64,000 bases of DNA. Source: Ensifer adhaerens. Lineage in GTDB: Bacteria > Pseudomonadota > Alphaproteobacteria > Rhizobiales > Rhizobiaceae. The notes below the pieces were generated by a model. That model was not told where the DNA came from and did not search any database. It was given only the letters and a program-made list of their open reading frames with translations. Within the stretch, counting starts at the first letter, position 1, and each line of letters opens with the position of its first letter. Below, piece after piece: positions 1 to 64,000 of the stretch. The position numbers were made by a program, and so were the translations under genes. The stretch covers positions 248,001 to 312,000 of the forward strand of contig NZ_JABEKT010000002.1 of NCBI RefSeq assembly GCF_013283195.1, in the 5' to 3' direction.

Positions 1-1110
1 GCGACCTTCCTGCATGTTCTCGCCGTCAACTTCGCCTCCGTCGTGCCGAAGGAAGCGGTCGAAGCCGCCGCCGGCGATTTCGGCAAGAAGCCGGTCGGCT
101 CGGGCACCTTCATCCTGAAGGATTGGACCGTCGGCCAGAGCCTGACTTTTGAGCGCAATCCGGATTATTTCATCAAGGACATGCCGCACATCGACAAGTT
201 CACCGTCGAAGTCGGGCAGGAGCCGCTGGTCGCGCTTCTTCGCCTGCAGAAAGGCGAGGTCGACATCGCCGGCGACGGCATTCCGCCGGCAAAGTTCCTC
301 GAGATCAAGAACTCGCCCGAGGGCGCCGAGATCATCGTCGACGGCCAGCAATTGCACACCGGCTATGTGACGCTCAACACCAAGGTCAAGCCCTTCGACG
401 ACGTCAAGGTGCGTCAGGCCGTCAACATGGCGATCAACAAGGAACGCATCACCCGCATCCTCAACGGCCGGGCAACGCCCGCCAACCAGCCGCTGCCGCC
501 GCTGATGCCGGGCTACGACAAGGCCTTCACCGGCTACGCCTTCGACGTCGAAAAGGCCAAGGCCCTGCTTGCCGAAGCCGGCCACCCCGATGGCTTCGAG
601 ACGATCCTCTATTCCACCAACACCGATCCGCAGCCGCGCATCGCCCAGGCGATCCAGCAGGATCTGGCAGCCGTCGGCATCAAGGCCGAGGTTCGCGCGC
701 TCGCCCAGGCCAACGTGATTGCCGCCGGCGGCACCGAAGGTGAAGCACCGATGATCTGGTCGGGCGGCATGGCCTGGATCGCCGACTTCCCGGATCCGTC
801 CAACTTCTACGGTCCGATCCTCGGCTGCTCGGGTGCTGTCCAGGGCGGCTGGAACTGGTCCTGGTATTGCAACGAAGATCTCGACGCACGCGCGGTTGCT
901 GCCGATTCCATGTCGGATCCGGCCAAGGCTGGCGAGCGCCAGGCGGCGTGGGGCAAGATCTTCACCGACATCATGGCGGATGCGCCCTGGGTGCCGGTGA
1001 CCAACGAACGCCGTGTCGTCGCCAAGTCGCCGCGCATGGGCGGTGCCGGCGAAATCTACGTCGATCCGACCCGCGTCATCAACTACGACGCGATCTACGT
1101 GAAGCAATAA
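1..1110 (+). CDS. ABC transporter substrate-binding protein, family 5 (peptide/amide type), 5'-truncated
   Basis: The reading frame is open from base 1, so the signal peptide and N-terminus lie left of the window; about 369 residues remain. Visible family-5 (DppA/OppA-like) features are the stretch around FERNPDYF, the segment VRQAVNMAINKERI, and the C-terminal region WIADFPDPSNFY. These proteins capture di/oligopeptides or similar amides in the periplasm and deliver them to a cognate permease. The permease genes are not seen here and presumably lie upstream. An amidase and a double ATPase follow in the same direction, so the ligand may be an amide-bearing molecule (inference). The ligand cannot be read from the sequence. 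Confidence 0.9.
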   Translation, partial: ATFLHVLAVNFASVVPKEAVEAAAGDFGKKPVGSGTFILKDWTVGQSLTFERNPDYFIKDMPHIDKFTVEVGQEPLVALLRLQKGEVDIAGDGIPPAKFLEIKNSPEGAEIIVDGQQLHTGYVTLNTKVKPFDDVKVRQAVNMAINKERITRILNGRATPANQPLPPLMPGYDKAFTGYAFDVEKAKALLAEAGHPDGFETILYSTNTDPQPRIAQAIQQDLAAVGIKAEVRALAQANVIAAGGTEGEAPMIWSGGMAWIADFPDPSNFYGPILGCSGAVQGGWNWSWYCNEDLDARAVAADSMSDPAKAGERQAAWGKIFTDIMADAPWVPVTNERRVVAKSPRMGGAGEIYVDPTRVINYDAIYVKQ

Positions 1111-1117
1111 GCCCTTG

Positions 1118-1147
1118 GGCTCTCCGGACCTCGATGTCCGGGGAGCC
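1118..1147 (+). terminator. intercistronic hairpin after the binding-protein gene
   Basis: GGCTCTCCGGAC (1118-1129) pairs with GTCCGGGGAGCC (1136-1147): 12 pairs including one wobble, with loop CTCGAT, followed by TCTTATC. It starts 8 bases after the stop codon and lies before the next gene of the same operon. It is therefore more likely a partial terminator or 3'-end stabiliser that keeps binding-protein mRNA in excess than a full stop. Confidence 0.6.
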
Positions 1148-1170
1148 TCTTATCATCTGGGGAGAGAAAA

Positions 1171-2115
1171 ATGTGCGTTGCCTGCACCCATACCATTCAC
1201 CGCGCCAAACACCACTTCGGCTGGAACCGCGATTTTGAACCGACATTGATCGCCAAGCCGGGCGAGACCATTCATTTCGAGTGCCTGGATTCGTCGGGCG
1301 GACAGTTGGGTGCGGGCTCGACGCTCGAGACGCTGGCAAAGCTCGATTTCAACCGGATCAATCCGGTGACCGGTCCTGTTTTTGTCGAGGGTGCTGCACC
1401 CGGCGACGCGTTGAAGGTGACGATCCGCCGCTTCGTCCCATCCGGCGTCGGCTGGACCGCCAATATTCCGGGCTTCGGCCTGCTTGCCGACCAGTTCAGC
1501 GAGCCGGCGCTGCACATGTGGTCCTATGACGCCATCAGCATGGCGCCGGCGCTTTACGGCCCGGGCGGTCGCGTTCCGCTCAAACCCTTTGCCGGCACGA
1601 TCGGCGTGGCGCCGGCCGAACCGGGTCTGCATTCCGTCGTGCCGCCGCGTCGGGTCGGCGGCAATCTCGATATTCGCGACCTGACCTCGGGCGTGACGCT
1701 CTATCTGCCCGTCGAGGTCGAGGGCGCGCTGTTTTCGATCGGTGATACGCACGCGGCCCAGGGCGACGGCGAAGTCTGCGGCACCGCCATCGAGAGCCAG
1801 ATGGAGGTCGAAGCGACCATCGAACTCGTCAAGGATGCGCGTCTCGCAAGTCCGCGCTTCACAACGCCGGGGCCGGTCACCCGCCATCTCGACGCCGCAG
1901 GCTACGAAGTTACCACCGGCATCGGTCCCGATCTGATGACCGGCGCGCGCGAAAGCCTGATGCGCATGATCGACCTGCTCGGTGCCGAGCATGGATTGAG
2001 CCCGGTCGATGCCTATCTGCTCTGCTCGGTCTGCGGCGATCTCAGGATCAGCGAAATCGTCGACGCCCCGAACTGGGTCGTGTCCTTCTACTTCCCGAGG
2101 ATCGTCTTTTCGTGA
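1171..2115 (+). CDS. acetamidase/formamidase (FmdA/AmdA) family amidase
   Basis: A 314-residue protein of the FmdA_AmdA family, which hydrolyses short amides such as formamide or acetamide to ammonia and a carboxylate. Supporting stretches are the N-terminal HHFGWNRDFEP, the FVEGAAPGDAL segment, FAGTIGVAP, and the C-terminal MIDLLGAEHGLSPVDAYLL. GGGGAGAG just upstream serves as the ribosome site. The last four bases (GTGA) overlap the ATPase start, so the two are translationally coupled. Its position between binding protein and ATPase suggests it acts on the imported substrate in the cytoplasm, releasing nitrogen (inference). The exact amide is unknown. Confidence 0.88.
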   Translation: MCVACTHTIHRAKHHFGWNRDFEPTLIAKPGETIHFECLDSSGGQLGAGSTLETLAKLDFNRINPVTGPVFVEGAAPGDALKVTIRRFVPSGVGWTANIPGFGLLADQFSEPALHMWSYDAISMAPALYGPGGRVPLKPFAGTIGVAPAEPGLHSVVPPRRVGGNLDIRDLTSGVTLYLPVEVEGALFSIGDTHAAQGDGEVCGTAIESQMEVEATIELVKDARLASPRFTTPGPVTRHLDAAGYEVTTGIGPDLMTGARESLMRMIDLLGAEHGLSPVDAYLLCSVCGDLRISEIVDAPNWVVSFYFPRIVFS

Positions 2116-3794
2116 CAGCATCCCAATCCGCTCCCCCGCCGGTTCTCCGTGTCGACAGACTGTGTGTCGATGCACGAACGCCCGAAGGCGCCAAGCGCGT
2201 GCTCGACGAAGTCAGCTTTGACCTGAAGCTCGGCGAAACGCTGTGCATTGCCGGCGAGAGCGGATCAGGAAAGTCCGTCACGTCGCTGGCGATCATGGGA
2301 TTGCTGCCGAAGGCTTCGCTGCGGATTGCGTCCGGCAACATCCAGCTCGAAGGACGCGAGCTTTCGCGCCTTTCGAATTCCGCCATGCGCAGCGTGCGCG
2401 GCGGCGATGTCGCCATGGTGTTTCAAGAACCGATGACATCGCTCAATCCTGTGATGTCGATCGGCGCTCAGCTGACCGAGGCGATCCGCGAGCACCAGGG
2501 CTCGGAAGGTGTTTCGGCCGAGGCGGTGGCACTGCGCATGCTCGATGCCGTGCACATCACCGAGCCGGCGCGACGGTTGACGCAATATCCGCATGAACTC
2601 TCGGGCGGCATGCGCCAGCGTGTGATGATCGCCATGGCGCTCTCCTGCCGGCCGAAGGTGCTGATCGCCGACGAACCGACGACGGCGCTCGACGTGACAG
2701 TGCAGGCCCAGATCTTGAAGCTGATGAAGGAATTGAAGCAGGAGTTTGGCGCCTCGATCATCCTGATCACCCATGACATGGGCGTGGTCGCCCAAATGGC
2801 CGACCGCGTCGTCATCATGCAGCAGGGAAGGGTCGTCGAGCAGGGCGGGGTGCTACCGATCTTTGAGACGCCAAGGGCACCTTACACCCGCGAGCTTCTG
2901 GCGGCGGTGCCGAGATTGGGCGCCCATGCCGGCACCGATGGACCACCGCGCGTGGGGTCTGAGCCGCTGGTCGGGAACCCGGAGACGGCAAGCCCGGTGC
3001 TATCGGTGCGCGGCCTTGAGGTTGACTACGGCAAGAAAGCGGGTTGGTTCTCGAAAGCCAAGGAGAGCCGCCCGGCGGTCAGCGACGTATCCTTCGAGAT
3101 CCTGCCCGGCCAGACCCTGGGGCTGGTTGGCGAAAGTGGGTCGGGCAAGTCGACCACCGGCAAGGCGGTACTCGGGCTGGTGCCGTTCAGCGGCGAGGTT
3201 CTCGTCGATGGCTGCGATATCGGCCCGCTCAGCCAGCGCCAAATGCGGCCAGTGCGGCGCTCGGCGCAGATGATCTTTCAGGACCCCTATGCCTCGCTCG
3301 ATCCACGCATGGCGGTCGGCGCGGCGATCGCCGAGCCGTTGATCATCCACGGTATCGGCAACAGGAGCGAGCAGGACGATCGGGTTGCCGATCTTCTGCG
3401 GCGCGTCGGGCTCGGGCCGGATGCAGCCAGCCGCTATCCGCACGAGTTTTCTGGCGGCCAGCGCCAGCGCATCTGCATTGCCCGGGCACTCGCCGTCAAC
3501 CCGAAGCTGATTGTTGCCGACGAAAGCGTTGCTGCACTCGACGTCTCGGTGCGTGCCCGCGTGCTGGACCTGATGCTGGAACTGCAGGAGACGATGGGCC
3601 TTGCCTACCTCTTCGTCTCTCACGATATGGCCGTGATCGAACGCATGTCGCACCACGTCGCCGTCATGCGCGCGGGCCGCATCGTCGAGATGGGCACGCG
3701 CCGGGCCGTGTTCGAAGATCCGCAGGAGCCCTATACGCGGGCATTGATGGCTGCAGTCCCCATTCCCGATCCGGCACTCAGAGCGGTTGCGTGA
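2112..3794 (+). CDS. dipeptide/oligopeptide-type ABC transporter, fused double ATP-binding protein (DppD-DppF type)
   Basis: This is a 560-residue tandem of two peptide-importer ATPases. Walker A motifs GESGSGKS are at about residues 48-55 and 340-347. Signatures are LSGGMRQR and FSGGQRQR; Walker B regions are LIADEPTTALD and LIVADESVAALD. Both sites keep the catalytic Glu, although the second has the unusual ADESV instead of ADEPT. Each half carries the oligopeptide-type C-terminal segment (PYTRELLAAVP, PYTRALMAAVP). The GTG start overlaps the amidase stop by four bases. It powers import of the ligand bound by the upstream binding protein. Confidence 0.93.
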   Translation: MTASQSAPPPVLRVDRLCVDARTPEGAKRVLDEVSFDLKLGETLCIAGESGSGKSVTSLAIMGLLPKASLRIASGNIQLEGRELSRLSNSAMRSVRGGDVAMVFQEPMTSLNPVMSIGAQLTEAIREHQGSEGVSAEAVALRMLDAVHITEPARRLTQYPHELSGGMRQRVMIAMALSCRPKVLIADEPTTALDVTVQAQILKLMKELKQEFGASIILITHDMGVVAQMADRVVIMQQGRVVEQGGVLPIFETPRAPYTRELLAAVPRLGAHAGTDGPPRVGSEPLVGNPETASPVLSVRGLEVDYGKKAGWFSKAKESRPAVSDVSFEILPGQTLGLVGESGSGKSTTGKAVLGLVPFSGEVLVDGCDIGPLSQRQMRPVRRSAQMIFQDPYASLDPRMAVGAAIAEPLIIHGIGNRSEQDDRVADLLRRVGLGPDAASRYPHEFSGGQRQRICIARALAVNPKLIVADESVAALDVSVRARVLDLMLELQETMGLAYLFVSHDMAVIERMSHHVAVMRAGRIVEMGTRRAVFEDPQEPYTRALMAAVPIPDPALRAVA

Positions 3795-3878
3795 CGACGA
3801 GGATGTCCAGCGGGGCGATATTGGCTGTGCACAGGGGATGTGCGCAGCCAGACTGACCGCGTCTTCAGCGCGCGGCAT

Positions 3879-4067
3879 CTAGGATTGCTGCAAGCAGAAG
3901 ATTCCGAAGTTGAGAGCGAGCAGTGCGAGAAGCGTTGCCAGGAAACTTCCCAGGGCGGCGAGGGTTCTCTCTCCACCGGGTTTTCCACGATGCTTGCGGG
4001 AGAAGACGGTGGCGATCGCAACGCCCAGGGATATGCCGGCAACAGCCGGCATGGACATCAGTTGCAT
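3879..4067 (-). CDS. small hypothetical membrane protein
   Basis: A 62-residue frame whose ATG is preceded by AGGAT. Two hydrophobic stretches (about residues 5-20 and 41-60) flank a basic loop with KHRGKPGGER, which fits a two-helix inner-membrane protein. No family was recognised. It is convergent with the ATPase gene and alone on this strand, so it may instead be a chance frame; the membrane-like composition is the main argument for it. Confidence 0.45.
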   Translation of the reverse strand: MQLMSMPAVAGISLGVAIATVFSRKHRGKPGGERTLAALGSFLATLLALLALNFGIFCLQQS

Positions 4068-4158
4068 CGTAGATCCTGTTTGACGGTGCGGAGCCTATCG
4101 GCCGTGCGCGGTGTTGGCGACCTGTGCGACGACCATTCAGCCTGCGGAATTCATGAGA

Positions 4159-4368
4159 TCACAGGCCAATAGCCCGGCCGCGCAGCCGCAGCGCGCCTTC
4201 GAGCGCATCCTTGACCTGCAGCGCGCGGCGCAACCCCGGGGACTGGGTCTCACCCGCGGCCTCGATGGCGTTTTGTGCATGGGAGATGGCGATATTGATT
4301 TCGGCATCGCTGACCGATCGATCGAGCGCCAGCGCCTGCGCGGCGGCCTCATTTTCCATTGACATCAT
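4159..4368 (-). CDS. small hypothetical protein, Ala/Leu-rich helical
   Basis: A 69-residue protein starting at an ATG 4 bases after a GGAG ribosome site. The sequence alternates Ala, Glu and Leu and looks wholly helical and soluble. No family was recognised. The case for a real gene is the good start site and the elaborate upstream region: a 19-bp tandem repeat in the leader and a perfect CtrA-type box about 120 bp upstream. Confidence 0.5.
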   Translation of the reverse strand: MMSMENEAAAQALALDRSVSDAEINIAISHAQNAIEAAGETQSPGLRRALQVKDALEGALRLRGRAIGL

Positions 4369-4378
4369 GTCACTCCAT

Positions 4379-4416
4379 CAAATCACCCGGCATCGGGCAA
4401 ATCACCCAGCATCGGG
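4379..4416. repeat. two tandem 19-bp repeats in the leader of the 69-residue gene
   Basis: CAAATCACCCGGCATCGGG (4379-4397) is followed directly by CAAATCACCCAGCATCGGG (4398-4416); the copies differ at one base. They lie 10-48 bases upstream of the start codon of the minus-strand gene starting at 4368, where they could be paired operator sites or part of a structured 5' leader. Confidence 0.75.
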
Positions 4417-4486
4417 TGAGGAGCGTGTACTTAGGTGAAGCCCCGCGCGTTCCCAAGCCTGTAGGACGGCTGCATTCTCGCTATGC

Positions 4487-4502
4487 TTAATGGAGCGTTA
4501 AC
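4487..4502 (+). promoter_or_regulatory. CtrA-type box TTAA-N7-TTAAC
   Basis: TTAATGGAGCGTTAAC matches the alphaproteobacterial CtrA consensus TTAA-N7-TTAAC exactly. It lies between the stop of the DUF1801 gene and the tandem repeats in front of the small gene starting at 4368, about 120 bp upstream of that start. CtrA is the cell-cycle master regulator; binding here is inferred from the motif only. Confidence 0.5.
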
Positions 4503-4513
4503 GCTGGCGATTG

Positions 4514-5011
4514 TCACATGCGTTCACCGGGCAATTGGCTCGCTTGCCTAACCCAGTCGGCGAATTGTTCTTCATCGAGATCGTCGTTCTCGTGAATGTC
4601 GAGATAGCGCACGTCCTTCTGCTTCGACTGGCCGGGCGGGACCGGATCGAGCAACGCGCCGCGGAAGAACGCCACCTTGATGTACTTGGTGAAGACATGG
4701 ATGCCGAGGAAAAAGCCCTCGCCCTCAAGGCCATAGAGGGGAGAGTTCCATTTTACAGCCTTGCAGACGCCGGGGACGGCGCGTTCGATCAGCGCGTCGA
4801 GCCGCCGCCCGGCATCGCTCTTCCAGCCCGGCATCGCCGCGATGTAAGCTTGGACGGGGGCGTCGCCATGGCCTTTGGCGATCTGCGGATTGCCGCCGGA
4901 CAGCAGTGGGACTTCGCTGGGCGCAACCGGAGCCGCCCCGTCAGGTTTGGCTTTCTTGGCCGTCGGCTTCTCCGATGGCTTTGTCGGCTTTCTGGTCGTC
5001 TTGCCGGCCAT
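4514..5011 (-). CDS. DUF1801 domain protein
   Basis: A 165-residue protein starting at the ATG that begins MAGKTTRK. A disordered Lys/Pro/Ala-rich tail of about 40 residues resembles the tails of DNA-binding proteins and leads into the globular domain. Segments VCKAVKWNSPLYGLEG and FLGIHVFTKYIKVAFFRGA are typical of DUF1801 (YdhG-like) proteins, whose biochemical role is not established. The frame stays open upstream, but that part overlaps the neighbouring membrane-protein gene and looks non-coding. Confidence 0.8.
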   Translation of the reverse strand: MAGKTTRKPTKPSEKPTAKKAKPDGAAPVAPSEVPLLSGGNPQIAKGHGDAPVQAYIAAMPGWKSDAGRRLDALIERAVPGVCKAVKWNSPLYGLEGEGFFLGIHVFTKYIKVAFFRGALLDPVPPGQSKQKDVRYLDIHENDDLDEEQFADWVRQASQLPGERM

Positions 5012-5022
5012 GCCGCGTGCTC

Positions 5023-5235
5023 CTAACCCGCCGAATGCCGTCGGCCAAGATAGGGCAGCACGAACATGTAAAGGCCGGTGGTCAGCAGGATCGCGAGCGG
5101 AAAAAGCGGCAGGAAATAGACCCACTCGGCCGGCTGCTTGCCTATCCCCAGGGTGGCGAAGATGGCGGAGACCACCGCCGCAAAGACAAGAGACGTCCAG
5201 CGGTGGACCTGTCGTATGCAATTGTTCCAGTTCAT
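5023..5235 (-). CDS. small two-helix membrane protein
   Basis: A 70-residue protein; the ATG at 5235 is preferred because GAGG lies 8 bases upstream. Another ATG two codons earlier (5241) is possible. Residues about 10-28 and 38-60 are hydrophobic, joined by GKQPAEWVYF, and the N-terminus has HRW. It resembles short PepSY-like or DUF-type inner-membrane proteins, but no function can be assigned. It lies 11 bases upstream of the DUF1801 gene and is probably co-transcribed with it. Confidence 0.6.
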   Translation of the reverse strand: MNWNNCIRQVHRWTSLVFAAVVSAIFATLGIGKQPAEWVYFLPLFPLAILLTTGLYMFVLPYLGRRHSAG

Positions 5236-5311
5236 TGGCATATCCTCAACGTACCAGCCGGAACGGATCGGATGATCCGCCCGGCACGAACACGCGGCGC
5301 GGTACAGATCG

Positions 5312-5722
5312 TCAGTCCAGCCGCTCCAAGACCTGCTCGAGGGCCGAAACGAACCTTGGCCATCCAGCCTGCGCACCGTGATAGTAGGGCTGCTGGTCCG
5401 GCCGGAAACCGGATTGCTCCATGCGCAGGTGGGTGCCGGCGCCCGTCGGCGTGAGCGTCCAGGTGACGACGCTCTTCAGGTCCTTGGTGTCCCAGGTGTA
5501 GGACAGCGACCTGTTGGCCTCGACTGTCTGCACCTGGCAATCTACCGCGCCCCAGTCGGCCGTGAGGTTGAAACGGTGGCCCTGGTCTGGCTTAAAATTG
5601 TTCTTCATCAGCCACTCCTCGATCAGGTGCGGCTGGGTCAGCGCGCGCCAGATTTTTTCGGCCGGATAGGGCACTTCCCGTTCAACGACGACGGTGAGCA
5701 TTTCGGTTGCAGTTTCGATCAT
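5312..5722 (-). CDS. SRPBCC/AHSA1-family protein
   Basis: A 136-residue START/Bet-v1-like domain (activator of Hsp90 ATPase homologue 1 family). Diagnostic features are the N-terminal VVEREVPYPAEKIWRALTQPHLIEEWL, broken here as VPYPAEKIWRAL and LIEEWL, then LSYTWD, VVTWTLTP and the C-terminal GWPRFVSALEQVL. Its start overlaps the stop of the upstream ArsR gene (ATGA). ArsR-AHSA1 pairs are common in proteobacteria, the AHSA1 partner being a presumed binder of small hydrophobic ligands. The ligand is unknown. Confidence 0.88.
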   Translation of the reverse strand: MIETATEMLTVVVEREVPYPAEKIWRALTQPHLIEEWLMKNNFKPDQGHRFNLTADWGAVDCQVQTVEANRSLSYTWDTKDLKSVVTWTLTPTGAGTHLRMEQSGFRPDQQPYYHGAQAGWPRFVSALEQVLERLD

Positions 5723-6042
5723 TGATCCATCCTTTTGAGCAGGTCTTCAAGGTCGTCAAAACGGTTCTGCCAGAACCCGGTCATCTCTTTTGCCCAGCCG
5801 ACCAGCGGGTCAAGCGCGCCGAGTTCAGCGCTGTAATGCGTCAGCCGGCCCTCGTGCCGGTCCTTGACTAGGCCGGCGCGCTTCAGCACCCCAAGATGTT
5901 TGGAAACAGCTGGCTGCGAGATCCCGGCATGCGCCGTCAGGGCCCCGACGGTCTGGTCGCCTTCGCGGCAGAGCCGTTCAAAAATGGCCCGCCGCGTTGG
6001 GTCAGCAAGGGTCTTGAACAGGATTTCGTGTGGCAGTGGCAT
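5719..6042 (-). CDS. ArsR-family winged-helix repressor
   Basis: A 107-residue regulator. The N-terminus LADPTRRAIFERL and the recognition helix ISQPAVSKHLGVLKRAGLV are classic ArsR features. No metal-binding Cys pair (ELCVCD type) is visible; the only Cys is in RLCREG, so it probably does not sense metals by the usual alpha-3 site. It is translationally coupled to the AHSA1 gene. An imperfect 14-bp inverted repeat sits 14-48 bp upstream of its start, consistent with autorepression of the pair. Confidence 0.9.
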   Translation of the reverse strand: MPLPHEILFKTLADPTRRAIFERLCREGDQTVGALTAHAGISQPAVSKHLGVLKRAGLVKDRHEGRLTHYSAELGALDPLVGWAKEMTGFWQNRFDDLEDLLKRMDQ

Positions 6043-6055
6043 GGCAATTCAATAA

Positions 6056-6090
6056 CTCGCTGGCTATGGGTTTAATCCATAACCGGCGAG
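6056..6090. promoter_or_regulatory. inverted repeat, candidate ArsR operator
   Basis: CTCGCTGGCTATGG (6056-6069) and CCATAACCGGCGAG (6077-6090) pair at 12 of 14 positions around the spacer GTTTAAT. The repeat is in the promoter region of the ArsR-AHSA1 pair, where an autoregulatory operator is expected. Confidence 0.6.
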
Positions 6091-6222
6091 CTATGATTAA
6101 GTCAAGCCCGACTCACGGGAAAACCGCGACCTGAAATCGGACGCTTCATCCTTCGGCCTGATCGCAGGATCGACGGGCACGAACGCCATATCCTGTTGCG
6201 CTGTCTTGCCTTCGGCTGCCGC

Positions 6223-6627
6223 TCAGGTCCTGCCATCCGTAAACTGAACGAGATCCCAAAGGTTGCCGTAGAGGTCCTTGAAGACCGCGACAGTCCCGTA
6301 AGGCGCTTCCTTGGGTTCCCTCACGAATTCGACGCCTCGCGTCGCGAGAGCTTTGTAGTCGCGCCAGAAGTCGTCGGTTCGCAGGAAGAGAAAGACCCGT
6401 CCTCCCACCTGGTCGCCGATATAGTCCTGCTGATGGGCATTGGACGCACGCGCAAGAAGCAAGGAGGTATTGCCGTCACCTGCAGGCTTAACGACGACCC
6501 AGCGCTTGTCCTGTTCCGGTTGGTAGCTATCCTCCACCAGGACGAACTTCAGCGTGTTCACATAGAAGTCGATCGCTTCGTCGTAGTCACGGACGACAAG
6601 AGCGATGAGTGCGAGCGACTGGTTCAT
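6223..6627 (-). CDS. VOC-superfamily (glyoxalase/bleomycin-resistance-like) protein
   Basis: A 134-residue two-module VOC protein. The first beta-alpha module is VVRDYDEAIDFYVNTLKF; the second ends with the typical VAVFKDLYGNLWDLVQ. AAGGGA precedes the ATG. VOC proteins bind divalent metals and act as isomerases, dioxygenases or drug binders; the length and the GNLWDL ending match the uncharacterised YaeR/glyoxalase-like group. The substrate is unknown. It is transcribed alone. Confidence 0.85.
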   Translation of the reverse strand: MNQSLALIALVVRDYDEAIDFYVNTLKFVLVEDSYQPEQDKRWVVVKPAGDGNTSLLLARASNAHQQDYIGDQVGGRVFLFLRTDDFWRDYKALATRGVEFVREPKEAPYGTVAVFKDLYGNLWDLVQFTDGRT

Positions 6628-6843
6628 TTTCGTCCCTTGTCATGTGTTTGAGCCTCGCCGCTCGGTCGGACATCCATCTGTCGACCACCGGCGGTCATTT
6701 CATTGCAAGCCGTCATCGGCAGCAGCTGCATCAGTGCGGAAGGCAGCCGATGACGCCGAACTTATCGGTCGTTCCATGGTTGCAATCTTTGCTGGCGGCA
6801 CCCAGCTAACACAAGCCGTTTCAAGACCGTGGGAGCCGTCGCT

Positions 6844-7647
6844 TTGAGTTGGACACAGGAATTGCTCGGGCGTTTGCCCTTCGAATGGAAGCCTGTCATG
6901 GCCGGCGAGTCCGGAGATTTCGTCTACCGCCGCAGCGATGGGCACGCCTACGCCAAAGTCGCAACGGCTCTCCGCTCCGAAGAGCTTTCCGGGGAACGCG
7001 ATCGGCTCCTGTGGTTGCAGGGCAAAGGCATACTCGTCCCTGAAGTGATCGATTGGCATATCGCCGAGTGTGGTGCATGCTTGGTCATTTCGGCAATCGA
7101 AGGCGTGCCGGCCGCCGCGCTTTCGGCGGCCGACTTGCTGCAGGCCTGGCCCTCCATGGCCCGGCAACTTGGAGCACTCCATGCGCTGGATACCGGTCAA
7201 TGCCCTTTCGATCGCAGCCTTGCGCCGATGTTTGCGCGCGCCGCAGACGTAGTCGGGCGGAATGCCGTCAATCCCGATTTCCTGTCCGACGACGACCGGC
7301 AGACGCCCGCGACAGACTTGCTGGCACGGGTGGAGCGGGAACTTGCAGTTCGCCTCGAGCAGGAGGCGAGGGACCGGGTGGTCTGCCACGGCGATCCTTG
7401 CATGCCGAACTTCATGATCGACCCTCAGACCCTTCGCTGCACCGGCATGATCGATCTCGGGCGTCTGGGAACGGCGGACCGTTACGCCGACCTGGCGCTG
7501 ATGACCGCCAACGCCGGTGAAAGCTGGACTGAGCTGGATCAGGCACAACGGGCGACCGCAATCTTGTTCGAGGCGCTCGGCATCGCCATGCCCGATCTCG
7601 GGCGTCTGGATTTCTACCTGCGTCTCGATCCCCTGACATGGGGTTGA
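6844..7647 (+). CDS. aminoglycoside 3''-phosphotransferase, APH(3'')-Ib/StrA-like
   Basis: A 267-residue kinase closely resembling StrA, which inactivates streptomycin by phosphorylating the 3''-hydroxyl. Shared stretches include GESGDFV, GERDRL, the catalytic VVCHGDPCMPNFM (Asp about 184), the metal-binding IDLGRLGTADRYADLALM, and the C-terminal end FYLRLDPLTWG. The TTG at 6844, with GGGAG 8 bases upstream, is preferred over the GTG at 6829 because it gives exactly StrA length and N-terminal spacing. There are no transposon ends around it, so it looks resident rather than recently captured. The substrate range is inferred. Confidence 0.88.
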   Translation: MSWTQELLGRLPFEWKPVMAGESGDFVYRRSDGHAYAKVATALRSEELSGERDRLLWLQGKGILVPEVIDWHIAECGACLVISAIEGVPAAALSAADLLQAWPSMARQLGALHALDTGQCPFDRSLAPMFARAADVVGRNAVNPDFLSDDDRQTPATDLLARVERELAVRLEQEARDRVVCHGDPCMPNFMIDPQTLRCTGMIDLGRLGTADRYADLALMTANAGESWTELDQAQRATAILFEALGIAMPDLGRLDFYLRLDPLTWG

Positions 7648-7762
7648 TTTGGACCTCAGGTGCGAGCCCGCTGCGCGGTACCTGGTGCTCGGCACGGGCT
7701 GCGTTGCTGTAGCAAGGGCAGGCCACGGGCACGACTGGCGTCGCGCCCGTGTTGCATGAGCG

Positions 7763-7802
7763 GCATCAACCGTCTCACCCTGACGGGTTTGACGGTTGAT
7801 GC
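7763..7802. terminator. 40-bp hairpin between convergent genes
   Basis: GCATCAACCGTC (7763-7774) pairs perfectly with GACGGTTGATGC (7791-7802), and ACCC/GGGT extends the stem inside. It lies between the convergent APH(3'')-like gene and the DUF1127-like gene, where it could end transcripts from both sides. There is no T-run on either side, so it may be a 3'-end stabiliser instead. Confidence 0.5.
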
Positions 7803-7808
7803 ATCAGG

Positions 7809-8069
7809 TCAGTTGATACGGACGGCCGGAGCCCACCGGGGCGATGCCCAGGCAGCGATCCAGGGGTCGTCGGGCGGTTCGTCGATTTCGGGAAGCCCGA
7901 TATCGCGGCGCATCCGATTGGAGAGGCCGGTCGACTGGTTGACCAGCCGGTGATGCCGCCAGGCCGCCCGAACGAGGCCGGTTGTCGTTTTCCAGATGCC
8001 GAACGTACGGCACAGATCGTCGAGGGCTGCCGGCAGAGTGCCGGCAACAGGCAAAGATGTCTCACGCAT
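7809..8069 (-). CDS. small DUF1127-like protein
   Basis: An 86-residue protein. Residues about 30-62 (LVRAAWRHHRLVNQSTGL then LSNRMRRDIGLPE) resemble the DUF1127 motif, a short Arg-rich helical domain ending in L-x-D/N-R-x-L-x-D-I-G-L. Short DUF1127 proteins in rhizobia and Agrobacterium have been linked to RNA binding and phosphate/carbon homeostasis (established for the family, not for this gene). A weak GGGATA precedes the ATG. Confidence 0.6.
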   Translation of the reverse strand: MRETSLPVAGTLPAALDDLCRTFGIWKTTTGLVRAAWRHHRLVNQSTGLSNRMRRDIGLPEIDEPPDDPWIAAWASPRWAPAVRIN

Positions 8070-8633
8070 GTGTTTATCCCGACGCTGCGACGCGATCGGG
8101 TCCTCTAAAAGTTGATTTGGGCTTGGACGCGATTCGTCGCGTCATGGGCCGGTAACGTTAGGTCAGTTGGGAAATGCCGGGCCGTTGAAGGCCAGCGTTC
8201 AGGCGCTTTGTGAACCCGACGGGGCAAAGCAGGATGCACGGTGCATCCCGAGTACAGCAACGGTTCCACCAGAAGTGCGCATATTAAAGAGAGTATATGT
8301 CATCTCACGCCTCCTTCAGTGTGGGTTGCAGACAATGTAACCTCGCACGCGATTGCCGGCACGGCAAGGCGCAATTTCGAATTGCAATTATATCGCCACG
8401 GATATGTTGCTCTCCGGCAACACGTTACTGTCGCCGGTCTGTCGGCAAACCTGTGCGCACTCGGCGGCACCGTTCCGATCCAGAACATCTTGGTTGTCGC
8501 AGGCCGCCTCAGCGCCACTGGCCGGTGCCGGGCGACCCCGGATCGCCCACACGCTTCCGCCCCAGGGCGGTGCAACCGTCCTGGGGGATCGCGACGATCT
8601 TGGCCGGGAGAGCCGGCCACCGGTGGTTTCAGA
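8070..8633. other. gene-poor stretch, nothing recognised
   Basis: About 560 bases between the DUF1127-like start and the HbpS-like stop. Frames crossing it on either strand have composition typical of non-coding translation, and no family motif was found. An AT-richer patch lies at about 8270-8400. No RNA gene or repeat was recognised. Confidence 0.5.
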
Positions 8634-9122
8634 TTACTTCAGCTGTCCGGCAGCTTTTTCGATGGCAGCGGCGGCGCAAGCCTCATCGAGATTACCGCCG
8701 GGAGCGCCACCCACGCCGATCGCACCGATGGTGACGTCACCGGCCTTGATCGGGACGCCGCCGGCAAGCACCAGGAAGCCTTCGATGTTGACCAGTTCGG
8801 CGGCTGCCGGGTTCTTGGCGACGTTCTCGGCCATTTTCGAGGTCGGCGTGCGCGAGGATGCGGAGGTGAACGCCTTGGCACGCGCTGCCCCAACAGTATG
8901 CGGGCCGGCATTGTCGGCGCGCACGAGCGCGCGCAGCACGCCGGCGCGATCGACCACCGCTGCCGTCACATTGTACTTGTCGGCGGCGCAGGCCTGAACG
9001 GCATTCACGGCGATCTCGACGGCAAGGCTCGACGGGATGTTCTTTTCGGTGAGCAGTTCGGCCTTTGCGGTGCCGCTGACGACGACGAGTGCGCAAGCCG
9101 TTGCGAGGAGGGTCTTGATCAT
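8634..9122 (-). CDS. secreted HbpS/GlcG-family (DUF336) protein
   Basis: A 162-residue exported protein. The ATG at 9122 gives a clean signal peptide (MIKTLLATACALVVVSGTAKA). The mature part has the GlcG/HbpS fold signature: AAVVDRAGVLRALVRADNAG, AFTSASSRTPTS, then GGVPIKAGDVTIGAIGVGG and ACAAAAIEKA. HbpS of Streptomyces is a secreted haem/redox protein that controls the SenS-SenR two-component system (established). Here the gene directly follows a two-component operon on the same strand, with 116 bases between, so a similar sensory role is plausible but unproven. Confidence 0.85.
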   Translation of the reverse strand: MIKTLLATACALVVVSGTAKAELLTEKNIPSSLAVEIAVNAVQACAADKYNVTAAVVDRAGVLRALVRADNAGPHTVGAARAKAFTSASSRTPTSKMAENVAKNPAAAELVNIEGFLVLAGGVPIKAGDVTIGAIGVGGAPGGNLDEACAAAAIEKAAGQLK

Positions 9123-9238
9123 GGCGTGGTTCCTATCCTTGTTCCGGAGGAAGCGTTTCGCTTTTCCGAAACCAGCACTACCCAATCAGCCCGAGCGGCA
9201 GAATCCGCGATGCCACCACCCGGCATAGGTAGGACAAC

Positions 9239-9838
9239 CTATGCCGACCCCTTCTCCGCCATCGTCAACCGAACGAACTCGGCCACTGAGCTGGTGCCGA
9301 GCTTGTCGGCGATCTTGGCCCTGTGCGCATCGATTGTCCGTGCCGAGATGTTGAGCGCCGCCGCGATCTCCTTGCTCGCCCAGCCCATGGCGACCATGTC
9401 GAGGACTTCGCGCTCGCGCTCGGTCAATCGGGCCAGCTGCAGTCGTGCCTCGCGCTTTTCGAGCCGCGCGTCGAAGCTGGCGAATGCCTGCTGCAGAGCC
9501 TCCACCAGCACTTCACCGTCGACCGGTTTGGTCAGGAAGTCCTGGATCCCCGCCTTGAAGGCGCGCCGACAGGCTGCGACGTCGCCATGGCCGGTGATCA
9601 TGATCGTCGGCCAGTCAATGCCGCGCTCGGCCAGCTTTGCATGCAGTTGCAGCCCCGAAACCAGCGGCATGCGCAGATCGACAAGAAGGCAGCCCGGTCT
9701 CTCCTCGTCGACATGCGTCAGGAAAGTCTGGGGATCGCCAAACGTCTCGACATCGATGCCGTAGGTGCGCAGCAGAAAGGCGATAGCAGCCCGTACCGCC
9801 TCATCGTCGTCGATCAGATAGACCCGGTATTTGCTCAC
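9239..9838 (-). CDS. FixJ/LuxR-type response regulator
   Basis: A 199-residue regulator with receiver and NarL/FixJ helix-turn-helix domains. The GTG at 9838 is chosen because it begins SKYRVYLIDDDEA and overlaps the kinase stop (GTGA). The acidic pocket is Asp10-Asp12, the phospho-acceptor Asp54 in LLVDLRMP, and the conserved Lys104 in LTKPVDG. The C-terminal HTH runs from LTEREREVLDMVAMG to TIDAHRAKIADKLG. It is phosphorylated by the adjacent kinase and probably activates transcription, perhaps of the HbpS-like gene that follows. Confidence 0.93.
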   Translation of the reverse strand: MSKYRVYLIDDDEAVRAAIAFLLRTYGIDVETFGDPQTFLTHVDEERPGCLLVDLRMPLVSGLQLHAKLAERGIDWPTIMITGHGDVAACRRAFKAGIQDFLTKPVDGEVLVEALQQAFASFDARLEKREARLQLARLTEREREVLDMVAMGWASKEIAAALNISARTIDAHRAKIADKLGTSSVAEFVRLTMAEKGSA

Positions 9839-11448
9839 AGCGTCTCTCGTTTCCCCGTGCGTGGCAGCGTAATCGTAAACCATGCCCCGCCATCTGGAGC
9901 ATTCTCCGCTTCAATTCGGCCATCGACGCGCTCCACCAATGTCGCACACAGCGAGAGCCCCAGACCCATGCCATCGGCCTTGGTCGTAAAAAAGGGTTGA
10001 AACAGTTTGGGAAACGCAGTTGCGGCGATCCCGGGCCCGTTATCGCGAACGATGATCTTCATCTCGTCACCAATGGCTCGTGTCTCGATTTCGACCAACG
10101 GGTCAGCAGTCTTCGCGTCCTCCAGCGCATCGGCCGCGTTGCGGATCAGATTGTGCAGCACCTGCTCCAGCTCGATCGGGTCGACGTCGGCCACAAGCGC
10201 CTCCTTCGTCAGATCGAGCTTGAGCCGGATGTCGCGCCCCTGAAGATCGGCGCCGGTCAGCGCTGCGATTTCGGCAACGATATCGTTGATCGCGCTTGTG
10301 ATAGGTTCCGGCGTTCGGTTGGAGGCATAATCGCGCATCCGCCTCAGCATCTCACCCGCTCGTTTCGCCTCGCGGACATTGACCTCAAGCGCCTCGGAGA
10401 TCAGCCCGATATCGGGCTTGTCGGCGCTGGCCAATCGGAGTGCCGCCTGGCTGCGGCTCAGCATCGCCGTCAGGGGTTGCGTCAGTTCATGCGCGATGCC
10501 CGACGCAAGCTCGCCCATGGCGTTGACGCGCGAGGCGTGCGCAAGAAGCGCCTGTCGCTCCTGCAACAGCGCGCGAGCCTCGGCCTCTTCGGTCGACATT
10601 CGGGATTTCTGGACGGCAGCCCGCTGACGAAGCGCAAACATCAGCGCAAAGGACGCCAGTCCGGCCATGGCGGCAAAGCCGATCAGCTGTCTGATCGGCA
10701 GGAGTGCGTCGGTCGGCATCGGCCGGTCGAGCGACAGCGAGATCCTTTGACTGGCGCTGTCGATCGTCGATTCGAAATGGGCAGGCGCGACGAAGGAGAC
10801 GGCTGCGCCGGCTGTCTCCTCGGCAGGTAAGTCGACCAGGAGATGATTGTCGAGCGTGAGCGTCAGATGCGCCCATCGCGGCCGCTCTTCCGGCTCCAGC
10901 AAATGGCGCGCATCGATGGAAAGCACCAGCGCGGTGTCCGATGGCGCTTGCGCCCTTTTGGCCAGCAGGTAATGGCCGTCTCGGCCGACATAGGCCGAGA
11001 CCTTGCCGGGCTGTTGTTGTGAGATCGCGTCGCGCAGTGGCGAAAGATCCTCGCCTTTGCCGAAGGGGACTTCGATCAGCGGTACGAGTTCATTGCCACT
11101 TTGAGCCGTCAGCGTCGCTTCGTTCCCGATCTTCTCATCGAGCGAAACGAGTGCGAGCCAGGCGATGCGCGGATAAAACCGCGCAACGCTCTCCATCACC
11201 TGCCGGGTCGCGTCCAGTCGTGCCGGTTCGGTGTCATCGGCAAGCGCGATCAGGCTGGTCATATGTGCGTCGTGCTGCGCCGCGCGCTGGGATATCAAGC
11301 GGTGCAAGGTCCGGCCCGCAGTCGTCAGTTCATCGCCGAGGCGCTGCCGCGACGATTCGATGGAATAAAACGCAAAGGCCAGGACCGCGGCGAGCCACAG
11401 CGCCGTAGCAAAGAGCCAGGATTTCAGGAGGCCGCTACTCACGTTCAC
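9835..11448 (-). CDS. membrane sensor histidine kinase
   Basis: A 537-residue kinase. Transmembrane helices at about residues 12-30 and 254-274 enclose a periplasmic sensor region of about 220 residues that resembles the double-domain sensors of DctB-like kinases. HisKA has the phosphorylated His320 in GIAHELTQPLTAML. The ATPase domain has NLIRNAADAL, DNGPGIA and GMGLGLSL. It is the first gene of the operon kinase, regulator, HbpS-like protein. The ligand is unknown; a secreted redox or haem-binding partner is suggested by context only. Confidence 0.92.
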   Translation of the reverse strand: MNVSSGLLKSWLFATALWLAAVLAFAFYSIESSRQRLGDELTTAGRTLHRLISQRAAQHDAHMTSLIALADDTEPARLDATRQVMESVARFYPRIAWLALVSLDEKIGNEATLTAQSGNELVPLIEVPFGKGEDLSPLRDAISQQQPGKVSAYVGRDGHYLLAKRAQAPSDTALVLSIDARHLLEPEERPRWAHLTLTLDNHLLVDLPAEETAGAAVSFVAPAHFESTIDSASQRISLSLDRPMPTDALLPIRQLIGFAAMAGLASFALMFALRQRAAVQKSRMSTEEAEARALLQERQALLAHASRVNAMGELASGIAHELTQPLTAMLSRSQAALRLASADKPDIGLISEALEVNVREAKRAGEMLRRMRDYASNRTPEPITSAINDIVAEIAALTGADLQGRDIRLKLDLTKEALVADVDPIELEQVLHNLIRNAADALEDAKTADPLVEIETRAIGDEMKIIVRDNGPGIAATAFPKLFQPFFTTKADGMGLGLSLCATLVERVDGRIEAENAPDGGAWFTITLPRTGKRETL

Positions 11449-11809
11449 GGATCCACGGTCGAAGGCGACGTGACCGGCCTACCGGCGTCTTCCACCTGGT
11501 CCGGCGCGTGCAAGGGAAATGGGGCGGTCAATTCGAACATGCCTCTGCTTTGCGGGTCAACGCATCTCCAGCCCGACAATCTGCCCAGGCAAAATTGAGG
11601 CCGTCCGATCTGATAGCACGCACGCGTAAAGATGAAACCCGGCTGAAGCGGTCTCCGGTTCGAACTGAACTGCTGGCGCCTGTCATGCAGCAGTCGCATG
11701 GCCGACATGATTTGCTAATGGACGCTGCGATCTCCATATCTAGACCAACACCTGAATTCGACGTGATGCCAGCGCCGCAGTTTATCCTGCCGGGCGCGAA
11801 GGAGATAAC
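11449..11809. other. intergenic region between divergent kinase and hypothetical genes
   Basis: About 360 bases that must hold the promoter of the kinase operon (leftward) and of the 101-residue frame (rightward). No clear operator, hairpin or further gene was recognised. Confidence 0.4.
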
Positions 11810-12115
11810 ATGATCGGGATCCCAAAGACGCTGGAAGACATGAGTGCGCGTGAGCGGTACGGCATGCTGGAAACGGTCGCCGGAGCACTGGAGGCCGTTG
11901 CCGAAGAGGCGGAAGATCTGGGCGACATCCGTTTCGCGGCCCACTCGAAATGCGTCGCCTGCACGATCCGCGGATACACTGACAATCTTGCGGCCCAAGA
12001 TATCAAGTCTGCTGAGCTTCTTCTCGAGCTTGGCATTACGCTCGTCCATCTGTCGTCGACGAGATCGGCCGGTGCCGAGACCACGATGTCCCACAATGTG
12101 CGAGTCTGTCACTAG
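11810..12115 (+). CDS. hypothetical protein
   Basis: A 101-residue frame with an AAGGAG-like ribosome site 5 bases before the ATG. The first 80 residues are acidic and helical (SARERYGMLETVAGALEAVA, then EEAEDLGDIRFAAHS), with a CVAC motif at about residue 48. The last 15 residues look less protein-like. No family was recognised. It is flanked by the kinase operon and RNase H, both on the other strand. Confidence 0.45.
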   Translation: MIGIPKTLEDMSARERYGMLETVAGALEAVAEEAEDLGDIRFAAHSKCVACTIRGYTDNLAAQDIKSAELLLELGITLVHLSSTRSAGAETTMSHNVRVCH

Positions 12116-12171
12116 CGTTTCCGAGCACCGTCGCGATTGGCGGACGATGCTGGCGAAAGACATTTGCGGGA

Positions 12172-12711
12172 TCAGCGAGCGCCGGTCCGGGCAGATTGGC
12201 GCCCAAGCGCGGCAAGCCTGTCTGCGCGCTCGTTGCCGACGAGCCCGGAATGGCCCTTGCACCAGGCGACAGTCAGTTCGGGGTTGCTTGAGAGCTGAAG
12301 GTCGATCGCCATCCAAAGCTCGGCATTCGCTATTCTTCGGCTCCGGACCTTCGCATTCGGGACAATCTTCTTCCAGCCGTTGTTCTTCCAGATCAAGCGC
12401 CAGCTGTTGCAGCCATTGACCGCGTAAACGCAATCGGACCAGACAATTGCGCTCTTGGCAGACGCGTTGCCTTTGACCCACAGCGTCGCCTTGAGCAGCG
12501 CGGTCAGCTCCATCGTGTTGTCGGCGGAACGCCGGGCGCCACCGAACTCGGACGCGATCTCCGTACCGTCGTGATAGACGACAAATGCCCAGCCGCCCTC
12601 GCCGGAGCTCGGTTCGTACGAGCCGTCGGTGAAGACGTGGAAGCCTGCGGAGGAAGGCTGCGCCTCGGCCGTATGGGTGCGGGAGCCGAGCATGGTGAGG
12701 GCGTCGTTCAT
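12172..12711 (-). CDS. ribonuclease H family protein
   Basis: A 179-residue RNase HI-type nuclease with a 24-residue N-terminal extension. The catalytic carboxylates are all present: Asp29 (FTDGSY), Glu68 (NTMELTAL), Asp93 (WSDC) and Asp164 (ERADRLA), plus His154 (CKGHSG). RNase HI removes RNA from RNA-DNA hybrids. The insert AVNGCNSWRLIWKNNGWKK corresponds to the basic handle region. The ATG at 12711 is chosen because residues read upstream of it are not protein-like. It may be a second copy beside a housekeeping rnhA elsewhere (inference). Confidence 0.85.
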   Translation of the reverse strand: MNDALTMLGSRTHTAEAQPSSAGFHVFTDGSYEPSSGEGGWAFVVYHDGTEIASEFGGARRSADNTMELTALLKATLWVKGNASAKSAIVWSDCVYAVNGCNSWRLIWKNNGWKKIVPNAKVRSRRIANAELWMAIDLQLSSNPELTVAWCKGHSGLVGNERADRLAALGRQSARTGAR

Positions 12712-12932
12712 ATCGCTGGTCTGATCCTGTGTGCCACTTTGCCCATGTCTACCAGACGAACAGGAATGTTGCGCGTTACACATCGCATCCCTAAATCCGC
12801 CGGTATCCTCGACGGCTGACCAACCCCCTGTCTTAGACGGTCGCCGTGATAGCAAAGTCCGGCGTTTGGGGGGCAGGCAGGGCCTTTCGCCCATGAACGC
12901 GGGTACCGCGTCGCGGTTCCTGCCCTCGCCGA

Positions 12933-13625
12933 CTACATGACGCCGAAGCGCTCGAACGCCTCGACCGTGCTCATGCCGGCCTCAATCGCCAGGCGAACCT
13001 TGTTTTCCGTCTCGGCCTTTTCGAAGGCGAGGGCGATCGCCTCCTGTTCCGCCTCGCGCGGGATAACGAGTACGCCGTCGCGATCGCCGAAGAGGATGTC
13101 GCCGGGGCGGATGCGGATGCCACCGATCTCGATCGGGACGGCGTAATCCACCACCTTGCCGCGCGGACCTTGATCCTGGGCATAGGATCCATAGCAGAAC
13201 GTCGGAAAGTCCAGGGCCAGGATACCGCCGCTGTCCCGGCAATAACCATCGCAGATCGCGCCCGCAGCCTTCAGCTGGATTGCGCGCGTCGACATCAGTT
13301 CACCCCAGACGGCATAACGTGGTGAGGAGCCTGCGCAGACGTAGATTTCGTTGGGTTTCAGGCTGTCGAGGGCATGGAACATCAGGCCGAATGGCTTGGT
13401 GCTGATCTCGGCGTGGCCGCCGTTGCTCGCGGTCGCAAAGAAATCCGCCTCCAGCACCGGCATGGCACGGCCGATTGCCACCATGTCGTCACGCAGGGCC
13501 TTGATCCGCGGCGGCAGGAACTGGTGCTGCAGCCCCATCGTGTCCAGGATGTCGCCGACCACGGCGGTAAAAAGCCGGCTTCGCATGGCCGCGAACAAAT
13601 CGGCATCGTTCTCAAAAGTCTTCAT
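12933..13625 (-). CDS. RraA-like / HMG-aldolase-like family protein
   Basis: A 230-residue member of the RraA/dimethylmenaquinone-methyltransferase-like fold. Key pieces are [14 protein letters not shown], the [11 protein letters not shown] motif equivalent to the G-x-x-x-x-R-D site, and [18 protein letters not shown]. Family members include 4-hydroxy-4-methyl-2-oxoglutarate aldolases and related oxaloacetate decarboxylases. Its start overlaps the stop of the mannonate-dehydratase gene, so the two are co-translated. A role as aldolase or auxiliary enzyme in sugar-acid breakdown is inferred; regulation of RNase E is unlikely from this context. Confidence 0.85.
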
Positions 13626-14836
13626 CGTGTCACCTGTCCGTTCTGTGCGGCCCTGGCCGCAGAAATGCCCTGCATCACGCCGCGAATTTCGGCGAGCCCC
13701 TTCAGACGGCCAATGAGCGAGTAACCGGGGTTGATCCGTTCCTTGCCGATATCGTCGGCGAGCAGATGCCCATGGTCTGGGCGAACGGGAATCTGCCAGT
13801 CGTCGCGTCCGGAAGCGTGGCGGCGCTCCTGCTCCTCAAGGAGAGCGAGGATGACGGCCGGGATATCGCTCGATCCGCCAAGATGGTCGGCCTCATGAAA
13901 CGAGCCGTCCGCTTCGCGCTGGACGTTGCGCAGATGGGCGAAATGAATGCGCGAGCCGAACTCGCGCACCATCGCGGGCAGGTCATTTTCGGCGCGGGTG
14001 CCGTAGGATCCTGTGCAGAAGGTCAGGCCGTTGGCGGGGCTGTCGGCCGCCGCCAGGATGCGGCGCGCATCATTGGCCGTGGAAACGATCCGCGGCAGGC
14101 CATAGAGCGGGAAGGCCGGATCGTCGGGGTGGATGCAGAGTCTTACCCCGATCTCTTCGGCCACCGGGACGATCTCGCGCAGGAAGTGCGCGAGGTTTTC
14201 ATGCAGGTCCTCGGCGCTGACGCCATCGTACTCCGCGAGTGCTCCGAGAAAGCCAGCGCGATCGAACTTGCGCTCCGATGCCGGCAGGCCGGCAATCAGG
14301 TTGCGTTCGATCCGTTCGATCTTTGCAGGGGTCATCGCAGCAAAGCGCGCCTGTGCCGCTTCGATCTGGGCCGGCGAATAGCTTTGCTCGACGCCCCGCC
14401 GCTTCAAGACGAAGAGATCGTAGGCGGCGAAATCGATGGCATCGAAGCGCAGCGCGTATCCACCTGTTGGCAGCGGGTGCATGAGTTCTGTGCGGGTCCA
14501 GTCGACCACCGGCATGAAGTTATAGCAGACCGTGCGAATGCCGCAGCGCGAAAGCGCCCGCATCGTGTCCTTGTACCAGCCGACGTAGCGTGCGCTGTCC
14601 GATGATTTGAGCTTGATCGAATTGTGCACCGGAATGCTCTCGACCACACTCCAGCGCAGGCCCGCCGTCTCGATCAGCGCCTTGTGCTTCAGGATCTGAT
14701 CGTCGGACCAGGGTGAGCCGTCATAGACGTGGTGGAGCGCAGTGACGATGCCCGTCGCCCCCGCCTGCCGGATATGGCTGAGCGGCACCGGGTCGTCGGG
14801 GCCATACCAGCGAAAGCACTCTTCCATCGGCCTCAT
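13622..14836 (-). CDS. uxuA: mannonate dehydratase (UxuA family), copy 1
   Basis: A 404-residue enzyme that converts D-mannonate to 2-keto-3-deoxygluconate. The ATG at 14836 has GGAG 8 bases upstream and begins [12 protein letters not shown], the standard UxuA N-terminus. Typical segments are [43 protein letters not shown], the [10 protein letters not shown] loop, IHFAHLRNV and PVRPDHGH. It is divergent from a GntR regulator and coupled to the RraA-like gene. The UxuA paralogue at 20.3 kb is shorter and diverged. Confidence 0.93.
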
Positions 14837-14871
14837 TTCTTGAACTCCTGCGGTCTCGATGATGATCTTTA

Positions 14872-14885
14872 TTGTTGGACCAGAT
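14872..14885. promoter_or_regulatory. candidate GntR operator, left copy
   Basis: TTGTTGGACCAGAT is the inverted copy (one mismatch in 14) of a site 110 bp away at 14995-15008. Both centre on the near-palindrome TGGACCA. The site lies 36 bp upstream of the uxuA start, suited to repression by the adjacent GntR-family protein. Confidence 0.65.
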
Positions 14886-14994
14886 GATGCATTAAGGAGC
14901 GACGCAGAGATAAATTCAAGTAAAAATGAGCGGATAATGCCGAATTCTTCCTGGTGACGCTGAAATCGCCGCAGGGTGCTTGACATGTTTTCCA

Positions 14995-15008
14995 ATCTGG
15001 ACCAACAA
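14995..15008. promoter_or_regulatory. candidate GntR operator, right copy
   Basis: ATCTGGACCAACAA, the inverted partner of the site at 14872-14885, lies 26 bp upstream of the GntR start codon. The pair brackets the divergent promoters and would allow looping or coordinate repression of uxuA-rraA and of the regulator itself. Confidence 0.65.
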
Positions 15009-15033
15009 ATAGAACAACGCAAAGGAGGGGAGC

Positions 15034-15789
15034 GTGGCGCACAATTCCGCAAAACCGGAGCATTCGACAGGCGTCGAGCCAGCTGAGGTCGGCAAGACGT
15101 CGGCGGTCGACAGGCTCGTCGAGCAGATCAGGGATCTGATCGCCGAACGCGGTCTCGGCATTGGCGACGCGCTGCCGACCGAGCGCGATCTCGGCGAACA
15201 GTTTCAGGCGGGGCGCAACACGGTGCGTGAGGCGCTGCAGGTTTTGCGCGCCTATGGGCTTGTCGAGACGCGGCCCAAGGTCGGCGCCGTCATCAGTGGC
15301 GGTCACGGCGAGGCGATCCGCCGGCTCTTTGCCTTTCACAATGGCATATCGCCCGATTCCTTTCGCGACCTTCAAGGCTTCCGCCGCATCATCGAGACCG
15401 GCGTCGGCGATCACATCATCCTTCATGCAAGCGAAACCGACCTCGACAGGCTGGAAGCGGCCAACGCCCGGATCCGGACGGCTGAGAGCGTCGAGGAAGC
15501 GGCTCGCTACGACTACGAATTCCACGAGGCGATCGTCGAACTCTCAGGCAACAGGACGACGCTCGCCGCCTACCGGATGATGCGCTCGGTGATCGAAGAG
15601 GTCATGCGTCTGGGCAAGGCGGAGCGGCCGGTGCAGTCGGCGACCTACGAGGCCCATGCCGAAATCATCGATGCGCTGAGAGCGCGCGACCGGATTGCCT
15701 ACGCCTATCTCATGAGCCGTCATCTTGAATTCGGCCTCAAATTCGTCGGTGCGCCATCGGGCGCCCAACCCGCTGCGATCAAGACATAG
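15034..15789 (+). CDS. GntR-family regulator, FCD (FadR/UxuR-like) subgroup
   Basis: A 251-residue repressor. The GTG start follows a perfect AGGAGG. The winged helix covers about residues 20-90 ([45 protein letters not shown] split as two stretches). The FCD ligand domain follows from about residue 105 ([42 protein letters not shown]), with the metal/carboxylate-binding His residues of the family. FCD regulators sense sugar acids, which fits the mannonate/hexuronate genes on both sides. Confidence 0.92.
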
Positions 15790-15880
15790 GCCGCATATCG
15801 TTTTCAGCATTCAGTCAGCACCGGCCCCTATGCCCGCGGGTCCGGCAATACGATCGAGGGCATCGGGGAGGAGACCCAAA

Positions 15881-16846
15881 ATGATCAATGCAAAACGCCA
15901 CGTCCTGACGCTCGCAGCCCTTCTGGTGAGCGCCAGCTTCGCACCCAATGCCGCCCTTGCTGATGGCAAGGCCATCGCCGGCATCGTCTTCCAGCAGGAC
16001 CAGTATTTCCGCGGTATCCAGATCGGCATGGAGAAGGCGGCGGAAGCCGCCGGCGACGAGCTGCTGGCCGGAAACAGCGACAGCAAGCTCGAAAAGGAAG
16101 CGCAACTGATCGACACCTATATCGCCCGCGGCGTCAACTCGATCGTCGTCGCGCCGCTGTCGGCGGATGCTTCGGTGCCCGCGCTGAAGAAGGCCCGCGA
16201 TGCCGGCATCACGGTCGTCACCTATGGCACATCGGCCAATGGCGACGTCGCCCAGGCGACCGTGACCAGCTCGGACCGGGATATCGGCATCGGTACCGGC
16301 GAGGCCGCCGCCCCGTTCCTGAAGACACTCGGCAATGGCGAGAAGGTCAAGATCGGCACGCTGGCCTTCAAGGCGCTCCTGCCGGAGCAATCGAACGCCC
16401 GCGTCGACGGCTTCCTGCATGTGGTGTCCTCGCAGGTCGAGATCGTCGCCCAGCAGGATGCCTGGCTGGCCGAAAAGGCGCTGGCCGTCGCCAGCGACAT
16501 GCTGACAGCCAATCCGGATATCAAGGTGATCTACGCCGCCAACGAAGGCGGCACGATCGGCGCCGTCCAGGCGGTGAAGAAGGCCGGGCTCGAGGGCAAG
16601 GTGTTCGTGTTCGGCACCGACGGTTCCGAGCAGCTCGCCAACATGCTTCTCGACAAGGACAACGTGCTGCAGGCGACCACGGCCCAGCAGCCTCTTGAGG
16701 TCGGCAAGCAGGCGATCGAGGCCGCGCAGAAACTGCTGGAAGGCAAGACGTTTGAAACGAAGGTCAATGTTCCCGTCCTTCCGCTCACGCGCGCAAATGC
16801 CGAAGGCGTCGCCGCCTACAAGGAAGGCCTGAAGGCTCTGAAGTAA
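15881..16846 (+). CDS. ribose-type sugar ABC transporter, periplasmic binding protein
   Basis: A 321-residue family-1 periplasmic binding protein. The ATG at 15881, after GGGGAGGAG, starts a clear signal peptide ending near NAALA. The mature part has IAGIVFQQDQYFRGIQIGM, IARGVNSIVVAPLSADA and VIYAANEGGTIGAVQA, typical of RbsB/ChvE-like proteins. It heads the importer operon (binding protein, RbsA-type ATPase, RbsC-type permease). Given the neighbouring sugar-acid genes the ligand may be a hexose, hexuronate or aldonate; this is inferred. Confidence 0.92.
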   Translation: MINAKRHVLTLAALLVSASFAPNAALADGKAIAGIVFQQDQYFRGIQIGMEKAAEAAGDELLAGNSDSKLEKEAQLIDTYIARGVNSIVVAPLSADASVPALKKARDAGITVVTYGTSANGDVAQATVTSSDRDIGIGTGEAAAPFLKTLGNGEKVKIGTLAFKALLPEQSNARVDGFLHVVSSQVEIVAQQDAWLAEKALAVASDMLTANPDIKVIYAANEGGTIGAVQAVKKAGLEGKVFVFGTDGSEQLANMLLDKDNVLQATTAQQPLEVGKQAIEAAQKLLEGKTFETKVNVPVLPLTRANAEGVAAYKEGLKALK

Positions 16847-16854
16847 GGCTTGCG

Positions 16855-16878
16855 GGGCGGGGCCTGCCGGCCCTGCCC
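16855..16878 (+). terminator. intercistronic hairpin after the binding-protein gene
   Basis: GGGCGGGGCC (16855-16864) pairs with GGCCCTGCCC (16869-16878) around loop TGCC, ten pairs with one wobble, 8 bases after the stop codon. There is no T-run, so it is likely a 3' stabiliser or partial stop that keeps binding protein in excess over ATPase and permease. Confidence 0.55.
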
Positions 16879-16908
16879 ACCATCTGCCGCGCCAACCGGA
16901 AACCACGG

Positions 16909-18444
16909 ATGACCTATTCTCAGCCACGGACCGATGCCGCCCAGGGGCGGCTCGCGTTCCGATCCGTCACGAAACGTTACGGCCCGACCGTTGCCCTGTC
17001 GGAGTTTACCCATGAGTTTGCTCCAGGGCGCGTCCATGCCCTGATGGGAAAGAACGGATCCGGCAAATCGACGCTGATCAAGCTTCTTGCCGGCGTGACC
17101 GAACCCACCTCGGGGACGATCAGCGTCAACGGACGCGACCAGGCCTTTACCTCGCCGCACGATGCGTTCGATGCGGGTATCGTGACGGTGCACCAGGAGC
17201 TTTCGCTCGTTCCGGAGCTTTCCGTCGGCGAGAACATCTTTCTCGGTCGCCTGCCGCACACGAGACGCGCCGGTTTCCGCGTCGTCGACTGGAAAGGGCT
17301 GCATCGCCGCGCGGCCGAGCTTCTGTCCGACATGGGGCTTACGATCGATTCCCGAAAGCCGGTCTCGGCGCTCAGCGTCGGGCAACAGCAAGTGGTCGAG
17401 ATCGTCAAGGCGATGTCCTTCAACCCCTCGATCCTGCTGCTCGACGAGCCGACATCGGCGCTCGCCTCGAAAGAGGTCAAGCAGCTTTTCGCGCTGATCG
17501 AGCGGCTCCGGGCGCGCGGCGTGACGATGATCTACATCACGCACCGCATGAGCGAACTCTTCGAGATCGCCGACACCTGCACGGTCATTCGCGACGGTCA
17601 CTACATCGGCGCCGTCGAGATGCGGGCGACCTCGCCAGCCGAGATTGTCGGCATGATGTTCGGCGATGCCGCCCGCACGACCCGCCCGCCGCGCCAGGCG
17701 ATCGACCGGGTGAAGCCGCTGCTCGAAGTGCGCGGCCTGACCCGCGCCGGGCACTTCAACGACGTTTCCTTCGATCTTTATCGCGGCGAAATCCTGGGCA
17801 TTGCCGGTCTGCTCGGTTCGGGCCGGACCGAGCTCATGCGCGCGATCTTCGGCGCCGACCGTATCGACGCCGGCACGGTGCACCTGGAAGGGCGATCGAT
17901 GACGGGGGCGACGCCAAGCCAGATGCGGGCCGCAGGTCTCGGCTACACGCCGGAGAACCGCAAGGAGGTCGGCCTCGTGCAGTCGCTGCCGACGGCAGAC
18001 AATCTCTGCATGGCAAGTCTCGGTCCGATTGCGCGCAATGGCCTCATTTCCCGCCGGCGCGAACAGCCGCATGTCGATCGCCAGATCGTCGACCTGCACA
18101 TCAAGTGCGGCGATCCGGAACTGCCGGTATCGTCGCTATCGGGCGGCAACCAGCAGAAGGTGGTGATCGGCAAATGGCTGAACACCGCGCCCTCGGTGAT
18201 GTTCTTCGACGAGCCGAGCCGAGGTGTCGACGTCCAGGCCAAGCGGCAGATCTTCGACATCATCTGGCAGAAGGCGTCGGAAGGCCTTTCGAGCATCTTC
18301 GTCTCGACCGAGCTCGAGGAGGTCCTCGAAGTGGCGGACCGCATTCTCGTGATGCACCACGGCAGCGTCGTGGCCGAGGTGGACCCAACCCGGACAGACC
18401 TTACCCAACTCTACGGCCTATGCATGGAAGGGGCCTCGAAATGA
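16909..18444 (+). CDS. ribose-type sugar ABC transporter, double ATP-binding protein (RbsA type)
   Basis: A 511-residue tandem ATPase. The first half has Walker A GKNGSGKST (about 48-56), signature LSVGQQQ and Walker B ILLLDEPTSAL. The second half has the degenerate Walker A GLLGSGRTELMRA, signature LSGGNQQK and FFDEPSRGVDV. The second-half GRTE replacement is the rule in RbsA/MglA/XylG proteins. Its stop overlaps the permease start (ATGA). Confidence 0.94.
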   Translation: MTYSQPRTDAAQGRLAFRSVTKRYGPTVALSEFTHEFAPGRVHALMGKNGSGKSTLIKLLAGVTEPTSGTISVNGRDQAFTSPHDAFDAGIVTVHQELSLVPELSVGENIFLGRLPHTRRAGFRVVDWKGLHRRAAELLSDMGLTIDSRKPVSALSVGQQQVVEIVKAMSFNPSILLLDEPTSALASKEVKQLFALIERLRARGVTMIYITHRMSELFEIADTCTVIRDGHYIGAVEMRATSPAEIVGMMFGDAARTTRPPRQAIDRVKPLLEVRGLTRAGHFNDVSFDLYRGEILGIAGLLGSGRTELMRAIFGADRIDAGTVHLEGRSMTGATPSQMRAAGLGYTPENRKEVGLVQSLPTADNLCMASLGPIARNGLISRRREQPHVDRQIVDLHIKCGDPELPVSSLSGGNQQKVVIGKWLNTAPSVMFFDEPSRGVDVQAKRQIFDIIWQKASEGLSSIFVSTELEEVLEVADRILVMHHGSVVAEVDPTRTDLTQLYGLCMEGASK

Positions 18445-19433
18445 CACTTGTCAGCCAAACGACAGAAGGCGACGGACAGAACGTGCCGCTGCGTCTGCTC
18501 AAGACCTACCCGATGGAAATCATTCTGGCGGCACTCGTCCTGTTCCTGATCCTGATGGCTCCGGGTTTTGCCTCCACCGCCAACATCCTCAACGTGCTGC
18601 GCACGGTGGCGATGCTCGGGATCATCGCCTTCGGCATGACCGCGGTGATCATCTCCGGCGAGATCGATCTTTCCGTCGGCGCCGGGGTGGCGCTGGCCGG
18701 ATGCATCGTCGCCTGGTTCGCCGACGCCTACACCGACGCAATCGGTGGATGGAGTGCTGTCATCCTCGGCTTTGCGGTCGCGCTCACCGTCGGGTTTTCG
18801 CTCGGCTATCTCACTGGGCGCTTCCGGCAATGGTTCAACGTGCCGACCTTCATTACCACGCTTGCCCTCTTTGCCGCCCTTCGCGGTGTCGCCAACCTCA
18901 TTACCGGCGGATTTCCGCTTTCGACCTTTCCGGCCGGTTTCGATTTTCTCGGCGGCGGCTATCTCTTCGGCATACCGTTCCCGGTCTACATCTTCGCTCT
19001 CACCTTCGCGGCCATGCACTTCCTGATGAAATACACCAGCTTCGGCCGCGAGGTTTATGCGGTCGGCGGCAACATGGAAGCGGCAAGGCTTTCGGGCATC
19101 GACATCTGGAAGGTCAAGGCGCTGACGCTTGGCCTTACCGGCGCGCTGACGGCGATTTCGGGCACGCTGATCGCCTCGCAGATCGGCGCTGGCACCGGCA
19201 CGACCGCCACCGGCATGGAGCTCGACGTCATTGCGGCCGTCATCATCGGCGGTACCTCGCTGTTCGGCGGCAAGGGCCGCATCTGGGGAACCCTGATCGG
19301 CGTGCTTTTTCTCGGCTGCATCTCCAACGGCATGACGCTGATGAATGTCAGCGAATACTGGCAGTACGTCGTGCGCGGCGGGATCATCCTTGGCGCCGTG
19401 CTGCTCAATCAAGTTCTGGAACGTGTGCGTTAA
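18441..19433 (+). CDS. ribose-type sugar ABC transporter, permease (RbsC type)
   Basis: A 330-residue integral membrane protein of the BPD_transp_2 family with about ten hydrophobic segments. Characteristic stretches are GMTAVIISGEIDLSVGAGVAL, broken here as GMTAVIISGEIDLSVG, the cytoplasmic coupling segment YAVGGNMEAARLSGI, and VIIGGTSLFGGKG. The ATG overlaps the ATPase stop; GGAAGGGG is the ribosome site. Confidence 0.94.
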   Translation: MTLVSQTTEGDGQNVPLRLLKTYPMEIILAALVLFLILMAPGFASTANILNVLRTVAMLGIIAFGMTAVIISGEIDLSVGAGVALAGCIVAWFADAYTDAIGGWSAVILGFAVALTVGFSLGYLTGRFRQWFNVPTFITTLALFAALRGVANLITGGFPLSTFPAGFDFLGGGYLFGIPFPVYIFALTFAAMHFLMKYTSFGREVYAVGGNMEAARLSGIDIWKVKALTLGLTGALTAISGTLIASQIGAGTGTTATGMELDVIAAVIIGGTSLFGGKGRIWGTLIGVLFLGCISNGMTLMNVSEYWQYVVRGGIILGAVLLNQVLERVR

Positions 19434-19451
19434 GGGAATTCGGAGCCGACC

Positions 19452-20237
19452 ATGACGGAATTTGCAGGAAAAATAGCGCTCATTACCGGAACCTCCGGCA
19501 TCGGGCTGGCATCGGCGATAAGGCTGGCTACAGCCGGCGCCAAGGTCCTGGCGTGTGGTAACGATGCAGCGGCGAACGCGGCGTTCGACCGGATCGCCGG
19601 CGAGCGCGGCCTTGCCATGGCCTCGCGACTGACCGACGTGTCGGTCGAGGCAGAGGTGGCGGCCGCCGTCGCCGACGTCGTATCGCGCCATGGCGGGCTC
19701 GACATTGTCGTCAACGCCGCCGCCGTCCATCCCTTTGGCACCGTTCTCGACACCAGCTTCGAGACCTGGAACCGGTGCCTGTCCGTCAATGTCGGCTCTA
19801 TCTATCTGACCGGACGCTTTGCCATCCCGGAGATGGACAAGCGCGGCGGCGGGGCGATCGTCAACATCTCCTCGGTGCAGGGTCACAACTGCCAACAGAA
19901 CGTCGCAGCCTATGTCGCCACCAAGGGCGCCATCCATGCGCTGACCCGCGCAATGGCGCTCGATCACGCCGACATCCGCGTGCGGGTAAACTCCGTCAGC
20001 CCGGGCTCCGTTCGCACGCCGCTGTTGTCGCTGGCCGCGCGTAGCTATGGCGGCGAGGGTGTCAGCGAAGAGGACGCCTTCGCCCGCTTCGGCGCGGCCC
20101 ACCCGGTCGGCCGCATCGGCGAGCCGGAGGAGGTCGCAGAACTCGTTGCCTATCTCGCCTCCGATCGTGCCGGCTTCATCACCGGATCGGACTTCCGCAT
20201 CGACGGCGGGCTCACCGCCGGCATCGGCGTGAAATAA
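19452..20237 (+). CDS. SDR-family oxidoreductase
   Basis: A 261-residue classical short-chain dehydrogenase. The nucleotide motif is TGTSGIG (about residues 13-19), the structural motif NAA, the catalytic Ser in NISSVQGH and the YxxxK pair in AAYVATKGA. The C-terminus FITGSDFRIDGGLTAG is typical. It lies between the importer and the second UxuA-like gene, so it probably oxidises the imported sugar or reduces a keto-aldonate such as fructuronate/tagaturonate (inference). Confidence 0.9.
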   Translation: MTEFAGKIALITGTSGIGLASAIRLATAGAKVLACGNDAAANAAFDRIAGERGLAMASRLTDVSVEAEVAAAVADVVSRHGGLDIVVNAAAVHPFGTVLDTSFETWNRCLSVNVGSIYLTGRFAIPEMDKRGGGAIVNISSVQGHNCQQNVAAYVATKGAIHALTRAMALDHADIRVRVNSVSPGSVRTPLLSLAARSYGGEGVSEEDAFARFGAAHPVGRIGEPEEVAELVAYLASDRAGFITGSDFRIDGGLTAGIGVK

Positions 20238-20257
20238 TCGCACAGGGAAAGAACAAG

Positions 20258-21376
20258 ATGAAAATCGGCCTTGGCCTCTACCGTGAACAGCTCACGCCCG
20301 ACAATTATCGCTTCGCACTTCAGTCCGGCGCGACCCATATCGTTGCGCACCTGACCAACTATTTCGCCGGCAAGGACCCGAAGATCGACAGCGGCGACAC
20401 CGGTGGGTGGGGCGATTGCTCGGCCGACCGCCTCTGGACCTATGAGGAGCTGTCGGCGCTCGTTCAGGACGTGCGTGCTGCCGGCCTCGAGCTTGCCGCG
20501 ATCGAGAATTTTTCGCCGCGCTTCTGGCACGACATCCTTCTCGACGGTCCGGAACGCGGCGCGCAGATCGAGGCGTTGAAGCAATTGATCCGCGATGCCG
20601 GGAAGGCGGGCGTGCCCTGCATCGGCTACAACTTCTCGCTCGCCGGCGTCTATGGCTGGACGCGCGGCCCCTATGCGCGCGGCGGTGCGGAATCCGTCGG
20701 CTTCGGCGTCGAGGATGCGCCGGGTGTCGTGCCCGATCCGGACGCGCCGATCCCCGACGGCATGGTCTGGAACATGCGCTATCGGCACGGGCTGCCTGGC
20801 GCAAAGCCGGTGTCGGTCAGCAATGCCGAGATCTGGGACCGTCTCTCCCGGTTCCTGAAGGAAGTCGTCCCGGTTGCCGAAGAGGCTGGTGTCATGCTCG
20901 GCGCCCATCCCGATGACCCGCCGGCGGAAGTGCTGCGTGGCACGGCCCGTCTGGTAAACCGGCCGGAGAAGTTCGATCGGCTGATGTCGATCGTCGATTC
21001 CCCATCGAACGGGCTGGAGCTCTGCCTCGGCTCGCTGCAGGAAATGCCGGGCGGCGATATCTACGAACATGTCCGCCGGTTCGCGCGCTCGGGCCGCATC
21101 GGCTACATCCATTTCCGCAATGTCAGGGGCAAGATGCCGCGCTACGTCGAAACCTTCGTCGACGAAGGCGATATCGACATGGCCGAAATCGTCCGCATCC
21201 TGCGCGACGAGAACTATCAAGGCGTGATGATCCCCGACCATACGCCGGCCATGACCTGTGCCGCCTCCTGGCATGCGGGCAAGGCGTTTGCGCTTGGGTA
21301 CATGCGGGCGCTGGTGCAGAACGCCCATGCGCTCGGACCGTCCCGGTCGCTTGTCCATGATATCGCGGCCGAATAG
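20258..21376 (+). CDS. mannonate dehydratase-like protein (UxuA family), copy 2
   Basis: A 372-residue UxuA-family TIM-barrel protein, about 30 residues shorter than copy 1 and clearly diverged. It retains the HPDDPP metal/substrate region (LGAHPDDPPAEV), the GLELCLGSLQEM loop, GYIHFRNVRGKMP and the C-terminal GVMIPDHTPAM. Its N-terminus (KIGLGLYREQLTPDNYRFA) differs from standard UxuA. Sitting in a gene run with a lactonase and an SDR, it may act on an aldonate other than D-mannonate. Confidence 0.85.
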   Translation: MKIGLGLYREQLTPDNYRFALQSGATHIVAHLTNYFAGKDPKIDSGDTGGWGDCSADRLWTYEELSALVQDVRAAGLELAAIENFSPRFWHDILLDGPERGAQIEALKQLIRDAGKAGVPCIGYNFSLAGVYGWTRGPYARGGAESVGFGVEDAPGVVPDPDAPIPDGMVWNMRYRHGLPGAKPVSVSNAEIWDRLSRFLKEVVPVAEEAGVMLGAHPDDPPAEVLRGTARLVNRPEKFDRLMSIVDSPSNGLELCLGSLQEMPGGDIYEHVRRFARSGRIGYIHFRNVRGKMPRYVETFVDEGDIDMAEIVRILRDENYQGVMIPDHTPAMTCAASWHAGKAFALGYMRALVQNAHALGPSRSLVHDIAAE

Positions 21377-21385
21377 GAGACGCGG

Positions 21386-22288
21386 ATGGAGAGGTCGATC
21401 ACTTGCGTTGCCCCGGTCGGCGACAAATGCGGCGAGGGCGCCGCCTGGTCGGCATCCGAGCAGGCGCTCTACTGGAGCGACATCAACCGCTTCCTCGTCC
21501 ATCGCTATGATGAGGCGAGCGGTGCCGTGCGCTCCTGGATGTTCGAAGAGCCGGTGGTGGCGGTGTCGCTGACAGACGAGCCGGGCCGGTTCCTTCTGGC
21601 GCTCGCCTCGAAGCTCATCTGGTGGTGGCCGCAAGGCGACCGGCGCGCGGATCAAGGCTTCCGTTTGCCCGGTTATCCGCGCGTGCGGTTGAATGACGGG
21701 CGCGCCGATCCGGCGGGAAATTTTTGGGTCGGGTCGATGAAGAACAACGTTCTGCCCGATGGGGAACTTGGCGAGACGGCAGCAGGCGAGGGCATTCTCT
21801 ACCGCATCGCACCGGATGGAAATGTGAGCGAATGGCGGCATGGGCTCGGCATTTCCAACACGCTGTGCTGGAGCCCCGATCGCAGCACCTTCTATTTCGC
21901 CGATACGCTCGCAAACGAGATCTACGCCTTTGACTACGCAGTGGTTGATGGCTCGATTTCGAACGAACGGGCCTTCCTTGCCGATTTCTCCCGCGGTTCT
22001 CCGGATGGCTCGGCAATGGATAGCGATGGCTATCTCTGGAACTGCCGTTTCGGCGGCGGCTGCATCGCGCGCGTGTCGCCTGAGGGCGCGGTGACGGAGG
22101 TCATCCAAATGCCGGTTACCAACATCACGACCTGCACCTTCGGCGGCGCAGACCTGAAGACGCTCTATGTCACGACGGCGAGCATCCTCTCGAAACCGGG
22201 AGAGCGGCTCGCCGGTAGCCTGTACTCTCTCAGGGTCGAGGTTCCAGGGCTGGCGGAGAACCGTTTTGGCAGGATCGTTTCGGCATGA
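21386..22288 (+). CDS. SMP-30/gluconolactonase-family lactonase
   Basis: A 300-residue six-bladed propeller enzyme that opens aldonolactones. Metal and catalytic positions are visible: Glu in CGEGAAWS, Asn-Asp in RLNDGRADPAGNFWVGSM, Asn in ISNTLCWSPD, and Asp in SPDGSAMDSDGYLWNC. In this operon it would convert a lactone, made by a dehydrogenase such as the SDR, to the aldonate used by the dehydratase. Its stop overlaps the next start (ATGA). Confidence 0.92.
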   Translation: MERSITCVAPVGDKCGEGAAWSASEQALYWSDINRFLVHRYDEASGAVRSWMFEEPVVAVSLTDEPGRFLLALASKLIWWWPQGDRRADQGFRLPGYPRVRLNDGRADPAGNFWVGSMKNNVLPDGELGETAAGEGILYRIAPDGNVSEWRHGLGISNTLCWSPDRSTFYFADTLANEIYAFDYAVVDGSISNERAFLADFSRGSPDGSAMDSDGYLWNCRFGGGCIARVSPEGAVTEVIQMPVTNITTCTFGGADLKTLYVTTASILSKPGERLAGSLYSLRVEVPGLAENRFGRIVSA

Positions 22289-23304
22289 CCGAGACGAGAA
22301 GGCGCGGCCTGGCTTGGGCGCATGGATGCCTGGCGGTACAATCTCTGGGCGGCATGCTCGGGCCGGTCACCTTCCTGCTGCCCGACGGGCGGCAGGTCAG
22401 CCCGTTGCATGTAGCGCCCTGGGGCGGGGATCCGAATAGAACGGCGCTGCCACCGATCTTGCAGGAACTGCGCGGCGAATGGCCTTGCGTGCCTTTCGGC
22501 AGCGACGGCTCGCGCCCGTTGCCCAAAGGTTGGTCGGACACCGGCGAAAGTTTCGTTGGCGCGGATGTGCCGCACGGTCACGGCTCGAACGTGCATTGGA
22601 ACTGGGGCGACTGCGACGATCGGCAGATCGTCTTGACGTGCAGCTACCCCGAGGACCATCCGGTCAGGCAATTGCGCCGGTCCATCGTGCCGGACCCGAA
22701 CGACGCCGCGATCGATATCACGCTCGAAATCGAGGTGCGGCGACCGTGCCGGTTGCCGATCGGCCTGCACCCCACCTTCCGCCTGACGCCCCGCCCCGGA
22801 TCCGTCAGGCTCGAACCGGGAAAGTACAACGAGGCGCACAGCTTTCCCGGTGACGTGGAGCCGGGCGCTGCCCTGTTTGCGCCAGGTGGCCGATGGTCGA
22901 AGCTCCAGAGCGTCGATGCCCGCGACGGCACCGCCGTCGATGCGACATCCGTACCGCTTGACCAGAATGCCGAGGAACTGCTGCAATTGGTCGGCATCGA
23001 TGGCGCAATCGCCTTGCATTACCGAGACGAAGGATTTCGGGTCTGCTTGACCTGGCAGAAAGAGCATTTCCCCAGTCTTCTGCTCTGGTACAGCAATCGC
23101 GGTCGCACGGCCTATCCATGGGAGGGCAAGCATCTGGCTCTTGGTGTTGAACCGGTCTGCGCGGCCTTCGACCTCGGACCGGCGGTGTCGACGGCCGACA
23201 ACCCGGTGGCTTCGCCGGCCAGCCCGACCTCGCTATCCTTCCATCCCGATCAGCCGTTCATCACGCGCTACCGGCTTTCGGTCGAAGCCGCTGCCCTGGG
23301 CTGA
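22285..23304 (+). CDS. aldose 1-epimerase-like protein
   Basis: A 339-residue galactose-mutarotase-fold protein. Typical features are the early APWGG and PLPKGWSDTGESF region, HGHGSNVHWNW, IGLHPTFRL (His as catalytic acid), and the C-terminal WYSNRGRTAYPWEGKHLALGVEP, cited as WYSNRG and YPWEGKHLALGVEP. It probably interconverts anomers of the sugar before oxidation. It is the last gene of the rightward operon. Confidence 0.82.
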   Translation: MTETRRRGLAWAHGCLAVQSLGGMLGPVTFLLPDGRQVSPLHVAPWGGDPNRTALPPILQELRGEWPCVPFGSDGSRPLPKGWSDTGESFVGADVPHGHGSNVHWNWGDCDDRQIVLTCSYPEDHPVRQLRRSIVPDPNDAAIDITLEIEVRRPCRLPIGLHPTFRLTPRPGSVRLEPGKYNEAHSFPGDVEPGAALFAPGGRWSKLQSVDARDGTAVDATSVPLDQNAEELLQLVGIDGAIALHYRDEGFRVCLTWQKEHFPSLLLWYSNRGRTAYPWEGKHLALGVEPVCAAFDLGPAVSTADNPVASPASPTSLSFHPDQPFITRYRLSVEAAALG

Positions 23305-23474
23305 AGTCCTTACGTCATTTCGTCGGCGTCTGGACCGCTCCTGGCCTCTTGCGCCTCTGTCGCTGCCGGTTCTGTATCCATCGGGACAAGCGGTGCCACC
23401 ATGAAGGTGACACAAGGGTCGCGTAAGGCCCTCGTCAACTGGAACGGTTTTTCGGTCGGGCGCCTGCCTGCCGA

Positions 23475-24065
23475 TCACTTCTTGCGGCAGGTGCAGGGGT
23501 CGTAGCCGTTGGCAAACAATCGGCCGGGCCTCATGCCAATCGCCACCGGGACGTCGCGGACCTCTGAAACGCGCAGAGATCTGGTAATTGCAAGGGCCGC
23601 CTCGGCGCAGATGGCCGCGTCTTCGGCTGCGTTGTGATGCGCGAAGGTCAGGCCGAGATGGCCGGCCAGGATGTTGAGCTTGTGCGATCCGAGATGCGGC
23701 CAGACCTTTTGCGCCATCTTCACAGAACAGAGATAGGACAGGTCCGGGTAATCCTGCCGGTAGAGATCGAGGCAGGAACGCCAGACGCTGAAATCGAAGG
23801 CCGCATTGTGGGCGATCATGGTCGCGCCGCGAAAGTCGTCGGCGAACTCGTCCATCACCTCGGGAAATTCACCCGCATCTTCGACGTGTTCCGGGCGAAT
23901 GCCGTGAATGGCGATGTTGAAGGAGGAAAAGCGCATGTCTTTCGGGCGGATCAGCCGTTCCTCGACCCGCACGACACGATCATCCTCGATCCAGGCCAGA
24001 CCGACGGAACATGCGCTGCCACGCTGCTCGTTGGCGGTTTCGAAATCGATGGCGATGGTCTTCAA
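23475..24065 (-). CDS. DnaQ-like 3'-5' exonuclease (DEDDh)
   Basis: A 196-residue exonuclease. The start is taken as the TTG at 24065, with GGAAG 6 bases upstream, giving the family N-terminus MKTIAIDFETANE. Catalytic residues are Asp7 and Glu9 (IDFETA), the HNAAFDFSVW Asp, and the His and Asp of AHHNAAEDAAI. The C-terminus has GYDPCTCRKK, a Cys pair outside the nuclease core. An in-frame start further upstream exists, but those residues are not protein-like. Such stand-alone proofreading-type nucleases act in repair or RNA turnover. Confidence 0.88.
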   Translation of the reverse strand: MKTIAIDFETANEQRGSACSVGLAWIEDDRVVRVEERLIRPKDMRFSSFNIAIHGIRPEHVEDAGEFPEVMDEFADDFRGATMIAHNAAFDFSVWRSCLDLYRQDYPDLSYLCSVKMAQKVWPHLGSHKLNILAGHLGLTFAHHNAAEDAAICAEAALAITRSLRVSEVRDVPVAIGMRPGRLFANGYDPCTCRKK

Positions 24066-24307
24066 GGCATTCTTCCGGCTGGTCTTGTGCAGCAGGACCG
24101 AGGCGCTGCAACACCCTTCGCCCGTTCCGTTGAACGTGCGACGAATGCTGTAGCGATATGCAGGCGATTCGGCAAAGCTCGCTCGGTATTGGCGCGACAA
24201 CCGCGCCCAGCGCTTGATGCCGTCGCCATAGCCCCTATTTCGCGACCCTTGCCGATGTTGCGCAGCTCAACAGCCGGCAAAACAATTTGCGTATGTGATC
24301 GGCACGC

Positions 24308-25093
24308 TCATGGCATCTCGTTTTGTTGCCGGTCCCGGAACGCCGCTTCGCCGGCATCCGACACTTCGACCCATTTCTTGTCAGGCACGGCGTCCGCGCC
24401 ATAGTTGTCGTTCCAGTTCCACCATTTGTAGGTCGGCGTCTGGGGGTAGCCCGCAGGGGAATCTTCCCAGACTTCCTGGCGCCCGAGCGGTGTGATGTCG
24501 AGATAGTTCCAGGTGCTCCCCATCTGTTCGTCGCCGCGGTTGTTGATGAAGTAGGTGCGGAATACACGTTCGCCGTCGCGGTAGAACACGTTCGTTCCGT
24601 GCCATTCGGCGACCCCGAAGTCGGCATCGAAATCGTCGGTGATGGTGAACCATGGGATTTCCCAGCCCATGCGCGCCTTGAGCCGCGCGATGTCGGCCTG
24701 CGGCGCGCGCGAAACAAAGACCAGCGTTGTGTCACGCGCGTTCAGGTGGGCGATGTGGGCAACCTGGTCGGCGACCATGGAGCAACCCCTGCAGGCATGA
24801 TCGGGCCAGCCGAACACGCCCGGTTCGAAGAAGGCGCGGTAGACGATCAATTGGCGTCGACCGGCAAACAGGTCGATGAGGCTGGCTCTGCCCGCAAGGC
24901 CGTCGAAGGCATAGGCCTTCTCCACCGCCATCCACGGCATGCGCCGGCGTTCGGCGGCAAGAGAATCGCGCGCCCGGGTCTGGGCTTTCTCCTTCACCAG
25001 CAGCTGCTGGCGGGCGTCCTCCCAGGCCCGTGGCGACACGACAGGAGGTGTCAGCATGGCGGGGTGACCGCCTTTTTCCGCAGATGTCGTCAT
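24308..25093 (-). CDS. DUF899 thioredoxin-fold protein
   Basis: A 261-residue DUF899 family protein. The ATG at 25093 is preceded by AAAGGAGG. Diagnostic stretches are RRRMPWMAVEKAYAFDG, the CRGCSMVADQ motif (two Cys in a thioredoxin-like position), IPWFTITDDFDADFG and the C-terminal YKWWNWNDNY. The family has a thioredoxin-like fold and no established reaction. The CxxC arrangement suggests redox activity. Confidence 0.85.
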   Translation of the reverse strand: MTTSAEKGGHPAMLTPPVVSPRAWEDARQQLLVKEKAQTRARDSLAAERRRMPWMAVEKAYAFDGLAGRASLIDLFAGRRQLIVYRAFFEPGVFGWPDHACRGCSMVADQVAHIAHLNARDTTLVFVSRAPQADIARLKARMGWEIPWFTITDDFDADFGVAEWHGTNVFYRDGERVFRTYFINNRGDEQMGSTWNYLDITPLGRQEVWEDSPAGYPQTPTYKWWNWNDNYGADAVPDKKWVEVSDAGEAAFRDRQQNEMP

Positions 25094-25265
25094 GGCGGTT
25101 GAAACCTCCTTTGTTGGCACGGGCGTCTTCGCGCGTGATTGCTCTGGAGGGAGTTTCGCACCGGAACGGGTTTGATGGGAGTAACAAGTGTGACGACATT
25201 CCGGTTGCCGGCGTGTCCTGCGCCCCGGACGCTGCAGCACGCAGCAGCGCCTCACCCGGGACGGT

Positions 25266-26060
25266 TCAATCGGTCTTTCCGAGTTCCGGTGCCAGCAGCC
25301 CAAAGAGAACGTCGAGCATCACATACATCGGCGCGCGGCCGGTCGGAACGATGAGTGGCCCCGCGGATGTGCGGTAGGCATTGAGATTGATGTTCTCGTC
25401 GGCAAGCGAGGCGACGATCGAGCCGCCTGGAGAGATGGCGACGATGCGCGCGCCCGACTTCTTGGCGATCTCGATGTTGGAAATCAGATAGCTGGTGCGG
25501 CCGGAAAAGGAGAGCACGAACAGCACATCCAAGGGGGACAGGCGTGCCGCCGAGACCATCTGCAAGGTCGGATCGGAATAGGCGACGCTCGCGATCCCGA
25601 GGGAGGCCATGCGATGCTGGGCTTCGCCTGCCAGAAAGCCGGATCCGCCGTAGCCATAGACGTCGATCCGGCGGGCGCGCGCCAGAAGGCTGACCGCACG
25701 ACGCAGGGAATCGAGGTCGAGGTCATGCCGCGTCTCCCGTAACGCTTCCGCCGCCCGATTGAAGATGTCGTCCACCATGCCGGCGAACGGATCGGTTCCG
25801 CTCTCGGCGACGGTCGCCGTGGACTGGCGAACGGCGAGCTGCTGGGCAAGTTTCAGGCGGAAATCCGGAAATCCGTCGCAGTCGAGCCTGCGGCAGAAGC
25901 GGATGATCGAGGGTTCGCTGACCTTGGCGACGCGCGCAGCATCCGTGATCGACCAGGTGATCGCCGTGCTCGGCGTGTCGAGGATCGCTTCCGCGATCCT
26001 GCGCTCGGCGGGCGTGAACTGGGACAGGGATTGCCTGATCAGATCCAGCATGGGACCCAT
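25266..26060 (-). CDS. RpiR/MurR-family regulator with SIS domain
   Basis: A 264-residue regulator. The N-terminal HTH covers FTPAERRIAEAILDTPS and VAKVSEPSIIRFCRRLDCDG; the C-terminal SIS domain includes RRIDVYGYGGSGFLAGEA, LSFSGRTSYLI and GARIVAISPGG. SIS domains in this family bind phosphosugars. The ATG at 26060 is preferred, but a TTG at 26105 is possible. It is the last gene of the importer operon and likely controls it, probably by sensing a sugar phosphate. Confidence 0.88.
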   Translation of the reverse strand: MGPMLDLIRQSLSQFTPAERRIAEAILDTPSTAITWSITDAARVAKVSEPSIIRFCRRLDCDGFPDFRLKLAQQLAVRQSTATVAESGTDPFAGMVDDIFNRAAEALRETRHDLDLDSLRRAVSLLARARRIDVYGYGGSGFLAGEAQHRMASLGIASVAYSDPTLQMVSAARLSPLDVLFVLSFSGRTSYLISNIEIAKKSGARIVAISPGGSIVASLADENINLNAYRTSAGPLIVPTGRAPMYVMLDVLFGLLAPELGKTD

Positions 26061-26112
26061 CGTACCGACATCTCGGATGCTCGTGTCATGAAGCGTCTTT
26101 CGCAATTGCGGA

Positions 26113-26970
26113 TTACAACCTGCCGTCTGCCATCAGCTTCGACAGGCAGGACGATTGATAGTCAAAACCGGCCTGCGCGACAACGAGCCTTTTCACGGCG
26201 CCAAGCGCCTGCTCGTTTGCCTCGAGGCGTCGTCCGTTTGCGTCCTGAGCGATGATCTGCCCGGCGGCGGCCGCAACCAGTTGTACGCCGGCGGCGATGT
26301 CCCAGGCGCTGAATTTCGACTCGTAGGAAACGGCCACGCGGCCGACCGCCACATAGGCAAGGTGGAGCGCGCAGGAGCCCAGGCGCCGAACGGCGCGAAA
26401 AGAGGTGACGAGATCGGCATAGGCCTCGAGCGCCGCCAGATCGGGCCGTTCGCCTTCATAGGGGGCGTTGCTCAGCAGTTCGACATGGCGATCGCTGTTG
26501 GCGCGCGCAAAAGGCGAGACGACGTCGCCGTTCAGCGTCAGGCGTCCGTCGCTCGCCATGAACAGCTCTTCCCGCATCGGATCGTAGACGATGCCGCAGA
26601 CCGGCTCGCCGGCATAGTAGGCAGCGATCGAGACGCAGAAGAACGGCAGGCCGGAGGCGAAATTGCTAGTACCGTCGATCGGGTCGATGATCCAGGTCGT
26701 CTCGCCCTCACCCTGCCAGCCGCTTTCCTCGCCGAGAATGCGCGACTGCGGCAGTCGCGACCAGATGATGTCGCAGGCGGCCCGTTCCGCCGCCTTGTCG
26801 CAGGCGGTCACGATGTCGAAGAAACCCGCCTTCTGCTCGGTCTGCAGCGTCTCCGGGCTCGCCTCGATGAAGCCCTTGCGCGCCACTGCGCCTGCAGCGA
26901 GCGCGGCTTCTTTGGCAACGCTTGTGATCGTTTCGTAGAGACTGTGGAGGATGGGCTGGTTGATGGTCAT
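26113..26970 (-). CDS. inositol-monophosphatase-family phosphatase
   Basis: A 285-residue Mg-dependent phosphatase. The metal sites are complete: Glu81-Glu82 (LGEESGW), Asp96 and Asp99 (WIIDPIDGTSNF) and Asp224 (SAWDIAAG). The family removes phosphate from inositol phosphates, sugar phosphates and PAP. Its start overlaps the stop of the importer ATPase gene, so it is made together with the transporter. It probably dephosphorylates the imported compound in the cytoplasm (inference). Confidence 0.92.
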   Translation of the reverse strand: MTINQPILHSLYETITSVAKEAALAAGAVARKGFIEASPETLQTEQKAGFFDIVTACDKAAERAACDIIWSRLPQSRILGEESGWQGEGETTWIIDPIDGTSNFASGLPFFCVSIAAYYAGEPVCGIVYDPMREELFMASDGRLTLNGDVVSPFARANSDRHVELLSNAPYEGERPDLAALEAYADLVTSFRAVRRLGSCALHLAYVAVGRVAVSYESKFSAWDIAAGVQLVAAAAGQIIAQDANGRRLEANEQALGAVKRLVVAQAGFDYQSSCLSKLMADGRL

Positions 26971-28073
26971 GCGGCTTTTCCCATGTCGGCGGCTTCACTG
27001 TTCGGCAGGATCCAGACGGGCTGGCTGTCGACGGACAGGCGCAGCATCTGGCCGACTTCAGCCACGCCCGTGCGGTAGTAATTGCTGTCGAGGAAGACGC
27101 ATTCCTGCCCCTCCAGATCAGTCAGGTATTCGACATAGGCGCCCTGGAACACAACGCGGCGCACCTTTGCCTGCATCGCTCCTTCGGCATCGACACGGAT
27201 ATGCTCCGGCCGAACGACGCAGCGCACCTCTTCGCCCGGTCTGAAGGCACGGCTGCCGCGCGGCAACGTGAAGGCAACCGTGGAGGCGATGCGGATCGAC
27301 ACGGTGGATTGGTCAACCGCCTCGATACGGCCATTCAGAATGTTTGCCTTGCCCATGAATTCGGCGACGAAACCGGTGCCGGGACGCGAATAGACGTTGA
27401 GCGGCGTGTCGTCCTGTTCGATGACGCCATTGCGCATCACCACGACGCGGTCCGAAATCGCCATGGCCTCGCTCTGGTCGTGGGTGACGTAGAGGCTGGT
27501 GATCCCGAGACGAAGCTGGATGGCGCGCAGTTCGTCGCGCATACGCTCGCGGAGCTGTGCGTCGAGGTTGGAGAGCGGTTCGTCGAACAAAAGCACTTTC
27601 GGCTGAGTGACGACGGCGCGGGCAAGCGCCACGCGCTGCTGCTGGCCGCCCGACAGCCGTGAGGGCGAGCGGTCGGCGTAGGTCTCGAGCGCCATCGTCG
27701 CAAGGACGGAGCCGACCCGGTCCTTCATCTCCTGTCGCGGCAGATTGAGAAGCCGCACGCCGTATTCGACGTTTTCACGCACGGTCATGTGCGGGAAGAG
27801 GGCGTAGCTCTGGAAAACCATGCCGACATTGCGGGCATTGACGGGGACATTGGTGACGTCGCGCCCGCCGATTGTGATGGCGCCCTCCGACGGCGTCTCG
27901 AAACCGGCAAGCATGCGCAACGTCGTCGTCTTGCCGCAGCCCGAGGGGCCAAGCAAGGTCACCAATGTCCCCTCTTCGATGACGAGGTTGAGCCGATCGA
28001 CCGCAAGGCCTGCGGCCGCACCGGCCGCTACGGGGAAGCGCTTTGAAATATTGGAGAAAATGACTTTCGACAT
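26967..28073 (-). CDS. ABC transporter ATP-binding protein (FbpC/AfuC/PotA type)
   Basis: A 368-residue ATPase. Walker A is GPSGCGKTT (about 42-50), Q-loop MVFQSYALFPH, signature LSGGQQQR (140-147) and Walker B VLLFDEPLSNLD. A C-terminal TOBE-type domain of about 130 residues follows, usual for the CUT1/iron/polyamine class. It overlaps the phosphatase start by four bases and lies 4 bases after the permease gene. Confidence 0.93.
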   Translation of the reverse strand: MSKVIFSNISKRFPVAAGAAAGLAVDRLNLVIEEGTLVTLLGPSGCGKTTTLRMLAGFETPSEGAITIGGRDVTNVPVNARNVGMVFQSYALFPHMTVRENVEYGVRLLNLPRQEMKDRVGSVLATMALETYADRSPSRLSGGQQQRVALARAVVTQPKVLLFDEPLSNLDAQLRERMRDELRAIQLRLGITSLYVTHDQSEAMAISDRVVVMRNGVIEQDDTPLNVYSRPGTGFVAEFMGKANILNGRIEAVDQSTVSIRIASTVAFTLPRGSRAFRPGEEVRCVVRPEHIRVDAEGAMQAKVRRVVFQGAYVEYLTDLEGQECVFLDSNYYRTGVAEVGQMLRLSVDSQPVWILPNSEAADMGKAA

Positions 28074-28077
28074 GGGA

Positions 28078-29766
28078 TTACCTCTTGGGCGATGTCGACG
28101 ACAGGAGAAGTTGCATGAGCGCCAGGATGGCGAGCACGACGAAGACGAGGATGCTGCAGTAGGCCGCCGCGACCCCGATCTTCAGCGTTTCCACCTGCGA
28201 CAGGATGGTGACCGTGATCAGCGTCCAGTTGGCCGAAACCAGAAAGATCACTGCGCTGAGCGTCGTCAGAGACCGGGTGAGGGCATAGGATAGCGAGGTG
28301 AACAGCGCCGGTTTGAGCAGCGGCAGGGTGATCTGGAAGAAGGTCCGCGTGTTGGAAGCGCCGAGCGTCATCGAGGCCTCCTCGATCGACTTGTCGATCT
28401 GGCGAAGCTGGTTCGAGCCTGCTTCGATGCCCACTTGCAGGTTCTTCACCACCATGGCGGCGACCACGATGAAAGCGGTGCCGGTCAGGAGCAACGGTGG
28501 CGCGTTGAAGGTGCTGACATAGCCGATGCCGAGAATGGTGCCGGGCGCGGCGAAAGAGAGCAGCGTGCCCCAGCGCAGAAGAAAACTGCCGGGAAATGCC
28601 TTCCTCACCAAGAGATAGGCGATGAGCATGCCCGCAATGGCTGTCACAGGCGTGGCGATCCCCGCCAGCAGCAACGAGTTGGCAAGTGTCTGGAATCCGG
28701 CGGTGAAGACCGTCGCGTAGTGGTCGAACGTCAGCGTGTTGTCGATGCCCGGCAGCCGGGTGAACGAGACGTAGATGACCGTCAGGTAGAACAGCAGGAT
28801 CGCAAAGACGATCGTGTAGCAGAGGATCGAAATCGGCAGTACCACGGCTGCGCCGGAAATGCGGATGGTTTGAGCCGTCGGTTTGCCGGTGACCGTCACG
28901 TAGCTTCGCTTGCTGACCCAGTAGCGATGGACAAGAAAGGCGGTGATCGACGGCACCAGCATGAGGCTCGCGAGCAGCGCGCCGGAATGCAGGTCGAAGT
29001 AACCGACCATCTGCGAATAGGCTTCGACGGCAAGCGTGTTGAAATTGCCGCCGATCAGCATCGGGTTGCCGAAATCCTCCACCGATTTGACGAAGACGAG
29101 CAGCGCCGAGCTCAGGATCGCCGGCGTGACGAGCGGCAGCGTCACTCGCGAGAAGGTGACCCAGCGCGAGGCGCCGAGCGAGGCGGAAGCATCTTCCAGC
29201 GCACTGTCGATCGATTGCAACATGCCGCGGATGTTGAGATAGGCGATCGGCGTGAAGGCAAGCGACTGGATCAGGACCAGGCTGTGAAAGCCGTAGACGT
29301 TGGCGTTGCGGATGCCGAGCAGCTCACGGGTAATGAGGCCCGAGCGCCCGAACAGGATCACCACCGCGAGCGCCATGACGAAGGGCGGCGAGATGATCGG
29401 CAGCAGCGCCACCCCATGCACGAAGGTCTTGCCGGGCATGGTCGTACGCGTTGCCGCAAAGGCGAGAACGAAGCCGATCAAGGTGGCGATCACGGCCGAG
29501 GTCGCCCCGAGCAACAGCGTATTGAACAACGATTCCCAGACAAAGGACTTGGACAGGACTTCGGCCAGTGCTGCGAGATCGAAGCCGCGGTCGGTGATGA
29601 CGGCCTGTTTCAGAACGGTGAAGATCGGCAAGGCGGCAAAGACGAGCACCGAGACCGTGACGACGGCGAAAATGCCGAACAGCCAGGGATCGACGACAAT
29701 CTTGCGCAGGAAGGCCGGCGATGCCCCCGTCCGCCCGGACGGGGTCGCTTGCGAGACGAGGGTCAT
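28078..29766 (-). CDS. ABC transporter permease, fused double domain (FbpB/AfuB type)
   Basis: A 562-residue permease with about twelve membrane helices and two copies of the coupling motif (EDASASLGASRWVTFSRVTLP and EEASMTLGASNTRTFFQITLP, each shown once). This duplication is the norm for iron(III)- and sugar-phosphate-type importers. It is the second gene of the operon, 20 bases downstream of the binding-protein gene. Confidence 0.93.
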   Translation of the reverse strand: MTLVSQATPSGRTGASPAFLRKIVVDPWLFGIFAVVTVSVLVFAALPIFTVLKQAVITDRGFDLAALAEVLSKSFVWESLFNTLLLGATSAVIATLIGFVLAFAATRTTMPGKTFVHGVALLPIISPPFVMALAVVILFGRSGLITRELLGIRNANVYGFHSLVLIQSLAFTPIAYLNIRGMLQSIDSALEDASASLGASRWVTFSRVTLPLVTPAILSSALLVFVKSVEDFGNPMLIGGNFNTLAVEAYSQMVGYFDLHSGALLASLMLVPSITAFLVHRYWVSKRSYVTVTGKPTAQTIRISGAAVVLPISILCYTIVFAILLFYLTVIYVSFTRLPGIDNTLTFDHYATVFTAGFQTLANSLLLAGIATPVTAIAGMLIAYLLVRKAFPGSFLLRWGTLLSFAAPGTILGIGYVSTFNAPPLLLTGTAFIVVAAMVVKNLQVGIEAGSNQLRQIDKSIEEASMTLGASNTRTFFQITLPLLKPALFTSLSYALTRSLTTLSAVIFLVSANWTLITVTILSQVETLKIGVAAAYCSILVFVVLAILALMQLLLSSTSPKR

Positions 29767-29786
29767 GGCGAGGCTCCTTGCCGGCG

Positions 29787-30803
29787 TTACTTGGCGTCGG
29801 CCTTGTGGCGCACGTCGTTTTCGTAGCGCTCCAGCAGGCGCGCGCGATTCTCGCCGGCCCAGCTGAAGTTGTAGTCGATCATCTTCACGTTGGAGAGGTC
29901 GATCTTGGCCTCAGGGTTCTTGTAGCCCGGCACGATCGGCCCGCGGAACGTTGCGCCGATGGCAGCCTGGCCCTTCTCGGTGAGCACCCAGTCGAGGAAG
30001 CTGGCGGCAGCCTTGGACTGCTCCTCAGGCGCGTTAGCGATGGCCGCTGCTGCATTCACCTCGAAGCCGGTTCCCTCTTCGGGAAAGGCGTAGCCGACCG
30101 TATAGCCCTGTGCCAATGCGGCCTCGATGTCCTGCGTATAGGCCATGGCAAGCGCGATCTCGTTGTTGGCGACCATGCGCGATGGCGCGACGCCGGAGCG
30201 CGTGTACTGAACCACGTTCTCGTCGATCGTCTTCATAAGCTCGAAGGCAGGCTCCTCGCCGAAAAGCTGCACCATCGAGGCGAGAGCCACATAGGCTGTT
30301 CCCGACGATGCTGGATGAGCCAGAGCGACGCTCTGCTTGAAGGCCGGATCGGCAAAGGATTTCCAGCTTGTCGGCGGCTTGGCACCGGTTTCATCGAGAA
30401 CCGCCTGGCTGTAGGCAAAGACGATTGGCGAGAGGGAGATGGGGGTCCAGCGGCCGTCCTTGTCGGTGTAGCGCTGGTCAACTTTATCGATGCCGGCATT
30501 CTTGTGCGGTGCCAGCAGGCCCTCATTGGCGGCCTGGATGAAGTTGTCGGCAGCGCCTGCAAGCCAAAGCCCGGCCTGCGGATTGCTCTTTTCCGCCCGA
30601 ATGCGGGCGAGGATTTCGCCGGCGCCGATGCGCACGAACTGCGCTTCGATGCCAGTATCGTCCTTGAACGCCTTCAGGACGGAGGCGCAATCGTCTTCCG
30701 ACATCGGGCAATAGACGGTCATTCCGGCGGCTTGCGCACTGCCGGACGAGAAAACTGAGCATAGGGCAACAAGCGCTGAAGCCAGCGCGAAACGGCGTGA
30801 CAT
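29787..30803 (-). CDS. ABC transporter substrate-binding protein (Fbp/AfuA-like)
   Basis: A 338-residue exported protein; the signal peptide ends near SGSAQA. The mature N-terminus MTVYCPMSEDDCASVLKAF and the segment GLWLAGAADNFIQAANEGL match the FbpA/AfuA/PhnS class-F group, whose ligands include ferric iron, 2-aminoethylphosphonate and hexose phosphates. No Tyr-Tyr iron pair is evident near the C-terminus. With a phosphatase and a SIS-domain regulator in the operon, a phosphorylated organic ligand is more likely than iron (inference). Confidence 0.88.
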   Translation of the reverse strand: MSRRFALASALVALCSVFSSGSAQAAGMTVYCPMSEDDCASVLKAFKDDTGIEAQFVRIGAGEILARIRAEKSNPQAGLWLAGAADNFIQAANEGLLAPHKNAGIDKVDQRYTDKDGRWTPISLSPIVFAYSQAVLDETGAKPPTSWKSFADPAFKQSVALAHPASSGTAYVALASMVQLFGEEPAFELMKTIDENVVQYTRSGVAPSRMVANNEIALAMAYTQDIEAALAQGYTVGYAFPEEGTGFEVNAAAAIANAPEEQSKAAASFLDWVLTEKGQAAIGATFRGPIVPGYKNPEAKIDLSNVKMIDYNFSWAGENRARLLERYENDVRHKADAK

Positions 30804-30902
30804 ATCGATTTCCTCCGAACGATCGCATCGGCCTCATCCGAGAGCCCTTCTTGGGCCCTCATGGTCTCACTCGCCGTGCGTGATCATCGTCATAATGAAG
30901 AA

Positions 30903-30945
30903 AGCTACATATGTCAAAAGGAATGTAGGTTAGCTACATTTGTCA
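30903..30945. promoter_or_regulatory. repeated operator, candidate RpiR site
   Basis: AGCTACATATGTCA (30903-30916) recurs as AGCTACATTTGTCA (30932-30945), 29 bp apart. The second copy is part of the inverted repeat AATGTAG (30922-30928) - CTACATT (30934-30940). The cluster begins 100 bp upstream of the first gene of the importer operon and is the obvious place for RpiR binding. Confidence 0.65.
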
Positions 30946-31044
30946 CCGGGCGACGAAGACGCGTCACAGATACTGTTCTCGGTGGGGCATCGTTCTGTGG
31001 CGCCAGAGTGTCGCCGAAACGCTTTCCGGCAAGGGCCCGCGATC

Positions 31045-31821
31045 CTATCGCAAGGCAGAAAGCGCCAGACCGATTGCGACGGCGAAAGTGAGTGCCGCAA
31101 ACAGCAGGTTCAACGTGGATTGATACTTGCTGAAGCCATGGGCGGCGCGGCAACCCGTGAGCGCGCCAAGTGCTCCGCCGCCGATGAATGAAAAAGCGAG
31201 AGGCCAATCGACGAGGCCGGAGAATGTGTAGCTCGCCCCGGTGGTCAGGCCGAATGCGGAAATGGCCACCAGCGATGTGGCGATTGCGTTGATCGTCGGC
31301 ATGCCTGTGGAAACCATCAGGCCCGGCACGATCAGGAAGCCGCCACCGATCCCGAAGAAGCCGGAGACGATGCCGGTCCCGGCGCCAAACGAGAGCACCT
31401 TCGGTGCGTTTCTGGGCGTGCAGCTCGACGCCGGATCACCGACCAGGTGTCGCCGTCTCAACATCGTCACGCTGACGACGGCCATGAGTGCCGCAAACAA
31501 CAGCAGGAGCCTTTGGCCATCCAGGGCCTTGCCGAGCGTGGCGCCGATCCATGCGCCGCCGACGCCCGTGATGCAATAAAGGCTAGCACAGCGCCATTTG
31601 ACCGTGCCGTGTCGCGCATGCATCGCCAGTCCCGACAGCGCGTTTGCCGCAACCGCGACGGCGCTGGTCCCGATTGCCACATGCACGTTGCTGACGCCGA
31701 CGACCTGAACGAGCAGGGGGACGGCCAGAATCGAGCCACCGCCGCCAAACAATCCAAGGCTGAAACCGACGAGACCGCCGCACAATGCTGCCAACACGAA
31801 CTGGGCAACGTCTAGCGTCAT
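31045..31821 (-). CDS. TSUP-family (TauE/SafE) membrane protein, presumed sulfite/organosulfur exporter
   Basis: A 258-residue membrane protein with eight or so hydrophobic segments. The paired family motifs are VGFSLGLFGGGGSILAVPLL and its repeat SGFFGIGGGFLIVPGLM. The ATG at 31821 has GGAG 9 bases upstream. TSUP proteins move sulfite, sulfoacetate or thiosulfate across the inner membrane. It lies downstream of a persulfide-dioxygenase-like gene on the same strand, which makes sulfite a reasonable cargo (inference). Confidence 0.88.
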   Translation of the reverse strand: MTLDVAQFVLAALCGGLVGFSLGLFGGGGSILAVPLLVQVVGVSNVHVAIGTSAVAVAANALSGLAMHARHGTVKWRCASLYCITGVGGAWIGATLGKALDGQRLLLLFAALMAVVSVTMLRRRHLVGDPASSCTPRNAPKVLSFGAGTGIVSGFFGIGGGFLIVPGLMVSTGMPTINAIATSLVAISAFGLTTGASYTFSGLVDWPLAFSFIGGGALGALTGCRAAHGFSKYQSTLNLLFAALTFAVAIGLALSALR

Positions 31822-31918
31822 GGCCGACAGCTCCGTCGAGGGTGAGCCGACGATATCAGCGATGCACCCGGGCCGATGGAAAGCCCTGGTGCCGAGCATT
31901 GTCTTGAAGGGAAAGGCT

Positions 31919-32797
31919 TCAGGACCATGCCGCCCCTCGCAGCGCATCGATCGGGAATCTCAGGTAGCGCCGGCCGTTTTCCTCCGGCTCCGGAAGCCGG
32001 CCGCCGTTGATGTTGACCTGCAGGGCGTGGAGGATGAGCTTGGGCATCGGCAGCGTTCGATCCCGTCCCTCGCGGAACGCGACGAACTCGCTTTCGCAGG
32101 CATAGCGCGTCAGATGGATGTTGTCCGCCTTCTGCTGAGCGACGGTGCTTTCCCAGCGCGGTTCGCGGCCACCGGGCTGATAGTCATGACCGACGAAGAT
32201 GCGGGTGTCGTCAGGCAGAGCCATGATATCGCGGATGCTTGCCCACAGCGCGTTGGCGCTGCCGCCGGGGAAGTCGGTGCGCGCAGTTCCGCTGTCCGGC
32301 ATGAACACCGTGTCGTGCACGAAGGCGGCGTCACCGACGCGATAGGTGATCGACGCCAGCGTATGCCCCGGCGAGAACATCACTCCGGCCTCGAAAGTGC
32401 CGATCCGGAACGTGTCGCCGCGATCAAACAGCCGGTCCCATTGCGATCCATCCGTTTTCAGGCCTGGCCAGTTGTAAATGTCGGCCCAGAGTTTCTGCAC
32501 ATCGACGATATGCGCGCCGATGGCCGTGGGGGCGCCGGTCTTGGCCTTCAGATAGGCGGCGGCCGAAAAGTGGTCGGCATGCGGATGGGTATCCAGGATC
32601 CACTGGACTTTGAGGTTTTGCGCGCGGACAAAGTCGAGCAGCCGGTCGGCATTGCCAGTCGCTACCGCGCCGGACTTCTCGTCGAAGTCGAGCACGGGAT
32701 CGATGATTGCGCAGGCCCGCGTTTTCGGATCGCTGACCACATATTGCACGGACCAGGTTCGCGGATCGAAGAAAGCCGCAATGTCGGGCCTCGTCAT
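31919..32797 (-). CDS. MBL-fold persulfide dioxygenase-like protein (Blh/ETHE1 type)
   Basis: A 292-residue metallo-beta-lactamase-fold protein. The metal motif is THPHADH (His71, His73, Asp75, His76), with further ligands in FSPGHTLAS and VGHDYQPGG. The DFPGGSANALWASIRDIMALP stretch, quoted as DFPGGSANALW, is typical of the Blh/ETHE1 group. These enzymes oxidise glutathione persulfide to sulfite. It is the middle gene between the desulfurase-like enzyme and the TSUP exporter, 3 bases after the former. Confidence 0.88.
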   Translation of the reverse strand: MTRPDIAAFFDPRTWSVQYVVSDPKTRACAIIDPVLDFDEKSGAVATGNADRLLDFVRAQNLKVQWILDTHPHADHFSAAAYLKAKTGAPTAIGAHIVDVQKLWADIYNWPGLKTDGSQWDRLFDRGDTFRIGTFEAGVMFSPGHTLASITYRVGDAAFVHDTVFMPDSGTARTDFPGGSANALWASIRDIMALPDDTRIFVGHDYQPGGREPRWESTVAQQKADNIHLTRYACESEFVAFREGRDRTLPMPKLILHALQVNINGGRLPEPEENGRRYLRFPIDALRGAAWS

Positions 32798-32800
32798 CGC

Positions 32801-34282
32801 TCACGCCCCCAGTGCAAGTGCGGCGCGCGGGAAGAAAATGGCGCGCGACGGATCGAAATCATAATGTTGCTCGTAGCTGGCCGCGTCGGCCGCAAGCTGG
32901 GTGACAGCCTCGAGGATGAACGCCACTTCCTCGTCCGAAAGCAGGACGCTGAAGTTCAGCCGTACAAAACCCGGCTTCAGCATTTCCTGTCCTGAAAGAA
33001 TGGCCTCGCGCAGGCGCTGCGACTGGCCATCGTCAATTCCCAGGAGCCGGTGCACATAGGGTCCGGCGCAGGCGCAGCCGCCGCGTGCCTGGATGCCGAA
33101 GCGGTCGCTGAGCATGCGGGTTACCAGTTGCTGGTGAACATGGCCGCCCTTGCCGTCCCTGACGCGGAAGGAAAAGATTGGCAACCGCTCCGGTCCGAGA
33201 GGACCAAGTAGTTCCAGTCGCTCGTTGCCGCGCCATGCGGCGATTGCGCGGCGGGTCAAGTCCGCGTTTCTGGCCTGCATTGCCGCAGCCCCGATCGCTT
33301 CCTTGACGAGGAAGGCGAGTGCCGCGCGGATATCGCCGACGACGTTCGGGGTGCCGGCTTCCTCGCGCGCCTCGAGGCTTTGGCTGTAGTCATGGCCGGT
33401 CGGCGAAACGAACTTCACCGTGCCGCCGCCGGGCCAGGATGGTTTTGCCGTGACAGCCGCGTCGCGTCGCAGGATCAGGACACCCGACGTGCCCGGCCCG
33501 CCGATGAACTTGTGCGGCGAGACGACCACCGCGTCGATCCTGGCGTCGTCGTCGGGCGACATGTCGATCGGCAGGTAGGGGCCGGCGCCGGCATAGTCCC
33601 ACACCATCTTTGCGCCCGCAGCCTTGGCGATCCGGGTGACGGCTGCAACGTCGGTGACGATGCCCGTGACATTGGAGGCGGCGGAGAAGGCGCAAATCGT
33701 GAGATCGGCCGGCTGTAGCAACGCGTCGCCGAGCGCGCTGAGATCTGGTCCACCCGCTGGACATTCGGCAATCTCGACCACTTCGGCGCCGCTTTCACGC
33801 CAGGGCAGAATGTTGGAATGATGTTCATAGGGTCCGATCAGGATGCGAACACGCCGCCCAGTGGCGACCGCCTCGGTGACCCCAAACAGGTTCACGAGCC
33901 GATTGATGCCGGCGGTGGCGCCGGAGCCGGCGAAAATTACGGCATGCTCGGGTCCGGCTCCGCAGCAACCGGCGATCACCGCGCGCGCGTCGCGACGCAG
34001 CCGGGTCATGAAGCCGCCGCAGTAGGACGCTTCGGTGTGGCTGTTGGCGTAGTAGGGCAGTACCTGCTCGAGAATGAATTGCTCGATCTGCATCAATGCC
34101 CGGCCGGAGGCGACATAGTCGGCATAGACGAGGTTCTTGACGCCGAAGGGACCCTCGATTTTGGCAGTCTTGCCGACCAGCCCCGCCCGCAGCGCCGAGA
34201 TTGTATCGTCGCCGGCAAGGCTTTCCCGAAACGCATCGAGCGGGCCGCTCATGCGTGGCTGGCGTGTGCACGGCATCGTCAT
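32801..34282 (-). CDS. class-V aminotransferase, cysteine-desulfurase-like
   Basis: A 493-residue PLP enzyme. The ATG at 34282 follows GGGAGG. Features are HHSNILPWRESGAEV, the PLP-binding Lys258 in VVSPHKFIGGPGTSG, and a Cys pair (403, 405) in ARGGCACAGPYVH at the place of the persulfide-forming Cys loop of SufS/CsdA enzymes. It is about 90 residues longer than SufS, mostly at the C-terminus. It probably releases sulfur from cysteine or a related amino acid, feeding the MBL enzyme next to it. Confidence 0.85.
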   Translation of the reverse strand: MTMPCTRQPRMSGPLDAFRESLAGDDTISALRAGLVGKTAKIEGPFGVKNLVYADYVASGRALMQIEQFILEQVLPYYANSHTEASYCGGFMTRLRRDARAVIAGCCGAGPEHAVIFAGSGATAGINRLVNLFGVTEAVATGRRVRILIGPYEHHSNILPWRESGAEVVEIAECPAGGPDLSALGDALLQPADLTICAFSAASNVTGIVTDVAAVTRIAKAAGAKMVWDYAGAGPYLPIDMSPDDDARIDAVVVSPHKFIGGPGTSGVLILRRDAAVTAKPSWPGGGTVKFVSPTGHDYSQSLEAREEAGTPNVVGDIRAALAFLVKEAIGAAAMQARNADLTRRAIAAWRGNERLELLGPLGPERLPIFSFRVRDGKGGHVHQQLVTRMLSDRFGIQARGGCACAGPYVHRLLGIDDGQSQRLREAILSGQEMLKPGFVRLNFSVLLSDEEVAFILEAVTQLAADAASYEQHYDFDPSRAIFFPRAALALGA

Positions 34283-34377
34283 CGTTTCCTCCCGGGTCGG
34301 ACAGACGATAAGTCTAATCGATCGGTTGCATGCAAACCTCATCATTCTTATGCTGGAACGAGTCGAATTCGGGTCAT

Positions 34378-34863
34378 ATGATCGGTAAAATGGAAAAGAT
34401 TGACGATATTGATATGCGGATTCTGTCCTGTCTGCAAAAGGACGGCACGATCTCGCAGCGTGATCTGGCCGATCGAGTCGGCCTGTCGCAGAATGCCTGC
34501 TGGCGGCGCCTGCAGCGGCTGAACGCCAGCGGACTTGTGCTTGGCACTCACGCAGCGATCGACGTTGCAGCGCTCGGCTTCGACCTCACGGTGTTCGTGA
34601 TGATCCGCACCCGCCACCATTCCAAGGAATGGGCCGACAGTTTCCGCACGCATGTCGAGCGGCTGCCCGAGGTAACGGACCTCTACCGGATCGGCGGCGA
34701 CTGGGATTATCTGATCAAGGTGGTGACACGCGGAATGGCCGGCTATGACGCCTTCTATCAGAAGCTCATCACCGATATCGACCTGATGACGGTCACCGGC
34801 TTCTTCTCGATGGAAACCATCATCAGCAATCGCATGCCGGACCTGCGCGGTTTCGTGCGGTAG
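34378..34863 (+). CDS. Lrp/AsnC-family regulator
   Basis: A 161-residue regulator. The N-terminal HTH (IDDIDMRILSCLQKDGTISQ, then RDLADRVGLSQNACWRRLQRL) is followed by an AsnC ligand domain (EVTDLYRIGGDWDYLIKVV). The start at 34378 or at 34390 are both possible. It is divergent from the desulfurase-like gene. Several Lrp proteins of this type (DecR/YbaO, CuyR) respond to cysteine, which suits the neighbouring sulfur genes. Confidence 0.9.
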   Translation: MIGKMEKIDDIDMRILSCLQKDGTISQRDLADRVGLSQNACWRRLQRLNASGLVLGTHAAIDVAALGFDLTVFVMIRTRHHSKEWADSFRTHVERLPEVTDLYRIGGDWDYLIKVVTRGMAGYDAFYQKLITDIDLMTVTGFFSMETIISNRMPDLRGFVR

Positions 34864-34923
34864 CGTTCCGCGACATTCCAGAGACGCCGATGCGCTTCAG
34901 TCCGATCGGCAGAAGCCGCATTC

Positions 34924-35832
34924 TCAATCGCTATCGGCCGCCACCGCCGCGGCAAGGAACGTGTCGAGGGCCGGATTCTGGTCTGCACTGCGCCAGGCAA
35001 GGCCGGTCTCGACCTCCGGCACGCGGCCTGCCAGAGGCAAATAGGTTGCGCCGCGCCGCTGAAGATTGGTCATGGTTTGGGGGACCAGAGCGACACCAAG
35101 CCCGGATGCGACCAGACCGACGATCGTCTGCATCTGGATGGCTTCCTGGTGGGTCGAGAATGCCATTCCGTGCTCGGCGAAGTATCCCGAGACGATGTCA
35201 TGAAAGGCCGGTGCCGCCCGCCGCGGGAAGACGATAAAGGGTGCCTTGAAGAAATCGGCCGGCTCCAGACTGCTTGCGGCAAAGCCCTTTCGTCCCTGCT
35301 CGATCCAGGCCGTTGGCACCGCGGCGACCAGCGGTTCGCGCAAGAGCGGCCGGTAGGAAAGGGTCGGATGGAGGGACGCCCGGCTGGGCGCGATGATCAG
35401 GCCGACATCGATCTCCTCGTCGAGCAACGCCTCTATCTGGATATCGCTGGTCGCTTCGCGCATCGTCAATTCCACGTGCGGATAGGCCGCGCGATAGCGG
35501 CTGACCATGTCGGGCAGCACGCTGTAGTCGGCCGTGCTGACGAAGGACAGACGCAGAACCCCGATCTCGCCGCGCGACAGCCTTCTTGCGGTGCCGGCAA
35601 GACTGTTCGCGCCGTCCAGTACCTGGCGGACGTGGGCGAGCCATTGCCTGCCGACAGATGTCAGCTCCACGCTCCGCTTGGTGCGCTTGAAGAGCTGCAC
35701 GTTCAGTTCCTTCTCCAAGGCCTGGATCGATTGGCTGAGCGGCGGCTGGGTCATGTTGAGGCGAGAGGCCGCACGGCCGAAATGCAGCTCTTCGGCGACG
35801 GCGACGAACTGGCGAAGCTGTCTCAAATCCAT
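34924..35832 (-). CDS. LysR-family regulator
   Basis: A 302-residue LysR protein starting at MDLRQLRQFVAVAEELHFGR. The helix-turn-helix is AASRLNMTQPPLSQSIQALE; the effector domain follows from about residue 90. It is divergent from the IlvD/Edd-family dehydratase, whose promoter region holds nested inverted repeats, so it most likely controls that gene. Confidence 0.93.
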   Translation of the reverse strand: MDLRQLRQFVAVAEELHFGRAASRLNMTQPPLSQSIQALEKELNVQLFKRTKRSVELTSVGRQWLAHVRQVLDGANSLAGTARRLSRGEIGVLRLSFVSTADYSVLPDMVSRYRAAYPHVELTMREATSDIQIEALLDEEIDVGLIIAPSRASLHPTLSYRPLLREPLVAAVPTAWIEQGRKGFAASSLEPADFFKAPFIVFPRRAAPAFHDIVSGYFAEHGMAFSTHQEAIQMQTIVGLVASGLGVALVPQTMTNLQRRGATYLPLAGRVPEVETGLAWRSADQNPALDTFLAAAVAADSD

Positions 35833-35867
35833 GATGTGATCCGATTGATATGCTCTGCGACTTATTC

Positions 35868-35907
35868 TGGCGTGAAAAGTATATTTCACAAGCTTCATGA
35901 ACGCCAG
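35868..35907. promoter_or_regulatory. nested inverted repeats, candidate LysR site
   Basis: GTGAAA (35872-35877) and TTTCAC (35884-35889) form an interrupted palindrome around AGTATA. An outer pair CTGGCG (35868-35873) / CGCCAG (35902-35907) encloses it. The site lies between the divergent LysR and dehydratase genes, 36-75 bp upstream of the dehydratase ATG. Confidence 0.6.
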
Positions 35908-35942
35908 TAAACTCCACCTCGAACCAAATGAGGGAGCATGCC

Positions 35943-37616
35943 ATGGCCTACAACGAGCGATCGAAACACATCACGCAAGGCGTCGCACGGTCCCCCAACC
36001 GGGCGATGTATTATGCGCTGGGCTACAAGAAGGCCGACTTTTCCAAGCCGATGATCGGAATTGCCAACGGTCATTCGACGATCACGCCCTGCAATGCCGG
36101 GCTGCAACCGCTGGCCGACGCCGCGGTGGCTGCCATCAAGGCTGCCGGCGCCAATCCGCAGGTCTTCGGAACGCCGACGATCTCCGACGGCATGTCGATG
36201 GGCACCGAAGGGATGAAATATTCGCTTGTGTCGCGCGAAGTCATTGCCGACTGCGTCGAAACTTCGGTGCAGGGTCAGTGGATGGATGGCGTGCTCGTGC
36301 TCGGCGGCTGCGACAAGAACATGCCGGGCGGCATGATCGGCATCCTTCGGGCCAATGCTCCGGCGATCTACGTGTACGGCGGCACGATCAAGCCCGGTCA
36401 TTGGAAGGGGCAGAGCCTTTCCGTCGTCTCCGCCTTCGAAGCCGTCGGCGCCTTCATGGCGGGCAAGATGAGCGAAGAGGATTTCGAGGGCATCGAACGC
36501 AATGCCTGTCCGTCGACCGGCTCCTGCGGCGGCATGTACACCGCCAATACCATGAGTTCGTCCTTCGAGGCGCTCGGAATGTCGCTGCTCTATTCCTCCA
36601 ACATGGCCAACCCCGATCAGGAGAAGTTGGACAGCGCCGCTCAATCGGCCCATGTCCTGGTCGAAGCGGTCAAGAAGGGCATCAAGCCCCGGGACATCGT
36701 GACACGCAAGTCGATCGAAAATGCCGTCGCCCTGATCATGGCGACGGGTGGATCGACCAATGCGGTGCTGCACTACCTTGCCATCGCCCATGCGGCGGAG
36801 GTCGAGTGGACGCTCGACGACTTCGAGCGCGTTCGCCGCAACGTTCCGGTCCTTTGCGACCTCAAGCCGTCTGGCCGGTACATGGCCATCGATCTGCATC
36901 GGGCGGGCGGCGTGCCGCAGGTGTTGAAGATCCTTCTGAATGCGGGTCTTCTGCATGGCGACTGTCTGACGATCACGGGCAGGACGATCGGTGAAGAGCT
37001 TGCGGCCGTTCCGGACCAGCCACGGACGGACCAGGAGGTTATCCGGCCTTACGAAAGACCGATCTACCGCGAGGGCCACCTGGCGGTGCTGAAGGGAAAC
37101 CTGGCCGAAGGCGGTGCCGTTGCCAAGATCAGCGGCTTGAAGAGCCCTGTCATGAGCGGGCCCGCGCGGGTCTTCGAGGACGAACAATCGGCGATGGACG
37201 CCATCCTGTCGGACCGCATCAGGCCGGGCGACATCCTCGTGCTTCGCTACCTCGGGCCGAAAGGCGGACCCGGAATGCCCGAAATGCTCGCGCCGACCTC
37301 GGCGATCATCGGCAGGGGGCTCGGCGACAGCGTGGGGCTCATCACCGACGGCCGCTTTTCGGGCGGCACTTGGGGCATGGTCGTCGGCCACGTCACGCCG
37401 GAAGCTTTCGAGGGCGGTACGATCGCGCTGGTGGAAGAGGGCGACCGCATCGTCATCGACGCCCATCAACAACTGCTGCAACTCGATGTCGACCCGGAAG
37501 AACTGGCACGGCGACGCGCCCTGTGGCGGCAGCCGGAACCCCGCTACAAACGCGGCGTACTGGCAAAGTTTGCAGCCCTGGCCCGACCGGCCAACGAGGG
37601 GGCGGTGACCGGGTGA
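35943..37616 (+). CDS. IlvD/Edd-family Fe-S dehydratase (dihydroxy-acid dehydratase-like)
   Basis: A 557-residue enzyme starting at [18 protein letters not shown], with GGGAG 6 bases upstream; an earlier in-frame ATG at 35928 is less likely. The three cluster-ligand Cys are Cys50 (STITPCNAG), Cys123 ([10 protein letters not shown]) and Cys195 ([15 protein letters not shown]), which suggests a [2Fe-2S] enzyme. The length fits dihydroxy-acid dehydratases, but sugar-acid dehydratases share the fold. Since it has its own LysR regulator and no other ilv genes nearby, it may be a catabolic paralogue. Confidence 0.88.
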
Positions 37617-37946
37617 AGCTACCGCAAACCGCCGCAATCCGACGCCGGGTTTGCGCAGGCTCAATGCTGTTGTCTCCACTGTGTGAAGCGGCATCGGTCA
37701 TTTAGGCCGATGCTCCCAAACAAGACCTTTGGCCGCTTTGCCGCGACCTTCAAACGCAGCCACTATGTTCCCAATGTTCCCAGCCGGCGGCGCGCGGGCA
37801 CAGCAGTTCCTATTCGTTAAAAGGCGGTTAACGATAGGCGAATGCGACTTTACGTATGTTTGAAATGAGGGGTTGGCCCCATCCTGCCCAATTGCTAGTT
37901 GTGCGCCGGGAAGCCCGCTGGTGATTCATGCGGGAGGGGTTAGATC
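37617..37946. other. intergenic region upstream of the autotransporter
   Basis: 330 bases without a recognisable gene. The right part is AT-richer than its surroundings and contains a perfect CtrA-type box at 37817-37832. No clear terminator for the dehydratase gene was found. Confidence 0.5.
37817..37832 (+). promoter_or_regulatory. CtrA-type box TTAA-N7-TTAAC
   Basis: TTAAAAGGCGGTTAAC is an exact match to the CtrA consensus, ending 115 bp upstream of the autotransporter start codon. It suggests cell-cycle-dependent production of this surface protein. Confidence 0.6.
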
Positions 37947-40900
37947 TTGTCGCGTTTCGTTTGTGTTCTGTGGGCGTTGTTTGCACTTTTTGTTGTTGCG
38001 CTGGCCGCGCCGCAAGCCGCGATAGCGGCTCCTTCGGCTGGTTGCACGGCGATCAACTCGACCTGGGGCGCGGGTAAGACGCTCACGGCCGGAGCGGAGC
38101 TATGGGATGAGTCGCTGGTGATGAACGCCGGTGAAGTGATCACGTATCACGCGACAACTTCCGGTAGCTTGAATGCCGCCAATGATCGCTATAGCGGAGG
38201 GGGGTTCGCGCTTTACACGGAAGAAGGCTCCCCGCCAAACTACGGCGTTATCGTCGAAGAGTACGGAACATCGGTCAGCGAACTCGACCTGACCGGCACG
38301 CACACCGTGCCCGCCGGTGGCAAGTACGTAGTCTATGCCTGGAGTAACTTCAGTGGTGCTACGGCGCAGGCAACGGTCAGTTGCTCGTGGCCGCCGTCGG
38401 CGGATGCGACCTTGCAAAGCCTCGCGCTCAGCGCCGGCGCGCTGAATCCGGCTTTTACGTCGGGCGAGATGACCTATACGGCCTCTGTTCCCAACACGAC
38501 GGTGTCGATGAAAGTGACACCCAAGGTCACGGACGCCGGGGCCACGATCACGGTCAACGGCGTGGCGGTTACGTCAGGGGACGCCTCCGGCTCGATCCCG
38601 CTGGACGTCGGCAAGAACACACTGACGACGGTGGTGACGGCCGAAGACGGCACGACGACGAAGACCTACGCGGTGGAGGTGACACGTGCGCGCTCGGCGA
38701 ATGCCGACTTGTCAGCGCTGAGCTTAAGCGCAGGCACGCTGTCCCCGTCGTTTGCCTCTGGCACGACCGCCTATACGGCCTCGGTGCCGAATGCGACGAC
38801 GTCACTGACTTTGACCCCGACGAACAGCGATGCGAATGCCACGGTCACAGTCAACGGCACGTCGGTTACATCAGGAGCCCCTTCCGGATTGATCGCGCTT
38901 GCCGTGGGCGACAATGTCGTAACGACCGTCGTCACCGCCCACGATGGCACGACCAAGGCCTATACCGTGACGGTGACCCGGGCGGCCTCTTCCAATTCCG
39001 ACCTGTCCGACCTGAGCACGAGCGCCGGTACGCTCTCTCCCGCCTTCGCTTCCGCGACGACCGCCTACACCTCCTCGGTCGGCAATGCGACGGCATCGTT
39101 GACGGTGACGCCCACGGTCAGCGACACGACGGCAACGGTTACCGTCAACGGCGCCGTGGTCGCTTCCGGTTCGGCCTCCGGGCCAATCACGCTTGCAGTT
39201 GGCAACAACGTCGTGACGACTGTGGTCACCGCTCAGGATGGCACGACGAAGACCTACACGGCCACGATCGCGCGCGCGGCGTCAGCGAATGCGGATCTGT
39301 CGAGCCTCAGCCTAAGCGCTGGTACGCTCTCTCCTGCCTTTGCTTCCGGCACGACGACCTACACGTCCTCGGTGCCCAATGCGACGACGTCGCTGACGCT
39401 GACACCGGGGGCAAGCGACACGACGGCGTCGATCACGGTCAATGGCGTGGCTGTCGCTTCGGGCGCTGCCTCGGGCCCGATCGCGCTTGCCGTCGGCGAC
39501 AATGTCGTGACGACGGTCGTTACCGCGCAGGATGGTACGACAGTGAACAGCTACACGGTGACCGTGACCCGTGCCGCATCGTCGAATGCCGACCTGTCCG
39601 GCCTTTCGCTGTCTGCAGGCACGCTGTCGCCGGCGTTCGCTTCCGGCACGACCAGCTATACGGCTTCCGTTTTGAATACGACAACGTCGCTGACGGTCAC
39701 GCCAACGGTCAGCGATACGACCGCAACGATCACGGTTAACGGCGTGACGGTAACGTCAGGCGCCGCCTCCGGTTCGGTCACGCTTGCGGTCGGAGCGAAT
39801 GCCCTGACGACCGTCGTGACGGCAGAGGACGGCACGACGAACACCTACACGGTGACAGTGACGCGCGCGCCGTCGACCAATGCAGCCCTGTCCGGCCTGT
39901 CGCTCAGCAGCGGTACGCTGTCGCCGGCGTTTGCGACGGGCACATTGGCCTACACGGCCTCAGTGCCCAATGCCGCTGCCTCCTTGACGCTGACGCCGGT
40001 CGCAAGCGATCCGACAGCGTCCATCACCGTCAACGGGGTTTCCGTGGCGTCGGGTGCGGCATCGGCCTCGGTCACGCTTTCAGTCGGCAGCAATGTCATC
40101 ACGACGGTGGTGACGGCTCAGGATGGCACGACGCAGACGAGCTATACGCTGACGGTCACCCGCGCAGCTTCGACGAACTCCGAGCTGTCGGGCTTGAGCC
40201 TGAGCAACGGCACGCTGTCGCCGGCTTTCGCATCCGGCACGACGTCCTACACGGCTTCGGTTTCCAACTCCACGACGTCGCTGGCGGTGACGCCGCAGAC
40301 AAGCGACGCAACGGCAACGGTAACGGTCAACGGCGTGGCCGTCGCTTCGGGTGCCGCTTCCGGAGCGATCGCGCTTTCGGTCGGTTCCAACACGGTGACG
40401 ACGGTGGTCACCGCTGAGGATGGCACGACGCAGACGAGCTACACGGTTATCGTGACCCGTGCCCTTTCGGCTTCGAGCGATGCCAGCCTCTCGGGCCTGT
40501 CGTTGAGCAGCGGCTCGCTGTCGCCGGCGTTTTCGGCGGGCTCTACGTCCTACACCGCTTCGGTTTCCAATGCGACGACGTCGCTGACGGTGACACCTGT
40601 CGTCAGCGATGCGGTGGCGACAGTCACCGTCAACGGGGTGGCGGTCGCGTCTGGTGCGGCCTCCGGTCCGATTTCGCTCGCCGTCGGTTCGAACACGGTG
40701 ACCACGGCCGTGACGGCTGAGGATGGCTCCGTGAACACCTATACGATCATGGTCACCCGGGCAGCACCTGCCGCCACATTCACATTCACGCCGGCGGCGG
40801 GGGCCCTTCCGCAGGCCATGGCCGGTGAAAAATATGCCCAGCCGATATCGGCGACCGGCGGCAACGGCGCACTGCTGTATGCCGTCAGTGGCGGCACCCT

Positions 40901-42353
40901 GCCCAAGGGCATGGTCCTCAACGTTTCGACAGGCGAATTGACCGGGCCGCTCAGCGAAGATGCCGAAGTCACGGACTACAGCTTCACGCTTTCCGTCACC
41001 GATGCCGCCGGCAGCTCTGCGAGCGCCGCCTATACGCTGAAGGTCGTAGCTCGCGAGGTCAGTGCCCCCGACCAGACCGTCAACGTTCCCGCTGGCTCAT
41101 CACCACCAAACGTCTATCTGAACGGCGGTGCGACGGGCGGACCGTTCAGCGATGCCCAGGTCCTGACCGTGACGCCGGCCAACGCCGGCAAGGCGGAGAT
41201 CATCGAGGGTGAGCTCGCCCAGGTCGGTGCATTCGCGCCCGTCGGCTATTACCTCAAGTTTACACCGGACCCCGCTTTTTCGGGCCAGGTCAAGATCGCG
41301 TACCAGCTGACGGCCGCCGCCGGCGCCTCCAATGTCGGCGTGATCACTTACAATTTAAGTTTCGATGCGGATGCTGTCGTCGGCGAGATCGATAGCCTCG
41401 TGCGCGGCTTTGTTCAGGCCCGGCAGAATCTGCTGGCGTCGAGCATCCAGGTGCCTGGGTTGCTCGATCGGCGCCGGATGCTGAGCGCAACCGATCCGGT
41501 GACAATGCGCGTGTCGCCTTCGAGGGATGGGGTCGGCATGAGTTTTGCCACCAGCCTGGCGCAGCTCGAAGCGGCGAGAAATGCGGCAGATGGCATCGAG
41601 GGCGGCGAAGTCTCGCCGCTGAACGTCTGGCTCGATGCCACGATGATGCTCCACAACCGCGAACAGAATGACGATCGCTGGGGCGGCTTCGGCCTGTTTT
41701 CGGCGGGCGTCGATTATCTCCTCAACGAAAAGGCGTTGATCGGCTTCTCGTTCCATATCGATCATATGACCGATCCGACGAAGGACGACGCCGAGATCCG
41801 CGGTACCGGTTGGCTCGCCGGCCCATATACCTCGCTCGAGCTCATGCAGGGCATCTTCTTCAATACCAGCCTTCTCTATGGCGGCTCCGACAACGACATC
41901 GACACGGCCTTCTTCGATGGCTCTTTCGATAGCAGTCGCTGGCTGTGGGACAGCTCCATTACCGGCCAATGGGACCTGGATGAGGATACGATCCTCACGC
42001 CCAAGCTGCGCGCCGTCTATCTGAATGAGGATGTCGATGACTACGGTGTCCGGAATGACGCCGGCGGCGAGCTTGGTCTGGAGGGGTTTGCCCTCGAACA
42101 GTTCCGGGTGAGCCTTGGGGCGGAGATCGAGCGACAGTTTACGATGGAGAACGACGTGACGCTCAAGCCGCGGGTCGGTGCCGCGGCCGGCTATTCCGGT
42201 CTCGATGGCAGCGGCATGTTCGGCTCGGTGCTGGCGGGCGTGTCGCTGCAGGCAAACGAGGCCTGGGTCATCGACGCAATGCTGCGCGCCACCGTCGAAG
42301 GGGATGGCGAAGCCTATGTCGGCGCCCGCGTCGGGGTCGGTGGTCGGTTCTAG
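37947..42353 (+). CDS. autotransporter with eight cadherin-like repeats
   Basis: A 1468-residue surface protein. The TTG start follows GGGAGGGG; the signal peptide ends near PQAAIA. Residues about 30-150 are a unique N-terminal domain. Residues about 152-940 hold eight repeats of roughly 98 residues with the core LSPAFASGTTSYTASV and TVVTAEDGTT, typical of the cadherin-like beta-sandwich domain. A putative Ig (He_PIG) domain follows (GTLPKGMVLNVSTGELTGPL). The last 270 residues form a beta-barrel ending in a terminal Phe (VGVGGRF), as in type V secretion. No protease or passenger-cleavage motif was recognised; an adhesin role is likely. Confidence 0.92.
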   Translation: MSRFVCVLWALFALFVVALAAPQAAIAAPSAGCTAINSTWGAGKTLTAGAELWDESLVMNAGEVITYHATTSGSLNAANDRYSGGGFALYTEEGSPPNYGVIVEEYGTSVSELDLTGTHTVPAGGKYVVYAWSNFSGATAQATVSCSWPPSADATLQSLALSAGALNPAFTSGEMTYTASVPNTTVSMKVTPKVTDAGATITVNGVAVTSGDASGSIPLDVGKNTLTTVVTAEDGTTTKTYAVEVTRARSANADLSALSLSAGTLSPSFASGTTAYTASVPNATTSLTLTPTNSDANATVTVNGTSVTSGAPSGLIALAVGDNVVTTVVTAHDGTTKAYTVTVTRAASSNSDLSDLSTSAGTLSPAFASATTAYTSSVGNATASLTVTPTVSDTTATVTVNGAVVASGSASGPITLAVGNNVVTTVVTAQDGTTKTYTATIARAASANADLSSLSLSAGTLSPAFASGTTTYTSSVPNATTSLTLTPGASDTTASITVNGVAVASGAASGPIALAVGDNVVTTVVTAQDGTTVNSYTVTVTRAASSNADLSGLSLSAGTLSPAFASGTTSYTASVLNTTTSLTVTPTVSDTTATITVNGVTVTSGAASGSVTLAVGANALTTVVTAEDGTTNTYTVTVTRAPSTNAALSGLSLSSGTLSPAFATGTLAYTASVPNAAASLTLTPVASDPTASITVNGVSVASGAASASVTLSVGSNVITTVVTAQDGTTQTSYTLTVTRAASTNSELSGLSLSNGTLSPAFASGTTSYTASVSNSTTSLAVTPQTSDATATVTVNGVAVASGAASGAIALSVGSNTVTTVVTAEDGTTQTSYTVIVTRALSASSDASLSGLSLSSGSLSPAFSAGSTSYTASVSNATTSLTVTPVVSDAVATVTVNGVAVASGAASGPISLAVGSNTVTTAVTAEDGSVNTYTIMVTRAAPAATFTFTPAAGALPQAMAGEKYAQPISATGGNGALLYAVSGGTLPKGMVLNVSTGELTGPLSEDAEVTDYSFTLSVTDAAGSSASAAYTLKVVAREVSAPDQTVNVPAGSSPPNVYLNGGATGGPFSDAQVLTVTPANAGKAEIIEGELAQVGAFAPVGYYLKFTPDPAFSGQVKIAYQLTAAAGASNVGVITYNLSFDADAVVGEIDSLVRGFVQARQNLLASSIQVPGLLDRRRMLSATDPVTMRVSPSRDGVGMSFATSLAQLEAARNAADGIEGGEVSPLNVWLDATMMLHNREQNDDRWGGFGLFSAGVDYLLNEKALIGFSFHIDHMTDPTKDDAEIRGTGWLAGPYTSLELMQGIFFNTSLLYGGSDNDIDTAFFDGSFDSSRWLWDSSITGQWDLDEDTILTPKLRAVYLNEDVDDYGVRNDAGGELGLEGFALEQFRVSLGAEIERQFTMENDVTLKPRVGAAAGYSGLDGSGMFGSVLAGVSLQANEAWVIDAMLRATVEGDGEAYVGARVGVGGRF
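38400..40765 (+). repeat. eight tandem ~295-bp coding repeats
   Basis: Units begin near 38400, 38694, 38989, 39281, 39579, 39872, 40169 and 40472. Unit lengths vary by only a few codons and each encodes one cadherin-like domain. Units 2-8 are much closer to each other than to unit 1, suggesting expansion or gene conversion among them. Confidence 0.85.
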
Positions 42354-42433
42354 AGCGCCGAGCGTTCAGAAGAGCGCACCAAGGAGCTCCTGCATTGCCC
42401 GTCACCGCGGGGTTTGATCGGCCGATTTTTTTT

Positions 42434-42465
42434 CAGCCGCTGTCGTCAAGGCAGCGGCTGTTTGA
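42434..42465 (+). terminator. rho-independent terminator of the autotransporter gene
   Basis: CAGCCGCTG (42434-42442) pairs perfectly with CAGCGGCTG (42452-42460) around a 9-base loop, followed by TTTGATT. It lies about 80 bases after the stop codon. Confidence 0.7.
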
Positions 42466-42656
42466 TTGATAGAGGGTATGGAGGAATGTTCGGCGATTCC
42501 GAAATCCGGCGCTCCTCGATCGCCCATCGTCAAGGTGCGTGCGGCGACTGTTCAATCGCGCATTGATCAACTGGATCTGCTTGCGCCCAACGCGTGCAAC
42601 GCCGTTCGAAAGAGGCCTTCATACCCTCAATTTGCACTGGACACACAGCTTTAACT
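42466..42656. other. intergenic region, no gene supported
   Basis: Between the terminator and the iron operon. A 62-codon frame at 42466-42654 lacks a good ribosome site and any family resemblance and was not annotated. Confidence 0.4.
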
Positions 42657-42671
42657 TGACTAGCAAACTCA
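42657..42671. promoter_or_regulatory. TGA-N9-TCA motif, candidate iron-responsive (RirA) operator
   Basis: TGACTAGCAAACTCA fits the rhizobial iron-responsive-operator form TGA-N9-TCA bound by RirA. It lies 69 bp upstream of the iron-complex binding-protein gene. The motif is short and would occur by chance fairly often; the position in front of an iron operon is what supports it. Confidence 0.45.
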
Positions 42672-42740
42672 TGAAATTGCCACAGGGTCGTCGGCGCTCG
42701 GGTCACCCGCCCGCCGGCGGGCCAGTCAAGGGAGTGATCC

Positions 42741-43808
42741 ATGTCCAGCCGTCTCAAGGCCTTCTCCGCATTGGTCGTGTCGTTGTCGCTCTTTCTGCCG
42801 GCGACATCGCAGGCAGAAAGCGCGTTTGTCGATCACAGAGGAAAGACGATCACGTTTGCCAAGCCCCCGGAACGGGTCGTCACCATCGTCCGCTCCGCAC
42901 CGATCATCTATCGCGCCGTCGATGCAAAGGCGGACAACATCGCCGGCATGAACAAGGATAGCCTGGTGCGCTATTTCACCAAGGGCATTTACGCCGACAT
43001 GCTGCCGGAGATGGCGAAGATCAACGCCGGTGCCGCTCAGGACGGCTTCGTGCCGAATGTCGAGGCGATCCTCGCCCAGAAGCCGGACGCGGTGATCCAG
43101 TGGACCCATGACGAAAAGCTGATCGAGCCGCTGGAGCGCGTGGGGCTCACCGTCGTCGGCTGGCAGTGCTGCTCGGAGCAGGACCGGCTCGACTATGTCA
43201 GCTTGACCGGCTACATGACCGGCCGCAACGACCGCGCCCAGGCGATCCTGAAGGCGCAGTCGGATATCCTGAAGGAGCTCGACGGCAAGGTCGCCAAGCT
43301 CGACAAGGCCAAGCTTCCTTCGGTGCTGCACATCGACAAGGTGGCCGACCAGATCCAGGTCATCGCCAACGGCTCGCAGGACCTGTCGCTGAGCGGCGTT
43401 ACCAACCCGGCGGCCGACGGCACCGGCGAATGGTGGCGCACGGTCGATTTCGAGCAGTTGCTCGTCTGGAACCCGGATATCATCATCATCCCGGCCTATG
43501 CCGACGACCTCAATCCCAAGGATTTCTTCGACAATCCGGTGCTGGCGAGCCTCAAGGCGGTCAAGGACAAGCGCGTCTACAAGCAGCCGGTCTTCGCCCG
43601 CACGCCCGATGCACCGGAAATCTTCCTGACGTCGGAATGGCTGGCAGCGATTGCCCATGGTCCCGATTTCGCGCCTGATTTCAAGAAGCAGATCGGCGAT
43701 ACCTACAAGCTGATTTACGGCGCCGCCCTTTCGGACGAGCAGGTGAAGAAGATCCTCGAATCCGAGCGCAACGCGCCGGCGACCCAATATGCCGAACTCT
43801 TCGACTGA
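42741..43808 (+). CDS. iron-complex (siderophore/haem-type) ABC transporter binding protein
   Basis: A 355-residue class-III periplasmic binding protein (FecB/FepB/BtuF type). The signal peptide ends near ATSQAES. Mature features are DHRGKTITFAKPPERVV and NVEAILAQKPDAVIQW, then VDFEQLLVWNPDIIIIPAY. GGGAG precedes the ATG. The next gene starts within its last 20 bases. The ligand could be a ferric siderophore, cobalamin or haem; iron is favoured by the upstream TGA-N9-TCA site. Confidence 0.9.
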   Translation: MSSRLKAFSALVVSLSLFLPATSQAESAFVDHRGKTITFAKPPERVVTIVRSAPIIYRAVDAKADNIAGMNKDSLVRYFTKGIYADMLPEMAKINAGAAQDGFVPNVEAILAQKPDAVIQWTHDEKLIEPLERVGLTVVGWQCCSEQDRLDYVSLTGYMTGRNDRAQAILKAQSDILKELDGKVAKLDKAKLPSVLHIDKVADQIQVIANGSQDLSLSGVTNPAADGTGEWWRTVDFEQLLVWNPDIIIIPAYADDLNPKDFFDNPVLASLKAVKDKRVYKQPVFARTPDAPEIFLTSEWLAAIAHGPDFAPDFKKQIGDTYKLIYGAALSDEQVKKILESERNAPATQYAELFD

Positions 43809-44859
43809 GGCACCATCAACGGGCTGGGTCGGCCGGAAACTGGCTTCGGTTTCCGTCCTCCCGGCGCTGATTGCGCTGCTGGTCGCAGTCGTCCTCTATT
43901 CGATAACGATCGGGCGCTACGACCTGTCGGTGCGCGATGTCGCCTACATCCTGATCGATAACCTCCACCCGCTGGTCACGCCCTATTGGGATCCGGTGCA
44001 GGAAGTCGTCGTCGAGCAGGTTCGCCTGCCGCGCATCATGGCGGCCGTTATCGTCGGCTTCGGGCTTGCGGTTTCGGGCGCAGCACTGCAGGGACTGTTC
44101 CGCAATCCGCTGGTCGATCCCGGCATCATCGGCGTCACGTCCGGTGCCGGTTTCGGCGGGACGCTGGCAATCCTTATCGGCTTGCAGGGCTATCTGCTGC
44201 TGGGCATGGCATTTCTCTTCGGTGTCGGCAGCGTCTTTCTGGTCAAGCTGCTGGCGACCGTTCGTGGGCGCACAAGCATGCTGACGCTGGTTCTGGCCGG
44301 CGTGGTCATATCGGCGTTCTTTTCGGCGGCAATTTCCATCGCCAAGCTGCTCGCGGATCCCTTTCAGAAACTGCCGGCGATCACCTACTGGCTGATGGGC
44401 AGCATCGCGTCGAGCAACTACCTAGATGTTCTGCTGGTCTCAGCGGCTGTCGTGCCTTCCGCCGTCGCGATCTACCTCTTGCGCTTCCAGATCAACATCA
44501 TGTCGCTCGGCGAGGAGAAGGCGCGCGCGCTCGGCACCAAGGTCGTGCTGGTGCAGTGGATCATCCTTTTGGCTTCGGCGCTGATTTCGGCGGGGGTGGT
44601 CGCAACCTCGGGCATCATCGGCTGGGTCGGCCTCGTCATTCCCCACGTTGCCCGCGCTCTGGTCGGCGCCGATCATCAACGGCTGCTGCCTGTCTCTGGC
44701 GTTATGGGCGCGATCTATCTGCTGATGGTCGACAATCTCGCGCGCACGGTGACGACGGCAGAAATCCCGCTCGGCATCATTACCGCGCTGATCGGCGTGC
44801 CGGTCTTCGCGGTGATCCTGCGGCGCCTGCACGCAAAGGGAGGCTGGTCCAGTGATTGA
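43789..44859 (+). CDS. FecCD-family ABC permease
   Basis: A 356-residue BtuC/FecCD-type permease with about ten helices. Characteristic parts are VRLPRIMAAVIVGFGLAVSG, GLFRNPLVDPGIIGVTSGAG and SGIIGWVGLVIPHVARALVG. It overlaps both neighbours (20 bases with the binding-protein gene, 8 with the ATPase gene), so the three are tightly coupled. Confidence 0.93.
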   Translation: MPNSSTEAPSTGWVGRKLASVSVLPALIALLVAVVLYSITIGRYDLSVRDVAYILIDNLHPLVTPYWDPVQEVVVEQVRLPRIMAAVIVGFGLAVSGAALQGLFRNPLVDPGIIGVTSGAGFGGTLAILIGLQGYLLLGMAFLFGVGSVFLVKLLATVRGRTSMLTLVLAGVVISAFFSAAISIAKLLADPFQKLPAITYWLMGSIASSNYLDVLLVSAAVVPSAVAIYLLRFQINIMSLGEEKARALGTKVVLVQWIILLASALISAGVVATSGIIGWVGLVIPHVARALVGADHQRLLPVSGVMGAIYLLMVDNLARTVTTAEIPLGIITALIGVPVFAVILRRLHAKGGWSSD

Positions 44860-45610
44860 GGCAAGCGATCTCACCGTCGAACGCGGTGGCAAGACCATCC
44901 TCAGGAACTACAGCCTGCGGCTTGCGCGCGGGCGGACGCTCGCCGTTCTCGGCGCCAATGGCGTCGGCAAGACGACGCTGATCAACACGCTGATTGGCCT
45001 GATCAAGCCCAGGTCCGGCCTATTGTCGATCGGCGGACAGGTGGGCTTCGTGCCGCAACTGTTTGAAGTGCCGTTCGCCTATTCCGCGCTCGATATCGCG
45101 CTGATGGGAAGAGCCCGCCATCTCGGCCTGTTCGGTGCGCCCGGCAAAAGGGATTATGAGATCGTCCGGCACTATTTCCACATGCTCGGCATCGAACATT
45201 TCGAACCGCAGGTGTTCAATTCCTTGAGCGGCGGCCAGCGTCAGCTGGTGATGATCGCCCAGGCGCTGGCATCGGAATGCGAGCTGCTGGTGCTCGACGA
45301 GCCCTGCGCGGCCCTCGACTACAAGAACCAGGACAAGGTTCTGGGGCTGCTTGAGCACCTCAGGGAGACGCACGACATGACGATCGTCTTTTCCACCCAC
45401 ATGCCGCAGCACGCGGTCGAAATTGCCAGCGACGTGCTGTTGATGACCAGCGGTAACAGCTATGTCTGCGGCCCGACCGCGGACGCGCTCAGCGCCGAAA
45501 ACCTGAGCGCCCTTTACGACCTGCCGATCGCGCGTGCGGATTTCGACGGGTTATCCAAACACACCTATGCGCCGGTGTTCCGGCATGATGGAGCCAATTT
45601 CGATGGCTGA
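44852..45610 (+). CDS. FecE-type ABC ATP-binding protein
   Basis: A 252-residue ATPase with a GTG start after AAAGGGAGG. Walker A is LGANGVGKTT, signature LSGGQRQL, Walker B LLVLDEPCAALD, H-loop FSTHMPQH. The N-terminal half is typical of Fe-siderophore ATPases. It energises the FecCD permease. Confidence 0.93.
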   Translation: MIEASDLTVERGGKTILRNYSLRLARGRTLAVLGANGVGKTTLINTLIGLIKPRSGLLSIGGQVGFVPQLFEVPFAYSALDIALMGRARHLGLFGAPGKRDYEIVRHYFHMLGIEHFEPQVFNSLSGGQRQLVMIAQALASECELLVLDEPCAALDYKNQDKVLGLLEHLRETHDMTIVFSTHMPQHAVEIASDVLLMTSGNSYVCGPTADALSAENLSALYDLPIARADFDGLSKHTYAPVFRHDGANFDG

Positions 45611-46898
45611 CACGAGACGTGGCAAAGGCATCGCCTATATCCACTGGGGCAACAGCTGGCAGCTGCGCAGCTTCCAGGATTTCCGCCACTATCTCGACGA
45701 CCTCATCTATATCCACGACTTGCCCAAGGTCGACCTGTCGGCCTATGCGGCGGTGGTCATGCCGGATGCGATGGACGCGGCAGCGCCGATGGCGCATGCT
45801 CGGCAACTGAACGCCTACATGCATGGCGGCGGTTTTCTCGTCGTCTGCCTGCAGGGCCACGCCGCCTGGCTCGATGTCCCCGGCCTGGAATGGACGCCCG
45901 GCAACTGCCGTGATTGGCTGTGGTGGACCAAGGGCGAAAGGCTGGAAGTCAGTCTCTCCGCGCCGCATCACCCGATTACCGAAAGCCTGCCGCTTTCGCA
46001 TATGAGCTGGCATTGGGGCGGCTCCTATAACGTGCCCGAGGGCGCGCGCTCGATCCTCGAGATCGACGACGGCGGCGGCAGCCTGTTCCTCGACTTTCCG
46101 TCGCTTTCGGGCGGCGGACGGCTGCTGCTGGCAACGCTCGACCCGCATTCGCACAACGGCCAGCGCTTCATGCCGGCGACGACACGCTTCCTGCAATCTT
46201 TCTATCCCTGGCTGAACCGGGAACTCGGGATCGAACGACCACAGAGAAACCGTTTCACCTATCTGCAATGCTCGCACGTCCCGTCGGAATGGCATCCAGA
46301 ATGGATCGAGCAAAGCCTGAAACAGGCGGGCTTCGAGCCGCTGTTCGCTCCGCTTTACGAGCTCGGGCCCGAACTGCTGAGCAAGACGGACACGCTTTAC
46401 ATCCCGAGCAGCCACGACGAGTTCTTCCTGAAGAGCCGGTCCGACGATCTCATCGCCTTTCTCGAGAGCGGTGGAAACCTGGTCATCTGCGCCGAACCAT
46501 GCCAGCCATGGCTGCCCTTCATGGCGCCGTTCCACGCGGTTTCGCCGCGGCCGTTCAGCAACATCAAGGTTCGGGTGCGCAACGACCGCTTCGGGATCTT
46601 CTCCGACCTTGGAGACGGTTTCGATGGCTGGCAGGGCATTTTCGGCCAGTATGCGCGCGGTTGGACAGATCCGCCCCCCGGGGCGATCTGGCTGACCGAT
46701 GTCGGCCCCGAGAGCGATCCGAAACCGGCCGACTGGATCTGGCAATATCCCACGCCGACGGCACGCGGCGGATACGTCTTCATGCACAACGGCGACAACA
46801 TGACCCGCTATCCGGACCATGGTCCGAACAAGGAGGCGCTCGTCGCCAACATCGCCGTCGCGCTCAGAAAGCTCTCTGTCGGCGAACTGCTGTTCTAG
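45603..46898 (+). CDS. conserved protein of unknown function in the iron-ABC operon
   Basis: A 431-residue soluble protein. The ATG at 45603 has GGAG 9 bases upstream and overlaps the ATPase stop. No signal peptide is visible. Two halves share an alternating alpha/beta layout reminiscent of class-I glutamine-amidotransferase-like (flavodoxin) folds: AAVVMPDAMD then GGGFLVVCLQGHAAW in the first, DTLYIPSSHDEFF then GGNLVICAEPCQPW in the second. Both place a Cys where that fold has its nucleophile. Trp and His are frequent. Coupling to the importer suggests a role in handling the imported complex, but no reaction can be named. Confidence 0.75.
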   Translation: MADTRRGKGIAYIHWGNSWQLRSFQDFRHYLDDLIYIHDLPKVDLSAYAAVVMPDAMDAAAPMAHARQLNAYMHGGGFLVVCLQGHAAWLDVPGLEWTPGNCRDWLWWTKGERLEVSLSAPHHPITESLPLSHMSWHWGGSYNVPEGARSILEIDDGGGSLFLDFPSLSGGGRLLLATLDPHSHNGQRFMPATTRFLQSFYPWLNRELGIERPQRNRFTYLQCSHVPSEWHPEWIEQSLKQAGFEPLFAPLYELGPELLSKTDTLYIPSSHDEFFLKSRSDDLIAFLESGGNLVICAEPCQPWLPFMAPFHAVSPRPFSNIKVRVRNDRFGIFSDLGDGFDGWQGIFGQYARGWTDPPPGAIWLTDVGPESDPKPADWIWQYPTPTARGGYVFMHNGDNMTRYPDHGPNKEALVANIAVALRKLSVGELLF

Positions 46899-47031
46899 CG
46901 GGAGTGGGCTTAGGTCCTATTCCGACTTTCGACCTTGGGCGGCGTGAGGCGGCGGGCTTGCTGCGTGCGATGCCGTTATGGCGCTGTTTCGCCGCTCGAC
47001 AGGCTGGTTGTGTCCCGTTACATCGCTTGCC

Positions 47032-47436
47032 ATGCAATTTCGCTTCGACCGCACCGCATCCTTGTTTTCCGTCCTGCTATTCGCCGTCCTCGTCCTGCTT
47101 GCGACGCATGGTGCCGGCTCGGGGTGGGTTCGCGGCTTTTCCGGGGATGTCCTGGCGGTGATGTGGGTTTACTGCATGCTCGCATCGGTGCTGCAGACGC
47201 GACCGTCACTGCTTGCCGGTGTCGCCTTCCTGCTGGGCGTGGCGATTGAACTTGCACAGTATCTGGCGGCTACGTTTGGACTTCGCATTTCCAATCGGAT
47301 CCTGCGGATCGTCGTCGGCGCTACCCCGGACTGGTGGGATGTGCTCGCCTATGGGCTGGGTGCCGTCATCGTGCTCGGGCTGGCGACGCGCGGCCGTTTC
47401 TGGCAGCGCCGCTCCATCGTGGCCACCAAACTCTGA
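47032..47436 (+). CDS. DUF2809-like small membrane protein
   Basis: A 134-residue protein with four hydrophobic segments and the tail motif TPDWWDVLAYGLGAVIV, typical of DUF2809 (YjgA/VanZ-like) membrane proteins. The start at MQFRFDRTASLFSV gives the family length; further upstream in-frame starts exist. It is convergent with the TetR gene, the stop codons being adjacent. Function unknown. Confidence 0.75.
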   Translation: MQFRFDRTASLFSVLLFAVLVLLATHGAGSGWVRGFSGDVLAVMWVYCMLASVLQTRPSLLAGVAFLLGVAIELAQYLAATFGLRISNRILRIVVGATPDWWDVLAYGLGAVIVLGLATRGRFWQRRSIVATKL

Positions 47437-48024
47437 TCAAGCAGGTTCGTCGACCGAAGCGCGAGCTGGCGAAACCAGTTCCATTGCGCCCGCAACCAGA
47501 CGTGCAACATGTGCCGCATCTGGCGCCTCGCCAAAGAGGATACGGTACATGATGGGCGAGACGACGCGGTCCATGATTGAGTCGACGTCCGGAAACCCTT
47601 CGCCACGAAGCTGCGCTCGCGCGGCAATCACCTCAATCTGCTGCCTGGTGAAGTTGCAACACTGATAGGCGCCGCTGCCATCCTGGGACGCCAACACATC
47701 GCGTATCATCTCGCGCCCCGGCTTTGACGACATTTCCTCGGCATATTGTTCCGCCCAGGCCAGAAGGTCGTTGCCGCCATTTCCGGTATCGATCGGTACC
47801 ATGTCGGGCTTCAGGCGTTCGACCGCGACATCGGCCAGCAATTCCTGGATGTCGCCCCACCGGCGATAGATGGTCGAGGGCGTCACGCCCGCCTCCGCCG
47901 CGATCGCCGGAATGGTGATTGCGGCGCGCTCCATCCTTGTCATCAGCGCTTGCACGGCTGCGTGCACCGATGCCTGCACTCTGGCGCTGCGCCCGCCCGG
48001 GCGTGGACCTTCCCTGCCTGCCAT
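47437..48024 (-). CDS. TetR-family repressor
   Basis: A 195-residue regulator. The HTH is ITIPAIAAEAGVTPSTIYRRW; the C-terminal part resembles TetR_C domains of the AcrR-like group (DVLASQDGSGAYQCCNFTRQ, PIMYRILFGEAPD). The ATG at 48024 has AAGGA upstream; a GTG at 48069 is an alternative. Divergent from the MFS gene with two candidate operators between, so it likely represses that transporter. Confidence 0.9.
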   Translation of the reverse strand: MAGREGPRPGGRSARVQASVHAAVQALMTRMERAAITIPAIAAEAGVTPSTIYRRWGDIQELLADVAVERLKPDMVPIDTGNGGNDLLAWAEQYAEEMSSKPGREMIRDVLASQDGSGAYQCCNFTRQQIEVIAARAQLRGEGFPDVDSIMDRVVSPIMYRILFGEAPDAAHVARLVAGAMELVSPARASVDEPA

Positions 48025-48081
48025 TTTCAACGTGTCCTTCCCCGTTGCGCATGGATCAGAAACTTTCACTGCTTCATAAAC

Positions 48082-48143
48082 GCAAATTATTTGCTTTTGT
48101 GACGCTTCGCCCTTACATCGCGTAAACGCAATGATTTAGCGTT
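48082..48143. promoter_or_regulatory. two related palindromic sites, candidate TetR operators
   Basis: GCAAATTATTTGC (48082-48094) is a perfect palindrome around one base. AACGCAATGATTTAGCGTT (48125-48143) has matching AACGC/GCGTT arms. Both begin with TAAACGCAA, spaced 43 bp apart, between the divergent TetR and MFS genes. Confidence 0.65.
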
Positions 48144-48156
48144 AAGGATGATATAG

Positions 48157-49350
48157 ATGGTCTCCTCTACCAAATCCAGTCGGGCTGGCGCCAATCCCAT
48201 CGCCTTCCACGCAGTCACGCTTGCCACATTCTTCGGCGCATCGGCGGCACCCACGCCGCTTTACCGCATCTATCAGGAGAGCTTTGCTGCCTCGCCTGTG
48301 ATGATGACCGGGATCTTCGCGGTCTATGCCTTTGCGCTTCTGTCCGCGCTGCTGGTGGCCGGCTCGATATCGGATCATCTCGGCCGGAAACCGGTGATCT
48401 TTGGTGCGCTGCTGCTCGAAATCGTGGCGATGGCGCTCTTCGTCGTTGCCGATGCACCGTCCTGGCTGATCGCAGCGCGCATCGTTCAGGGACTTGCGAC
48501 TGGCATCGCCGGCGCATCGATCGGCGCAGCGCTGGTCGACGTCGATCGCGTGAAGGGCCAGCTCGTCAATTCGCTGGCGCCGCTGATCGGCATGGCCGTC
48601 GGCGCCTTGGGAACCAGTGCGCTCATTCAATACGGGCCATTTCCGCTGCATCTCGTTTATGGGCTGCTCTTGATCGGCTTTGTCGTGCTGGCAGCAGTGA
48701 TATGGCTGACGCCGGAGACCGGCGGCAAACGGCCGGGCGCCCTGTCTTCACTCAGGCCGACGATCGCCATACCGCCTCAGATCAAGCGGCCGCTGGCGCA
48801 GGCGACCCCGATCAACATCGCCAACTGGGCGCTTGGCGGCTTCTATCTCTCGCTGATGCCGTCGCTTGTCGCATCCGTGACCGGAAGCCGTGCGCCGCTG
48901 ACGGGCGGAGCCGTCGTCGCGGCGTTGATGGCAGCCGGTGCCGTCAGCGTTTTCCTGCGTCGCGCACGCGGTGCCCGGGCCAACGTAACCTTCGGCGTCG
49001 CGGCAACGACCTTGGGCATGCTGGTCGTGGTTGCCGGCACGCACCTTGCCAACGTTCCGGTGATGATCATCGGCACGCTTTTGACCGGCGCCGGCTTCGG
49101 CACCAGCTTTCTCGGCATCATGGGGTCGATCATGCCGCTCGCCAAGGCTGATGAACGGGCCGGGCTGCTGTCCGCCTTCTACATCCAGAGCTATCTCGCC
49201 TTCAGCCTGCCGGCAATGGCAGCAGGCTTTCTGGCAAAGGAGCTCGGCTACCAGGCGACGACCGACACCTACGCGGCCGTCATCATAGTCACTGCGGTCG
49301 GAGGGCTGCTGGCAAGCCGGGAGCGCCGGGCAGGTGTGTTGCCGGCGTGA
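48157..49350 (+). CDS. MFS transporter
   Basis: A 397-residue major-facilitator protein with twelve predicted helices. The loop 2-3 motif is GSISDHLGRKPVIF; the motif-C-like region is GALGTSALIQYG. It resembles drug/proton antiporters or sugar exporters of the YfcJ/Bcr-like class. It is controlled, by position, by the divergent TetR gene. Confidence 0.9.
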   Translation: MVSSTKSSRAGANPIAFHAVTLATFFGASAAPTPLYRIYQESFAASPVMMTGIFAVYAFALLSALLVAGSISDHLGRKPVIFGALLLEIVAMALFVVADAPSWLIAARIVQGLATGIAGASIGAALVDVDRVKGQLVNSLAPLIGMAVGALGTSALIQYGPFPLHLVYGLLLIGFVVLAAVIWLTPETGGKRPGALSSLRPTIAIPPQIKRPLAQATPINIANWALGGFYLSLMPSLVASVTGSRAPLTGGAVVAALMAAGAVSVFLRRARGARANVTFGVAATTLGMLVVVAGTHLANVPVMIIGTLLTGAGFGTSFLGIMGSIMPLAKADERAGLLSAFYIQSYLAFSLPAMAAGFLAKELGYQATTDTYAAVIIVTAVGGLLASRERRAGVLPA

Positions 49351-49408
49351 TGACCGAACGTCGACGGTGCGCCTCGTCGACGTTCGAGCGGAGAAAGCTG
49401 TTCCCGGT

Positions 49409-49438
49409 GGAATAAGGTCTCGTGACGCCCGTTATTCC
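49409..49438 (+). promoter_or_regulatory. GGAATAA inverted repeat / possible ECF-type promoter
   Basis: GGAATAA (49409-49415) and TTATTCC (49432-49438) are perfect inverted arms. Read as a promoter, GGAAT-N17-GTT differs by one base from the GGAAC-N-GTT form used by the rhizobial general-stress sigma factor RpoE2. It ends 45 bp before the NSSS-protein start. Confidence 0.4.
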
Positions 49439-49483
49439 TTCGGACCGGAAATGCCGGTTCGTTCTCAACAAGGAGTTACGGGC

Positions 49484-49831
49484 ATGAAAAACCACTGGAA
49501 ACTGAGCGCCGCCCTCGTCGCCGGCGTTGCCGCCTTTGCCGGTGCGCAGGCACAGGCAAAACAAAGCACAGTGCCGGCGCAATCCGTCCACAGGCAGGCG
49601 GGTGGCCATAACGACGGCTCCATCATGGTTGCCGGCAACAGTTCCTCCAATTCGTCGAGCAACTCCTCATCGAACAGTTCGTCGAATTCAAGCTCCAATT
49701 CTTCGTCGAACAGTTCATCCAATTCGAGTTCGAACTCCAGTTCGAACTCGTCCTCCAACAGCTCTTCCAATTCCTCGTCGAATGGCTCGGACCGTTCCTA
49801 TCGCCCGGGCAAGGTGTGGCATACGCGCTGA
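49484..49831 (+). CDS. small secreted protein with twelve NSSS repeats
   Basis: A 115-residue exported protein. AAGGAG lies 8 bases before the ATG. The signal peptide is MKNHWKLSAALVAGVAAFAG (about 26 residues to QAQA). A short linker leads into twelve perfect Asn-Ser-Ser-Ser units and a basic tail SDRSYRPGKVWHTR. The repeat is uncharged, hydrophilic and surely disordered. No family was recognised. Synonymous codons differ between units, so the repeat is held at protein level. A strong terminator follows. Confidence 0.8.
   Translation: MKNHWKLSAALVAGVAAFAGAQAQAKQSTVPAQSVHRQAGGHNDGSIMVAGNSSSNSSSNSSSNSSSNSSSNSSSNSSSNSSSNSSSNSSSNSSSNSSSNGSDRSYRPGKVWHTR
49637..49780 (+). repeat. 12 x 12-bp coding repeat (NSSS)
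   Basis: Twelve consecutive 4-codon units all encode Asn-Ser-Ser-Ser, but use AAC or AAT and five or more Ser codons in varied order, so DNA identity between units is low. Confidence 0.9.
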
Positions 49832-49852
49832 GGTCGCACGACAAACAAGACA

Positions 49853-49882
49853 AAGCGGGGACCGGGCAACCGGTCCCCGCTT
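49853..49882 (+). terminator. strong hairpin terminator with GCAA loop
   Basis: AAGCGGGGACCGG (49853-49865) pairs perfectly over 13 bp with CCGGTCCCCGCTT (49870-49882) around a GNRA-type loop, followed by CCTGTT. It ends the NSSS-protein transcript 20 bases after its stop and may also serve the leftward gene ending at 49901. Confidence 0.8.
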
Positions 49883-49900
49883 CCTGTTGTCGGCAGCAAA

Positions 49901-50614
49901 TCAGCGCGCGGCGCGCGCGATCTTTCGATACCAGCCGGAGCTTGCGATCGTGTTGCGGTAGACCACGTCCCGGCTTGCAGCCTCTTCGCCCGTTTCCGCC
50001 CGGATCTCCGCCCGGATTGCGGCATCGTCCCGACGAAAAGGAATGACTTGAACCAATGGCGTGCCCTTCTCGATCACATGCACGCCATCCGCTGCCGTCG
50101 CGAAGAACGGGAAGTGGATGTTGGCGCTGTAGGTGTCGGTATCGACGACGCCGGCCACGCACTCGAACGGCTGGGGCGGCCGGTTGAGCGGCGGCACGAA
50201 CAAGCAACTCCAACCGGGCGGGGTGCGGATGGACCAGTAATTGTGAAACTTGCAGGGCGGGCTCGGCGCCTTCGGATTGCCGGCTACCTGATGGGCACCA
50301 TGATTGCTGACCATCACCCGGTCGAATTCCCAGCCGGCCTCGACATTCTGCCCGTCGTCGCGGATTTCGAGGCGCACCGTGGCTGCCAGAGGCAGGATCC
50401 ACCCTGTCGTCATGGCGTCGAGGAAGGGCATGCAGCGCTTGATGGTAAGACCATTGTCCCTGGCGGAAAGATGCTCAGGGTCGACCGCCGGAAGCTTGCG
50501 ATACCAGTCGGGCAGGCTGTTCTTTGCTGCCAGCGGTGGCGCGATTATTCCAAGGTCCTGCGGATCGCAGAGGAATTGGATGTTTGACGGGTCTTTCTTC
50601 CAGAAGTGCAACAT
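49901..50614 (-). CDS. hypothetical protein (DUF6065-like)
   Basis: A 237-residue soluble protein. Noticeable stretches are FLCDPQDLGIIAPPLAAKNS, LPDWYRKLPAV, KFHNYWSIRTPPGWSCLFVPP and VDTDTYSANIHFPFFA. The LPDWYRKLP and PPGWS pattern resembles DUF6065-type proteins known also from phage genomes, but that link is from memory and uncertain. It stands alone on the minus strand with convergent neighbours. Confidence 0.65.
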   Translation of the reverse strand: MLHFWKKDPSNIQFLCDPQDLGIIAPPLAAKNSLPDWYRKLPAVDPEHLSARDNGLTIKRCMPFLDAMTTGWILPLAATVRLEIRDDGQNVEAGWEFDRVMVSNHGAHQVAGNPKAPSPPCKFHNYWSIRTPPGWSCLFVPPLNRPPQPFECVAGVVDTDTYSANIHFPFFATAADGVHVIEKGTPLVQVIPFRRDDAAIRAEIRAETGEEAASRDVVYRNTIASSGWYRKIARAAR

Positions 50615-50743
50615 GTCCGTTCTCCGTTCGGGTGGACGGAAGAACGGATGCTGCCGGCGTTTATTCCATGGCCTCGAAAAACGCCGGCGCCGTTGCCGCC
50701 CTCGGCGCTTTTCGGAGAGTGCCGAGGGATCCGGTGTCGGACG

Positions 50744-50983
50744 TCAGGAAATCGCCTTCGCGGCGCGTTGAGCCCGGTACTGCGCGGCCGGAACGCCGCC
50801 CCAGCCCCAATTATCGAGTTCGACCTCCTCGATGATCACGTAGGTGGAATCAAGCGGCTTGTTGAGCACGTTGAGCAGCACTTCGCTGACGCCGCTGATG
50901 ATGGCCGCCTTTTCTTCTGGCGATACCGAAGTGCGATCGGCGGACGTTCCTTCGCGGGTGACCTGGACGGTGACGATAGGCAT
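50744..50983 (-). CDS. 4-oxalocrotonate tautomerase family protein
   Basis: A 79-residue tautomerase. Pro2 (the N-terminal Pro after Met removal) is the catalytic base; MPIVTVQVTREG and EEKAAIISGVSEVLLNVL are typical, and the VIIEEVELDNWGWGG segment, including the Trp-rich turn, matches the YusQ/DmpI-like subgroup. It follows the SDR gene on the same strand, 75 bases later, and probably shares its transcript. Confidence 0.9.
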   Translation of the reverse strand: MPIVTVQVTREGTSADRTSVSPEEKAAIISGVSEVLLNVLNKPLDSTYVIIEEVELDNWGWGGVPAAQYRAQRAAKAIS

Positions 50984-51058
50984 GGCAGTCTCCTTTGCGT
51001 TAAGGTGGAAAGTCTAAAATGACTGGCTCGACCAGCGGCCGAGCCAGGATCGACGGGG

Positions 51059-51772
51059 TCACCAGCGTCCGGCGTGCTGGCCTCCGTCGACGTGGAGAAT
51101 TTCGCCGGTGACGAAATTGGCCGCCTCCAGATAGAGCACCGCATCGACGATATCGTCGATCTCGCCCATCCGGCCGACCGGATGCAGTGTCGCCAGTGCG
51201 GCGTGGGTCTCGGGCGCATGCATCGGGGTCTTGATGATCCCCGGCGAGACGGCGTTGACGCGTACTCCGGCTTTTGAAAACTCCATGGCGAGCGACTGGG
51301 TCACGGCGTTCAGTCCGCCCTTGGTCAAAGAGGCAAGCGCCGCCGGCAGGCCGGCGATCGGCTGATCGACGAGGCTCGTGGTGATGCTGACGATGTGGCC
51401 TGAGCCTTGTTGCAGCATTTCGGCGGCGGCACGCTGTGTGATGTGGAAGAAGCCGGCGACATTCACACCCAGGTTGTGTTCGTAGTCCGCCAGGGTGAAC
51501 TCGGTAAACGGCTTCGACAGGAAGACGCCGGCATTGTTCACCAGCGAATCGATGCGGCCGAAGCGCTCCAGAGCCACCGCCACGATCCGATCTGCCGTTT
51601 CCGGCTTGGCAATGTCGCCCTGGACAGTTGCGACGTCGGGGTCACCGCTCTCCCCGATCGACCGGGACGTGGCGACGACGCGATAGTTACGGCTGCGGTA
51701 GGCTTGCACGATTGCGGCGCCTATGCCTTGCGATGCACCGGTGATGATGACGACTTTCTGCTCCTGGCTCAT
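51059..51772 (-). CDS. SDR-family protein lacking the catalytic Tyr
   Basis: A 237-residue short-chain dehydrogenase fold with an intact nucleotide motif TGASQGIG (about 11-18), NNAG and the Ser of SITTSLVDQ. Where YxxxK is expected the sequence reads ALASLTKGG, so Ala stands at the Tyr position and only the Lys remains. The same segment is, to my knowledge, shared by a subgroup of SDRs. It precedes the tautomerase gene and follows a LysR gene. Confidence 0.88.
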   Translation of the reverse strand: MSQEQKVVIITGASQGIGAAIVQAYRSRNYRVVATSRSIGESGDPDVATVQGDIAKPETADRIVAVALERFGRIDSLVNNAGVFLSKPFTEFTLADYEHNLGVNVAGFFHITQRAAAEMLQQGSGHIVSITTSLVDQPIAGLPAALASLTKGGLNAVTQSLAMEFSKAGVRVNAVSPGIIKTPMHAPETHAALATLHPVGRMGEIDDIVDAVLYLEAANFVTGEILHVDGGQHAGRW

Positions 51773-51912
51773 GATCTCGATCCTTTTCAGTTGCAGCGAC
51801 CGCCATTGGCGATCGCCCTACGCCCTCGGCGTTGGTACAGCTGTTTTAGATCCATTCTCGATCCGGCAGAATAATCGCCAGTTGGCGGACATCCGTGCGA
51901 AAATCGGTACAA

Positions 51913-52845
51913 TCAGCCAAGCGTTCCGGCCTCGCGGGCCAGGCGCGCAAATTCCGCGCGCAGGGTCGGAGCGGCAAAATCGACGAAGGCGCGCACTTTC
52001 GGAACGGACATGCGGCCCGGTGGCGCCAGCAGATGGACGGGCAAGGGTGGGTGCTCGGCATCAGCCAGCACGATCTTCAGTCGGCCGTTCCGCATGTGCT
52101 CGGCGACATGGTAGGAATAGAGCCTTGTCAGCCCTTTGCCATCCGCGGCCGAATCGGCCGCGGCGCGCACGCTGTTGACGATGCAACGTGGTTGCAGGTG
52201 AACCGTTCGAGGGATGGTCGAGCCCTTCGCCGGCGTAAAGGTCCAGCTTTCAAGACCGAAGTTGCTGAAGGCGACGATGCGATGGTTGGCGAGATCCGCC
52301 GGCTCCTCGATCGGCGGGTGATTGGCGAGATAATCCGGTGATGCGACGACGACGCGCCTGACATCACCGCCGAGGCGGGTGGCGATATCGGATGAATCGG
52401 CCAGTCGGCCAATGCGCAGCGCGATATCGATGCCCTCGTCGACGAGGTTGACGAAGCGATCGAGCAAAAGGAGCCGGACCGAGACATCCGGGTAGAGATC
52501 GAGGAAACGATCGACGATCGGGCGCAACACCTCCTCGCTGACAATCGGTGGCGCCGAGATCGTCAGCGTGCCGCGCGGTGCCGAGCGTTCGCCGCCGGCA
52601 AGCAAGTCTGCTTCCTCGAGATCGGTGAGCACGCGCCGGCACGCAGCCGCATAGCGTTCGCCGGCTTCACTCAGCTTCAGGCTGCGCGTCGTGCGATGCA
52701 AGAGCTCGACGCCGACATGCGCCTCGAGGAATCCCAATGCCCGGCTGACCGCCGTCGGTGAGCGGTTCAGCCGCCTTGCGGCACCGGCGAGGCTGCCCTC
52801 GTCGATTGCGGTGACGAAGACCTTCATGGCGTCGATGCGGTCCAT
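51913..52845 (-). CDS. LysR-family regulator
   Basis: A 310-residue LysR protein of the AaeR/DsdC-like (CrgA) group: MDRIDAMKVFVTAIDEGSLA, then AARRLNRSPTAVSRALGFLE as HTH. The effector domain contains DEGIDIALRIG, the usual motif in this group. It lies upstream of the SDR and tautomerase genes on the same strand and may control them or an aldehyde/quinone response. Confidence 0.92.
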   Translation of the reverse strand: MDRIDAMKVFVTAIDEGSLAGAARRLNRSPTAVSRALGFLEAHVGVELLHRTTRSLKLSEAGERYAAACRRVLTDLEEADLLAGGERSAPRGTLTISAPPIVSEEVLRPIVDRFLDLYPDVSVRLLLLDRFVNLVDEGIDIALRIGRLADSSDIATRLGGDVRRVVVASPDYLANHPPIEEPADLANHRIVAFSNFGLESWTFTPAKGSTIPRTVHLQPRCIVNSVRAAADSAADGKGLTRLYSYHVAEHMRNGRLKIVLADAEHPPLPVHLLAPPGRMSVPKVRAFVDFAAPTLRAEFARLAREAGTLG

Positions 52846-52987
52846 TCTGCCGATCTCCGGAGTAATAGCTGCTATAGGGGAACTATTCTCCCGGCGAGCG
52901 GCCGGAGTAAAGGCCTGCGCAGCAACGGCGAGTGATCGTCGCTGCCGCTGAGGATGCGGGAGAAAGCTCTCTGAAGCCGCGAAGCCG

Positions 52988-54310
52988 TTAATTCTGGTCG
53001 AGCGCCTTCGTAAGGCTCAGTGCCACCAGCGTGCAGATCGCGCCGGAGATCAGATAACCGCCGATGAAGACGATGCCGAAGCTGGTTGCAAGCCCAAGCG
53101 CCACCAGCGGCGCGAACGCCGCACCGACGAGCCAGGCCAGATCCGAGGTGAGCGCTGCCCCCGTGTAACGGTAGTACTGGGTGAAGCGCGAGGACACGGC
53201 ACCGGAGGCCTGGCCGAAGGTCAGGCCGAGAACGGCAAAGCCGATCAGGATATAGGCATCCTGTCCAGCCCCACCGGCGTCAAGCAGGAAGGGGGCGGAG
53301 AAACTGAAGATCGCGATCAGCGTCGCGCCGAGCATCAGCTCGTTGCGGCGGCCGATCCGGTCGGCGATCAGACCCGACACCACGATGCCGACGACGCCGA
53401 CGGCGGCACCTGCCACCTGGACCATGAGAAACCGGGCCGCCGACTGTCCGCCATTGAGGATGACCCAGCTGAGCGGAAAGATCGTCACCAGATGGAACAT
53501 CGCAAAGCTGGCGAGCGGCACGAAAGCGCCGAGTACGACGTCGACCGCATGTTTGCTCAGCATTTCGAACACCGGGCGGGCCTGCAGCTCCTGCGCGTCC
53601 ATCGCCGCGCCGAACTCCTTGCTGCCGACGATACGCAGGCGCGCAAACAGCGCCACGACGTTGATCGCAAACGCCACGAAGAAGGGATAGCGCCAGCCCC
53701 AGGAAAGGAAATCCTCCTCGGAGAGATTGGCGACGAAATAGCAGAAGATGATGCTGGCGAGCGCAAAGCCGATGGGTGCGCCAAGCTGCGGGATCATTGC
53801 ATACCAGCCGCGGTGGTTCGGGGGCGCGTTGAGGTTGAGCAGCGACGCCAGCCCATCCCAGGCGCCGCCGAGCGCAAAACCCTGGCCCAATCTGAACAGC
53901 GCCAGCAGCGCCACCGCCCAGAAGCCTATGGTCTCAAAGCCCGGCAGGAAGGCGATCGATGCGGTCGAGCCGCCAAGGATCACCAGGGCGATCGTCAGCT
54001 TGGTGCCGCGGCCGTAGTTGCGGTCGATCCACATGAAAACCAGCGAGCCGACAGGGCGCGCGATGAAGGCCAGCGGAAAGATCGCGAACGACAACAATGT
54101 GGCCGCGACCGGATTGGGCGCAAACGGGAAGATGAGTTTCGGAAAAACCAGGATCGAGCCGAGGCCGTAGACGAAGAAGTCGAAGAACTCCGACATGCGG
54201 CCAATGACAACGCCGATGGCGATGCTGCCCGGTGACAAGGGCTTGTCGTCATGGATGCGACGGGCGTCCCGCTCAAGGCCTGAAGACGTAGGATTGACGA
54301 CCGAGCTCAT
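52988..54310 (-). CDS. MFS transporter, metabolite:H+ symporter (MHS) type
   Basis: A 440-residue major-facilitator protein. The N-terminal cytoplasmic segment, FFDFFVYGLGSILVFPKLIF, is typical of MHS (ShiA/KgtP/ProP) transporters, as is the loop ARPVGSLVFMWIDRNYGR. Twelve helices are visible. The substrate (an organic acid, shikimate-like or betaine-like compound) cannot be told. Confidence 0.9.
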   Translation of the reverse strand: MSSVVNPTSSGLERDARRIHDDKPLSPGSIAIGVVIGRMSEFFDFFVYGLGSILVFPKLIFPFAPNPVAATLLSFAIFPLAFIARPVGSLVFMWIDRNYGRGTKLTIALVILGGSTASIAFLPGFETIGFWAVALLALFRLGQGFALGGAWDGLASLLNLNAPPNHRGWYAMIPQLGAPIGFALASIIFCYFVANLSEEDFLSWGWRYPFFVAFAINVVALFARLRIVGSKEFGAAMDAQELQARPVFEMLSKHAVDVVLGAFVPLASFAMFHLVTIFPLSWVILNGGQSAARFLMVQVAGAAVGVVGIVVSGLIADRIGRRNELMLGATLIAIFSFSAPFLLDAGGAGQDAYILIGFAVLGLTFGQASGAVSSRFTQYYRYTGAALTSDLAWLVGAAFAPLVALGLATSFGIVFIGGYLISGAICTLVALSLTKALDQN

Positions 54311-54472
54311 GAATTCCTCCCGGCGATTTGTGCCGCCTCGTCGAAATGTTGATCAATCAACGCCCGAGATCAAGGAAGCGGCGAAAAAAAACGTGGACTC
54401 ACCGGCATCTTCCCAATGGTCAGCCGGCGAGGATGCACTAGATTGGGCATTTGCGGACGTCGCTGTCTATTC

Positions 54473-54507
54473 TGCTGCGATGCGACAGAATGCTGCAGTG
54501 CGACGAA
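54473..54507. repeat. degenerate 18-bp direct repeat upstream of cyoA
   Basis: TGCTGCGATGCGACAGAA (54473-54490) is followed by TGCTGCAGTGCGACGAA (54491-54507). Each holds a TGCGAC core. It lies 67-102 bp upstream of cyoA, and could bind a redox regulator such as ActR/RegA, whose sites contain GCGNC elements (inference). Confidence 0.5.
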
Positions 54508-54574
54508 CAACCTCATTCCGCCGAGCCCGATACGCGACTAGTGCCGAATAGACAAAACGCAAATGGAGCCCGAA

Positions 54575-55768
54575 ATGCCCACTCCATTGAAGCTCGCCGG
54601 ACGATCGGCCGTTCTTCTATCGACCCTGGTCCTTGCCGGGTGCGACATGGTCGTGATGTCGCCCTCCGGCGATATCGCGGCACAGCAGAGAGATCTGATC
54701 GTCGTTTCGACGATCCTCATGCTCATCATCATCGTGCCGGTGCTTTTCCTGACGCTGTTTTTCGCCTGGCGCTACCGCCAGTCCAACACGGCTGCAAAAT
54801 ACGATCCGGAATGGCATCACTCGACCGGGCTCGAAGTCGTCATCTGGTCCGCGCCGCTGGCAATCATCATCGCGCTCGGGGCCATCACCTGGATCAGCAC
54901 CCACAAGCTCGACCCCTACAGGCCGCTCGACCGGATCGACGCCGACAGGCCGGTGCCTGCCGACATCAAGCCTCTGACCGTCGAGGTGGTGGCGCTCGAC
55001 TGGAAATGGCTGTTCTTCTATCCAGACTACGGCATCGCCACCGTCAACGAGATGGCGGCACCTGTCGACGTGCCGATCAATTTCAAGCTCACCGCCTCCT
55101 CGGTGATGAACTCGTTCTACGTGCCGGCGCTCGCCGGCATGATCTACACGATGCCCGGCATGCAGACCCGGCTGCACGCCGTCATCAACAAGAAGGGCGA
55201 GTATGAAGGGCTGTCGTCGAACTACAGCGGCGACGGTTTTTCGCACATGCGTTTCAAGTTCCATGGGCTCGACCAGGCCGGCTTCGATCGGTGGATCGCA
55301 AGGGTCAAGAGCAACGGCACGATGCTCAACCGCGACGCCTACCTGAAGCTTGAGAAGCCGAGCACCAAGGAACCGGTCCGCTACTTTTCCAGCGTCGAGG
55401 ATGGGCTTTTTGAAGCTGTGCTGAACATGTGCGTGCGCCCCGGCCAGATGTGCATGAGGGACATGATGCACATCGACATGATGGGCGGCGGCGGCGTCGA
55501 AAGTCACGAGAACCGCGCCAAGCTCGAGCACGACAACCGCCATGCGGGTGAGACGGGCCATGCCGGCGAAGCGGCACCCGGCGCGACTTTCCCGGCAACG
55601 GGCAATCCGTCGAAGAGCGAAGAGCCGGCCGAAGGCATCGACAAGGAACCGCAGTCGATGAACCACGATATGCACAACATGCACGGCGATCAGAAGCCGC
55701 CCGCCGAGAGCCAGGACGGTCCGGCGCCGGCGCAGTTGAACAATTCCGGCACTACCACTCAGCCCTGA
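54575..55768 (+). CDS. cyoA: cytochrome bo3 ubiquinol oxidase subunit II with His/Met-rich tail
   Basis: A 397-residue lipoprotein; the ATG at 54575 has GGAG 6 bases upstream. The lipobox is VLAGC (Cys23), followed by two helices and the cupredoxin domain ([33 protein letters not shown]). It lacks the CuA ligands, as in quinol oxidases. It is about 80 residues longer than typical CyoA: the C-terminal 90 residues carry [24 protein letters not shown] and [12 protein letters not shown]. Confidence 0.93.
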
Positions 55769-55799
55769 AGCCGCATTTCAAGAGAATTTGGATAGCCCT

Positions 55800-57803
55800 A
55801 TGTTCGGTAGCACCAACCTCACACAATTCATCTTCGGGCGGCTCACCTGGGAGGCGATCCCCTATCACGAGCCGATCCTGGTCGCGACCTTCATCGCCGT
55901 TGCGATCGGCGGCATCGCCGTCCTGGCGCTGATCACCAAATACAAGCTCTGGGGCTATCTCTGGCACGAATGGTTCACCTCGGTCGATCACAAGAAGATC
56001 GGCATCATGTACGTGATCCTGGCGCTGGTCATGCTGATGCGCGGCTTTGCCGATGCGATCATGATGCGCCTGCAGCAGGCGATCGCCTTCAACGGCAACG
56101 AGGGCTATCTCAATCCGCATCACTACGATCAGATCTTCACCGCCCACGGCGTGATCATGATCTTCTTCATGGCCATGCCTTTCGTCACCGGCCTGATGAA
56201 CTACGTGGTTCCGCTGCAGATCGGCGCGCGCGACGTTTCCTTCCCGTTCCTCAACAATTTCTCGTTCTGGATGACCACGGCCGGGGCGGTGATCATCATG
56301 ATGTCGCTGTTTGTCGGCGAGTTCGCGCGCACCGGATGGCTCGCCTATCCGCCGCTGTCGGGCGCCGATTACAGTCCGGGCGTCGGGGTCGACTATTATA
56401 TCTGGGGCCTGCAGGTGGCGGGGGTCGGAACGACGCTGTCGGGCATCAACCTGATCGCGACCATCGTCAAGCTGCGCGCGCCCGGCATGACGCTGATGAA
56501 GATGCCGGTCTTCACCTGGACGTCGCTCTGCACCAACATCCTGATCGTCGCCACCTTCCCGATCCTGACGGCGACGCTGGCGCTCTTGTCGCTCGACCGC
56601 TACGCCGGCACGAACTTCTTCACCAATGACCTTGGTGGCAACCCGATGATGTATGTGAACCTCATCTGGATCTGGGGCCATCCGGAAGTCTACATCCTCA
56701 TCCTGCCGGCCTTCGGCATCTTCTCCGAAGTCGTCGCCACATTCTGTGGCAAGCGCCTCTTCGGCTACGCCTCGATGGTCTACGCCACCTGCGTGATCAT
56801 GATCCTGTCCTATCTCGTCTGGTTGCACCACTTCTTCACCATGGGGTCGGGTGCGTCGGTCAACGCCTTCTTCGGCATCACCACGATGATCATCTCGATC
56901 CCGACGGGCGCGAAGATGTTCAACTGGCTCTTCACCATGTATCGCGGCCGCATCCGCTACGAAGTGCCGATGCTGTGGACCGTCGGCTTCATGGTCACCT
57001 TCGTCATCGGCGGCATGACGGGGGTGATGCTGGCAATCCCGCCGGCCGATTTCGTGCTGCACAACTCGCTGTTCCTGATTGCCCACTTCCACAACGTCAT
57101 CATCGGCGGCGTCGTGTTCGGCCTGATGGCGGGCCTCGTCTACTGGTGGCCGAAGGCGTTCGGCTACAAGCTCGATCCGTTCTGGGGCAAGATGAGCTTC
57201 TGGTTCTGGCAGATCGGCTTCTTCTTCGCCTTCATGCCGCTCTACGTGCTCGGCCTGATGGGCGTCACCCGCCGCGTCAGCCAGTTCGAGGATCCCTCGC
57301 TGCAGATCTGGTTCGTCATCGCCGCCTTCGGCGCGGTGCTGATCGCGCTCGGCATCGCCTCCTTCGTCGTCCAGCTCGTCGTCAGCTATCTGAGGCGCGA
57401 CCAGCTGCGCGACACCACGGGCGATCCTTGGAATGCCCGCACGCTGGAATGGTCGACCTCGTCGCCGCCGCCGGACTACAACTTCGCTTTCACCCCGGTC
57501 GTGCACGACCATGACAGCTGGTACGACATGAAGAACCGCGGCTACGAGCGCCCGCTCGGCGGCTTCAAGCCGATCCATATGCCGAAGAACACCGGCACGG
57601 GCGTCATCCTCGCCGGTATCAGCGTCGTGCTCGCCTTCGCGCTGATCTGGTACATGTGGTGGCTGGTGGTCGTGTCGTTCGTTGCCATCCTGGTCGTGGC
57701 GATCGGCCATACGTTCAACTACAACCGGGATTTCTACATCCCAGCCGAGACCGTGACGGCAACCGAGGACGCCCGGTCCGAACTTCTGGCGGAGCGCAGC
57801 TGA
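55800..57803 (+). CDS. cyoB: cytochrome bo3 ubiquinol oxidase subunit I
   Basis: A 667-residue haem-copper oxidase core. The ATG at 55800 is chosen over an upstream TTG at 55788. Haem and CuB ligands are present: His in [15 protein letters not shown], the His-Tyr pair of [12 protein letters not shown], the His-His of WLHHFFTMG, and the two His of [10 protein letters not shown]. About fifteen helices are visible. It oxidises ubiquinol and reduces oxygen to water while pumping protons. Confidence 0.96.
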
Positions 57804-57804
57804 G

Positions 57805-58419
57805 ATGACGAACGCCACCCAAACCGAAGCGCCGCAGTTCTACCTTGAGGAAGAGCACCATCCCGAAGGCAGCACCATGCTGGGCTTCTGGATCTACCTG
57901 ATGAGCGACTGCCTCATCTTCGCTGTGCTGTTTGCCACCCATGGCGTGCTTGGGCGAAACTATGCGGCCGGCCCGTCACCTGCCGATTTGTTCGACCTGT
58001 CGCTCGTCGCCATCAACACGGCGATGCTGTTGCTCTCGTCGATCACCTACGGTTTTGCCATGCTCCAGATGGAGCGCAACGCCAAGATGGAGACGATCTT
58101 CTGGCTCGGCGTCACTGCCGTGTTCGGCCTCGCCTTCCTTAGCCTCGAACTCTATGAATTCTACCATCTGATCCAGGAGGGCGCCGGCCCGACGCGCAGC
58201 GCCTTCCTGTCGTCGTTCTTCACGCTCGTCGGCACCCACGGCCTGCACGTCACCTTCGGCATTATCTGGATCGTGACGATGATGGTGCAGGTCAGGATGC
58301 ACGGACTGATACCGGAGAACCGCCGCCGGCTGATGTGTCTGTCGATGTTCTGGCACTTCCTCGACGTCATCTGGATCGGCGTCTTCTCCTTCGTCTATCT
58401 GATCGGAGTCATCGGATGA
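57805..58419 (+). CDS. cyoC: cytochrome bo3 ubiquinol oxidase subunit III
   Basis: A 204-residue membrane subunit with five helices, starting one base after the cyoB stop. Typical features are STMLGFWIYLMSDCLIFAVL, FYHLIQEGAGPTRSAFLSSF, the Glu in LELYEFYHL, and WHFLDVIWIGVFSFVYL. Its last bases overlap cyoD (ATGA). Confidence 0.95.
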   Translation: MTNATQTEAPQFYLEEEHHPEGSTMLGFWIYLMSDCLIFAVLFATHGVLGRNYAAGPSPADLFDLSLVAINTAMLLLSSITYGFAMLQMERNAKMETIFWLGVTAVFGLAFLSLELYEFYHLIQEGAGPTRSAFLSSFFTLVGTHGLHVTFGIIWIVTMMVQVRMHGLIPENRRRLMCLSMFWHFLDVIWIGVFSFVYLIGVIG

Positions 58420-58823
58420 GCTCACAGCCCCACAGCCTTGCGCACGAAGATGCTCATGAGGCCCATCACGGCCACAGCCACGGCCATGAAGCGGGCCATG
58501 GGTCGCTGCGAAGCTACATGGTCGGCTTTGCGCTGTCCGTCGTCCTGACGGCCATTCCCTTCGCGCTGGTCATGAGCGGTGCGCTCGACAGCAAGATGGC
58601 GACGGCCGTCGTCGTGATGGGTCTCGGCGCCATCCAGATCGTCGTGCACATGATCTTCTTCCTGCACATGAACCAGCGCTCGGAAGGCGGCTGGACGATG
58701 ATGGCGCTGATCTTCACCCTCATCATCGTCGGTATCGCGCTCGCCGGTTCGCTCTGGGTCATGCATCACCTCAACGTCAACATGATGCCGATGACCCACG
58801 AGATGATGAAGAACATGCCGTGA
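58416..58823 (+). CDS. cyoD: cytochrome bo3 ubiquinol oxidase subunit IV with His-rich N-terminus
   Basis: A 135-residue subunit with three helices. The ATG overlaps the cyoC stop. Helix regions are YMVGFALSVVLTAIPFALVM, VVVMGLGAIQIVVHMIFFLH and MMALIFTLIIVGIALAGSLW. Residues 6-28 contain nine His (AHEDAHEAHHGHSHGHEAGH), longer and richer than usual for CyoD. Confidence 0.93.
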   Translation: MSSQPHSLAHEDAHEAHHGHSHGHEAGHGSLRSYMVGFALSVVLTAIPFALVMSGALDSKMATAVVVMGLGAIQIVVHMIFFLHMNQRSEGGWTMMALIFTLIIVGIALAGSLWVMHHLNVNMMPMTHEMMKNMP

Positions 58824-58845
58824 CGGCCCGTTGACGGGTACGGCG

Positions 58846-59586
58846 ATGGACGACCGTTCGGCAGAGACAAGGCGGGGGGCAGAGCCCTCCCGCTCCCGTC
58901 TCGTTCTGACTGTCGCCTTGTCGGTGCTGATGGCGGCTTTCGTCACTCTCGGCACCTGGCAGGTGAAGCGGCTTTTCTGGAAGCTCGACCTGATCGCGCG
59001 CGTAGACGCCCGGGTGCATGCCGAACCGGTGCCGGCTCCACCCCAATCGGAATGGCCCGGCATCAGCGCGGACAAGGACGAATATCGTCGCGTCACTGCG
59101 ACGGGCCTTTTTGCGCATGACAAGGAAGTCCTGGTCCAGGCTGTCACGGAACGGGGCGCCGGTTTCTGGGTCATCACGCCCATGGTCGTTGACGACCGCA
59201 CGACCATCCTGATCAACCGTGGTTTTGTGCCAGCGGATCGACGCGATGCTGCCGCACGTCCGGAAAGCGAATTGCCTGGGGCTGGCCGGGTCACCGGCCT
59301 TCTTCGCATGACTGAGCCGGACGGCGGTTTCCTGCGCGCCAACGACCCGGCCGCCAGCCGATGGTATTCGCGCGATGTCGATGCGATTGCCAGAGCGCAG
59401 GACCTGGTGGATGTCGCGCCCTATTTTATCGATGCAGACGCCACGCCCAATCCCGGCGGCCTGCCGGTCGGCGGCTTGACCGTGATCAGCTTTCGCAACA
59501 GCCACCTCGTCTACGCGGCGACCTGGTTCGTGCTGGCCGTGATGAGCGCCGCGGGCATCGTGGTCGTCCATCGCGTGCGCAGGTGA
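58846..59586 (+). CDS. SURF1-family oxidase assembly protein
   Basis: A 246-residue protein with one helix near each end (VLTVALSVLMAAFVTLGTWQ and HLVYAATWFVLAVMSAAGIV). SURF1 motifs are LGTWQVKRLFWKLDLI, WPGISADKDEYRRV and ILINRGFVPADRRD. It follows cyoD and substitutes in position for the cyoE often found there; no cyoE is present in the window. SURF1 helps insert haem into haem-copper oxidases. The ATG at 58846 is preferred to a TTG at 58831. Confidence 0.9.
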   Translation: MDDRSAETRRGAEPSRSRLVLTVALSVLMAAFVTLGTWQVKRLFWKLDLIARVDARVHAEPVPAPPQSEWPGISADKDEYRRVTATGLFAHDKEVLVQAVTERGAGFWVITPMVVDDRTTILINRGFVPADRRDAAARPESELPGAGRVTGLLRMTEPDGGFLRANDPAASRWYSRDVDAIARAQDLVDVAPYFIDADATPNPGGLPVGGLTVISFRNSHLVYAATWFVLAVMSAAGIVVVHRVRR

Positions 59587-59623
59587 GCTGCGAACAGCCT
59601 CGAGCGCTGGTCTGATCGCCCCG

Positions 59624-60193
59624 TCATGCTCGACGGCGCGACAGCCGGTAGACGCTCGCCGGCGGGAGATTGAGCGGTACCCAGCGCAGGAACGATGCCT
59701 CGAGGCGAAGTATTTCGAGCAGCGCTGCCGGCACAGGGCAACGCGGTCCGTAAGTGAACTGGAAGAGGCAACCGTCATCGGCAAGGTGCAGAAAGACTGC
59801 CTCAAGGATATCGCGAACCGCTTGTCTCGGCATGGAGAGCAGCGGCAGGCCGCTGATGGCGGCGCCGATCTTGCGTGTTTTCGGCAACCGCAAGTGCTGC
59901 GCATCACCCTCGATCAGCGTTGCCTCTGGAAAACGGCCCCGCAGCAACGCGGCAAAGGCCGGATTTCGTTCCACCAGAACCAGTTGGTCCTGTCGGACAC
60001 CATTTTGCAGAAGTGCGCGCGTGAAAATGCCGGTGCCTGGGCCAAGCTCCAGGACATCACCGGTGTACCGGCCGATTTCGGTGGTCATGGCTGCGGCCAA
60101 TCGCGTGCTCGAAGGTGCGATAGCGGCGACTTCCAATGGCTTTGTCAGCCATGAGCGCAGGAAGAGCAGGGTGTCCGATGCGGTATTGGTCAA
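59624..60193 (-). CDS. PmtA-like SAM-dependent methyltransferase
   Basis: A 189-residue methyltransferase. The TTG at 60193 (GGGAG 7 bases upstream) is preferred because it begins at the conserved helix LLFLRSWLTKPLEVAAIAPS and lies 57 nt from a palindrome. SAM motif I is VLELGPGTGIFTRALL. FQFTYGPRCPVPAALLE and the C-terminal LNLPPASVYRLSRR match rhizobial phospholipid N-methyltransferase-like proteins. It may methylate phosphatidylethanolamine-type lipids (inference). Confidence 0.8.
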   Translation of the reverse strand: MTNTASDTLLFLRSWLTKPLEVAAIAPSSTRLAAAMTTEIGRYTGDVLELGPGTGIFTRALLQNGVRQDQLVLVERNPAFAALLRGRFPEATLIEGDAQHLRLPKTRKIGAAISGLPLLSMPRQAVRDILEAVFLHLADDGCLFQFTYGPRCPVPAALLEILRLEASFLRWVPLNLPPASVYRLSRRRA

Positions 60194-60200
60194 GGTGTGG

Positions 60201-60220
60201 CTCCCGTTGGTGAACGGGAG
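60201..60220 (-). promoter_or_regulatory. hairpin covering the ribosome site of the methyltransferase gene
   Basis: On the minus strand CTCCCGTT pairs perfectly with AACGGGAG around loop CACC. The GGGAG used as ribosome site for the TTG at 60193 is in the second arm, so it would be masked when the hairpin forms. Confidence 0.5.
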
Positions 60221-60250
60221 CAGGTATTGCGCCTTGCAGCGCCGCAAGCA

Positions 60251-60264
60251 TTAACCCGGGTTAA
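60251..60264. promoter_or_regulatory. 14-bp palindrome TTAACC-CG-GGTTAA, candidate Crp/Fnr-like site
   Basis: A perfect palindrome with 57 nt between it and the TTG start of the methyltransferase gene, and 1 nt beyond the Crp/Fnr stop. It has the same outer 12 bases as the site at 60858-60871. Confidence 0.65.
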
Positions 60265-60265
60265 G

Positions 60266-60877
60266 TCAGGTATCCGCTTCCTCGCGAACGCGCTTGGCGA
60301 TGCGGCTGAGGCCGACCGGCGTGATGCCGAGATAGCCTGCAAGGTCCTTCTGGGGTGCGCGCAAGACCAGATCCGGTTCCTCGGCGATCAGCGACCGGTA
60401 GCGTTCCTCCGGATCGAGCGTCAGGAACTGGCGCTCGCGACGCTCCTTGCGTTCGGCAAGGATCATCAGGGCGTTGCGTAGCATCCGCGACCAGCCGAGA
60501 TCGGTGTCGACCAGCGCTTGCAGCGTCGCGAACGGAATTCTCTCCAGACGACAGGTTTCGATGGCGACCGCGGAAAAGGTGGCGCGTCCCATTGGCAGCA
60601 AGGCCGAAAGACTTGCGAAAAACCGCCCTTCGGTAGCGAAGGATTTGATCCATTCCTCGCCGTCGGCGCGAAGGTAGGTGAGCTTAACCAGGCCGGTCTC
60701 GATTATATAAATGTAGGGATGCGGCTCGTCCTGGCCGAAAATCGTCTCTCCGGGCTTCACCGGGCGAACATGAATTGCCTCGGCCAGGCGGTCCGTATTC
60801 GCAAGCGATTGCCCCGCAATACGCTCGAACAGTGAAATCGCCGCCCCGTTCGCGTGCTTAACCTCGGTTAATGCCAT
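60266..60877 (-). CDS. Crp/Fnr-family regulator
   Basis: A 203-residue regulator; the ATG at 60877 begins MALTEVKHANG, an earlier in-frame ATG at 60910 is possible. A cNMP-binding-type barrel (VKPGETIFGQDEPHPYIYII, ETCRLERIPFATLQALVD) precedes the HTH (APQKDLAGYLGITPVGLSRI). No N-terminal Cys cluster for an iron-sulfur centre is visible, so oxygen sensing as in Fnr is unlikely. It lies between a methyltransferase gene and a divergent SDR gene, both with matching palindromes. Confidence 0.92.
   Translation of the reverse strand: MALTEVKHANGAAISLFERIAGQSLANTDRLAEAIHVRPVKPGETIFGQDEPHPYIYIIETGLVKLTYLRADGEEWIKSFATEGRFFASLSALLPMGRATFSAVAIETCRLERIPFATLQALVDTDLGWSRMLRNALMILAERKERRERQFLTLDPEERYRSLIAEEPDLVLRAPQKDLAGYLGITPVGLSRIAKRVREEADT
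60858..60871. promoter_or_regulatory. 14-bp palindrome TTAACC-TC-GGTTAA, candidate Crp/Fnr-like site
   Basis: Outer arms identical to the site at 60251-60264. It lies 57 nt upstream of the SDR start codon (60929) and covers the first codons of the Crp/Fnr gene, so it may activate the SDR gene and limit the regulator's own expression. Confidence 0.65.
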
Positions 60878-60928
60878 CCGCTTCCTCTTGCTCCAGGCTC
60901 GATTGTTCAATCAACAGGAATAGATAAC

Positions 60929-61645
60929 ATGGCACGATATGTCGTCACTGGGGCAAGTTCCGGGATAGGTCTGGAAATTGCGCTGCACCTGGCCGCAAAA
61001 GGCCACAGCGTCGTTGCGCTCGGCCGCGACAGGGAGCGACTGAGAGGCCTGGCGCAGCGTGATCAAAGGATCGAGGTGCGGGTGCTGGATATCCGAGACA
61101 AGGCGGCCATTGCCGCCTTTGGTGCCGAATTGGCGGAAGCAGATGTCATCGACGGTCTCATCAACAACGCGGCCATCCAACACAATGTCAGGCTCGATGA
61201 GCCACACTACGGCATCGACCAGATCGTCGCTGAAGTCGAGACCAATCTTGTCGCCCCCATCATCCTGTCGCGGCTGCTTTTGCCGAACACGCCTGCGCGC
61301 CCGTTCGTGATCGTCAATATCGGCTCTGCCCTTGCGTGCTATCCAAAGGCGACTTCGGCAGTCTACAGCGCCACGAAGGCGGGCTTGCGCATGTTTTCGG
61401 ATGCTCTTCGGGTGCAATACGAGCAGACCTCCGTCAGAGTGGTGGATGTGGTGTTGCCGCTGGTCGAGACGCCGATGACCGCTGGGCGCGGCCGCGGCAA
61501 GATCACCGCTAAAGCGGCCGCCGCGGCAATCGTACGCGCTCTGGAGCCCGGCAGGTCGCGGGTTCATGTCGGCAAGGCAAAACTGTTGAAGCTGTTGCAA
61601 GTCATCGCTCCGCCTGTCGCTGCCGCGATCATCAGAAAGCTCTGA
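60929..61645 (+). CDS. SDR-family oxidoreductase
   Basis: A 238-residue short-chain dehydrogenase of the DltE/YdfG-like kind: nucleotide motif TGASSGIG (about 6-13), NNAA, Ser in NIGSALA and YSATK with catalytic Tyr and Lys. The C-terminal HVGKAKLLKLLQVIAPPVAA is typical of this type, some of which touch the membrane. It is divergent from the Crp/Fnr gene and has the palindrome above. Confidence 0.9.
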   Translation: MARYVVTGASSGIGLEIALHLAAKGHSVVALGRDRERLRGLAQRDQRIEVRVLDIRDKAAIAAFGAELAEADVIDGLINNAAIQHNVRLDEPHYGIDQIVAEVETNLVAPIILSRLLLPNTPARPFVIVNIGSALACYPKATSAVYSATKAGLRMFSDALRVQYEQTSVRVVDVVLPLVETPMTAGRGRGKITAKAAAAAIVRALEPGRSRVHVGKAKLLKLLQVIAPPVAAAIIRKL

Positions 61646-61936
61646 TTTCTGATTTGAGCAGGCCTGTCGAAGATGCCGATGCCAGCGGCCACGGGCTCGC
61701 TCGACGTGCAAGCCAGGCATCAGGCTCCGACCGGTCCAGAACGTCACGGACGGCTCGGCCGCCAAACCATGTCCGTTGGCGCCCTCTTCCATTTGGCCGG
61801 TTCGAAATCCGATGTCGTTTCGTCAAACAGTCCGGGTGCACGCCGGAAGCCCGCATCTGGTCACCGGTGACGGGTCAACGGCAACAGGCGCGATCGTTCT
61901 TGACAGGAAGAGCGATGGCGCCGTGTGCCTTCGGTC

Positions 61937-62287
61937 TTACTTGAGGTACAGGGTCAGGCTGCCGTCGGCTGCCTGTTCAGCCCCGACGATGTTGTTGAGC
62001 TCAACATTCTGGGTCTTGAGCTTGGCGACAAGATCCTTGTTGCCGTCGACCGCCTTGTGCAGGGCGGCCAGCTGGGCGGGCGTTGCCTGGTCGATCCAGG
62101 TTCTGGTCTCGCTCAACTTGTCCAAGGTGTCGATATTGACCACCGTGAAGTTGTCGCCCTTGAAGCTGTGCACCGTCTGTTCGATTTCTGCCGGCCAGTT
62201 CATGGTCGTGCTTGCCGCGTAGGAGATGCCGCCAAAGGTCATGGCGGAAAGCGCTGCGATAAGGGAGAGCTTTGCGATGCGGTTCAT
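61937..62287 (-). CDS. small exported hypothetical protein
   Basis: A 116-residue protein. AAGGAG lies 7 bases before the ATG at 62287. The signal peptide MNRIAKLSLIAALSAMTFGG ends near SYAA. The mature part (FTVVNIDTLDKLSETRTWID, ATPAQLAALHKAVDGNKDL, LTLYLK) resembles short periplasmic proteins of unknown function in rhizobia. Nothing can be said about its role. Confidence 0.75.
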   Translation of the reverse strand: MNRIAKLSLIAALSAMTFGGISYAASTTMNWPAEIEQTVHSFKGDNFTVVNIDTLDKLSETRTWIDQATPAQLAALHKAVDGNKDLVAKLKTQNVELNNIVGAEQAADGSLTLYLK

Positions 62288-62862
62288 GATCATTCTCCTT
62301 GGTTGTGCAGCATCCCGCATGTGCGTTAGGCCGAGGTGAACCCCTGCGAGCCGTCGTCAAACGGGTCTCATTGGTCGCCACAGGTCGTTTGCGGGCGTTT
62401 TCGCCCACACTGAAGATGCCGGGTTGTTTCGAATGTCGGGACAGTTAGCCCCCCAGCAATCAGTGCTGGATTGTGCCGTTCCGATGACTGAAAAATGGTA
62501 GCCAATCGTGACATTTTGGTGGCGCAAGTCACTGGAATATAATTACAAATTCTTCATGCGCCGATCGTTGGCCGACAAGGCGAAGTAATGACGGATCACG
62601 ACGCCCATCATCGATGGAACGCTTTGCCCATTCAGCTCGCGTGGTGGGCGCCGACGACCTGCCGTCATTCGGACCGGAGCGGCCTGAGATGCCGGCGAGT
62701 TCGTCGGCGGCCGCCGGGCTCTCCGCCGCAAGACCGCTCCGCAACGGTGACACGGCCCAAGAACTGAACTTTCGTGACGTGGTGCCGTTGGCAAAGCCGG
62801 TTACGATCGCCAGGCCACCCCGGGCCGGTTGGGTCTTGTGAATGCCCGCCGGAGGTGGACGG
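62288..62862. other. gene-poor region with one orphan promoter-like site
   Basis: About 575 bases with no supportable gene. An AT-richer patch holds TTGGTG (62516-62521) and TATAAT (62538-62543) with a 16-base spacer, a good sigma-70 form pointing right. No gene on that strand follows within 1 kb except minC, so it could start a small RNA or be inert. Confidence 0.4.
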
Positions 62863-63201
62863 TCACTTCGCCGTGAAGAACGTCAAGAGGACCTTTCCCT
62901 TCTCGCCAAGCAGGCACACGAACCGATCTGCCTTGCCGGCCGTGCCGTTGCGCTCGATATAGGCCTCTCCGAGGATCACCGTCTTGACCGACACGTCTTC
63001 GACCTTGGTGTCGGCGGCGGTGATTGCGAGGCTTTCCGGGTCCAGGACCAGCCCCGTAATGTCGGCGGAATGTTCCTGAAGCGCGACAAGACCGGTCGAT
63101 TTGCAGGCAGTGACCGCGGGGTCCTCGGGTGTCTGGGCGCGTGCCGCAGCAGCGCATGGGAGCGACAGTATCAATGCGACGATGAAGTGTTTGGGCGCCA
63201 T
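62863..63201 (-). CDS. small exported hypothetical protein
   Basis: A 112-residue protein with a signal peptide (MAPKHFIVALILSLPCAAAA, cleaved near ARAQ). The mature part has one Cys near the start (VTACKSTGL) and one near the end (DRFVCLLGEKG), which could form a disulfide in the periplasm. No family was recognised. It is divergent from minC. Confidence 0.7.
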   Translation of the reverse strand: MAPKHFIVALILSLPCAAAARAQTPEDPAVTACKSTGLVALQEHSADITGLVLDPESLAITAADTKVEDVSVKTVILGEAYIERNGTAGKADRFVCLLGEKGKVLLTFFTAK

Positions 63202-63554
63202 CTGAGGGAATCACCTTCCGTTTGCGAGATGCGACGACCTCCGCCGCACCGCTCAACGTCATGGGGTTGCGTTCGGTTCCCGAGGATCTGGGCTGCTGTG
63301 GCGTGCACGCGGGCACTAGTGAGCCCTCGAAGCCAGAAAAAATTGCAGGCACCGACCGGCCGGCGTCGCAAGGCCCCTTCGTGTTCAAAGGGCGATCGGA
63401 ACGGGATTTCACAGCGTGCGCGAGCGGCGTCGGGCACGGCCAGAGAACGCATCGCCGAGCTTTCTCCGAGCTCGCCTGCGAGAAGCGACAGGTCGTCGTT
63501 AACCTTTTGTTAACCATCCGTCGCCTAGATCCCGTCAACGAAAAATTAACGAAG
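63202..63554. other. intergenic region upstream of minC
   Basis: 353 bases between divergent genes. The right part turns AT-rich and contains a perfect CtrA-type box and a further TTAAC (63546-63550) directly before the minC start. No gene was recognised. Confidence 0.55.
63499..63514 (+). promoter_or_regulatory. CtrA-type box TTAA-N7-TTAAC upstream of minC
   Basis: TTAACCTTTTGTTAAC is an exact match, 40 bp before the minC ATG. CtrA control of min genes has been reported in Sinorhizobium, so this is a likely true site. Confidence 0.7.
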
Positions 63555-64000
63555 ATGATCAAAGTGCTAACAGACGCTCGTTCGATCCGTATCAAGGGCC
63601 GCTCGTTCCTGAGCCTGGCGCTGTCGCCCGAGCTGCCGCTCGATCAGTGGCTGACGCGGCTTGACGATCTGGCCGCCCGCTCGGCCGGGTTTTTTCTCGG
63701 CCGGCCTGTTGTGCTCGATATCGTCGATCTCGACATCGACCGGCCACAGCTGAAGGGCCTGCTCGACGAGCTTGCGAGCAGAAACGTCCGGGTTCTGGGC
63801 ATCGAGGGCGGGCGCCCGTCGCTGTTCGAACCGGGCATGCCACCCTCGATGAGAGGTGGCCGGCCGGCGCCGGATTTCGAAGCGGCTGCGGGCGAATTGA
63901 TTGCCGGAGAGCCTAAGGTCACTGAGGTTGTCACCGTCATCGGCCAGGAAACACCGGCCGCAAGGGCGACAGCCTCGATCATTGTCCGGGAGCCGGTTCG
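63555..64000 (+). CDS. minC: septum site-determining protein MinC, 3'-truncated
   Basis: The first 148 residues are in the window; the frame is still open at the edge. The N-terminal domain reads MIKVLTDARSIRIKGRSFLS, then LSPELPLDQWLTRLDDLAAR, FFLGRPVVLDIVDLDI and LASRNVRVLGIEGG, as in rhizobial MinC. MinC, recruited by MinD, blocks FtsZ assembly away from midcell. The C-terminal beta-helix domain and minDE are expected to the right. Confidence 0.92.
   Translation, partial: MIKVLTDARSIRIKGRSFLSLALSPELPLDQWLTRLDDLAARSAGFFLGRPVVLDIVDLDIDRPQLKGLLDELASRNVRVLGIEGGRPSLFEPGMPPSMRGGRPAPDFEAAAGELIAGEPKVTEVVTVIGQETPAARATASIIVREPV

Follow-up and report, generated by a model that had tools for sequence, protein, structure and literature searches.

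A Crp/Fnr-type regulator encoded between two copies of the palindrome TTAACC-NN-GGTTAA very probably recognises both of them. In the reading that we prefer, to which we assign a probability of about 0.83, it would act as a class II activator of a divergent SDR gene and a downstream methyltransferase gene, repress its own gene from the second site and control a small local regulon. The locus lies in a stretch of 64,000 nucleotides of Ensifer adhaerens DNA (contig NZ_JABEKT010000002.1), referred to here as the window.

The locus and its two palindromic sites

The regulator gene occupies 60266..60877 on the minus strand, from an ATG at 60877 to a TGA at 60266-60268, and encodes a protein of 203 aa with a match to Pfam cNMP_binding (E 3.2e-15), a helix-turn-helix apparently without a wing and the recognition helix TPVGLSRI. 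Downstream on the same strand is the gene for a PmtA/OlsG-like SAM methyltransferase (59624..60193). Its TTG start at 60193 is supported because an ATG aligns at about the same place in three relatives (L009, L105 and L106). The protein stays below the curated equivalog cutoffs of NCBIfam, scoring 96 bits for PmtA (cutoff 250) and 87 for OlsG (cutoff 350). On the plus strand, an SDR family oxidoreductase of 238 aa (60929..61645; Pfam adh_short, E 6.6e-35) is divergently encoded from an ATG at 60929.

The first predicted operator, site 1 (TTAACCCGGGTTAA, 60251..60264, no strand assigned), starts one base past the regulator stop codon and lies between it and the methyltransferase gene. Site 2 (TTAACCTCGGTTAA, 60858..60871, likewise predicted and without strand) covers regulator codons 3-7 upstream of the SDR gene. 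The original prediction had placed two 14-mers with all twelve outer bases in common at these positions, and both the coordinates and the match were verified. Site 1 is exact in 11 loci of the Ensifer group or near it and in two plasmid copies of strain NT-25. A genome scan, which had been proposed as a check, located TTAACCNNGGTTAA at two exact places in the 7.07 Mb genome, both at this locus, and a reversed control pattern at one. For two sites placed randomly in 7.07 Mb, a second site within 607 bp of the first has p of about 1.7e-4. One-mismatch sites were considered as further targets in the same genome and discarded: at up to one mismatch, the motif and the reversed control each occur at four places, two of those of the motif being additional to the exact pair. 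A copy with two mismatches (GTAACCGGGGTTGA) is found at 13721-13734 of the window. Virus contigs scanned for an extended form of the motif yielded 39 stretches; none matched the regulator, the SDR or the methyltransferase in tblastn, and these were set aside as chance background.

Other features were observed near the locus. Just before the methyltransferase start, at 60200-60221, lies an inverted repeat, GCTCCCGTT-CACC-AACGGGAGC. Several relatives carry a shorter stem, CCGTT/AACGG, at that start; it is absent from L020, L007 and L023, and in L009 it reads CCGTC/GACGG, a two-sided change. A small protein of 127 aa encoded at 61937-62320 has no match in Pfam or NCBIfam at E 0.001.

Promoter geometry

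Each site was predicted to lie 57 nt from the start codon that it faces, as the mark of a fixed activator-to-promoter geometry. The distance is exact for both starts, TTG 60193 and ATG 60929, and a fixed spacing does exist; the constant, however, is the 22 nt between a site and a putative -10 hexamer. Of 11 loci, 10 have site 1 at 57 nt from the methyltransferase start and one has it at 56 nt; in the two plasmid copies, the gap is 53 and 54 nt. For site 2 and the SDR start, the gap is 57 or 58 nt in the seven measured Ensifer loci and 51 to 87 nt across the 27 measurable of 29 loci. Equal spacing of 57 nt is conserved within the genus and not beyond it, and as a functional constant it was rejected, since the SDR gap varies over that range whereas the distance to the -10 hexamer is steady.

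The 22-nt spacing was tested on the SDR-side DNA of 50 loci having a site with 0-1 mismatch, reduced to 28 by dropping 22 rows that were short or exceeded 80% identity over 60 nt; L008, L011 and L053 are among the 28 without an SDR call. The pattern TANNNT stands exactly 22 nt past the site in 12 of the 28 non-redundant loci and NANNNT in 21, and the maxima at the other 49 offsets are 4 and 6, respectively. A count of 12 was not attained at any offset in 5000 mononucleotide shuffles. Initially, the spacing had been spotted by eye on part of the loci tested; in the 15 loci fetched after it had been noted, TANNNT occurs at +22 in 10 and NANNNT in 12. The methyltransferase side stood outside this test; its 11 loci include several close relatives, and 10 have [AG]ATA[CG]C at +22. 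In the window, the predicted -10 hexamers are a weak CAGGCT for the SDR gene (60894..60899, plus strand, placed 22 nt past site 2 by position statistics; a poor hexamer in Ensifer) and AATACC for the methyltransferase gene (60223..60228, minus strand, 22 nt past site 1). With the -10 hexamer numbered as usual from -12 to -7, the site extends from -48 to -35, and its centre therefore falls at -41.5. In class II promoters of FNR and CRP, the site is centred at -41.5. The placement of both sites fits the position of a class II activator, given the -10 elements predicted here.

A predicted operator inside the regulator reading frame

Site 2 lies within the regulator coding sequence (codons 3-7: ATG GCA TTA ACC GAG GTT AAG), and in the window the frame opens 6 nt ahead of it. 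Beyond the Ensifer group, 20 loci were measured that have a site with 0-1 mismatch (L053, which lies outside the subfamily, was excluded), and in 17 of them the site precedes the regulator start by 2-5 nt. The exceptions are L043, L085 and L011, with gaps of 21, 58 and 26 nt; in L011, a GTG 2 nt past the site offers an alternative start. Six window genes have 198 Leu codons between them, and codon 3 of the regulator is the sole TTA. The stretch that contains it shows no change in any of 8 aligned relatives, and residues 1-8 of the protein have low confidence in the structure model. The DNA rather than the peptide therefore seems to be constrained, and conservation at site 2 appears to act at that level. 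In L007, at about position 6000, a one-base deletion was observed in the centre of site 2, and the regulator frame opens differently.

As site 2 covers the regulator's own first codons, autorepression through it is likely. Two plasmids of the arsenite-oxidising bacterium NT-25 (L105 and L106) carry regulators with 62.7% and 59.6% identity and the same helix, TPVGLSRI. In both, the methyltransferase gene follows the regulator, and site 1 is exact, overlaps the regulator stop codon and has AATATC 22 nt further on; the SDR gene and site 2 are missing. Each site therefore tracks the gene that it faces. The regulator start of these two copies has no operator, so that autoregulation of this kind would not be universal. 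After the regulator and methyltransferase genes, the plasmids carry (2Fe-2S) and xanthine-dehydrogenase-type genes and no SDR gene.

These arrangements bear on a second explanation, in which the regulator binds both sites and represses all three genes. In most relatives, the site lies across the regulator start or just ahead of it, where a repressor of that gene would typically bind. On the SDR and methyltransferase sides, however, the site covers the place of the -35 element, with the -10 hexamer 22 nt further on, and together with the poor -10 hexamers of Ensifer this is a class II layout; spacing of such exactness is not needed by a repressor. We consider repression of all three genes improbable, though worth keeping in mind, and prefer activation of the two outer genes with autorepression of the regulator.

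Occurrence across genomes

The motif was scanned in 101 genomes, 16 of the same genus and 85 others, with G092 counted by its first site and its second left out. At least one exact site is present in 8 of the 16 congeners, and these are the same 8 that carry the regulator gene; six of them have two exact sites, and two have one exact and one single-mismatch site. Outside the genus, 8 of 85 genomes carry the motif, three of them (G025, G027 and G097) at a regulator-SDR pair.

To avoid selection on the motif, genomes were also counted by protein sequence. Searches with the single protein at E 1e-15 yielded 5 of 397 genomes in the order and 8 of 16 in the genus, and class and phylum searches at E 1e-15, later cut at 1e-40, gave 3 of 385 and 6 of 398. 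Profile A1, in which 6 of 16 rows (L016, L018, L021, L023, L025 and L027) derived from the motif search, detected 13 of 147 genomes of one family outside the class at E 1e-40, as well as 1 of 20 and 1 of 120 in the families of G315 and G782, both genomes having been counted already. These sets overlap, the source genome itself occurring in several, and comprise 30 different genomes. A site with 0-1 mismatch near the regulator start was found in 28 of the 30, including 8 of 8 in the genus, 5 of 5 in the order and 13 of 13 in the family outside the class. The two without such a site are G741, whose recognition helix reads TPQA, and G1108, with helix TPVS and three mismatches. Of these genomes, 29 have an SDR relative encoded divergently to the regulator; in G010 (L008, L019, L073), only SDR residues 1-73 align beside the regulator, at 34%, and the gene looks broken or replaced. 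With this distribution, the proposal that the Crp/Fnr protein encoded between the sites recognises them very probably holds.

Below the 1e-40 cut, three loci from the class search (L037-L039) have no 0-1 mismatch site, and the 24 loci looked at among the weaker phylum matches (L044-L067) have no exact site, with one mismatch in L053 and L054. A scan of named genomes found both sites in L006 and L009, site 1 as the only intact site in L007 and one exact site in L011, and no site in L010, L012 or the remote L013. The regulators of L010 and L012 are about 50% identical and have a divergent SDR gene; a site with 0-1 mismatch is absent from both. L011 is a Massilia homologue with an exact site and no SDR gene; CACACT stands at +22, and NCBIfam gave no match for the divergent ORF of 341 aa that lies nearest.

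Boxes that contain TTAA exist for other regulators, and another DNA-binding protein might in principle use the palindromes, the position of the regulator being incidental. Presence of the motif, however, equals presence of the gene in 16 of 16 congeners, and the motif accompanies the regulator into a family outside the class, so that this explanation seems very improbable. Chance palindromes, or conservation through close kinship alone, can be dismissed as scarcely credible: a 14-mer is short, and for five of the 101 genomes, all outside the genus, the 3 kb fetched with the motif contain no regulator and no SDR, but the sole exact copies in the genome sit 607 bp apart and sites with 0-1 mismatch persist down to 27-44% protein identity.

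The regulator protein and its recognition helix

The AlphaFold model of the regulator shows a confident Crp-type fold (pLDDT 89.4), with MtbCRP, GlxR and FNR as its best PDB matches. The cNMP-binding-type domain (Pfam PF00027) was identified in the regulator and in 34 of 34 homologues. The Pfam model HTH_Crp_2 reaches 21.8 against a cutoff of 27, with 12 of the 34 homologues matching at E 0.001, and no NCBIfam model reaches its cutoff for the regulator. In the structure model, the chain stops directly past the last helix without further strands; the wing therefore appears to be missing. The closest sequence relative of known structure, the cyclic-nucleotide-binding regulatory protein of PDB 3dn7 (E 5.1e-25 with the family profile), likewise ends shortly past the recognition helix but keeps the Glu (TPEYLS).

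With E. coli CRP, the regulator shares the fold, the cNMP-type domain and the equivalent of Arg185, which is kept in 34 of 34 homologues. It differs at the positions of the CRP cAMP contacts E72, R82, T127 and S128, where it has S89, A99, K144 and E145, and at the DNA contacts R180 and E181, where it has P and V. The CRP site, TGTGA-N6-TCACA, differs as well. The FNR-type set of four cysteines for a [4Fe-4S] cluster was not found in the regulator, which has one (C109). Judging from these residues, classical sensing of cAMP or through an iron-sulphur cluster looks unlikely.

The FNR-type site is given as TTGAT-N4-ATCAA in a published account (PMC2908626). The present motif, which is geometrically TTAAC-N4-GTTAA, has the FNR spacing; its half-site, TTAAC(C), differs from both TTGAT and TGTGA, in agreement with the original view that it is neither the FNR nor the CRP form. 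The regulator shares with the FNR/FixK/DNR group the fold, a 14-bp site with N4 spacing, class II geometry and the equivalents of Ser212 and Arg213. It departs from that group in its half-site, its single cysteine, the apparent lack of a wing and an apparently local regulon, and in having Val in place of Glu209. This residue, V188, corresponds to Glu181 of CRP and Glu209 of FNR and is Val in 31 of the 34 homologues; its replacement fits the change from TTGAT to TTAAC with loss of the G. The NnrR group of alphaproteobacteria is described in the same source as having a changed Glu209 position with a changed target site (PMC2908626); it is a separate regulator group, and an alteration at this position together with an altered site is common to both.

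The homologues with a TPVS helix at L010, L012 and L042 have TTATCTTTTGTAAA or TTATCTTAAGTTAA as possible altered operators, which we note as a lead, and TACAGT, TAAAGT and GATCAT stand 22 nt past the altered sites of L010, L012 and L042. The altered 14-mers of L010 and L012 were read by eye and are not among the best palindromes listed. A changed recognition code in the TPVS homologues is possible. Among the literature matches listed for TTAACC/GGTTAA with Crp or Fnr, no title concerned such a motif. The operator and subfamily look new inside a known superfamily and with a known promoter geometry; one of the eight alphaproteobacterial sub-families for which PMC2908626 gives logos could have this motif.

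Partner genes

A wider comparison of neighbourhoods covered 15 loci outside the Ensifer group (L088-L102). A relative of a Pfam-confirmed VTT (DedA-type) membrane protein was found by BLAST in 13 of the 15, L101 having another VTT protein by Pfam, and a DUF2141 relative in 7; Pfam was used to check four of the VTT and two of the DUF2141 proteins. Both genes lie downstream of the SDR gene wherever the order was read. In the Ensifer group, no VTT or DUF2141 gene was seen next to the SDR gene, and the PmtA/OlsG-like methyltransferase with its own predicted operator copy is present instead. In Shinella, a related methyltransferase adjoins a VTT gene. A function in membrane lipids may be guessed from VTT/DedA neighbours and from a similarity to PmtA and OlsG that stays below their cutoffs. 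Neighbouring cyo/SURF1 genes were considered as general partners and rejected, since cyo occurs only in L003-L005 among 25 other loci.

Proposed mechanism and significance

We propose that the regulator, with its Crp/Fnr fold and presumably as a dimer, binds TTAACC-NN-GGTTAA. On site 2, centred at -41.5 of the SDR promoter, it would activate the SDR gene in the class II manner, and on site 1 it would likewise activate the methyltransferase promoter. Binding at site 2, over its own first codons, would also lower transcription of the regulator. The local regulon would comprise the SDR and methyltransferase genes in Ensifer; in several other lineages, DUF2141 and VTT genes would join the SDR gene.

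A broader reading has, in our estimate, about an even chance. The regulator would represent a distinct Crp/Fnr branch that lacks the wing, uses a DNA code of its own and responds to some signal other than cAMP or an iron-sulphur cluster. It would control a portable module for membrane-lipid remodelling, and in the Ensifer group the operator would have been absorbed into its reading frame. In the code belonging to that reading, helix T-P-V-G/A would go with TTAACC half-sites and T-P-V-S with altered sites, the even odds applying to all of these elements jointly.

These findings provide an operator, a promoter geometry and likely targets for a branch of a heavily studied regulator family. The natural change from Glu to Val in the recognition helix, paired with a base change, makes a rule of protein-DNA recognition directly testable. 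Furthermore, the locus offers a way to study what SDR-DUF2141-VTT gene groups and PmtA-like methyltransferases do.
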